This document shows, piece after piece, positions 1 to 27,503 of a DNA stretch of 27,503 nt. The DNA lies in the IMG/VR virus record IMGVR_UViG_3300025154_000334, positions 1 to 27,503 of that record. One strand, 5' to 3'. Under the pieces are notes generated by a model that saw only the letters and a list, made by a program, of their open reading frames with translations, did not search any database and was not told the DNA's origin. The DNA comes from a virus. Made by a program: the position numbers and the translations under genes. Numbering within the stretch: position 1 is the stretch's first letter; the number at the start of each line of letters is the position of its first letter.

Positions 1-331
1 CAAGTGCTGCAGGCGGCTTCACTTCAGGAACAGGTGCCAGCGGCGGTACGACAGTCGGTTTTGCCTGCGGCAGGATCGAATCGAGTCCAGGTACCAGGCT
101 GGTAAGGTCACCGAGCCCACCCAGGTTCGGGGTTGCCGACTGGGGTGAATTGAACCCGAAGGAAGATCCGGCGATGGTGAGGTTGATGATAGCCGTAGAA
201 CCATTATCGGCCTTGGCCTCCAAGCTGACCGGCGTGACCCGGCCAGCGCAGCCGGAAAGCGATGACATGAATACCGCAACTACCAGGCAGAAAACAAACC
301 CAACGAATATTTCGCAAAAATCCTTAAGCAT
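1..331 (-). CDS. Phage lipoprotein, C-terminus outside window
   Basis: The gene starts with ATG at 331 behind an AAGGAGGTGAAGG ribosome binding site and stays open to base 1, giving about 110 residues. A charged start, a hydrophobic stretch (residues 8-24) and the lipobox Leu-Ser-Gly-Cys (Cys28) mark a signal-peptidase-II lipoprotein. Ala follows the Cys, which in Gram-negatives usually means outer-membrane sorting. The tail is rich in Pro, Gly and Leu. It overlaps the holin gene by 8 bases, so it belongs to the lysis cassette. Lipoproteins next to holins are often outer-membrane spanins (Rz1-like), and Pro-rich tails fit that. The spanin role is inference, because the C-terminus is missing and no partner inner-membrane spanin is visible. 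Confidence 0.75.
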   Translation of the reverse strand, partial: MLKDFCEIFVGFVFCLVVAVFMSSLSGCAGRVTPVSLEAKADNGSTAIINLTIAGSSFGFNSPQSATPNLGGLGDLTSLVPGLDSILPQAKPTVVPPLAPVPEVKPPAAL

Positions 332-641
332 CCTTCACCTCCTTCTTGGCCGCTCTTTTGGCAGCGATACTACTGGTGATTCCGACCTTGGCGCTGGTGG
401 CGAACGTAGCGAACACGTTCAACGCGCCGACACACGACCACAGGGCCGTTGCCATGCCGACCTTCACGCCATCATCCATGGGGATCGAGATCCCGAAAAT
501 CTCCAGGATTCCCACGATCAACGTGAGAAGCGAGGAAACTGCGGTGACGGCTGCAGTGTTATTCTTCCACGACTCGGGATTGGCAATAATCTTCCCATGG
601 TCGAGGGCCTTAATCAGTTCATCCGTTTTGACTGCTCTCAT
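324..641 (-). CDS. Putative holin
   Basis: 105 residues with two predicted membrane segments (about residues 30-51 and 61-84), a polar N-terminus and a Lys/Ala-rich C-terminus. Small size, two helices, a basic tail and the neighbouring lipoprotein fit a phage holin, which opens the inner membrane to endolysin at the end of infection. The start overlaps the upstream gene by 4 bases (ATGA). No endolysin is in the window and may lie beyond base 1. The holin call rests on topology and context; another small membrane protein is possible. Confidence 0.7.
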   Translation of the reverse strand: MRAVKTDELIKALDHGKIIANPESWKNNTAAVTAVSSLLTLIVGILEIFGISIPMDDGVKVGMATALWSCVGALNVFATFATSAKVGITSSIAAKRAAKKEVKDA

Positions 642-832
642 GCTTCCCCCGTGAATTCGCGATTGCGCTTGTCGATCAACATCGCGGATCTTACCAGCGT
701 GTTGACCAGTTTAGATCTGGAACCGCCCTGCCGTTTGAGCCAGAGCACAAGCTCCGGATCAAGACGAATGCAGATCCCGATCTTTTTAATCCCCTCGGGT
801 TTCCGTGGGGCTCCCCTTTTTTTGTCGGCCAT
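638..832 (-). CDS. Small basic DNA-binding protein, ribbon-helix-helix-like
   Basis: 64 residues. A Lys/Arg-rich N-terminal arm is followed by a pattern typical of ribbon-helix-helix proteins: a short strand (Gly-Ile-Cys-Ile-Arg-Leu-Asp), helix one (Pro-Glu-Leu-Val-Leu-Trp-Leu-Lys), a Gly-Ser turn, and helix two (Ser-Lys-Leu-Val-Asn-Thr-Leu-Val). Such proteins bind DNA as dimers and commonly repress their own promoter. It is the first gene of the leftward lysis operon, 40 bases downstream of a strong promoter packed with inverted repeats, which suggests autoregulation (inference). The ribosome binding site is GGAGGAGCCT. Confidence 0.7.
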   Translation of the reverse strand: MADKKRGAPRKPEGIKKIGICIRLDPELVLWLKRQGGSRSKLVNTLVRSAMLIDKRNREFTGEA

Positions 833-878
833 AGGCTCCTCCAGTTGAATTGACAGTTACCGAAAAAACAATATCTAT

Positions 879-907
879 ATTGTATATTGTTTTACAATAA
901 TTGTCAA
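879..907 (-). promoter_or_regulatory. Strong sigma-70 promoter of the leftward lysis operon
   Basis: Read on the minus strand: -35 TTGACA (907-902), 17-base spacer, -10 TACAAT (884-879). Transcription should begin near 872, about 40 bases before the ATG at 832. Inverted repeats overlap it: CAGTTGA at 842-848 against TCAACTG at 904-910, CAATAT/ATATTG around 869-882, and ATTGT/ACAAT around 886-898. They look like operator sites for a dimeric repressor, possibly the first gene product. Confidence 0.7.
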
Positions 908-920
908 CTGTAAAAAACGA

Positions 921-1433
921 TTACCCAGAAACTTCCTTCTTCAGCGGGAGCATCCCGTATTTGTTGTTCAGGTACGACTGGGCAAGTTTGCGGAATTCAA
1001 TCTCAATACTGAACAATCCCCGCTCCACGTGCTCAAGTAACATACCAACCGGCATAACATCCTCACAATAAATCAAGACCAGCTTCTCGCCCGAGCTGTT
1101 CTCAATAATCCGGATCTCCCCGCGCACCCTCTCGGTATAGGCGACACCCGTCTCCTCGGGCTTTGTGAAGAAGTCGACAGATAATTCTACCTCCTTCCCC
1201 GCCAGGATCATGTCGAGCATAGACTCATTTGCCATTACTGGGGCATCCGGGAGAGGGAATTGGTGCTGACGGCAGATCAAATCAATAGGGTCCTCACAAA
1301 CTCCTTCCTTCATTTCTTCGTTAATAAACTCGCCATGGTCAACCTGGTGGCCGCAGCACTGGCTATGGTCACCGGTTTTTTTACAGCAATCATCCCCTTT
1401 ATTACAGGAACAAACGTCCTTCTCCTCATTCAT
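921..1433 (-). CDS. Hypothetical protein with Cys/His-rich N-terminus
   Basis: 170 residues from the ATG at 1433, which overlaps the upstream stop (ATGA). A longer reading to 1613 exists but runs over the neighbouring membrane-peptide gene, so the shorter start is preferred. The first 30 residues hold Cys-Ser-Cys, Cys-Cys and Cys-Cys-Gly-His clusters that could bind metal. The rest is acidic and alternates strands and helices, with no family recognised. It is the last gene of the leftward group that starts at 3178. Confidence 0.6.
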   Translation of the reverse strand: MNEEKDVCSCNKGDDCCKKTGDHSQCCGHQVDHGEFINEEMKEGVCEDPIDLICRQHQFPLPDAPVMANESMLDMILAGKEVELSVDFFTKPEETGVAYTERVRGEIRIIENSSGEKLVLIYCEDVMPVGMLLEHVERGLFSIEIEFRKLAQSYLNNKYGMLPLKKEVSG

Positions 1434-1630
1434 TTTCCGAACCCCCGTAAGAATATTTTTTTGACAATGGCGGCAATCAACCACCCAATTACGACAAACA
1501 TCACAAGGACAATCACACAAGCCGTCAGGTATAGCGCTGTGATTATCAACGCCATCACCGCTTCGAATATGTTCGACCCCGATAAAATGTTCGTCGTTCC
1601 CGATACAGCGCATATCCTCTCTATCAGCAT
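1430..1630 (-). CDS. Small membrane protein
   Basis: 66 residues from the ATG at 1630, chosen because AAGGAGGGGT precedes it. A nearly continuous hydrophobic stretch (about residues 24-56) rich in Ala, Ile, Leu and Val can form one long or two short membrane helices, followed by Lys-Lys-Ile-Phe-Leu-Arg-Gly. It overlaps the HNH gene by 7 bases and the next gene by 4. Function unknown. Confidence 0.6.
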   Translation of the reverse strand: MLIERICAVSGTTNILSGSNIFEAVMALIITALYLTACVIVLVMFVVIGWLIAAIVKKIFLRGFGK

Positions 1631-2154
1631 ACCCCTCCTTGTTTTATGATGTACTTTTTCGCACTTGAATTCAGATCGCAGTCTTGAAAACCCAAACACT
1701 GTTCGGCGGCATAGCGGGCGTAGGCGGCTTCAATGGGGTTGTTGAATGACCCCAGGTTTTTCTGCTGACCATCAACCCTTATCATAGCCTGCCATTTACC
1801 ACCCCCCTTATTCCAAGAAACCCCCTTAATACCAGAAGAATTATCTCTCCTTGTGCCGCAGTTTCTCAACTGGCACTGTTGGGATGCTTCGCGCAGGTTG
1901 TCCCGCCAGTTGTGCCATGGCACACGATCCTTGTGGTCTACGGTGTTCTCTGGCATGTACCCATCGGTGTAGAGAATGGCTAGGCGGTGGGCTTTATAAT
2001 CACGGCCATTAACCCTAATCACAATATAGCCTTTATCGTTAGGAGTCCCAGCCTCAGCACCAGCCTGAACATTACCCACCGATTCCCTCCATCGAAAAAC
2101 CCCAGTCTCAGGATTGTAATCCAGCACCTCCTTAAGTCGTTCTTGCGTCAGCAT
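1624..2154 (-). CDS. Free-standing AP2/HNH endonuclease, copy 1
   Basis: About 176 residues from ATG 2154, where the conserved start Met-Leu-Thr-Gln-Glu-Arg-Leu-Lys-Glu aligns with the other copies; an in-frame start at 2175 is possible. The middle holds the HNH core (Tyr-Lys-Ala-His-Arg-Leu-Ala, then Val-Asp-His, then Asn-Leu-Arg-Glu-Ala). The C-terminal part is an AP2-like DNA-binding domain (Ser-Gly-Ile-Lys-Gly-Val-Ser-Trp). Such proteins nick or cut specific DNA and spread as homing endonucleases. It overlaps the upstream zincin gene and the downstream membrane peptide, so it is translated within the operon. Confidence 0.9.
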   Translation of the reverse strand: MLTQERLKEVLDYNPETGVFRWRESVGNVQAGAEAGTPNDKGYIVIRVNGRDYKAHRLAILYTDGYMPENTVDHKDRVPWHNWRDNLREASQQCQLRNCGTRRDNSSGIKGVSWNKGGGKWQAMIRVDGQQKNLGSFNNPIEAAYARYAAEQCLGFQDCDLNSSAKKYIIKQGGVC

Positions 2155-2531
2155 TTCTTTTGCCTCGCGAACCACTCGGTGATCAGTCGCTGTGCGATGT
2201 GCTGGATACTATATGCTGCTGTTTCATCGCCAACATTCTTCTCTCCTATCATCTCCAAATTCACTTGCCAGATATGCATACTCTCATGGATAATCAAGCC
2301 TATCTGGTTAAGCACCTCAGCCTCTAAAGGAATGCACACAATAGCGTTTAGGCCATCCTCACCATCGATAAAATGGGCACAGCCATCCACTCCTGAGCTG
2401 ATAAATGGGATGTCATAGTCCATAGCACCTATCTCTTTTAGGCGTTTTTTGAACATCTTCCGAGAAGTACAAAGACAGTAGACCATTTGTGCATAGAGAA
2501 TACCGTCAGTGAACCACACTTGCTTTTTCAT
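2148..2531 (-). CDS. Zincin-like protein with HExxH motif
   Basis: 127 residues from ATG 2531 (ribosome binding site AGAGGAATCC, ATGA overlap upstream). The centre reads Ile-Ile-His-Glu-Ser-Met-His-Ile-Trp-Gln, a textbook HExxH zinc site. About 20 residues later comes Gly-Asp-Glu-Thr-Ala-Ala-Tyr, whose Glu is a likely third zinc ligand, as in gluzincins. The end is helical and amphipathic. Small phage proteins of this build are known but poorly characterised. It may be a peptidase or a domain that only keeps the fold; there is no signal peptide, so it should act in the cytoplasm. Confidence 0.65.
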   Translation of the reverse strand: MKKQVWFTDGILYAQMVYCLCTSRKMFKKRLKEIGAMDYDIPFISSGVDGCAHFIDGEDGLNAIVCIPLEAEVLNQIGLIIHESMHIWQVNLEMIGEKNVGDETAAYSIQHIAQRLITEWFARQKKC

Positions 2532-3178
2532 AGGATTCCTCTGTTGAATTTCAATAAAGCACAACTACCCACCATGTCCTCCTCGTCAAGCTCGATCCCT
2601 TCGTCGGCTTCACAATAAGCACTACCGCAGGCCCAATCACGGATATCCTGCTCACGGGCGGCTTCTGACGCAGGGAACTTATTGGAGCCCTCAAAATTCG
2701 CCCATTCATCCCACTCAACGACCCGCTGCTCCAGGGTCTTACCGTCCGTCCTGGTGATGCCGGTGCCATACTTGCCGATCTGGGCAAGGAGATCATTAAA
2801 GAATTTCATCTGAGCGCCTTGTTGGGCCTGGGCCTTGATCCGCTGGTCCTGTTCAAGGAGGATCTGGCCGCGACTCTTCCTTTCCCTGGATAGCTTCTTC
2901 TCCTGCCGTAGGATCACCAAGGCGGCGATATACACGATGGCCCCCAGGTAATCACAGATCGCCCGGTCGTCGTCGTCGCAATTCATCGCCTCAAGGACTT
3001 TCTTCCTGGCCTGGCCCACATGGAACCCAGGCCCCACTATTCGACCCTCTGTCACGATGGGCTGGTCCAGGAACGGGAGCCCGTTGGCGTGACACTCTTT
3101 ACCCTTCCCGATCTGAGACTGATCGAGAGCCTGCTGCAGCACCTCTGCCAGCGGTTCGTACCCCGGTTCTACCCGCAT
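2528..3178 (-). CDS. Conserved phage-type hypothetical protein
   Basis: 216 residues from ATG 3178, preceded by GGAGGTGAT; an upstream in-frame Met at 3232 would lie before the predicted transcription start. The N-terminal third has a Gly-Lys-Gly-Lys-Glu-Cys-His-Ala segment and a helical Gly-Gln-Ala-Arg-Lys-Lys-Val-Leu-Glu-Ala segment. A hydrophobic helix (Ile-Val-Tyr-Ile-Ala-Ala-Leu-Val-Ile-Leu) and a charged coiled-coil-like stretch follow. The end is acidic. The layout suggests a small soluble helical phage protein, but I assign no function. It is first in the leftward operon that runs to 921. Confidence 0.6.
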   Translation of the reverse strand: MRVEPGYEPLAEVLQQALDQSQIGKGKECHANGLPFLDQPIVTEGRIVGPGFHVGQARKKVLEAMNCDDDDRAICDYLGAIVYIAALVILRQEKKLSRERKSRGQILLEQDQRIKAQAQQGAQMKFFNDLLAQIGKYGTGITRTDGKTLEQRVVEWDEWANFEGSNKFPASEAAREQDIRDWACGSAYCEADEGIELDEEDMVGSCALLKFNRGIL

Positions 3179-3220
3179 ATCACCTCCGTTGAATTGAGAG
3201 AAAAAATCATCCTCCTGATA

Positions 3221-3248
3221 CTTATACACCACTTGTGAAATAATGCAA
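3221..3248 (-). promoter_or_regulatory. Candidate leftward promoter for the 3178-921 operon
   Basis: Minus strand: -35 TTGCAT (3248-3243), 16-base spacer, -10 TATAAG (3226-3221). Transcription would start near 3214, about 36 bases before the ATG at 3178. The -35 is weak against sigma-70 but matches the TTGCAA/T seen at other promoters in this window. Confidence 0.45.
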
Positions 3249-3264
3249 TATTAGAATTCGATTC

Positions 3265-3292
3265 TTGCAATTTCCGGATTACCGGCTATACT
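3265..3292 (+). promoter_or_regulatory. Promoter of thyX
   Basis: -35 TTGCAA (3265-3270), 16-base spacer, -10 TATACT (3287-3292), giving a start near 3299 and a leader of about 40 bases before ATG 3341. The spacer contains a CCGG-ATTA-CCGG inverted repeat (3274-3285) that could be an operator. Confidence 0.55.
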
Positions 3293-3340
3293 ATGACAAA
3301 TCAGAGGTGCATAGGGCACCGAAAAACCATTGGAGGATTT

Positions 3341-4261
3341 ATGTACACAGTGAACCCGGAGTACCAGATTCAAGACAGGAGGGGGATGACACTCTCCCGT
3401 CGTATCGAGATGTTCGGCAGGACAGCCTATCAATCCTGGGATAAGATGGACGATGACAGCGACCGGCGATTCTGTGAGAAGCACGCCGCGCACCGGTCCA
3501 CCTTCGAAGGTGCCTGTATGCATCTGCTTGTTTTCTCAGACTATGCCGAGGAAATCTCCTATTTCCTGACGGCGACCGACCGGAAATACCTCATGATCGA
3601 GTCCCTGAAGAGCGGGGGCCTGCTGATCACCGGCACCGTTCGCGCCCTGCAGGAGTGGATCAACGGCGACACCGGTATAGGCATGAGGCTGCAGTATTTT
3701 CTCCATGAATTCGACCCGCTCCTGTTCCCGAATTTCCCCGGCGACGGATACAGTGTCGAGAAGAGCAGGACTGATGTCATCTCTGTTCCGCCCGCAGCAG
3801 TAGTGGATCTATCGGCATACCCTGACAAGCACCTGATGGTCATGGTCAGGTTCGTCGTCAACCGGGCCGTCACCCATGAGCTGGTCCGCCATCGCCCGTG
3901 TTCCTTCCTGCAGGAGAGTCAGCGTTATTGCCGGTACAATCAGGAGCGTTTTGGGGAAGGTGTTACCTTTATTAAGCCGACTGCTTTCTATAAAGAAGGA
4001 ACCCGAGATTATATGCTCTGGGAAAAGGCCATGCGCGGCACCGAGAAGATCTACCTGGAGCTTTTGAAGAGCAGCACGCCACAGGCGGCACGGATCGTCC
4101 TGCCGAATTCCTGTAAGACAGAACTGGCTATGTATGCCACAGTAGCCGAATGGCGGCATGTGTTCAAAATGAGAAACAACAAAGCCTGTGATCCATCCAT
4201 GCAGGAGATCATGAAGCCGTTGGCAAGGGATTTTTTCCAGAACCGGGTACTCTGGGAATAG
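3341..4261 (+). CDS. thyX: Flavin-dependent thymidylate synthase ThyX
   Basis: 306 residues. ThyX makes dTMP from dUMP using FAD and NAD(P)H with methylene-tetrahydrofolate as carbon donor. The signature RHR-x7-S is present at residues 183-193, followed by Gln-Arg-Tyr, and the conserved Pro-Gln-x-Ala-Arg-x-Val-Leu-Pro lies at 247-255. ATG 3341 has a good TTGGAGGATTT site; the frame is open to 3293 but that start lies on the -10 box. It is somewhat longer than many bacterial ThyX proteins (220-250 residues), with a longer N-terminal region. It is a single-gene unit with its own promoter and terminator between two leftward operons, and supplies thymidylate for phage replication. Confidence 0.95.
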   Translation: MYTVNPEYQIQDRRGMTLSRRIEMFGRTAYQSWDKMDDDSDRRFCEKHAAHRSTFEGACMHLLVFSDYAEEISYFLTATDRKYLMIESLKSGGLLITGTVRALQEWINGDTGIGMRLQYFLHEFDPLLFPNFPGDGYSVEKSRTDVISVPPAAVVDLSAYPDKHLMVMVRFVVNRAVTHELVRHRPCSFLQESQRYCRYNQERFGEGVTFIKPTAFYKEGTRDYMLWEKAMRGTEKIYLELLKSSTPQAARIVLPNSCKTELAMYATVAEWRHVFKMRNNKACDPSMQEIMKPLARDFFQNRVLWE

Positions 4262-4312
4262 GTCGAAAGAGACATAGCCCACGAAGAAGTCGAAAACGAC
4301 TTGAGGGCGAAG

Positions 4313-4351
4313 AAAAAGGCGGCTTGGTTTGATTCCCGAGCCGCCTTTTTT
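4313..4351. terminator. Bidirectional intrinsic terminator
   Basis: GGCGGCTTGG (4318-4327) pairs with CCGAGCCGCC (4336-4345, with one G-T pair) around an 8-base loop. A5 lies on the left and T6 on the right, so it works on both strands. It ends thyX from the left and the primase operon from the right. Confidence 0.9.
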
Positions 4352-4401
4352 ATTCAATCCAAATTATGGGAAGGCCGAAAACTTCGGTCCTCTTCCTTTT
4401 G

Positions 4402-4548
4402 TCACCTGTGGACCAGTGGCCACTTTGGCCATGCACAAACATGCTCTGGCAGGAAGTCCTTATCCTTCCACCGGATACAGGTATGTTCACACCCGGACTT
4501 CGCTTCACTACAGACGCACGATAGATTCTTAATCCTTGGTCGCTCCAT
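4402..4548 (-). CDS. Small Cys-rich protein
   Basis: 48 residues from ATG 4548, sharing bases with the primase stop (TGATG) behind AAAGGGAGAAAG. Five Cys (positions 11, 13, 20, 24 and 38) with a His between the third and fourth suggest a small metal-binding fold. It is the last gene before the terminator at 4313-4351. Function unknown. The position and ribosome binding site support a real gene. Confidence 0.55.
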   Translation of the reverse strand: MERPRIKNLSCVCSEAKSGCEHTCIRWKDKDFLPEHVCAWPKWPLVHR

Positions 4549-5504
4549 CACTTTCTCCCTTTAAAAATCTTGGCAGTATTTTCTAATACCAGAACATCGG
4601 CCCAATCAAGGCCATCCTTGTCGGGAATATAAACTGACACCAGAAGGTCGCGGTGCTTTGGCGATGTCATTATCCTGTTTGCCAGAGTGTACGCTGCACG
4701 TTGACCAGCGTAATTTTTATCATTGTCGCCGAAGATATAGAGATGAACAACCCCAGGCGGTGGTTCAAATCCAACCAGCAGGGAAGATGTCAGCGTTGCC
4801 CAGGTTGGAATACCTGTCTGCTCACTTGCTGCCAACATTGTCTCCACCCCCTCCCCAATCCCGAGCCTGTTGTCTGCAGGGTGTAATCGGATAGCCCCGC
4901 CGAGCATCTTTTTCAGGGCAGGTAGAAACCGCTTTGGTTCTTCCAGGTCCATTTTCTTTCCATCTTCCGTGATGAACGTTTCATGAATAGTGATTCCTTG
5001 GTTGTCAGGCCCCATAAAAACACCCAACATGGCATGTTCTTTTTTTCTTGTTTCAGTACACCAGCACTGGCTTGTGTAGCGCAGAGATGATGGAATTTTG
5101 GTGATGCCACGACCAACCAAATACTTCCATGCCGGATCTCCCGGCTTTACCGGCGCTGAATTGAGAAATAACGCCCGCAGGTTTTCTGGTGATGCCTTCG
5201 CCTGAACCGACGATGTACGAATTTCACACTTGTGTATTATTTTACGAACCTCATAAGCAGCCTCTGGGAGGGTGAGGTTGAAGAATTTCATCACCATTCC
5301 CCAACCGTCACCACCTCCGCAGTACGTACAGATCCACGACCCGGTTCCTTCCAGGTCATCGAACCGAAATGGCTTTGACTTGCCAGGTTTCTTACACAAG
5401 GGGCAGTCAACATGGCGACCATCACCAACATCAATACCGAGGTTGGAAAAAATGTCAACCCAGCGCCCAATACAGTCCGATTTGAGATAATCAAACTGTG
5501 ACAT
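4548..5504 (-). CDS. Phage DNA primase (zinc ribbon plus Toprim)
   Basis: 318 residues from ATG 5504 (GGAGGGGCA upstream). A zinc ribbon with Cys34-x2-Cys37 and Cys59-x2-Cys62 sits at the N-terminus and should recognise the template. A Toprim domain follows, with the conserved Glu in Gly-Ile-Gly-Glu-Gly-Val-Glu-Thr (about 218) and Phe-Gly-Asp-Asn-Asp at 258-262 for Mg2+. This is the layout of phage primases that make RNA primers at the fork. No helicase domain is fused; the SF2 helicase of the same operon is separate. Its start overlaps the HNH gene by 14 bases. Confidence 0.88.
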   Translation of the reverse strand: MSQFDYLKSDCIGRWVDIFSNLGIDVGDGRHVDCPLCKKPGKSKPFRFDDLEGTGSWICTYCGGGDGWGMVMKFFNLTLPEAAYEVRKIIHKCEIRTSSVQAKASPENLRALFLNSAPVKPGDPAWKYLVGRGITKIPSSLRYTSQCWCTETRKKEHAMLGVFMGPDNQGITIHETFITEDGKKMDLEEPKRFLPALKKMLGGAIRLHPADNRLGIGEGVETMLAASEQTGIPTWATLTSSLLVGFEPPPGVVHLYIFGDNDKNYAGQRAAYTLANRIMTSPKHRDLLVSVYIPDKDGLDWADVLVLENTAKIFKGRK

Positions 5505-6033
5505 TGCCCCTCCCCTGTGCGTCGATATATTGCTTCGCACTTGAGCTTGTGTCGCAATCTGGATATCCAAGGCATTGCTCTGCTGCATAGCGGGCGTATG
5601 CTGCCTCCAGTAGTGAATCATAATACCCCAGGTGTCTGTGTGAATTGTCAACGCGCATACCCACCTTCCATTTTTTCCCCCGCTGCTGATTAGGGGAAAC
5701 ACCCTTGATTCCCGATGTATTCCTTTTGTTCATTCCGCTGTTCCTGGTTTGGCACTGCCTTGAGGCTTCACGCAGATTCAACCGCCAGTTATGCCAACGC
5801 ACGCGGTCAATATGATCTACCGTAGTTTCGGGTAGATAACCATCGGTATAGAGGATCGCCAGTCGGTGGGCATAATGATTCTTTCCGTTTATTCTTATCA
5901 CAACGTATGCACTATTGTCTAAACACCCAGCTATATCACCGACGTTCCTGCCAGATCCGGCCTCTATCCACGTAAAAATCCCAGTTTCTGAATTGTAGTC
6001 CAACACCTCCTTAAGCCGTTCCTGTGTAATCAC
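5491..6033 (-). CDS. Free-standing AP2/HNH endonuclease, copy 2
   Basis: 180 residues. The start is GTG at 6033 (AAGGAGGGTAA upstream) and shares GTGA with the previous stop. The HNH core (Tyr-Ala-His-Arg-Leu-Ala, Val-Asp-His-Ile-Asp, Asn-Leu-Arg-Glu-Ala) and the AP2-like part (Ser-Gly-Ile-Lys-Gly-Val-Ser) are complete. The AP2 strand region is slightly longer than in the other copies (an extra Lys-Lys). It sits directly before the primase gene, a common target area for homing enzymes. Confidence 0.9.
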   Translation of the reverse strand: MITQERLKEVLDYNSETGIFTWIEAGSGRNVGDIAGCLDNSAYVVIRINGKNHYAHRLAILYTDGYLPETTVDHIDRVRWHNWRLNLREASRQCQTRNSGMNKRNTSGIKGVSPNQQRGKKWKVGMRVDNSHRHLGYYDSLLEAAYARYAAEQCLGYPDCDTSSSAKQYIDAQGRGNVTV

Positions 6034-6197
6034 TTACCCTCCTTCTCTTTCCAGGATTCCTTTTCAAGTTCAATCAGATACTCGTACTTGGCGAGGCACC
6101 GATCAGAACAAACAGCTGGGATTGTGCCAACAGATATCTGATCGCCACAGATAATACAAGATACCATTTCCGTATGATTTGGCGTGACATTCATCAT
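6030..6197 (-). CDS. Small zinc-finger-like protein
   Basis: 55 residues from ATG 6197, overlapping the upstream stop by ATGA. Cys14-x2-Cys17 and Cys30-x3-Cys34 can form one zinc site, with a charged C-terminal helix (Glu-Lys-Glu-Ser-Trp-Lys-Glu-Lys). The ribosome binding site GGAGGAGCT is strong. Similar tiny treble-clef-like proteins are common in phages, and the role here is unknown. Confidence 0.65.
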   Translation of the reverse strand: MMNVTPNHTEMVSCIICGDQISVGTIPAVCSDRCLAKYEYLIELEKESWKEKEGK

Positions 6198-6712
6198 AGC
6201 TCCTCCATTCCTGGGGTTATTGGGTATTCCCGTGGTGCATAATTAAAAACCTTCGTCTTTTTCCAACCACCAGGGGTTTCACGGTAAGGCCCACACTGGG
6301 TGATAATGGTGGCGGCATATTTTTTCTGGGTCTTATAAAACCTCTCCACAATTTGCTTATCAGACATTCTTTGTGTAAAAAACTGATCCAATGACGAGTC
6401 GGAGTAGGTGACCTCCGGGTATTTCCGCCTAAAAGTGCGGAACCTCGCGGCCCGGTCCTCCGTGGTGCCAAACCGGCGCGGAGCGCAGCTTGGGCAGTGT
6501 TTACGGTCACCCTTGCGAATAAGGTGATACAGGTCAACGTCGAACCTAAACCCACAGTGGTCACATTCCGCCCTGACTATACCGTAATGCCCCCCGTGGT
6601 TTCCATATGGAATGCGACGGAATGAATTATTGCAGATGTGAATAATCCCAAACTTCATCCCTACGTACTCGGGTTTCAACTTACCATTTTCAATGTATTT
6701 TACTTCACCCAT
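6194..6712 (-). CDS. Zinc-finger protein, possibly nuclease-associated
   Basis: 172 residues from ATG 6712 (AGGAGGCGTT upstream, TGATG overlap with the helicase stop). Residues 18-80 follow a pattern seen in phage DNA-binding modules: Val-Gly-Met-Lys-Phe-Gly-Ile-Ile, then Cys-Asp-His-Cys-Gly, a Leu-Ile-Arg-Lys-Gly stretch and Cys-Pro-Ser-Cys. That resembles the treble-clef region that often accompanies HNH or AP2 proteins. The second half is basic and helical with no visible catalytic motif. DNA binding is inferred; the relation to nucleases is weak. Confidence 0.55.
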   Translation of the reverse strand: MGEVKYIENGKLKPEYVGMKFGIIHICNNSFRRIPYGNHGGHYGIVRAECDHCGFRFDVDLYHLIRKGDRKHCPSCAPRRFGTTEDRAARFRTFRRKYPEVTYSDSSLDQFFTQRMSDKQIVERFYKTQKKYAATIITQCGPYRETPGGWKKTKVFNYAPREYPITPGMEEL

Positions 6713-8193
6713 CAACGCCTCCTATGATGATACTTTATATTCAAGTGTTTAAGATAATTCATAAACGCCTGATCTGGCTCAACCTCAGTGACATTATCCA
6801 TCCCTCGCGGCCACTCTTTAAACTTCTCATTATATTTGTGAGAGCACCATCCAGCAGAGTATCCCTTAAACCGAGCCCACCTTTTTAACATACCAAGGAA
6901 AATTCTTTTGTCAACAACTGAATCGACTTTACCGATCTCTTTCAAGGTGCCCTCCTTGACCTCGACCTTTTTCCCATGGCGCTTAAGAACAGACCCGCAG
7001 TCCGGACAGGTGATCCCTTCCTCTAGAACCCGATTGCAAACCTGGCACTTCAACACGCCCTTCTCCTTTTTCGCCCGCTCCGCCTTTGACCAGACTCGGG
7101 CTTTGCCATCGAGCGACCATTCGTGCGGCCACTCCAGAAGCCCATGTTCTTCAAGGCATCCAGCGTGATCGAGGATTATACAGTCGTGCTTGCCGGGGTA
7201 CAGCCGGGAGCCGCGACCGCCCATCTGGATGAACCGCCCGAGGCTCTTTGTGGGCCTTGCCAGCACTATGCATGAGGCTATGGGGAGATCCGTACCTTCG
7301 CAGGCGATCCCGACGTTCACTATTACCTGCAGTTCACCGCCAGTGAACGCATCGAACGCGGCACTCCTGGTTTCGTGATCAGTCTTCGCGTCGATGTGCA
7401 TTGCCTCGATCCCGTTGTTCCTGAACTGACTCTCCAGGGCAATCGAATGTGCGACGCTGGTGGCGAAAACGATAGTCGAGCGTTCCGGGCAGATCTCAGA
7501 CCAGTTCTGGTAGATATCACCGACCAGCTTCGGTTTATTGACCCGGCGCTCCAGCTCTCCCAGGTTATAGTCGCCAGCCACAAGCGGAGGCATATTGTCA
7601 AGATCGGGTTTACTTGGTGCGAAATAACGGAACGGAACGAGCTTACCCTTGTCGATCAGTTCCTTAATCCCAACCGTAGGGATGATCGCATCGTAGAACT
7701 CCCCCAGGCCCCTGCCATCCTGGCGTGTCGGGGTTGCAGTTAGACCGATGACGACTTTCGATTGGTCATAGGCCTTCAGGATCTTCTGGTATGACGGCGA
7801 GATAGAGGAGTGAGCCTCGTCCACGAAGATGATATCGGCATCGTGCCACCATCTATTAAGTGTAAGCTCCTCCAGATCCATGCGCCGGGAGTACGTCTGC
7901 ATCGAAGCGATCTGAATAGCGGCCTCATGGTCGCACGCCTCCCCGGCCATAACGATCCCAGTGGTAAGACCGGTGGACTCGATTGTACGCTGGGCCTGGA
8001 AGACCAACTCACGCCTATTTGCGAGGAATAACACCTGCTTATCCTTGTTCCTAGCCAACCCAGTGATCATTGCAGCCATGACAGTCTTGCCGCTTCCGGT
8101 CGGAGCTACGATGATAACCCTGCGTTTTCCCGCAGCAATTGCCGCCCTGGCATCAGCGACCGCCTGTCCTTGAAAGTCGTATGGAGTGAACAT
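6712..8193 (-). CDS. SF2 DEAD/DEAH-box helicase
   Basis: 493 residues from ATG 8193 (GGGGGAAA upstream). RecA-like domain one: motif I Ala-Pro-Thr-Gly-Ser-Gly-Lys-Thr (30-37), motif II Asp-Glu-Ala-His (125-128), motif III Thr-Ala-Thr-Pro (152-155). Domain two ends with motif VI Gln-Met-Gly-Gly-Arg-Gly-Ser-Arg (323-330). A CxxC-x9-CxxC zinc site (383-399) follows, then a basic C-terminal region. It is related to the RadD/SSL2-like phage helicases that unwind or remodel DNA with ATP. It is the largest gene of the leftward replication operon, upstream of the primase, and may load at or drive phage forks. Confidence 0.9.
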   Translation of the reverse strand: MFTPYDFQGQAVADARAAIAAGKRRVIIVAPTGSGKTVMAAMITGLARNKDKQVLFLANRRELVFQAQRTIESTGLTTGIVMAGEACDHEAAIQIASMQTYSRRMDLEELTLNRWWHDADIIFVDEAHSSISPSYQKILKAYDQSKVVIGLTATPTRQDGRGLGEFYDAIIPTVGIKELIDKGKLVPFRYFAPSKPDLDNMPPLVAGDYNLGELERRVNKPKLVGDIYQNWSEICPERSTIVFATSVAHSIALESQFRNNGIEAMHIDAKTDHETRSAAFDAFTGGELQVIVNVGIACEGTDLPIASCIVLARPTKSLGRFIQMGGRGSRLYPGKHDCIILDHAGCLEEHGLLEWPHEWSLDGKARVWSKAERAKKEKGVLKCQVCNRVLEEGITCPDCGSVLKRHGKKVEVKEGTLKEIGKVDSVVDKRIFLGMLKRWARFKGYSAGWCSHKYNEKFKEWPRGMDNVTEVEPDQAFMNYLKHLNIKYHHRRR

Positions 8194-8312
8194 TTTCCCC
8201 CTTTTCCGCACTAAATGCGGTTTTAATGTGAAATCAGGTGGTTATAGGCTATCCAATGAAGAAGTGTAATAGTTTCCGGTACTTTGCGAAACCGTTTTAC
8301 TTCTTTTATGGT

Positions 8313-8342
8313 TTGACATGTCAATATGACCCATGCTACAAT
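8313..8342 (+). promoter_or_regulatory. Candidate rightward promoter antisense to 8390-8901
   Basis: -35 TTGACA (8313-8318), 18-base spacer, -10 TACAAT (8337-8342). The -35 lies in the palindrome TTGACATGTCAA. The surrounding 8194-8389 stretch has no convincing gene. A transcript would run against the two leftward genes at 8390-8901, toward the divergent promoters near 8950. Confidence 0.4.
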
Positions 8343-8389
8343 AACCTCTGTCCTTCGAATAAACGCTTTTGAAAAAAACAGGCTGTTGC

Positions 8390-8587
8390 TTAGGCTACTG
8401 CTTGCACGCCTGCTGCTGCTAACTGATTCATTTCTTCTCTTGGACAGCCGCTGTACAGCTTGGCACCTACTGAAACGCTGCTTACTGAGACGCTGTTGAA
8501 GGCGAGCTTAAGGCGAGCCCTGTAGTGAGTTGCTCCAGGTGTTAGGCGTGTTACCAAACGGTAACTGTTACCAAACGGTAACGTCAT
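8390..8587 (-). CDS. Small hypothetical protein with palindromes over its start
   Basis: 65 residues from ATG 8587, joined to the upstream stop by ATGA. Codons 2-13 consist of two tandem palindromes. The protein alternates short strands (Tyr-Arg-Leu-Val-Thr-Arg-Leu, and Ser-Val-Ser-Val-Ser-Ser-Val-Ser-Val) with an Ala-rich end. No family recognised. It is second in the operon from the strong promoter at 8947-8974 and lies upstream of the helicase with a 196-base gap. A regulatory or DNA-binding role is possible but unproven. Confidence 0.5.
   Translation of the reverse strand: MTLPFGNSYRLVTRLTPGATHYRARLKLAFNSVSVSSVSVGAKLYSGCPREEMNQLAAAGVQAVA
8550..8582. repeat. Two perfect tandem palindromes
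   Basis: GTTACCAAACGGTAAC occurs at 8550-8565 and again at 8567-8582, separated by one T, so the period is 17 bases. Each unit is a 6-bp inverted repeat with an AAAC centre. They start 3 bases after the ATG of the gene at 8587. Confidence 0.95.
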
Positions 8588-8901
8588 TGCTGATACTCCC
8601 ACCAGCCTACCTTGACCCTTCTGAGACTCTTCTGGTCGTCATCACCGAGAGCGTTCCATTCATCGTTGCCGACCCCCATGGCATATCTCTGTGATTTTGG
8701 AGTCCTGCGCTGCAGCATGAGGTTTGGGTCGTCCCACTCCAGTGTCTCCAGACGCTTGTACATGGCAGCGATACGGATATTTTTGACATCAGCGATTTCC
8801 TGAATTGTCATGGGTCCGACATCGGTCATGAAGGATTTCGGCCAATTGCGTCCTACCCTGATCGGTTTCTCTGTCAGTCTGGTCGGGTTCCTCTCTTCCA
8901 T
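8584..8901 (-). CDS. Putative helix-turn-helix-type protein
   Basis: 105 residues from ATG 8901 (AGGAGGCACC upstream). A central segment, Met-Thr-Ile-Gln-Glu-Ile-Ala-Asp-Val-Lys-Asn-Ile-Arg-Ile-Ala-Ala-Met-Tyr-Lys-Arg, reads like an HTH: helix, turn, recognition helix. The rest is basic at both ends with Trp-rich flanks. As first gene behind the strongest leftward promoter, next to divergent promoters, it is a candidate early regulator. Function is inferred only from the HTH-like pattern and position. Confidence 0.6.
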   Translation of the reverse strand: MEERNPTRLTEKPIRVGRNWPKSFMTDVGPMTIQEIADVKNIRIAAMYKRLETLEWDDPNLMLQRRTPKSQRYAMGVGNDEWNALGDDDQKSLRRVKVGWWEYQQ

Positions 8902-8946
8902 GGTGCCTCCTGTGGTGGTTAATAAATGTACTGCCTATAATGGGGG

Positions 8947-8974
8947 ATTATACACCCGGAAAAAAAGATGTCAA
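8947..8974 (-). promoter_or_regulatory. Strong leftward early promoter
   Basis: Minus strand: -35 TTGACA (8974-8969), 16-base spacer, -10 TATAAT (8952-8947), both full consensus. Transcription should start near 8940, about 40 bases before ATG 8901. It likely drives 8901 through the primase to the terminator at 4313-4351. Confidence 0.8.
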
Positions 8975-8989
8975 TATTTTCTTTTATCC

Positions 8990-9017
8990 TTGCAAAGCTC
9001 TTTTTGTGGTGTATAGT
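8990..9017 (+). promoter_or_regulatory. Rightward promoter of the recombination operon
   Basis: -35 TTGCAA (8990-8995), 16-base spacer, -10 TATAGT (9012-9017). It lies back to back with the leftward promoter at 8947-8974, the -35 boxes only 15 bases apart. It should drive 9064 onward. The TTGCAA box matches thyX. Confidence 0.65.
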
Positions 9018-9063
9018 AAGAGTTTGAATATGGGTCTGACTGGAGTAGAAAAAGGAGGGAAAT

Positions 9064-9591
9064 ATGGTTGGCGCTATTAGAAAACACGGGCTCACCCTTG
9101 AAAGGGTTCGTGAACTTCTTGAATACAATGAAGAAACTGGTGATATTATATGGAGGATTCGTGTCACCAGTACGGTCCCAGCTGGCGCTATTGCTGGTGG
9201 CCTTAATAATGGGTATATTTCCATAAGTATCGATAATATATCGTATTATGCCCATCATATAGCGTGGTTTTTAAAAACCGGGAAACCGCCAAGCGGGAGA
9301 ATTGATCACAGAAATGGGAAGAAGAACGATAATAGGTGGAATAATCTTCGCGAGGCAACGCATAGCCAAAATAAAATGAATATGCCAGAGAGGTGTGATA
9401 ATAGATCTGGATTTAAAGGGGTCACTGTTTCTGGAAAGAAGTTCAAGGCTCAGATTTGTGCCGATGGTGTTATTTATTATCTTGGGCGATTTGATACTCC
9501 AGAGCAGGCAAGTGATGCATATAAAAAGAAGTCCCTTGAAATCCATGGTGACTTCTCTTTTTACGCCAGAGATAACCAGGAGGGAATATGA
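9064..9591 (+). CDS. AP2/HNH endonuclease, divergent copy 3
   Basis: 175 residues from ATG 9064 with AAGGAGGGAAAT upstream. The HNH core (Tyr-Tyr-Ala-His-His-Ile-Ala, Ile-Asp-His-Arg-Asn-Gly, Asn-Leu-Arg-Glu-Ala-Thr) and AP2-like segment (Ser-Gly-Phe-Lys-Gly-Val-Thr, Leu-Gly-Arg-Phe) are complete. It differs from the other copies: no Trp-His-Asn-Trp segment and no Cys-Leu-Gly-Phe-Gln-Asp-Cys ending. Its sequence is also more AT-rich than its neighbours. It probably arrived separately. It is first in the rightward operon and overlaps ninB by 4 bases. Confidence 0.9.
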   Translation: MVGAIRKHGLTLERVRELLEYNEETGDIIWRIRVTSTVPAGAIAGGLNNGYISISIDNISYYAHHIAWFLKTGKPPSGRIDHRNGKKNDNRWNNLREATHSQNKMNMPERCDNRSGFKGVTVSGKKFKAQICADGVIYYLGRFDTPEQASDAYKKKSLEIHGDFSFYARDNQEGI

Positions 9592-10064
9592 AAGCGCTGA
9601 CAATGCTGGCTAGAATCGACAGGGGAGAGATAGTTCCCATGAGTCAAAGGAACTGGGACACCGCTATGAAGATCCTTGAGGGGAAACAGGTGTCGGTCAA
9701 GATCGGCCCGCGTACCAGGATTCGCAGCGATTTACAGAACAGGTACTTGTGGGGGGGGGCGTATAAAACCTGGGCCGAGGATCAAGGATGGACCGACAAG
9801 GAGACTCATGCTTTTTTTGGGGAAAAATTCCTTTCGACAATCATCAAGAAGAGAATTGTTGAGTCCAGTGGGGAGGTTGTGGATGCTGAGTTTATTCATA
9901 TTCGATCAACAACAGACTTGACAACTGTGGAGTTTATCGAGTATTACAGGAAGATAATCTTCTTTGCGGCTGAACATGGGGTTTATATCTCAGAGCCAAA
10001 TGAGGAAGAGATGTGGCAACTGATGAAGATGGTTGAAGAAGAGGAAAAACGGAGGAAAGTCTGA
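9588..10064 (+). CDS. ninB: NinB-like recombination mediator
   Basis: 158 residues. The pattern of an Arg-Ser-x-x-Gln-Asn-Arg-Tyr-Leu-Trp core with a following Trp-Thr-Asp-Lys-Glu-Thr-His segment and Lys-Arg/Ser-Ser-x-Glu further on matches the NinB (Orf) family of lambda-type phages. NinB binds single-stranded DNA and SSB and helps load recombination proteins in place of host RecFOR. It starts at ATG 9588 with an ATGA overlap and AGGAGGGAAT, and is followed by YbcO, annealing protein and exonuclease genes, as in many recombination cassettes. A run of nine G (9751-9759) lies inside it without breaking the frame. Confidence 0.85.
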   Translation: MKALTMLARIDRGEIVPMSQRNWDTAMKILEGKQVSVKIGPRTRIRSDLQNRYLWGGAYKTWAEDQGWTDKETHAFFGEKFLSTIIKKRIVESSGEVVDAEFIHIRSTTDLTTVEFIEYYRKIIFFAAEHGVYISEPNEEEMWQLMKMVEEEEKRRKV

Positions 10065-10345
10065 GTAAGATCTGTGAGTCTGCAAAAGGGCAACAATGCC
10101 AGGTGCGGCTGGAAGGGGTTTGTAACTTCAATTCAGAGACTGTGGTTCTCGCCCATATCAATGGAGCTGGGATGGGTGTTAAGGCTCTTGACTTTCATGG
10201 GTCATATTGTTGTTCGGCTTGTCATGCTGTGGTGGATGGTGCGAAGTCTCATCATTCCAGGGAAAGCGTAAAAATTGCCTTCTATGAGGGTGTGATTCGG
10301 ACCCAATCGTTGTTATACTTTAACGGATTGCTCATAATCCGTTAA
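10061..10345 (+). CDS. YbcO-like nuclease, apparent CTG start
   Basis: 94 residues if translation begins at CTG 10061. The family signature is full: a Cys-Gln-Val-Arg-Leu-Glu-Gly-Val-Cys start, Val-Leu-Ala-His-Ile-Asn-Gly-Ala-Gly-Met-Gly, Cys-Cys-x-Ala-Cys-His, and Glu-Gly-Val-Ile-Arg-Thr-Gln. YbcO (DUF1364) proteins are HNH-fold nucleases found beside NinB in lambdoid phages. No ATG, GTG or TTG lies between the frame's upstream stop (10034) and GTG 10103, and starting there would lose the first conserved Cys. CTG 10061 sits 5 bases after GGAGG and overlaps the ninB stop as CTGA, mimicking the ATGA overlaps used elsewhere. Confidence 0.85.
   Translation: MSKICESAKGQQCQVRLEGVCNFNSETVVLAHINGAGMGVKALDFHGSYCCSACHAVVDGAKSHHSRESVKIAFYEGVIRTQSLLYFNGLLIIR
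10320..10345 (+). promoter_or_regulatory. Perfect hairpin over the ybcO stop
   Basis: TTAACGGATT (10320-10329) and AATCCGTTAA (10336-10345) form a 10-bp stem with loop GCTCAT, ending 7 bases before ATG 10353. It is followed by A's, not T's, so it is not a rightward terminator. It might shield the weak ribosome binding site of the next gene. Confidence 0.6.
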
Positions 10346-10352
10346 GAAAAAA

Positions 10353-11075
10353 ATGTCAGAAGAAAAAAGTGAGAGAACAGTGGAGGATATCCAAAGGGAA
10401 GCCCTGAAGAAGCTGGCTGTTCCTTTCCCGGATTCCGCGATCTCGATGCTGCCAAAACCGACATCAGCTCAGACCGATGCGGTGAAAAGGGATTATAAGG
10501 CCGGTATTCGGTGTAAGATCTGCGGAGCTTGGCATCATCCGGATGTTATTCACCTTCCTTATGTCGGCCATGCAGCCCTGACGGCCCGGCTCCTTGAGGT
10601 CGATCCTCTGTGGGATTGGTGGCCGAAGGCCTGTGGTGCCAATGGCCTGCCGACGTATGACGAAAATGGTGGTCTGTGGATCTATCTCTCTATATGTGGT
10701 ATGCAGCGCCTTGGATATGGCCATGCCGGTGGTTCAGTCGGTGGTGACAAAACCAAGGAGATCATAGGCGATGCCCTGCGGAATGCTGCAATGAGATTCG
10801 GTTGCGCTCTGGATCTGTGGTTCAAGGGAGATCTTCCCGCCAGCACCTTGCCCGACCTTATTCCGGAGTCAACCAATAATGAGGTGCCTGAGCCCATGTT
10901 TATCACCCAGGAGCAGGCGGAATTCCTCCATAATATCCTGAAGGACAAGAATAGGACCGAGAGGGAGTTCTGTGCCTATTTTAAAAACGGTGCAACCCTG
11001 GCTGAGATCCCCGCTGGCCTTTACCAGAAGGCAGAGATGGCGGTCAAGGCTGCAAAGACGATGCCGAAGAAGTAG
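10353..11075 (+). CDS. Rad52-superfamily single-strand annealing protein
   Basis: 240 residues. Residues 70-160 show the annealing-protein pattern: Val-Gly-His-Ala-Ala-Leu-Thr-x-Arg-Leu-Leu-Glu-Val-Asp-Pro, then a strand pair ending Leu-Gly-Tyr-Gly, and Gly-Asp-x-x-Lys-Glu-Ile-Ile-Gly-Asp-Ala-Leu-Arg-Asn-Ala-Ala-Met-Arg-Phe-Gly-x-Ala-Leu-Asp-Leu-Trp. Such proteins coat and pair single strands made by a partner exonuclease, and that partner is the next enzyme gene (11126). A CxxC motif (54-57) precedes the core. The C-terminus is helical and basic. The ribosome binding site is weak and a hairpin precedes it, so expression may be controlled. Rad52-like versus other annealing families cannot be settled by eye. 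Confidence 0.75.
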   Translation: MSEEKSERTVEDIQREALKKLAVPFPDSAISMLPKPTSAQTDAVKRDYKAGIRCKICGAWHHPDVIHLPYVGHAALTARLLEVDPLWDWWPKACGANGLPTYDENGGLWIYLSICGMQRLGYGHAGGSVGGDKTKEIIGDALRNAAMRFGCALDLWFKGDLPASTLPDLIPESTNNEVPEPMFITQEQAEFLHNILKDKNRTEREFCAYFKNGATLAEIPAGLYQKAEMAVKAAKTMPKK

Positions 11076-11081
11076 TCAATT

Positions 11082-11110
11082 AAACCCTGGTCTCGGTGAC
11101 CAGGGTTTTT
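11082..11110 (+). terminator. Intrinsic terminator or attenuator inside the operon
   Basis: AAACCCTGGTC (11082-11092) and GACCAGGGTTT (11098-11108) give an 11-bp stem with a 5-base loop, followed by a T run (TTTTT at 11106-11110). It separates the annealing-protein gene from the exonuclease gene. With A's on the left it is partly bidirectional. Confidence 0.85.
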
Positions 11111-11125
11111 CTATGGGGAGCGCAT

Positions 11126-11746
11126 ATGATTATTATTGACGTTGAGCAAGGAACACCGGGTTGGTTTGCCGCACGCCTGGGGAGGCCGTCAGCGAGTCGT
11201 TTTTCTGAGATCTATACCAATACCGGGAAGGAGTCGAAAAGCCGGGAAAGGTACCTTTACGAGTTAGCCGGGGAGCGGATCTCTGGCATGATGGACGTGG
11301 GGTACAAAAACGGCTATATGGATCGCGGGAATACTCTGGAGGAGGAGGCCCGCAGCACGTTTGAATTTGTCGAGGGGGTCGAGGTTATAAGGACTGGCTT
11401 TTGCCTTGATGACAGCGAGTTATTCGGCTGCTCGCCGGATGGTTTGGTTTATAGCGATGGCATCTTAATGGCTGGGCTAGAAATCAAATGCAAGAATCTC
11501 GCACTGCATTGCGAGTGCCTGCTGAAAGATCAGGTTCCAACAACCCATATGGCGCAGATCCAGGGTGGTATGATGGTCACCGGCGCGACAATATGGTATT
11601 TTATGTCGTTTTTTCCGGGAGTTGCTCCGTTTATAAAAAAAGTCCATAGGAATGAGACGTATATTACAGGCCTGCGGACCTACTTGCTGTCGTTCTGCAG
11701 TGAACTGGATAAGATCGAGAAAATGGTGCGGGGGTATGGAAAATGA
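11126..11746 (+). CDS. YqaJ-type viral recombinase exonuclease
   Basis: 206 residues from ATG 11126 (GGGGAGCGC upstream); the frame opens earlier, inside the terminator. The lambda-exonuclease/YqaJ fold signature is visible: Gly-Thr-Pro-Gly-Trp-Phe-Ala-Ala-Arg-Leu-Gly (9-19), Gly-Asn-x-Leu-Glu-Glu-Glu-Ala (68-75), Ser-Pro-Asp-Gly (103-106) and Leu-Glu-Ile-Lys-Cys-Lys (118-123), giving the Asp, Glu and Lys of the PD-(D/E)xK active site. It resects one strand of duplex DNA for the annealing protein. It overlaps the following HNH gene by ATGA. Confidence 0.9.
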   Translation: MIIIDVEQGTPGWFAARLGRPSASRFSEIYTNTGKESKSRERYLYELAGERISGMMDVGYKNGYMDRGNTLEEEARSTFEFVEGVEVIRTGFCLDDSELFGCSPDGLVYSDGILMAGLEIKCKNLALHCECLLKDQVPTTHMAQIQGGMMVTGATIWYFMSFFPGVAPFIKKVHRNETYITGLRTYLLSFCSELDKIEKMVRGYGK

Positions 11747-12273
11747 TCACACAAGAACGGCTTAAAGAAGTTCTGGATTATAACCAGGAAACCGGTATTT
11801 TTACGTGGAAGGAGTCGGCAGGGCCTGCCGCAGCCGGTGCGGAGGCTGGGAGTCCTCACGTGAAGGGGTATATTCAGATCGGGATTGACGGCAAGCTCTA
11901 CAAGGCCCACCGATTGGCCATTCTCTATGCTGACGGTTATATGCCCGAAAACACGGTAGACCATATCGACCGGGTTCCATGGCATAATTGGCGGTTGAAC
12001 CTGCGTGAGGCCACACAACAGTGCCAGACCAGGAATTGCTGTGTGAATAAGAACAACACATCGGGAATAAAAGGGGTTTCTTGGTACAAAGCGGCTGGCA
12101 AGTGGCGTGCCGATATCATGGTTGATAGAAGGCAGAAACACCTGGGCTTATTCGGAAATCTCTTCGAAGCGGCTTGCGCTCGTTATGCAGCCGAACAGTG
12201 TTTGGGGTTCCAAGATTGTGATGTAAACTCCAGTGCAAGGAAGTATATAAAAGAACCTGGGAGAACTGTGTAA
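11743..12273 (+). CDS. Free-standing AP2/HNH endonuclease, copy 4
   Basis: 176 residues. HNH core: Tyr-Lys-Ala-His-Arg-Leu-Ala, Val-Asp-His-Ile-Asp-Arg-Val-Pro-Trp-His-Asn-Trp, Asn-Leu-Arg-Glu-Ala. The AP2-like domain runs from Ser-Gly-Ile-Lys-Gly-Val-Ser-Trp onward. It ends Cys-Leu-Gly-Phe-Gln-Asp-Cys-Asp, like copies 1, 5 and 6. It is tied to its neighbours by ATGA at the start and TAATG at the end, so it sits in the operon without cutting either gene. Confidence 0.92.
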   Translation: MITQERLKEVLDYNQETGIFTWKESAGPAAAGAEAGSPHVKGYIQIGIDGKLYKAHRLAILYADGYMPENTVDHIDRVPWHNWRLNLREATQQCQTRNCCVNKNNTSGIKGVSWYKAAGKWRADIMVDRRQKHLGLFGNLFEAACARYAAEQCLGFQDCDVNSSARKYIKEPGRTV

Positions 12274-13160
12274 TGACAAAAAGCCAATGGACTCAGCTTC
12301 TTAAGATTCAACATGAATTTAACAAGAGGGGGGAGATATATTCTCGGAAAAAGATCCAGGAGACTATGCGTGTATCGCACTCGACAGCCAGGGAGTGGGA
12401 TTCTTTCCTGAAGCACAAGGGGGTTATTTCTGGCATGGACGTTGAGCGGGTTTTTGATGGTGAGAGGGTGGGGGTTTTGGCGGATATACATATACCCTAT
12501 CATGATAATGTGGCGCTTGAAACGGCGTTATCATATCTGGACGAATTCAAGCCCAACACTATCGTACTACTAGGCGATATGCTTGATTTTTATAAAGTGT
12601 CAAGGTTTACGAAGAAAATCGGCAGGCATAGCGTGGGGGGTGAGCTACGTCAGGGGAGAATGTTTTTGCAGAACCTTCGGTATCGTTTTCCAGGCGCTAA
12701 AATTATATACCTGGAAGGCAACCACGAAAATCGGCTGGAGCGGTATATCCTGGAGAATGCCGCAGAAATTGCTGATCTAATGGAGGATCTGCTAATTTCA
12801 AAACTCGGGCTGGTGGAGTCATGTGTGGAATATCGTGCCGACTTCTTCTCCATTGGCAAGCTGTTCTATCTCCACGGCCATGAGAAGGCTGGTGGTGGCA
12901 ATGCTGAGCACATCTGTAATGTTGTCTTCCGCCAAACTCTTGATCATACTATTTTTGGTCATCACCATCGCCAGCAGGAGAAGGTGTTTAAGCGGATCGA
13001 CGGAGGAACCTTATGGACTGGTGGTGTCGGCTATCTCGCAGGGCCGATGGAGTATGCCCCACTAAATCAATGGTCGCAAGGTTTTGCAACCATCGTATAT
13101 CAGGGCAATGGTCACTTCAAGGCCAGGCTCCATAAAATACAAAATGGGATAATCTATTAG
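12273..13160 (+). CDS. Metallophosphoesterase with N-terminal HTH-like segment
   Basis: 295 residues. All calcineurin-type metal motifs are present: Asp-Ile-His (71-73), Gly-Asp-x-x-Asp (101-105), Gly-Asn-His-Glu (149-152), His201, and Gly-His-His-His (229-232). The enzyme should hydrolyse phosphodiesters or phosphomonoesters with two metal ions. The first 60 residues look like a winged-helix/HTH (Ser-Arg-Lys-Lys-Ile-Gln-Glu-Thr-Met-Arg-Val-Ser-His-Ser-Thr-Ala). In phages such enzymes act in DNA or nucleotide processing; the closest idea is an SbcD-like or nucleotide phosphatase role near the recombination genes. Substrate unknown. Confidence 0.85.
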   Translation: MTKSQWTQLLKIQHEFNKRGEIYSRKKIQETMRVSHSTAREWDSFLKHKGVISGMDVERVFDGERVGVLADIHIPYHDNVALETALSYLDEFKPNTIVLLGDMLDFYKVSRFTKKIGRHSVGGELRQGRMFLQNLRYRFPGAKIIYLEGNHENRLERYILENAAEIADLMEDLLISKLGLVESCVEYRADFFSIGKLFYLHGHEKAGGGNAEHICNVVFRQTLDHTIFGHHHRQQEKVFKRIDGGTLWTGGVGYLAGPMEYAPLNQWSQGFATIVYQGNGHFKARLHKIQNGIIY

Positions 13161-13174
13161 ATTGCTTTTTATGC

Positions 13175-13202
13175 TTGACTCCCCTGTAAAAAGTGGTAGA
13201 GT
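13175..13202 (+). promoter_or_regulatory. Candidate internal promoter
   Basis: -35 TTGACT (13175-13180), 16-base spacer, -10 TAGAGT (13197-13202) in the 68-base gap before ATG 13229. It would boost the distal operon (13229 onward), which lies beyond the mid-operon terminator. Confidence 0.45.
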
Positions 13203-13228
13203 AAATGGTAATACAAAAGGAGCGAGAT

Positions 13229-13468
13229 ATGACACGACAAGAATTTCTGCTTTCCACGCTGCGCCGGTTCTGTGACACCTCTCTGGAGATCAGGATGCGG
13301 AAGACACATCGCCCGGTCACCATGAGCTATCACGGGCTGACAATCGGCCTGCACTTCGGGCCATCCATGAATTATGATATCACAATTTGGGTTGAGAATG
13401 AGGAAGTCGTCTCAACCACAGTGCCCATCATGAAACGGGCTATCTCAAAAGGCTGGACGATCAAATAG
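13229..13468 (+). CDS. Hypothetical protein
   Basis: 79 residues from ATG 13229, chosen because AAAGGAGCGAGAT precedes it; the frame opens earlier. A basic N-terminal helix (Arg-Gln-Glu-Phe-Leu-Leu-Ser-Thr-Leu-Arg-Arg) and alternating strands (Tyr-His-Gly-Leu-Thr-Ile-Gly-Leu-His-Phe) suggest a small mixed fold. No family recognised. It is followed at 9 bases by the coiled-coil gene. Confidence 0.6.
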   Translation: MTRQEFLLSTLRRFCDTSLEIRMRKTHRPVTMSYHGLTIGLHFGPSMNYDITIWVENEEVVSTTVPIMKRAISKGWTIK

Positions 13469-13476
13469 GGTGAGAT

Positions 13477-14295
13477 ATGGCTGAAGACAAAGCATTGGTG
13501 GTTCAGGGGCACAGGGAAGGGGATGTCGTTTTTGTCAGCGGTCGTCGGTTGAATTTTGTCACTGGTGAGGGGGTCGATCTGCTGATTGAGAGGATTCGGC
13601 AGATGGCAACCCTGGTTCCTGATCTCTCTACTGGTAAGACCCGGCAGGAGATCGCCAGTATGTCCGGCAAGGTTTCATCTTCGAAGGTCATCCTGGAGAA
13701 GATCGGGAAGTCGTTGGTTGATGAGGAAAAGAAGCTGATTGAGGACCGGTTGCACCGTATTGAATGGATCAATGGTAGCCGTGCCAAGATCAAGACAGAG
13801 CTTGATGCCCTGCGCGACGAGGTCCGGGCTCCGCTGACTCAGTGGGAAAAGGACCAGGCTGCAGAAAAGGCCAGGATAGCCCTGGAGATCAAGATCGAGG
13901 ACGACCATACCCAGGCCCTCATTGACAACGAAGTGTTTGACCAGCGCCTGGAATTGACCCAGCGTGAGGCAGCAATCAAGAAGCAGGAGGAAGAGCTGGC
14001 TATCCAGCAGAAGGCCCAGAAGATCGCCCAGGAGATGGTTATCGAAGTGGCCCGTAAGGCCCCGAAACCCAAGTCCGAGTCAGCGGCAATGCACGGCGAC
14101 TTCAATCCCAACCCTGGCGGGGTAAGTTATCCGGTAGATCCGCCAGCCCTCGACAAGGACGATCAGGTGCTGAATGATATTCTGCATGACCTTAAGGCCA
14201 TTGGTCTGAGTACCTTCCTGGCGGTTGGTGTCATTGTTGCACTGGAGCGCGGCGAGATCCGTCACCTGACAATCGATAGGGGTGACGAGTGGTAG
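13477..14295 (+). CDS. Coiled-coil phage protein of recombination loci
   Basis: 272 residues. The N-terminus (Thr-Gly-Glu-Gly-Val-Asp-Leu-Leu-Ile-Glu-Arg-Ile) is followed by a long charged helical region (60-190) with the phrase Leu-Asp-Ala-Leu-Arg-Asp-Glu-Val-Arg-Ala-Pro-Leu-Thr-Gln-Trp-Glu. Proteins with that phrase are common in phages next to annealing protein and exonuclease genes, and their role is not settled. A Pro-rich linker leads to a small C-terminal domain (Ala-Leu-Glu-Arg-Gly-Glu-Ile-Arg-His-Leu-Thr-Ile). It may be a structural or annealing partner in the recombination module. Confidence 0.7.
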   Translation: MAEDKALVVQGHREGDVVFVSGRRLNFVTGEGVDLLIERIRQMATLVPDLSTGKTRQEIASMSGKVSSSKVILEKIGKSLVDEEKKLIEDRLHRIEWINGSRAKIKTELDALRDEVRAPLTQWEKDQAAEKARIALEIKIEDDHTQALIDNEVFDQRLELTQREAAIKKQEEELAIQQKAQKIAQEMVIEVARKAPKPKSESAAMHGDFNPNPGGVSYPVDPPALDKDDQVLNDILHDLKAIGLSTFLAVGVIVALERGEIRHLTIDRGDEW

Positions 14296-14438
14296 ATCTC
14301 CAGATCGATACAATCAAAAAGAAGGTCGCGGCCAAGGTGAGAAAGGATTTCGACCGAATGTGGCGAGAGGATTGGAAGATGTTAATGCGTTTTCATGGCT
14401 ACAAAGGAAAGGGAAATGATTACAAAGCCCGTTTATAG
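14289..14438 (+). CDS. Small basic protein, GTG start
   Basis: 49 residues starting at GTG 14289, overlapping the previous gene by 7 bases behind AGGGGTGAC. It is rich in Lys and Arg and probably helical (Lys-Lys-Lys-Val-Ala-Ala-Lys-Val-Arg-Lys-Asp-Phe). It overlaps the GNAT gene by 23 bases. No family recognised. Codon phase, overlap and ribosome binding site make it plausible. Confidence 0.5.
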   Translation: MVDLQIDTIKKKVAAKVRKDFDRMWREDWKMLMRFHGYKGKGNDYKARL

Positions 14439-14958
14439 GTATGGCAACTTGGAGGCCGGGCAGTTATCGCGCCTGTGCCGGTCGGAGGATGTCTACGTTC
14501 CGTCGTCGGATGACTATACGGACGCACGCTACGTTCAGCGGTTCATTGATAACTGCCTGTCGTCTCCGTCGATCTGGATCATGGGACGCGATCCGAGGCA
14601 TGAGGCCTACATCATGAGCCCGTTGCACAACCTCACAACGTGGATCTGTCATGTGGCTGTCCGTAAGGATCATCGTGGGCCTGCCACTCTGCGGGCTGCG
14701 GCGGCGGCTGGCGCTATGGTATTCCGGAACACGCCTTGCAGGGCAGTCCTGGCGTTCATCCCGGTCGAGAACCGGATAGCTCAGTTCTTCACGATTCAGC
14801 TTGGGTTCCATCGTATTGGCACCACTCTTGGCACGCACAAGAAGGGCGGCGCGTTCAGGTCAGAGGTTATCTTCGAACTGACCTTGGACGACTACAATAA
14901 AAAATGGGGTAAAGAGGTAGGTTATGTCATCTTCGGAAATCGCCCTGGTAAGCGGTAG
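14416..14958 (+). CDS. GNAT-like acetyltransferase
   Basis: 180 residues from ATG 14416 (AAAGGAAAGGGAA upstream). Features of the GNAT fold: a strand ending His-Val-Ala-Val-Arg-Lys-Asp-His-Arg-Gly-Pro-Ala, a helix rich in Ala, then Val-Leu-Ala-Phe-Ile-Pro-Val-Glu-Asn-Arg-Ile-Ala and Gly-Phe-His-Arg-Ile-Gly, the usual final strand-helix pair. The acetyl-CoA loop is degenerate compared with Q/R-x-x-G-x-G/A. Such phage acetyltransferases may modify host proteins, tRNA or small molecules; the substrate cannot be read from the sequence. Confidence 0.7.
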   Translation: MITKPVYRYGNLEAGQLSRLCRSEDVYVPSSDDYTDARYVQRFIDNCLSSPSIWIMGRDPRHEAYIMSPLHNLTTWICHVAVRKDHRGPATLRAAAAAGAMVFRNTPCRAVLAFIPVENRIAQFFTIQLGFHRIGTTLGTHKKGGAFRSEVIFELTLDDYNKKWGKEVGYVIFGNRPGKR

Positions 14959-15124
14959 AGAGTATAACGTGAGCCATAATGGTGTGACCTGGGTTAAGAG
15001 GGTTTTTCTTTACACAACCTCACTTGGGCTTTATGTCTGTCAGACGAAAATGGGCTGGGATAATGGTGATCTCCCTTCACTGTGTAGGTCGTTCATGTAT
15101 ATCAAGGAGACTTATGGCCATTAA
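14924..15124 (+). CDS. Small hypothetical protein
   Basis: 66 residues from ATG 14924 (AAAGAGGTAGGTT upstream), overlapping the GNAT gene by 35 bases. It contains strands such as Val-Thr-Trp-Val-Lys-Arg-Val-Phe-Leu-Tyr and a Trp-Asp-Asn-Gly-Asp turn, consistent with a small beta-rich fold. No family recognised. Confidence 0.5.
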   Translation: MSSSEIALVSGREYNVSHNGVTWVKRVFLYTTSLGLYVCQTKMGWDNGDLPSLCRSFMYIKETYGH

Positions 15125-15344
15125 GATGATTCTCTGGAGTGAGGTTGGTAATGGACATCGGCATGTAAGAAAGAATCGTGCCATCGTGGAAATCGAAGGT
15201 TTTGAGCAATTAGAACTTGACGAAACCTTTATCGCCATGGTAAAACAGGAACTGCAAAAAGCGTTCGGCACGATAATGAACGACGACCTGATCCATGTTG
15301 TGCGGTGCAATAATCCGCCACCTACGAAAGGAGCCTTGCGATGA
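15114..15344 (+). CDS. Small hypothetical protein
   Basis: 76 residues from ATG 15114 (AAGGAGACTT upstream), overlapping the previous gene by 11 bases. It looks alpha/beta: Ala-Ile-Val-Glu-Ile-Glu-Gly strand, a helix (Ala-Met-Val-Lys-Gln-Glu-Leu-Gln-Lys-Ala-Phe), and a strand Leu-Ile-His-Val-Val-Arg. No family recognised. Confidence 0.6.
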   Translation: MAIKMILWSEVGNGHRHVRKNRAIVEIEGFEQLELDETFIAMVKQELQKAFGTIMNDDLIHVVRCNNPPPTKGALR

Positions 15345-15727
15345 GAGGTGATTACGAACAAGACCTGAAGGCGATCATCCTTGACAGGGACGCAGAAGTC
15401 GGTAGGCTTCGTAAAGAGCTGGCCGCTGTCGAGAAGATCCTCTACCGGCTGGCCCGCCTGGCCCGGAACACGGATGGCCTTTTCCCGACAACGAAGGCAA
15501 AGGAGGTCGCCCATGAATTGCTGGCGCTTCGTCTGCTCGACTGTGCCAGGTACGACCGGGAGATTATCGCGACCCAAAAGGGGGGGGGTCGGGTGAAGGC
15601 GCTCAGGCGCAAACAGGAAGGATATCCGCAGCTGTCGCTGCCATATCCTGAGTGTGGTAGGATCGTGGCCCGTGAGCCGTCCGATTCGCCATGGAAGTGG
15701 GACTATATTGCGGGGGAAGCAGAATGA
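15341..15727 (+). CDS. Hypothetical protein with N-terminal coiled coil
   Basis: 128 residues, ATGA overlap at the start, GGAGCCTTGCG upstream. Residues 5-75 are helical with heptad-like Leu/Ile spacing and many Arg, Glu and Lys. A Gly-Gly-Gly stretch, encoded by a run of nine G (15580-15588), follows. The tail is Pro- and Trp-containing. The homopolymer could slip, but the frame shown is open to the end. Function unknown. Confidence 0.6.
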   Translation: MRGDYEQDLKAIILDRDAEVGRLRKELAAVEKILYRLARLARNTDGLFPTTKAKEVAHELLALRLLDCARYDREIIATQKGGGRVKALRRKQEGYPQLSLPYPECGRIVAREPSDSPWKWDYIAGEAE

Positions 15728-15921
15728 TACCTGAATGTGTAGTGGATTTTCTTTTCAACGTGCTTCTGGTGAATCTGGTGGGGATCGGGATCGCTCTTGG
15801 GACGACCATTGAAGAGATCCTGTCTGAGGATAGTGGGTGGGAGTCTCTGTGGGTTCTCCTGCTGACGGTAATTTTTTGGCCAATCACGATCGGTATTGCA
15901 TTGGCGAGGAGGTGTAAATGA
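15724..15921 (+). CDS. Small membrane protein
   Basis: 65 residues from ATG 15724, ATGA overlap. Two hydrophobic segments (about 6-25 and 39-58) are separated by an acidic loop (Glu-Glu-Ile-Leu-Ser-Glu-Asp-Ser) and end with Ala-Arg-Arg-Cys-Lys, so both termini may face the cytoplasm. It might affect the inner membrane of the host. Function unknown. Confidence 0.65.
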   Translation: MIPECVVDFLFNVLLVNLVGIGIALGTTIEEILSEDSGWESLWVLLLTVIFWPITIGIALARRCK

Positions 15922-16307
15922 ACTTGGGAGATAAGGTGAAGGTAAGTAATCTATTGGTAGAGGATGCGGAGCTATCGGTAGGCATCTGGAGATATCTCTA
16001 TACCCGTGACAGCGGGGCAAGGAGAATCGTATGCCAGATGAATAAGGAATACAGGGATAATACGCTGGCGGGGATCGATGTGTTCAAGTTCGCAGTGATC
16101 GTTGTTGGTCCTGTTGCGTTCCTGAAAAAGGCCAGTGACATCTGTCTCTGGCTCGAAGAGAATGGTTACACTCCGTCAATTACTGGTGTGTGGAGAAATG
16201 CCCAGACGGGGGGGCAGTTCGGTCGGGATATCTTCTTCCTGGCTGGCAAGCAAATACCGGAAGCGGATATCCCGCTTTACCCGGTGGACCTAATCACGTT
16301 CGTGTGA
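15918..16307 (+). CDS. Hypothetical protein
   Basis: 129 residues, GAGGAGGTGTAA upstream and ATGA overlap. It has alternating strands and a helix (Ala-Ser-Asp-Ile-Cys-Leu-Trp-Leu-Glu-Glu-Asn-Gly) and a Gly-Gly-Gln-Phe-Gly-Arg-Asp segment. No family recognised. It directly precedes the PAPS-reductase-like gene. Confidence 0.6.
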   Translation: MNLGDKVKVSNLLVEDAELSVGIWRYLYTRDSGARRIVCQMNKEYRDNTLAGIDVFKFAVIVVGPVAFLKKASDICLWLEENGYTPSITGVWRNAQTGGQFGRDIFFLAGKQIPEADIPLYPVDLITFV

Positions 16308-16317
16308 GGAGAGAGAG

Positions 16318-17034
16318 ATGATTACAGTGTCATGGTTTAGCGCTGGTGTGTCTTCTGCTGTGGCAACAAAGCTGATGATTGGGCGGGTTGACAGAGTTAT
16401 TTATACTCATATTGATGACCAACATCCCGATACTTTGAGATTTGTTGCTGACTGCGAGGCGTGGTTCGGAAGGCCTATCGAGATCCTACAGTCCCCTTAC
16501 AAGAATGTCGAGAACGCCTGCAGGATGTCTGGTGGTCGTGGTTATATTAACGGGCCGGGCGGCGCGGCCTGTACCAAATTTCTGAAGCGACGAGTCAGAA
16601 AAGAGTGGGAGATGGGCCAGACAGAACAATTAAGGTATGTGTGGGGTATGGATTTCAAAGAGAGGGGTCGCTGTGACCGGATAAGGGGGGGGATGTCCCA
16701 GCAAGAGCACGTTTTTCCACTGGTAGAGCGGGAGTTGAGCAAGGAAGACGCCCACAAGATCCTGAAAGCCAGCGGAATAGTGAGGCCGAAGATGTACGAG
16801 TTGGGATATCGGAACAATAACTGCATTGGCTGTGTGAAAGGAGGCATGGGATATTGGAATCACATCCGTAGGGATTTCCCGGCAGTATTTGAGGCTCGGG
16901 CAAGAATGGAGCGAGTGATTCGGGCCACCTGTATCAAGGGTGTATATCTGGATGAGTTAGATCCAGAAAGGGGGCGCAATGAACCTCCAATTATTGGAGA
17001 TTGTGGTATTTTGTGTGAGTTTTTGGGGCTTTAG
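16318..17034 (+). CDS. PAPS reductase-like adenylyl hydrolase family protein
   Basis: 238 residues, GTGAGGAGAGAG upstream. The N-terminal nucleotide loop Ser-Ala-Gly-Val-Ser-Ser (8-13) is the PP-loop of the PAPS reductase/adenine-nucleotide alpha-hydrolase superfamily. Cys85 and the pair Cys169-Ile-Gly-Cys172 resemble the cluster ligands of related tRNA- or DNA-thiolating enzymes, and the phrase Gly-Gly-Met-Gly-Tyr-Trp-Asn-His-Ile-Arg-Arg-Asp-Phe-Pro is typical of phage members. It may activate a substrate with ATP for sulfur transfer or make a nucleotide modification. There is no neighbouring Dnd or cysteine desulfurase gene, so the substrate is open. True sulfate assimilation seems unlikely. 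Confidence 0.75.
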   Translation: MITVSWFSAGVSSAVATKLMIGRVDRVIYTHIDDQHPDTLRFVADCEAWFGRPIEILQSPYKNVENACRMSGGRGYINGPGGAACTKFLKRRVRKEWEMGQTEQLRYVWGMDFKERGRCDRIRGGMSQQEHVFPLVERELSKEDAHKILKASGIVRPKMYELGYRNNNCIGCVKGGMGYWNHIRRDFPAVFEARARMERVIRATCIKGVYLDELDPERGRNEPPIIGDCGILCEFLGL

Positions 17035-17062
17035 TAATATAAGACAAAAAAAGGAGTGAGTT

Positions 17063-17392
17063 ATGATCAATAAAGTAATCTTGTTGGGAAACCTTGGTGC
17101 AGATCCGGAAATCCAGTACACTGCAGGCGGTACTGCAGTCGCAACCCTGCGGGTGGCAACAACCGAGCAGTGGAAGGATAAGGACGGCGAGAAAAAAGAG
17201 CACACCGAATGGCACCGCGTGATCGTGTGGGGCCGACTCGGTGAGATCTGCGGCGAGATCCTGGAGAAGGGGTCCAAGGTTTATATCGAGGGCAAGAACC
17301 AGACCCGCGAGTGGACCGACCAGAATGATGTGAAGAAATACACCACAGAGGTTGTCGCCAAAGAGATGAAGGCCCTGTCGCGCAGGCGGTAA
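17063..17392 (+). CDS. ssb: Single-stranded DNA-binding protein, OB domain, in-frame stop
   Basis: 109 residues from ATG 17063 (AAAAGGAGTGAGTT upstream). It is a bacterial-type SSB OB fold: Met-Ile-Asn-Lys-Val-Ile-Leu-Leu-Gly-Asn-Leu-Gly at the start, Thr-Glu-Trp-His-Arg-Val in strand three, and Val-Tyr-Ile-Glu-Gly-Lys near the end. It should coat single strands at forks and recombination sites. The reading stops at TAA 17390-17392 just after Arg-Arg-Arg, but the same frame continues for 33 codons and ends with the acidic tip normally needed to recruit partners. As annotated it is therefore a tailless SSB. Confidence 0.9.
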   Translation: MINKVILLGNLGADPEIQYTAGGTAVATLRVATTEQWKDKDGEKKEHTEWHRVIVWGRLGEICGEILEKGSKVYIEGKNQTREWTDQNDVKKYTTEVVAKEMKALSRRR

Positions 17393-17494
17393 GATGGTGG
17401 ATCTCGGCACAATCCTGGTGGGTCTTCTCCGGATGATTCATTTCCCGAGCCACCCCCAGGTATGAATGGAACCGGCGAAGATGTTCCATTCTAG
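17393..17494 (+). pseudogene. In-frame C-terminal tail of ssb beyond the TAA
   Basis: From 17393 the ssb frame encodes 33 residues rich in Gly, Ser, Pro and Asp, ending Gly-Glu-Asp-Val-Pro-Phe and a TAG at 17492. That is the layout of an SSB tail: a flexible linker, then an acidic tip like Asp-Asp-Asp-Ile-Pro-Phe. The only thing separating it from the OB domain is one stop codon, which one base change (CAA to TAA) would explain. A recent nonsense change, sequencing error, or readthrough are all possible. Confidence 0.85.
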
Positions 17495-17522
17495 ATTCCA
17501 GAAACCGAGAAGAGGTGAGTCG

Positions 17523-18059
17523 ATGATCACACAGAAACGGCTTAATGAGGTATTGGATTACAACCCGGAAACTGGGATTTTTGTGTGGATCGAATCACCG
17601 GGAGGAAACGCTCCAGCTGGTTCGGAGGCTGGTTGTTTCGATACTCATGGGTATATTGTTATTCGGGTTGACGGTGTACTGTATAAGGCCCATCGGCTGG
17701 CCATTCTTTATGTGGATGGCTATCTACCTGAAAACACCGTCGACCATGTCGACAGAGTCCCATGGCACAATTGGCGATCCAATCTGCGCGAGGCCTCTAT
17801 GCAATGCCAGGGGCGGAATTGCAGCATGATGAAAAATAACCGCTCTGGCGTGAAAGGGGTGGCGTGGGATGGTTTTAATGCTGGGTGGAAGGCTTATATC
17901 ACGGTTGATGGCAAGCATAAGCACCTTGGGAGGTTTGATACCCTTCTCGACGCCGCATATACCCGGTTCGCAGCAGAACAGTGTCTCGGTTTCCAGGACT
18001 GCGATGCCAACTCAAGCGCATTGGCTTTTATCCGTGTAAGCCTTAATAATGGGAGGTGA
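17523..18059 (+). CDS. Free-standing AP2/HNH endonuclease, copy 5
   Basis: 178 residues from ATG 17523 (AGAGGTGAGTCG upstream); the frame opens at 17466 but the conserved start Met-Ile-Thr-Gln fixes this one. HNH core Tyr-Lys-Ala-His-Arg-Leu-Ala, Val-Asp-His-Val-Asp and Asn-Leu-Arg-Glu-Ala; AP2 part Ser-Gly-Val-Lys-Gly-Val-Ala-Trp; ending Cys-Leu-Gly-Phe-Gln-Asp-Cys. It begins 28 bases after the end of the SSB tail frame, so it lies right behind ssb. Confidence 0.92.
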   Translation: MITQKRLNEVLDYNPETGIFVWIESPGGNAPAGSEAGCFDTHGYIVIRVDGVLYKAHRLAILYVDGYLPENTVDHVDRVPWHNWRSNLREASMQCQGRNCSMMKNNRSGVKGVAWDGFNAGWKAYITVDGKHKHLGRFDTLLDAAYTRFAAEQCLGFQDCDANSSALAFIRVSLNNGR

Positions 18060-18062
18060 CAG

Positions 18063-18320
18063 ATGATCGAAAGGTTAACCGCAAAATGGCACGATGCTCC
18101 TGTAAAAGCCGTGCCGGTTGTCGATGGAGAGTTGGTTCGGTACGAGGATTATCTTTTCCTTTGGAAAGCTCTTTTTAATATACATCAGGTTTTAAAATTC
18201 GTGACGACTGATCTACCACTGGAGCCAAACGAGAAGGGCATGGTCAAGAGAGCCCTGATCCGTGGTAAAAAAACTCTGGATCTCAGGGAGGGGCCGGATT
18301 GTGAAGAACCTGAAGTCTAA
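18063..18320 (+). CDS. Small hypothetical protein
   Basis: 85 residues from ATG 18063 (TGGGAGGTGAC upstream), 3 bases after the HNH stop. It is mostly helical (Leu-Phe-Leu-Trp-Lys-Ala-Leu-Phe-Asn-Ile-His-Gln-Val-Leu) with a basic middle and an acidic end. No family recognised. Confidence 0.6.
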   Translation: MIERLTAKWHDAPVKAVPVVDGELVRYEDYLFLWKALFNIHQVLKFVTTDLPLEPNEKGMVKRALIRGKKTLDLREGPDCEEPEV

Positions 18321-18558
18321 CCTGGGAAAATTGATGCGGGCTCGAGCGGATAAGGATAAACTGCCAGCCGACCACCTTCTCCGTACGCTGGCTGATCGTT
18401 TCGACCTTGACCTGAACGGATACATGGCCCAGGAGAGAACATGCACTCCGGGGCAATTCTTATCATCATGGGCTAAGGCTAGACGAGCGTGGTGCGCGTA
18501 TTCCGGTGAGCAGTTGATTGATGTCCGTATGCGTGATTTGATCGCGAAGGAGAAATGA
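18301..18558 (+). CDS. Small helical hypothetical protein, GTG start
   Basis: 85 residues from GTG 18301, overlapping the previous gene by 20 bases; GGGAGGGG lies about 9 bases upstream. It is basic at the N-terminus with Ala/Leu-rich helices and a Trp-Ala-Lys-Ala-Arg-Arg-Ala-Trp segment. It ends directly before the next HNH gene (stop 18558, start 18559). Function unknown. Confidence 0.55.
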   Translation: MKNLKSNLGKLMRARADKDKLPADHLLRTLADRFDLDLNGYMAQERTCTPGQFLSSWAKARRAWCAYSGEQLIDVRMRDLIAKEK

Positions 18559-19101
18559 ATGATTACCCGGGAGCGGCTTAAGGAGGTACTGGACTATAAT
18601 GCAGAGACTGGGGTTTTCCGGTGGAGGGTGCCATCTGGGAATTCATCTGCCGGTTCTGAGGCTGGGAGTTCTGACGGTAAGGAAGGGTATATTCTCATTG
18701 GGATCGACGGCAGGCTCTACAGGGCTCACCGTCTCGCTATTCTTTATACTGACGGCTATCTACCAGAAAACACTGTTGATCATAGGGATAGGATTCCGTG
18801 GCACAACTGGCGAGACAACCTCCGCGAGGCATCCTATCAGTGCCAGATGAGAAACTGCGGGATGCTGAAGAATAATACCTCCGGGGTAAAAGGCGTATGT
18901 TGGAACAAAATGGCAGGTAAGTGGAAGGCCCGGATAACGGTTAACGGGAGGGAGAAAAACCTTGGTTATTATGATTCTCTCTTGGATGCCGCTTTCGTCC
19001 GGTTCGCTGCAGAGCAGTGCTTGGGGTTTCAAGACTGCGACGCCAACTCAAGTGCGAAAATGTATATCGACGGGGAGGTAAGGTATGAAGGTAAAAAATA
19101 A
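18559..19101 (+). CDS. Free-standing AP2/HNH endonuclease, copy 6
   Basis: 180 residues, AAGGAGAAATGA upstream. HNH core Tyr-Arg-Ala-His-Arg-Leu-Ala, Val-Asp-His-Arg-Asp-Arg-Ile-Pro-Trp-His-Asn-Trp, Asn-Leu-Arg-Glu-Ala; AP2 part Ser-Gly-Val-Lys-Gly-Val-Cys-Trp; ending Cys-Leu-Gly-Phe-Gln-Asp-Cys. It is only 500 bases after copy 5 and clearly related to it in protein, but many codons differ, so it is not a fresh duplicate. The end overlaps the next gene by 17 bases. Confidence 0.92.
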   Translation: MITRERLKEVLDYNAETGVFRWRVPSGNSSAGSEAGSSDGKEGYILIGIDGRLYRAHRLAILYTDGYLPENTVDHRDRIPWHNWRDNLREASYQCQMRNCGMLKNNTSGVKGVCWNKMAGKWKARITVNGREKNLGYYDSLLDAAFVRFAAEQCLGFQDCDANSSAKMYIDGEVRYEGKK

Positions 19102-19291
19102 ACCACCTGCACCAGTCCCAAAAAGACCGCCAGAGCCAGACCGGATCATCTGCTTCTGGTGTAGAACGCGGAGTCAGATGATTGGCAAGGATCTACCGGC
19201 AGGTTGGCGCTACGTGGAACGGCAGGACGAGCTGCATCCTGGGGAACAGGCCAGGTACTTTTGCTGCGGAGGTGAGAAATGCGGACAGTAA
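19085..19291 (+). CDS. Small zinc-finger-like protein
   Basis: 68 residues from ATG 19085 (GGGAGGTAAGGT upstream). A Pro-rich basic start precedes Cys-Phe-Trp-Cys and, near the end, Cys-Cys-Gly-Gly-Glu-Lys-Cys, which together can hold one zinc. It overlaps the following gene by 13 bases. Probably a small nucleic-acid or protein-binding factor; no family recognised. Confidence 0.65.
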   Translation: MKVKNKPPAPVPKRPPEPDRIICFWCRTRSQMIGKDLPAGWRYVERQDELHPGEQARYFCCGGEKCGQ

Positions 19292-19656
19292 CGAGCGAGA
19301 TTAGCGCCTGCAAACAGGTGATCGAGTTGTGGTCCCTGGTTAGAGATCTTGATGTCCTGGGTGCGTACAGTGGGTTTGAGCTGAAGACCCAGGCCAGCGG
19401 TATACTTGGCATGGACCATTATATCGCCAGCTGCCCGTGCTGTGAATTCGACACAAAGGACTGTGAAGGATGTCCTATGCATGGGTTCTGGCGTGGCGAT
19501 GGAATAGCCGATGGCGAGTGCCTGGGTGGTATTTTTGGAGCCTGGCAGAGGGCAAGGTTGTACGGGGAAAGGGTGGCTGCTGCCCAGGAGTTGGTAGAAG
19601 CAGCAAGAGAGGCGCTGGCCTATTGGCAGGCCATGCGCGAAATGAACCAACAGTAG
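19279..19656 (+). CDS. Hypothetical protein with Cys cluster
   Basis: 125 residues, GCGGAGGTGAGAA upstream. The middle (residues 50-70) holds Cys-Pro-Cys-Cys and Cys-Glu-Gly-Cys-Pro-Met, a likely metal site. The N-terminus is helical, and the C-terminal helix (Ala-Ala-Gln-Glu-Leu-Val-Glu-Ala-Ala-Arg-Glu-Ala-Leu) could form a coiled coil. No family recognised. Confidence 0.6.
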   Translation: MRTVTSEISACKQVIELWSLVRDLDVLGAYSGFELKTQASGILGMDHYIASCPCCEFDTKDCEGCPMHGFWRGDGIADGECLGGIFGAWQRARLYGERVAAAQELVEAAREALAYWQAMREMNQQ

Positions 19657-19664
19657 GAGGGTGT

Positions 19665-19778
19665 ATGACGCGGAACGAATTGCTGGAGATTTTGGAGTAG
19701 GTTGCGGATGGGGGTATGGAAGTGGAAGAGGCATTGGAGCATATTGAGGATGCCTTTGAATTGGATCTCGATGAATAG
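19665..19778 (+). pseudogene. Small acidic ORF interrupted by in-frame TAG
   Basis: ATG 19665 follows GGAGGGTGT. The frame reads 11 codons, hits TAG at 19698-19700, then continues 25 codons in the same frame to TAG 19776. Ignoring the first stop, the 37-residue product is one coherent acidic helix pair (Asn-Glu-Leu-Leu-Glu-Ile-Leu-Glu before the stop, Glu-Val-Glu-Glu-Ala-Leu-Glu-His-Ile-Glu after). As with ssb, a single C-to-T change in CAG would explain the stop. It is the last gene before the terminator at 19807. Confidence 0.5.
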
Positions 19779-19806
19779 ACGATAAGAAAGGAAGTAGTAT
19801 AGCAGG

Positions 19807-19847
19807 AAAAAGGCCCGTGCTGGGATCTAACCGGCACGGGCCTTTTT
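19807..19847. terminator. Bidirectional intrinsic terminator
   Basis: GGCCCGTGCTGG (19812-19823) pairs with CCGGCACGGGCC (19831-19842, one T-G pair) around a 7-base loop, flanked by A5 (19807-19811) and T5 (19843-19847). It ends both the rightward recombination operon and the leftward small-gene cluster. Confidence 0.95.
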
Positions 19848-19848
19848 G

Positions 19849-20031
19849 TTATTCGACGCGCCCTTTGGCGAGATTCATGTGAACGGTTTTCTGTACAACC
19901 GAGGCTTCCCCGGAGCGGTGGAACCAGACGATACTGTAGTCGTTGAATTCCCCGAGCTTCATTGCGAAGATGGAATTCCACAAGATCCTCGTTGACCTGT
20001 ACGGTACAAGCGTTCTTTCAATATAATTCAT
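19849..20031 (-). CDS. Small hypothetical protein
   Basis: 60 residues from ATG 20031 (TTGAGGTGTGAG upstream). A basic mix of strands (Tyr-Ser-Ile-Val-Trp-Phe-His-Arg) and a Val-His-Met-Asn-Leu-Ala-Lys-Gly-Arg end. No family recognised. It is the last gene of the leftward cluster and its stop lies 2 bases from the terminator. Confidence 0.55.
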   Translation of the reverse strand: MNYIERTLVPYRSTRILWNSIFAMKLGEFNDYSIVWFHRSGEASVVQKTVHMNLAKGRVE

Positions 20032-20058
20032 CTCACACCTCAAGGAATTGCAGCCAGG

Positions 20059-20355
20059 TTATTTTTTGAAGATGAAAGGGAATCCTCCACCTCCGATCAG
20101 CATCCCCAGGACCAGCCCGAGGGAGGCCAGCTTCTCCGTCACCAGATCCAGTTCGGCCGGATCTCCAGGTGTCTGGAAATTCGTGTTGGGGATACGCTGG
20201 TAGAATGTCTCCATCCCGACGAAGGCCTGGACATGCGGCAGCAGCCGGATCGGCACCAGGCCGTTCGACAGCTCGCTACACAGGTCTTTCAGGTGCTCGG
20301 GCTTCATGCTCCTCGCCTCAAAGGCTGGTGGTCGTCTTACCGGCAGATCGATCAT
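20059..20355 (-). CDS. Hypothetical protein with hydrophobic C-terminus
   Basis: 98 residues from ATG 20355 (GGGGGAGATA upstream; TAATG overlap with the previous stop). The end has a hydrophobic Gly-rich helix (Leu-Ala-Ser-Leu-Gly-Leu-Val-Leu-Gly-Met-Leu-Ile-Gly-Gly) followed by Phe-Lys-Lys, suggesting membrane anchoring by the tail. The rest is soluble and helical. Function unknown. Confidence 0.6.
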   Translation of the reverse strand: MIDLPVRRPPAFEARSMKPEHLKDLCSELSNGLVPIRLLPHVQAFVGMETFYQRIPNTNFQTPGDPAELDLVTEKLASLGLVLGMLIGGGGFPFIFKK

Positions 20356-20573
20356 TATCTCCCCCTTAAGGCTGTGTCAATCTTCAGCCAGTAGGTGTTT
20401 CCCTGCGGTGTCCATGACCAGAGGAAGCACGCGGCGAGATCTTGATTGGGATTGAACCTGTAGTTGCTCTTTCGTGTTTGTACCGGCAGAACATGCAGCA
20501 GGTAGTTTGCCGCGTCACAGTCGATCTTCTTAACGCGGTCGATCAGCAGTTGATACCCACGATAGTCTCTCAT
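20355..20573 (-). CDS. Small hypothetical protein
   Basis: 72 residues from ATG 20573 (GTGGAGATTAT upstream), overlapping the previous gene by ATGA. Basic N-terminal helix and an aromatic-rich C-terminal half (Phe-Leu-Trp-Ser-Trp-Thr-Pro-Gln-Gly-Asn-Thr-Tyr-Trp). No family recognised. Confidence 0.6.
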   Translation of the reverse strand: MRDYRGYQLLIDRVKKIDCDAANYLLHVLPVQTRKSNYRFNPNQDLAACFLWSWTPQGNTYWLKIDTALRGR

Positions 20574-20749
20574 ATAATCTCCACGTAGATTATGAGGGTT
20601 TCACTTCCATCCTCGTTTACGACTTTGCAGGGCGGGAGCATCTCGCATAGGGTGACGCTCCCCTTTCCGGCGCATCTGTCACATGAACCAGGGCACGCCG
20701 GAATTGCCTTGCGGTAGCGTGCTCCGTTTACTTCGATAATCTCATTCAT
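20570..20749 (-). CDS. Small Cys-rich protein, paralogue of 20757-20966
   Basis: 59 residues from ATG 20749 (AGGTGAAGG upstream). After Glu-Val-Asn-Gly-Ala-Arg-Tyr-Arg-Lys come Cys19, Cys23-x2-Cys26-Ala-Gly, Leu-Cys35 and Cys41. The next upstream gene has the same order: Glu-Val-Gly-Gly-Lys-Lys-Tyr-Lys-Ala, Cys-x2-Cys-Ala-Gly, Leu-Cys, Leu-Cys. The spacing suggests a small zinc site and a gene duplication. Confidence 0.65.
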   Translation of the reverse strand: MNEIIEVNGARYRKAIPACPGSCDRCAGKGSVTLCEMLPPCKVVNEDGSETLIIYVEII

Positions 20750-20756
20750 CCTTCAC

Positions 20757-20966
20757 CTACCGGAAAATCCAATGCACGTTATCGTCGCCCTTCGTGTAAC
20801 AGAGCCCGAGGGACTGGCACAGGGTGTCATCTTTATTCCCCGCACAGCCGTTGCACATCTCGTAGATGTCCATGGTTTTGATGACGCGGGAGATCATGTC
20901 GTCGTTGTCAAGGACGACTGCCTTATACTTCTTTCCGCCTACTTCTACGATGTCGCCGTTGTTCAT
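20757..20966 (-). CDS. Small Cys-rich protein, paralogue of 20570-20749
   Basis: 69 residues from ATG 20966 (GGAGGATCT upstream); a TTG at 20984 is in frame but less likely. The N-terminal strand pair (Ile-Val-Glu-Val-Gly-Gly-Lys-Lys-Tyr-Lys-Ala-Val) is followed by Cys-Asn-Gly-Cys-Ala-Gly, Thr-Leu-Cys and Leu-Cys, then Trp-Ile-Phe-Arg. Likely metal-binding; function unknown. Confidence 0.65.
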   Translation of the reverse strand: MNNGDIVEVGGKKYKAVVLDNDDMISRVIKTMDIYEMCNGCAGNKDDTLCQSLGLCYTKGDDNVHWIFR

Positions 20967-20976
20967 AGATCCTCCG

Positions 20977-21366
20977 TTATTCAACTACGTAATAGTCGCC
21001 GCCGTCTTTCGTCCAGCCGTCGTGCAGCATGGCCTGGTCACCGGACACCTGTTTCAGCGTTCCAATGGCTTCCAGAGTGCCGCCATCCAGGAAGAGAAGG
21101 TTCGCGGTCCTCTTGCCATTCTTGGGCCGGTTCAGGATCAGGATCGATTCCTGGTTGTGCTTCCGACAGAGGGCCGTGACGCAGGCGCTTGTGGTCCCTC
21201 CCCAGAGCGCCACATAACTGGTTTCCTGCTGGCCCTTATAGGAGCCGGTGACCTTCTTGGTTGTGGAGCCGATCTGCTTCTCGACATACTCCTGCTCCTT
21301 CTTGCCGAGCTGGGTGTTGACGGCGAAGATGGCCAGGGCCGATTGTGACTTCAAGAATCTTTTCAT
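20977..21366 (-). CDS. Hypothetical protein
   Basis: 129 residues from ATG 21366 (CAGGAGGCGCTGGT upstream, ATGA overlap). The N-terminal 20 residues are basic then hydrophobic (Ala-Leu-Ala-Ile-Phe-Ala-Val) but lack a clear cleavage site. The rest is mixed with many Gly and Thr and ends Asp-Tyr-Tyr-Val-Val-Glu. No family recognised. Confidence 0.55.
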   Translation of the reverse strand: MKRFLKSQSALAIFAVNTQLGKKEQEYVEKQIGSTTKKVTGSYKGQQETSYVALWGGTTSACVTALCRKHNQESILILNRPKNGKRTANLLFLDGGTLEAIGTLKQVSGDQAMLHDGWTKDGGDYYVVE

Positions 21367-21524
21367 ACCAGCGCCTCCTGCAGGGAGCCTGCGTGATGTT
21401 TGACCCAGCTGCCGATCTCATGCCGGGCGAGTGGTTTTGATTCTCTCCCATCCGGCAGGATGACACGGAATACCCTGCCGTAGGAGGCTTTTCTGTTCAA
21501 CTTAATGACTCGGTATGTTTTCAT
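21363..21524 (-). CDS. Small basic hypothetical protein
   Basis: 53 residues from ATG 21524, directly after the upstream stop and overlapping the next gene by ATGA. Strands Tyr-Arg-Val-Ile-Lys-Leu and Arg-Val-Phe-Arg-Val-Ile-Leu-Pro, then a helical half ending Leu-Gln-Glu-Ala-Leu-Val. Function unknown. Confidence 0.55.
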   Translation of the reverse strand: MKTYRVIKLNRKASYGRVFRVILPDGRESKPLARHEIGSWVKHHAGSLQEALV

Positions 21525-21728
21525 TCAGATCCCCGAGTTGAAGGCTTTGCGAAGACCGGCAAACCGGAATTGAACGAGGCCGTGCTCATTCGAATCCTTA
21601 TTCATTGGCTTGCCATCCCACGGTGAGGAAAAGTCATTGATGATGAAATCCTTACCTGCGTTCCAATCCTCAAGGACTGCTGCTTTGCTTTTGTAGTCGC
21701 GCCCGTAGGCCGGTGTCAAGGTAATCAT
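21525..21728 (-). CDS. Small phage protein with Tyr-Gly-Arg-Asp-Tyr motif
   Basis: 67 residues from ATG 21728 (AAGGAGAATAGCT upstream). The order Thr-Pro-Ala-Tyr-Gly-Arg-Asp-Tyr-Lys-Ser-Lys, then Asp-Trp-Asn-Ala-Gly-Lys-Asp-Phe-Ile and Pro-Trp-Asp-Gly-Lys-Pro, resembles a widespread family of tiny phage proteins of unknown function; the assignment is from memory of the pattern. It follows a 209-base structured gap. Confidence 0.65.
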   Translation of the reverse strand: MITLTPAYGRDYKSKAAVLEDWNAGKDFIINDFSSPWDGKPMNKDSNEHGLVQFRFAGLRKAFNSGI

Positions 21729-21937
21729 AGCTATTCTCCTTTTTGTTTGATGGTTGTTTGATAAGAGTGCCGGTCTTTCCCGGCTGCCAGGCCCTGTTAC
21801 TCAACAGGTAAACGCGTTAATAGCGGAGGATTCGCACCCCTTTTGCTACCAAGTTTCGCCACATAGCAGAATCGAACTGCACACCTCTTTGGCTTGACTG
21901 CCCACGACCGAGCCCCTTGAGGCCCGGCTATTGGAGG
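21729..21937 (-). other. Structured intercistronic region with repeat block
   Basis: 209 bases without a clear gene. On the minus strand it holds, in order: a conserved block (21931-21890, see findings), a T-arm-like hairpin GCAG-TTCGATT-CTGC (about 21879-21865), a second T-arm-like hairpin near 21842-21828, CCTGTT-GAGT-AACAGG (21808-21793) and GCCGG-GAAAGA-CCGGC (21784-21769). An open frame runs from the block to TAA at 21799-21797 but has no normal start. It may be an RNA regulator, a tRNA remnant, or a decayed gene. Confidence 0.45.
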
Positions 21938-22102
21938 TCAAAAACCTTTCAGGATTTCTGCCAGAGGCCCGTTATACAGGGCCACCAGGCGCTTCGGGTG
22001 TTTCTTGGCCATGCGGACAGCCAAGACCATCATGAACCGGCCAGTTTCAAAGCCAACACCGTGGCCTGCGTCAGTCCACATCGTCATCACCATAAGCATC
22101 AT
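21938..22102 (-). CDS. Small hypothetical protein
   Basis: 54 residues from ATG 22102 (GGGGAGGGTCCGGT upstream, ATGA overlap). A Met-rich start (Met-Met-Leu-Met-Val-Met-Thr-Met-Trp) leads into a helical middle and a basic Lys-Lys-His-Pro-Lys-Arg-Leu segment. Function unknown. Confidence 0.55.
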   Translation of the reverse strand: MMLMVMTMWTDAGHGVGFETGRFMMVLAVRMAKKHPKRLVALYNGPLAEILKGF

Positions 22103-22248
22103 ACCGGACCCTCCCCAAGAATTCTTGTGAGCCTGATGAACTGTTTCAGGGTGGTTCTACGAAGCGCACAGTGCATCATCCACTCGTAGAGCCCGTTCCC
22201 TGACTTTCCAGCTCTCTCCCATTGCCAGATCATCATTGCGAATGTCAT
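22099..22248 (-). CDS. Small hypothetical protein
   Basis: 49 residues from ATG 22248 (AACAGGAGTGTT upstream), linked to both neighbours by ATGA. Aromatic and Met-rich first half (Trp-Gln-Trp-Glu), basic second half (Leu-Arg-Arg-Thr-Thr-Leu-Lys-Gln-Phe-Ile-Arg). Function unknown. Confidence 0.55.
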   Translation of the reverse strand: MTFAMMIWQWERAGKSGNGLYEWMMHCALRRTTLKQFIRLTRILGEGPV

Positions 22249-22349
22249 AACACTCCTGTTATTTTCCCCGCGATTAAAATAACGGCACCGTAGGCCCCCA
22301 TGGCCCAGGCCGCTATCCTGATGATTTTGAAAACCTCTTTCTCTTCCAT
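22245..22349 (-). CDS. Single-pass membrane peptide
   Basis: 34 residues from ATG 22349 with AGGAGGTGATA, a very strong site. A charged start (Glu-Glu-Lys-Glu) precedes one hydrophobic segment of about 20 residues with Gly and Ala. ATGA overlap downstream. A tiny inner-membrane protein; function unknown. Confidence 0.55.
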   Translation of the reverse strand: MEEKEVFKIIRIAAWAMGAYGAVILIAGKITGVL

Positions 22350-22351
22350 TA

Positions 22352-22537
22352 TCACCTCCTGATCAGATCGCAGCCGATATAGGCCTCTGCCACGTGAACG
22401 TATTCCCTCCCCATGTTCCAGACCAGGCCGGTGTCGATAAGCATCTGGAATAGGGTGGTGATTTCATCTTCGTCCATCATACCATTTTCGTAGTATGATA
22501 TCAATGTCGTGAGTTCTTTTTCGATTTTGCTTTCCAT
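22352..22537 (-). CDS. Small acidic phage protein
   Basis: 61 residues from ATG 22537 (GGAGGAACCAGT upstream), 37 bases inside the previous gene. The pattern Met-Asp-Glu-Asp-Glu-Ile-Thr-x-Leu-Phe-Gln-x-Leu-Ile-Asp-Thr-Gly-Leu-Val-Trp is shared with a common group of tiny phage proteins of unknown role. Entirely helical. It may bind a host protein. Confidence 0.65.
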   Translation of the reverse strand: MESKIEKELTTLISYYENGMMDEDEITTLFQMLIDTGLVWNMGREYVHVAEAYIGCDLIRR

Positions 22538-22944
22538 ACTGGTTCCTCCATTTTTTCGAATACCGCTTCACCATTGCTGAAATGACCGATCAGCCGATAG
22601 CGTCCGAAGACCTTGACGAAGTTGTTTTCAACCCGCTCCATGAATTTCACCGCCATGGGGGTGTTGGTTCCGCCCTTGGGGATCATCCAGATCGAGATCT
22701 GTCCGCAATACTCGCTCATGCCGACCCAGCAGAGTTTGTTATAGGCCAGTGCATGATACTCCCGGCCAATCCAGCGGTCGGTCTTAATGAACGACGGCCA
22801 GCGGCTCAGGACTTCAGCCTGGATGAATTCGCGAAGGTCGTCAAACCGGTCGCTGATATTGTCACAGGCATCTTCGTCATCCCAGTCATCCCAGATCTGA
22901 AAGGCTACCAGGCTATCCATTGGATACGCTACGCTTCTTGACAT
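22501..22944 (-). CDS. Hypothetical protein
   Basis: 147 residues from ATG 22944 (AAGGAGGTAGAGAT upstream). The frame is open back to ATG 23049, but no ribosome binding site precedes that start. An acidic Trp-Asp-Asp-Trp-Asp-Asp-Glu-Asp segment, a helical middle and strands such as Ile-Ser-Ile-Trp-Met-Ile-Pro-Lys suggest an alpha/beta fold; the end is basic. No family recognised. Confidence 0.6.
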   Translation of the reverse strand: MSRSVAYPMDSLVAFQIWDDWDDEDACDNISDRFDDLREFIQAEVLSRWPSFIKTDRWIGREYHALAYNKLCWVGMSEYCGQISIWMIPKGGTNTPMAVKFMERVENNFVKVFGRYRLIGHFSNGEAVFEKMEEPVWKAKSKKNSRH

Positions 22945-23055
22945 ATCTCTACCTCCTTGAGGTTGTTGAAAAAATCTTCCGCGATAATCTTCTGAGATTC
23001 CTGCGGTAGGTTTAACCGCCCATGACAAGGCCCCTTGAGGCCCTGCCATTGAATG
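22945..23055 (-). other. Intercistronic region with repeat block and three hairpins
   Basis: 111 bases. On the minus strand: the second copy of the conserved block (23049-23008), whose first part folds as GGCAGGGCC-loop-GGCCTTGTC (9 bp with two G-T pairs); then GCGGT-TAAACCT-ACCGC; then AATCT-CAGA-AGATT. The block is also the possible N-terminal extension of the 22944 gene. No other gene is visible here. Confidence 0.5.
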
Positions 23056-23289
23056 TTAAGACCGTGCTGCCATTTCCTTAATGCGACGGAATGCGATGTT
23101 CCAGGTGGAGCCCATACCGTAGAAGGATGGCCCGGACCCGGAGATCTCGGGGTGAGCCCAGCAGATAACCTGGACCCCTTCCTTGCTGACCTTGGTATCG
23201 TAATAGACCTGATAGCCAGGAAACTCGATCTCCATGGATACAAACCGTGCGATCTCGATGCTGGTCTTACTTCTCAGATAGGTTCTCAT
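23056..23289 (-). CDS. Small hypothetical protein
   Basis: 77 residues from ATG 23289 (TTGAGGAGCATATC upstream). Basic N-terminus, then strands Met-Glu-Ile-Glu-Phe-Pro-Gly-Tyr-Gln-Val-Tyr-Tyr and Val-Gln-Val-Ile-Cys-Trp-Ala-His-Pro-Glu, a Gly/Ser loop and a basic helix at the end. No family recognised. Confidence 0.55.
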   Translation of the reverse strand: MRTYLRSKTSIEIARFVSMEIEFPGYQVYYDTKVSKEGVQVICWAHPEISGSGPSFYGMGSTWNIAFRRIKEMAARS

Positions 23290-23416
23290 GATATGCTCCT
23301 CAAGATGAATGGGCGGTCCCAGGTCCGTGTCCCTGGGATCTCCTGCCGGTCATCCGCGTCTGCAGTCGCTCGGGCCGGTCGGCGCATTACCGATTATGCT
23401 GCCGCCCATAGGGTTA
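23290..23416 (-). other. Structured gap, cloverleaf-like
   Basis: 127 bases without a convincing gene. ATGGGCGG (23309-23316) pairs exactly with CCGCCCAT (23402-23409), and TCCCAGG/CCTGGGA (23317-23323 and 23332-23338) stacks directly on it. GCAT/ATGC with an 8-base loop (23384-23399) and a GC-rich middle arm lie inside. Two tiny overlapping reading frames exist but lack ribosome binding sites. Confidence 0.5.
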
Positions 23417-23599
23417 TTAAAAAATGAAACCGTTACGCCTCAAAACCTCCAGCAGATCGCCACTGAATTTGTCGGCCTCTTTTGCGCTGTACATGCTGAA
23501 TTCGATATGTCCGCTATAATGATTCAGAACAACGTCATAAACTTTTGAATTATCGCTAAGTACAACCTCTTTTACCGTTACGTTTGTTTGCTGGTCCAT
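23417..23599 (-). CDS. Small hypothetical protein
   Basis: 60 residues from ATG 23599 (ACTGGAGACACACC upstream). Strands Val-Thr-Val-Lys-Glu-Val-Val-Leu and Lys-Val-Tyr-Asp-Val-Val-Leu, then a helix (Ala-Lys-Glu-Ala-Asp-Lys-Phe) and Arg-Arg-Asn-Gly-Phe-Ile-Phe. First gene of the leftward cluster. Function unknown. Confidence 0.6.
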   Translation of the reverse strand: MDQQTNVTVKEVVLSDNSKVYDVVLNHYSGHIEFSMYSAKEADKFSGDLLEVLRRNGFIF

Positions 23600-23778
23600 G
23601 GTGTGTCTCCAGTGTGAGTGTTTCGGCCATATGGCCTTATCAATGCTTGTACAGATCAAGCAGACACTCGGGTTTGTTTGGCGAAGGGGCCTGATTGCCT
23701 GCTCCGCCTTTAGGGTTCTCGATTAACCTCCCCCTTTGCTTCCGGCCCCTCTCCGGGTTATTCTGTGGTGATGTCTAA
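23600..23778 (-). promoter_or_regulatory. Long structured 5' leader of the leftward cluster
   Basis: About 170 bases between the likely start of transcription near 23772 and ATG 23599. AGGGGCC/GGCCCCT closes a multi-arm structure (about 23752-23690), with GGTT/AACC inside and GGCCATATGGCC near 23626-23637. A frame with GGGGGAGG encodes about 28 residues but begins at ATC. The stretch may control translation or transcription of the cluster. Confidence 0.4.
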
Positions 23779-23807
23779 ATCGTAATTCTTTTAATCGGGA
23801 TAGTCAA
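23779..23807 (-). promoter_or_regulatory. Leftward promoter of the small-gene cluster
   Basis: Minus strand: -35 TTGACT (23807-23802), 17-base spacer, -10 TACGAT (23784-23779). It precedes the 23599 gene by about 170 bases. Confidence 0.55.
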
Positions 23808-23856
23808 GGCCTATTTTGTAATATTTTTAATATCGAGTGAAATCGGTGGAGTATGG

Positions 23857-23885
23857 TTGCATAAAAAGAATTGATGCTTTATATT
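23857..23885 (+). promoter_or_regulatory. Rightward promoter of the packaging operon
   Basis: -35 TTGCAT (23857-23862), 17-base spacer, -10 TATATT (23880-23885). Transcription would start near 23892, about 68 bases before ATG 23960. It diverges from the promoter at 23779-23807. Confidence 0.6.
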
Positions 23886-23925
23886 AGTAAACATGCGACC
23901 AGGAGTCTCCATAATAGTATGGGGC

Positions 23926-23948
23926 GGGCCTGGCGATTGGCTCTTTTT
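23926..23948 (+). terminator. Weak terminator-like hairpin in the packaging leader
   Basis: GGGCC (23926-23930) pairs with GGCTC (23939-23943, one G-T pair), loop of 8, followed at once by TTTTT (23944-23948). It lies between the promoter and the first gene and could act as an attenuator. The stem is short. Confidence 0.35.
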
Positions 23949-23959
23949 GGGTGAAAATC

Positions 23960-24259
23960 ATGGAGGCGAACAAAAAAGGATTACAAGTTTATTTGGGAGT
24001 TCGGTTGCTTAAGCATTTGATCAACAACCACCCGGCTGTTGGAGAAATGGGCATGGCGGTGGAGGTCAATGACTGGGATGCATTTTTTTCCGATATAGCT
24101 AAAGCCCTGTGGACAGTGACAAAAGACGCTGACTCTCCCATGCATCGCGCCATCCATGATGCCGTCCTTTTGGCCCTTGACAATTCCAAACACGCCTCAA
24201 TGGTCGAAAACAACAATGATATCCTTGACTTGGTCGATTTTATGGAGCAGAACGCATGA
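23960..24259 (+). CDS. Hypothetical protein, first gene of packaging operon
   Basis: 99 residues from ATG 23960 (GGGTGAAAATC upstream); an in-frame GTG at 23951 lacks a site. It is mostly helical and acidic at the end (Asn-Asp-Ile-Leu-Asp-Leu-Val-Asp-Phe-Met-Glu). It overlaps the HNH gene by ATGA. No family recognised. Confidence 0.55.
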   Translation: MEANKKGLQVYLGVRLLKHLINNHPAVGEMGMAVEVNDWDAFFSDIAKALWTVTKDADSPMHRAIHDAVLLALDNSKHASMVENNNDILDLVDFMEQNA

Positions 24260-24618
24260 CCGGTGTCATCCATGAGTTGAAGAAGTTGTTTGTTAGGAGC
24301 CCCGGCTGGTGGAAGGTCCGCAAGGCTAGGATCAAGGGAGATGGAAATAAGTGTCAGGCGTGTGGTCGGACCCGGAACCTGCAGGTCCATCATGTCCTCC
24401 CGGTCCACCTGTTCCCCTGGCTGGAGCTGGCTATCACCAACCTGATCACGCTCTGTGGTCCCTGCCACCTCCTGTTCGGTCATCTCAATCATTGGAAAGC
24501 ATATAATCCGAACGTCCGAGCACTCGCCCGGCATATACGAGCTATGATCCTTAACCGCTGGGATAAGCTCAAAACCATGGAATCAGAGGCTGACCAGGAG
24601 AAGCAATGGCAAAAGTAA
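24256..24618 (+). CDS. HNH endonuclease of the packaging module
   Basis: 120 residues. Cys-x2-Cys (Cys-Gln-Ala-Cys-Gly), Val-His-His-Val-Leu-Pro-Val-His, Asn-Leu-Ile-Thr-Leu-Cys and Cys-His form a full HNH zinc fold. It has no AP2 part and is unrelated to the six free-standing copies. HNH proteins just before the terminase genes in HK97-like phages stimulate cutting of DNA by terminase during packaging, and the position here fits. Confidence 0.9.
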   Translation: MTGVIHELKKLFVRSPGWWKVRKARIKGDGNKCQACGRTRNLQVHHVLPVHLFPWLELAITNLITLCGPCHLLFGHLNHWKAYNPNVRALARHIRAMILNRWDKLKTMESEADQEKQWQK

Positions 24619-24788
24619 CGATCACCGTAGAGGATTGCGTAGGGGAAGAACTGGTTAAGGTCCGGATCGAGTACGACCCACCGATTCCCGGTGCTGTAGC
24701 TGCTGCTGACCTCACTTGCGCTCAATTACTCGGGCTGCAGTTCATGCAGGATTATGGTATCCAACCTCAGAAAACCACGGTGCAATGA
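24606..24788 (+). CDS. Small hypothetical protein
   Basis: 60 residues from ATG 24606 (AGGAGAAGCA upstream), overlapping the HNH gene by 13 bases. It begins with strands (Lys-Val-Thr-Ile-Thr-Val-Glu-Asp, Leu-Val-Lys-Val-Arg-Ile-Glu-Tyr) and ends with a helix. Function unknown. Confidence 0.55.
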   Translation: MAKVTITVEDCVGEELVKVRIEYDPPIPGAVAAADLTCAQLLGLQFMQDYGIQPQKTTVQ

Positions 24789-24988
24789 TAAACAAGCTCT
24801 GCTACCAGTGTGTACATTGTGAATTTTCAAGGTGCAAAAGACCTGGCGGGGAGGCCGTTGAACTGGTTAATGGCTGGCACACATATCCATTGTGCGAAGT
24901 TGAGCGGGAATTCGGTTTTTTTCTCACTCGCATTACTGGAAGATGCGGCCAAGAAGGACGGTATTACGACTTCAAAGGAGATCACTGA
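24785..24988 (+). CDS. Small Cys-rich protein
   Basis: 67 residues from ATG 24785, ATGA overlap. Cys-Tyr-Gln-Cys-Val-His-Cys, Arg-Cys-Lys-Arg-Pro, Leu-Cys-Glu-Val-Glu-Arg and Arg-Cys-Gly-Gln-Glu-Gly-Arg-Tyr-Tyr-Asp suggest one or two metal sites. The order resembles a recurring small phage Cys protein with unknown role. Confidence 0.65.
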   Translation: MINKLCYQCVHCEFSRCKRPGGEAVELVNGWHTYPLCEVEREFGFFLTRITGRCGQEGRYYDFKGDH

Positions 24989-25176
24989 TGCTTGATATCT
25001 ACGATGACAGAAAAACTGGTACGCTGGTACGCTGGCTGTGTGAAGCAGAGCACACCAATACCGGCGATAAACTCGTTATATACTGCTATCAGAACGATCC
25101 TGCCGACGTTAAGGCCATGGACGCATCAGATTTCCACCGGCAGTATCAATTAAAATCACAGCGGAGGGGATTATGA
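24988..25176 (+). CDS. Small hypothetical protein
   Basis: 62 residues from ATG 24988 (AAAGGAGATCAC upstream; TGATG overlap). The stretch Val-Arg-Trp-Leu-Cys-Glu-Ala-Glu-His-Thr-Asn-Thr-Gly-Asp-Lys-Leu-Val-Ile-Tyr recalls DUF1653-like domains, but only loosely. ATGA overlap downstream. Confidence 0.55.
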   Translation: MLDIYDDRKTGTLVRWLCEAEHTNTGDKLVIYCYQNDPADVKAMDASDFHRQYQLKSQRRGL

Positions 25177-25394
25177 AAATTCTCTCTGGTGACTATGGAA
25201 GGATAGGCTGGCGCTGTCCAGATCATGAAGACGGAGGTCGTGTGATGCAATTTCGCGACTTCTGCAAGCTGGAATTCGTCAAGGGCCGTTTATGGGTTGA
25301 TGATGAGCCATTCAACGCTGGTCGGATGCATTCAACAAGCCCAGAGATGTTTATCAACCTGTTTGTTAACGAGAAGCACATTAAGGATTGGTAA
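25173..25394 (+). CDS. Small hypothetical protein
   Basis: 73 residues from ATG 25173 (GCGGAGGGGATT upstream). It has a Cys-Pro-Asp-His-Glu-Asp-Gly-Gly segment, aromatic strands and a helix at the end (Val-Asn-Glu-Lys-His-Ile-Lys-Asp-Trp). No family recognised; TAATG overlap with the next gene. Confidence 0.55.
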   Translation: MKILSGDYGRIGWRCPDHEDGGRVMQFRDFCKLEFVKGRLWVDDEPFNAGRMHSTSPEMFINLFVNEKHIKDW

Positions 25395-25528
25395 TGAGAA
25401 AACTCAGATTACATTATACCTGTTGTGATAGTGAAGGGAGACATTCACACCGTTTCTATTGGACAGCTGCACTATGTGGAAAACTGCAGTACCTACGTGA
25501 CCGGGTTGTGTTCTGCTGGGGGGAGTAA
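25394..25528 (+). CDS. Tiny basic hypothetical protein
   Basis: 44 residues from ATG 25394 (AAGGATTGGTA upstream), sharing A with the upstream TAA. Basic, with Cys-Cys near residue 10 and a Trp-containing end. It lies in frame order and fills the gap between two genes. A weak candidate but supported by position. Confidence 0.45.
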   Translation: MRKLRLHYTCCDSEGRHSHRFYWTAALCGKLQYLRDRVVFCWGE

Positions 25529-25529
25529 A

Positions 25530-25781
25530 ATGAAAGGCAAAGGTATTCAGGTTACGAATAAGGCCTATCGTGATGGCTGGGACAGGACATTTAAGAAAGA
25601 CAGTGAGATCCCTTCTCTCTTGGATAGCGCATTCGAACCAGATGAAACAATAGTCGAGGTATTCAAATTCTCCGAAGACACTGAGATGGAGGGCTGGCCT
25701 GATCAGCTGGTATCATCCGCAGGCCTACATGACGATTATATCGCCAGGTGCATATTCAGTACTCAGGATGAGAGGAAATAA
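25530..25781 (+). CDS. Hypothetical protein
   Basis: 83 residues from ATG 25530 (TGGGGGGAGTAA upstream); the longer frame from 25425 overlaps the preceding gene and is less likely. It has an N-terminal basic part and an acidic middle (Glu-Pro-Asp-Glu-Thr-Ile-Val-Glu-Val). No family recognised. Confidence 0.55.
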   Translation: MKGKGIQVTNKAYRDGWDRTFKKDSEIPSLLDSAFEPDETIVEVFKFSEDTEMEGWPDQLVSSAGLHDDYIARCIFSTQDERK

Positions 25782-25783
25782 CG

Positions 25784-26413
25784 ATGGCGGGAGCAAGACA
25801 CGACTGGCAGCTTCTTGATGAGGATTGGAGGAGGAACGAGAAATCCCTGCAACAGATGGTCGATGACTATTTCAAGAAGACCGGGAAGAAGTTATCAAGA
25901 CCAGCTATATTGAAACACTATAAGGATCAACCACGCGACCTTGGGAAGAAAATTGCAGCAGCGACTGAACGTAAGGTCGTTGAGGCACAGCGTAAGTTAT
26001 CAAATGTCGAGTCTCGGTTAACAGCAGCCCGTCGTAAGGCAACAGACAAGGAAATTATCGAGGCTCGATCTGACGTAATTGCCCGAATTCGCACGGAACA
26101 AGAGGATGAAGCAACAGACAACAGGCGCTTCATTGCCGATGTTCTGGCCGAGCTGAAGAAGGCATATCATCATCCCGAGAAGCTGGTCGAACTGGTGTCG
26201 ATGGTGAACGCCGAGCATCCCGACTGGGTACTGACGACCAGGCAATTTGAGAAGCTGATCAGCCTGGGTGAGATGGTGGACATCCTCAAGAAGCTCCTGG
26301 AGTTGTGGATCAAGTTGGCCGAGGCCGAGGCAAGGATCTACGGTATTGATAAGGCCGATAGCGAGAAGGGAGTCTGGATGGTCAAGTTTGACGAGGATGA
26401 TATGGCCTTATGA
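25784..26413 (+). CDS. Putative small terminase subunit
   Basis: 209 residues, GAGAGGAAATAACG upstream. The N-terminus (Trp-Arg-Arg-Asn-Glu-Lys-Ser-Leu-Gln-Gln-Met-Val-Asp-Asp-Tyr) reads as an HTH-like recognition helix region, followed by a long basic coiled coil and an acidic end (Phe-Asp-Glu-Asp-Asp). That is the usual plan of TerS, which recognises the packaging site and forms a ring. It overlaps the large subunit gene by ATGA, the standard arrangement. The call is by position and layout. Confidence 0.75.
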   Translation: MAGARHDWQLLDEDWRRNEKSLQQMVDDYFKKTGKKLSRPAILKHYKDQPRDLGKKIAAATERKVVEAQRKLSNVESRLTAARRKATDKEIIEARSDVIARIRTEQEDEATDNRRFIADVLAELKKAYHHPEKLVELVSMVNAEHPDWVLTTRQFEKLISLGEMVDILKKLLELWIKLAEAEARIYGIDKADSEKGVWMVKFDEDDMAL

Positions 26414-27503
26414 CCAAGAGTTACGACTCCCAGTTTGCCAACAACCCGGACTTCAAGCTGACCCCCAAGCAGGTTGAAGCGAGGAGGCTGCTCGGTTCCG
26501 GTGCAACAGATATCCTGCTGTATGGTGGAGCCAGGTCGGCCAAGACCTTCCTTATATGCAGGACCATTGCTGTCAGGGCGATGAAGGCCCCGTTCTCCCG
26601 GCACGCGATCATGCGCTACCGGTTCAACCATGTCAAGCAGTCAATCATCCTGGACACATGGCCGAAGATGATGCGGCTCTGCTTCCCCGGTGTATCCTGC
26701 CATATCGACAAGTCCGACTGGTACGCGCAGTTCCCGAATGGAGCACAGGTATGGTTTGGCGGGCTCGATGAGGGTGAGCGCCTGGAAAAGCTCCTGGGTA
26801 TGGAGTATGTGACCATCTTCCTCAATGAGTGCAGCCAGATATCCTTCCAGGCCCGTGAGACGATGGTCACCCGGCTTGCACAGAAGGTTTACATGGAGGG
26901 CAACGGTAAGCAGCTGCAATTGCTGGCACCTCGCATGTATTACGACGAGAACCCACCTTCGAAGGGCCACTGGTCTTACAAGATGTTCATCCAGAAGATG
27001 AAGGCTGACAAGCGGGAAACACTTGCACATCCGGAGCGTTACGCCGTCATGCAGATGAACCCGAAAGACAACCTGGCCAATCTGTCGCCCGACTTCATGG
27101 AGAAGCTGGATGCCATGACAGCCAGGATGCGCCTGCGGTTCAGGGATGGTGTGTTCAGTGAGATCGTAGAGAACCAGCTGTTCGATGATGTGAAGATCGA
27201 GACATACCGGGTTGTTAATGACATCGATGTACCCGACATGGTCAGGATCGTAGTGGCTGTCGACCCTTCAGGATCTGGAGATGAGGAGAACGCCAAGAAC
27301 GACGAGATAGGGATCATGGTAGCCGGGCTCGGGATCGATGGACTTGGCTATCTCCTGGCCGACTGTACCGTTAAGGCAGGGCCTGCTACCTGGGGCAAGG
27401 TTGCCACTGATTCGTTCGAACGGTTCGAAGCCAATACCATCGTAGCCGAACAGAACTTCGGTGGCGCTATGGTCGAACGCGTGATCCAGGTCACCCGGCC
27501 CAG
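26410..27503 (+). CDS. terL: Terminase large subunit, partial
   Basis: 364 codons to the window edge from ATG 26410. Residues 36-46 carry the Walker A Leu-Leu-Tyr-Gly-Gly-Ala-Arg-Ser-Ala-Lys-Thr. The Walker B region reads Val-Thr-Ile-Phe-Leu-Asn-Glu (133-139), with Asn where Asp is usual but with the catalytic Glu kept. A later Val-Val-Ala-Val-Asp-Pro-Ser-Gly-Ser-Gly-Asp begins the RNase H-like nuclease domain. The protein pumps DNA into the prohead and cuts it. The C-terminus is missing. Confidence 0.93.
   Translation, partial: MTKSYDSQFANNPDFKLTPKQVEARRLLGSGATDILLYGGARSAKTFLICRTIAVRAMKAPFSRHAIMRYRFNHVKQSIILDTWPKMMRLCFPGVSCHIDKSDWYAQFPNGAQVWFGGLDEGERLEKLLGMEYVTIFLNECSQISFQARETMVTRLAQKVYMEGNGKQLQLLAPRMYYDENPPSKGHWSYKMFIQKMKADKRETLAHPERYAVMQMNPKDNLANLSPDFMEKLDAMTARMRLRFRDGVFSEIVENQLFDDVKIETYRVVNDIDVPDMVRIVVAVDPSGSGDEENAKNDEIGIMVAGLGIDGLGYLLADCTVKAGPATWGKVATDSFERFEANTIVAEQNFGGAMVERVIQVTRP

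Follow-up and report, generated by a model that had tools for sequence, protein, structure and literature searches.

A duplicated block between short leftward phage genes, read as a candidate RNA hairpin, and the tRNA-like structured RNA beside one copy

The window examined in this study (27,503 nucleotides of viral DNA) contains two copies of a block, each following a short gene, that we interpret as an RNA hairpin in preference to a concealed peptide. The explanation that we favor, with slightly less than even confidence, is that both blocks are copies of one leftward-transcribed, intercistronic, cis-acting RNA hairpin that serves as a processing or stability site. Just behind one of the copies lies a structured RNA with tRNA-like features, which is more novel than the hairpin.

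The two copies form a direct repeat of 51-52 nt that is 76% identical (21890-21941, copy 1; 23008-23059, copy 2), with 13 differences across 52 nt. This is the longest direct repeat in the 20-25.5 kb region scanned, and no third copy was found in the whole window. The original prediction described related blocks of 42 bases at 21890-21931 and 23008-23049 with ten differences, at positions 3, 6, 21, 22, 23, 27, 33, 36, 39 and 42. The relationship is borne out by BLAST within the 27.5-kb record (E 2.9e-6 for copy 2), and the differences, the minus-strand translations (IAGPQGARSWAVKP and MAGPQGALSWAVKP) and the plus-strand peptide of both copies (GLTAHDR/KAP-stop) are exactly as claimed. The coordinates of the 42-nt block are likewise exact, but its limits are too narrow. 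The repeat starts in the last codons of the upstream leftward open reading frame (ORF), whose stop codon (TGA in copy 1, TAA in copy 2) forms bases 2-4 of the repeat, and it also spans two codons behind the stop, where the differences are not at third positions. Both copies lie between genes on the same, leftward strand. The repeat copies and the ORFs around them are as follows.

21894-21941, minus strand: hairpin repeat copy 1 (repeat, fold and pairing statistics)
21937-21941 with 21894-21898, minus strand: copy 1 lower stem, UUGAC/GUCAA, containing the UGA stop of the upstream ORF
21920-21931 with 21904-21915, minus strand: copy 1 upper stem, loop CAAG at 21916-21919
23012-23059, minus strand: hairpin repeat copy 2 (repeat, fold and pairing statistics)
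23055-23059 with 23012-23016, minus strand: copy 2 lower stem, UUAAC/GUUAA, containing the UAA stop of the upstream ORF
23038-23049 with 23022-23033, minus strand: copy 2 upper stem, loop CAAG at 23034-23037
23056-23289, minus strand: 77-aa ORF, stop codon inside the copy 2 lower stem
22501-22944, minus strand: 147-aa ORF downstream of copy 2, with its own ribosome-binding site AAGGAGG
21938-22102, minus strand: 54-aa ORF, stop codon inside the copy 1 lower stem
21525-21728, minus strand: 67-aa ORF that follows copy 1 and the structured RNA
20977-21366, minus strand: S-adenosylmethionine lyase-like gene (Pfam PF23780)

The leftward RNA of each copy folds into an imperfect hairpin of about 48 nt, with a 5-bp lower stem, an internal loop and a 12-bp upper stem. 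The tip, CCU(CAAG)GGG, is invariant between the copies, and two extra C-G pairs in the internal loop of copy 1 are both possible in copy 2 (one as U-G). Compared to shuffled sequence, the fold gave z-scores of -2.31 for copy 1 and -3.76 for copy 2 (66 nt), the latter reaching -4.47 with flanks (111 nt). Eight of the 13 differences fall inside the 17 pairs. They include two compensatory exchanges (C-G to A-U in the upper stem; G-C to A-U in the lower stem, where the stop codon is involved) and three or four changes of a single partner that leave the pair intact. The structure derived from copy 2 keeps 16 of 17 pairs in copy 1 (P 0.007 versus random substitution), while that derived from copy 1 keeps all 18 of its pairs in copy 2 (P 0.0005), and sliding the partners by 1-3 columns lowers pairing from 97% to 25-53%. 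A stable fold kept by compensatory change is thus found in both hairpins, in a comparison of two sequences only; the covariation count by itself falls short of significance for two rows, as 124 of 500 shuffles reach the same count. On the minus strand only one of the 17 pairs is broken (1+0), compared to four and three (4+3) on the plus strand, which argues for a constraint on the minus-strand RNA and not on the DNA.

No relatives of the hairpin were found among 73 loci, 61 whole records, phage and plasmid collections, and IMG/VR pattern searches. The exact 14-nt tip has 53 matches in IMG/VR, several of them in collagen-like Gly-Pro-Gln-Gly coding runs, and the lower stem is absent from all 53. 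An intrinsic terminator was rejected, as no U-tract follows either hairpin. Conservation of the hairpin together with the 67-aa gene was also rejected, as neither the hairpin nor the structured RNA accompanies any of the relatives of this gene in 11 viral contigs.

The original prediction attributed the third-position pattern to selection on a peptide. Constraint on the block is supported, but the peptide is ranked behind pairing as its cause, and a short conserved peptide translated from the block now seems improbable. In favor of a peptide, third positions account for 8 of the 10 differences in the 42-nt block and for 8 of 13 across the full repeat; the bias in the block is non-random, with a best-block P of about 0.006 after correction for frame and block limits. 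There are also at most two residue changes in 14 codons (P of about 0.001 before correction). This bias is not accounted for by pairing alone, which counts against a pure hairpin reading, and neither a pairing null nor a codon null alone often yields both patterns; the two constraints are not mutually exclusive. Pairing is nevertheless placed first in our judgement, two sequences amounting to no proof, for several reasons. The non-third changes at 22 and 23, in the Arg/Leu codon, are those that keep the stem, each preserving a pair and 23 compensating 6. The constraint does not end at the stop codon, through which G-C is exchanged for A-U as a pair, and the lower stem covaries; pairing, unlike a peptide, also accounts for the strand asymmetry. 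The first codon is ATA rather than ATG in copy 1, and in copy 2 it is an ATG without a Shine-Dalgarno sequence; a ribosome-binding site is absent from both, and the two copies do not share the start signals of a short ORF. The plus-strand peptide is equally conserved and incompatible, and the three-base spacing of the differences fits two mutually exclusive readings, one per strand. Additionally, the frame of copy 1 runs into the T-arm RNA described below, and no relatives of the peptide were found by exact back-translation in IMG/VR or by tblastn in 50,697 phages, nor any with synonymous variation in viral contigs or phages. A loose likeness to the Ash-like peptides of phage immunity RNAs had also been suggested. 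The block shares with such RNAs (P4-type, Ash-like) that it is a short phage RNA with a possible small frame; however, copy 1 lacks a start codon, neither copy has a ribosome-binding site, no immunity genes or relatives were found, and this idea is unsupported.

Three further explanations were weighed against the processing hairpin. It is unlikely, in our estimate, that the hairpin is an RNA operator, with its invariant CCUCAAGG tip serving as the binding site of a phage or host protein that either blocks translation or influences antitermination in the leftward operon. The two copies share the 14-nt tip GGGCCTCAAGGGGC exactly despite differing flanks, and CCUCAAGG also overlaps the 147-aa gene's ribosome-binding site, with the potential to pair as ACCUC-AAG-GAGGU; however, Shine-Dalgarno complementarity goes some way to dictating the shared octamer, which is present at only one of the downstream genes, and there is no candidate binding protein. 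A DNA-level element (an operator, or a recombination or replication site) or a functionless, drifting duplicate is likewise unlikely. Such a reading would suit the inverted-repeat character and the restriction to two copies without relatives, but G-U pairs tie the fold to the minus-strand RNA, the differences keep pairing, and both copies are positioned precisely at a stop codon. Stop-codon readthrough, which at copy 2 would fuse the 77-aa and 147-aa proteins, is very improbable. Both copies keep a stop codon with the hairpin 6-9 nt behind it, a recoding-like spacing, the codons behind the stop show third-position bias, and at copy 2 the frame stays open for 37 codons into the 147-aa gene. Against this, an open frame of that length has a chance of about 17%, the copy 2 stop is UAA, the tightest stop, and readthrough from copy 1 would run into the structured RNA in a frame other than that of the next gene.

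On this favored reading the hairpin belongs to a familiar kind of cis-acting RNA element, and the mechanism that follows is a candidate. Each copy starts within a gene's stop codon and precedes the following gene or RNA. There it may function in cis, as a site of processing or stabilization between cistrons, which a double-strand-specific factor such as host RNase III would most likely cut or bind. At copy 1 the hairpin would also define the 5' flank of the tRNA-like RNA, whose start lies 11 nt further on. Termination of a ribosome at the stop codon would melt the lower stem, and processing and translation of the preceding gene could in this way be coupled. In the T7 early region, repeated intercistronic hairpins are RNase III sites (R0.3-R1.1). 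The hairpins here resemble these sites in being repeated and imperfect, with two stems and an internal loop, between short genes that their order suggests are cotranscribed; they differ in having about 19 pairs rather than 20 or more, a stem on the short side for RNase III, which counts against this reading, and in a lower stem that overlaps the stop codon. The likeness is claimed for form, not for sequence, and cleavage here is putative. Judging from position, the simplest connection is that the hairpin is used twice in the operon, once before a gene and once before an RNA.

The leftward run of short genes starts near 23.8 kb, where a promoter-like site (23807-23779) is a consensus match only. 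The 77-aa ORF has no Pfam or PHROG match, and the 147-aa ORF has distant relatives in Alishewanella phages. Because the set includes a DUF7417 protein and an S-adenosylmethionine lyase-like protein, the latter likely an anti-restriction early gene product, it is likely an early, host-interaction region. The T3 early region likewise carries an S-adenosylmethionine lyase-like gene.

The structured RNA beside copy 1 comprises the following features.

21763-21884, minus strand: structured phage RNA, 11 nt downstream of copy 1 (nhmmer profile)
21866-21880, minus strand: T-arm-like hairpin 1
21847-21852, minus strand: UUGGUA D-loop-like stretch
21825-21840, minus strand: T-arm-like hairpin 2
21793-21808, minus strand: hairpin CCUGUU-GAGU-AACAGG
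21769-21784, minus strand: 3' hairpin GCCGG-GAAAGA-CCGGC

The first relative of the copy 1 flank was a weak blastn match just behind tRNA-Cys in Cellulophaga phage phi19:3. Further members were found by gapped pattern scans of IMG/VR and GTDB contigs, giving a family alignment of nineteen sequences, window included. An nhmmer profile built without the window matches 21880-21765 at E 7.5e-16; under the covariance model, which has the window itself among its 19 rows, the window scores 84.6 bits. The alignment has five helices: T-arm 1, a long-range helix of 4 bp (columns 26-29 with 122-125), T-arm 2, a variable hairpin and a 3' hairpin (GNNNG-GAAAGA-CNNNC). Eighty-eight percent of the cells are paired, compared to 68% in shuffles and 32-52% when slid, with 96% pairing in the long-range helix and 100% in the 3' hairpin. 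Both-sided changes occur in 18 of 22 pairs, and double-change cells number 96 compared to 32 in shuffles. Members occur in unrelated phages and prophages (L014-L020, L022, L023, L025, L031, L036, L042, L054, L056, L063, L094 and L096). Inspection revealed no common neighbor among the genes beside them. Scanning 50 other records, nearly all of which hold the structured RNA or its 3' module, recovered the hairpin in none, so the hairpin was rejected as kin or as a conserved part of the RNA. No such RNA lies behind copy 2.

The RNA resembles phage tRNAs and tRNA-like RNAs in its T-arms with UUCRANU loops and its UUGGUA stretch, and several members adjoin tRNA genes; in this phage no tRNA gene adjoins the RNA. 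It departs from phage tRNAs in having a second T-arm, in lacking an anticodon arm, and in its covarying long-range helix and GAAAGA-loop 3' hairpin. ARAGORN found no tRNA or tmRNA match, and tRNA remnants were rejected, as low-threshold ARAGORN gave noise only. For the window and ten relatives, no Rfam 15 family was matched at gathering scores and a permissive threshold gave chance-level matches only. The RNA was not found in open-access literature matched by word and may be described elsewhere.

The 3' module alone (stem, UGACAG and GGAAAGAC hairpin) recurs in three annotated phages, in unannotated gaps or under a doubtful small ORF, and behind tRNA-Leu-like RNAs.

1474-1528: 3' module in phage mEp390 (L097)
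974-1027: 3' module in phage Pokken (L098)
744-830: 3' module in phage BUCT708 (L100)

In BUCT708, about 250 nt contain several occurrences of GGAAAGACC, two of them immediately ahead of an ATG. The tRNA-Leu-like units (AGTCAGGTGGCGGAATNGGTAGACGC ... GGTTCGAATCCTGTCCTGACTAC; L028, L029, L033, L041, L044, L046, L050, L064, L065 and others) have a variable middle in place of the normal anticodon arm, are followed by the same stem and GACAG hairpin module as the structured RNA, and are often uncalled by ARAGORN. Large guide-like arrays of these units were considered and rejected, as most contigs have one or two units only.

We tentatively propose, as a possibility still well short of probable, that the RNA at copy 1 represents an undescribed, widespread phage class with a double imitation of the tRNA elbow (two T-arms, D-loop-like UUGGUA) and a terminal GACAG/GAAAGA-loop hairpin module common to lambdoid, Bacteroidota-type and other phages, with the duplicated hairpin as its 5' processing signal here. 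A double T-arm RNA could mimic tRNA for EF-Tu, for tRNA-modifying or tRNA-processing enzymes, or for tRNA-sensing defences, and the family is readily testable because its helices covary strongly. Following the repeat exposed a structured RNA in phages of unrelated hosts that lacks an Rfam 15 entry. In addition, a pairing constraint can imitate the conservation pattern of third codon positions; two-copy patterns of this kind should therefore be folded before a peptide is called.

Two further observations concern the same phage and its relatives. Six ORFs share a 'RLKEVLDYNPETGIF...' start and an HNH/AP2-like body, and are probably a homing endonuclease family multiplied in one phage.

1624-2175 and 5491-6033, minus strand: HNH/AP2-like ORFs
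9064-9591, 11743-12273, 17466-18059 and 18559-19101, plus strand: HNH/AP2-like ORFs

Upstream of the 67-aa homologue in two related phages (L008 and L013), non-coding leaders carry repeats such as GTGTCTAGRAAAGCG and AGGGAAAGCTCTT, which are possibly another structured RNA.
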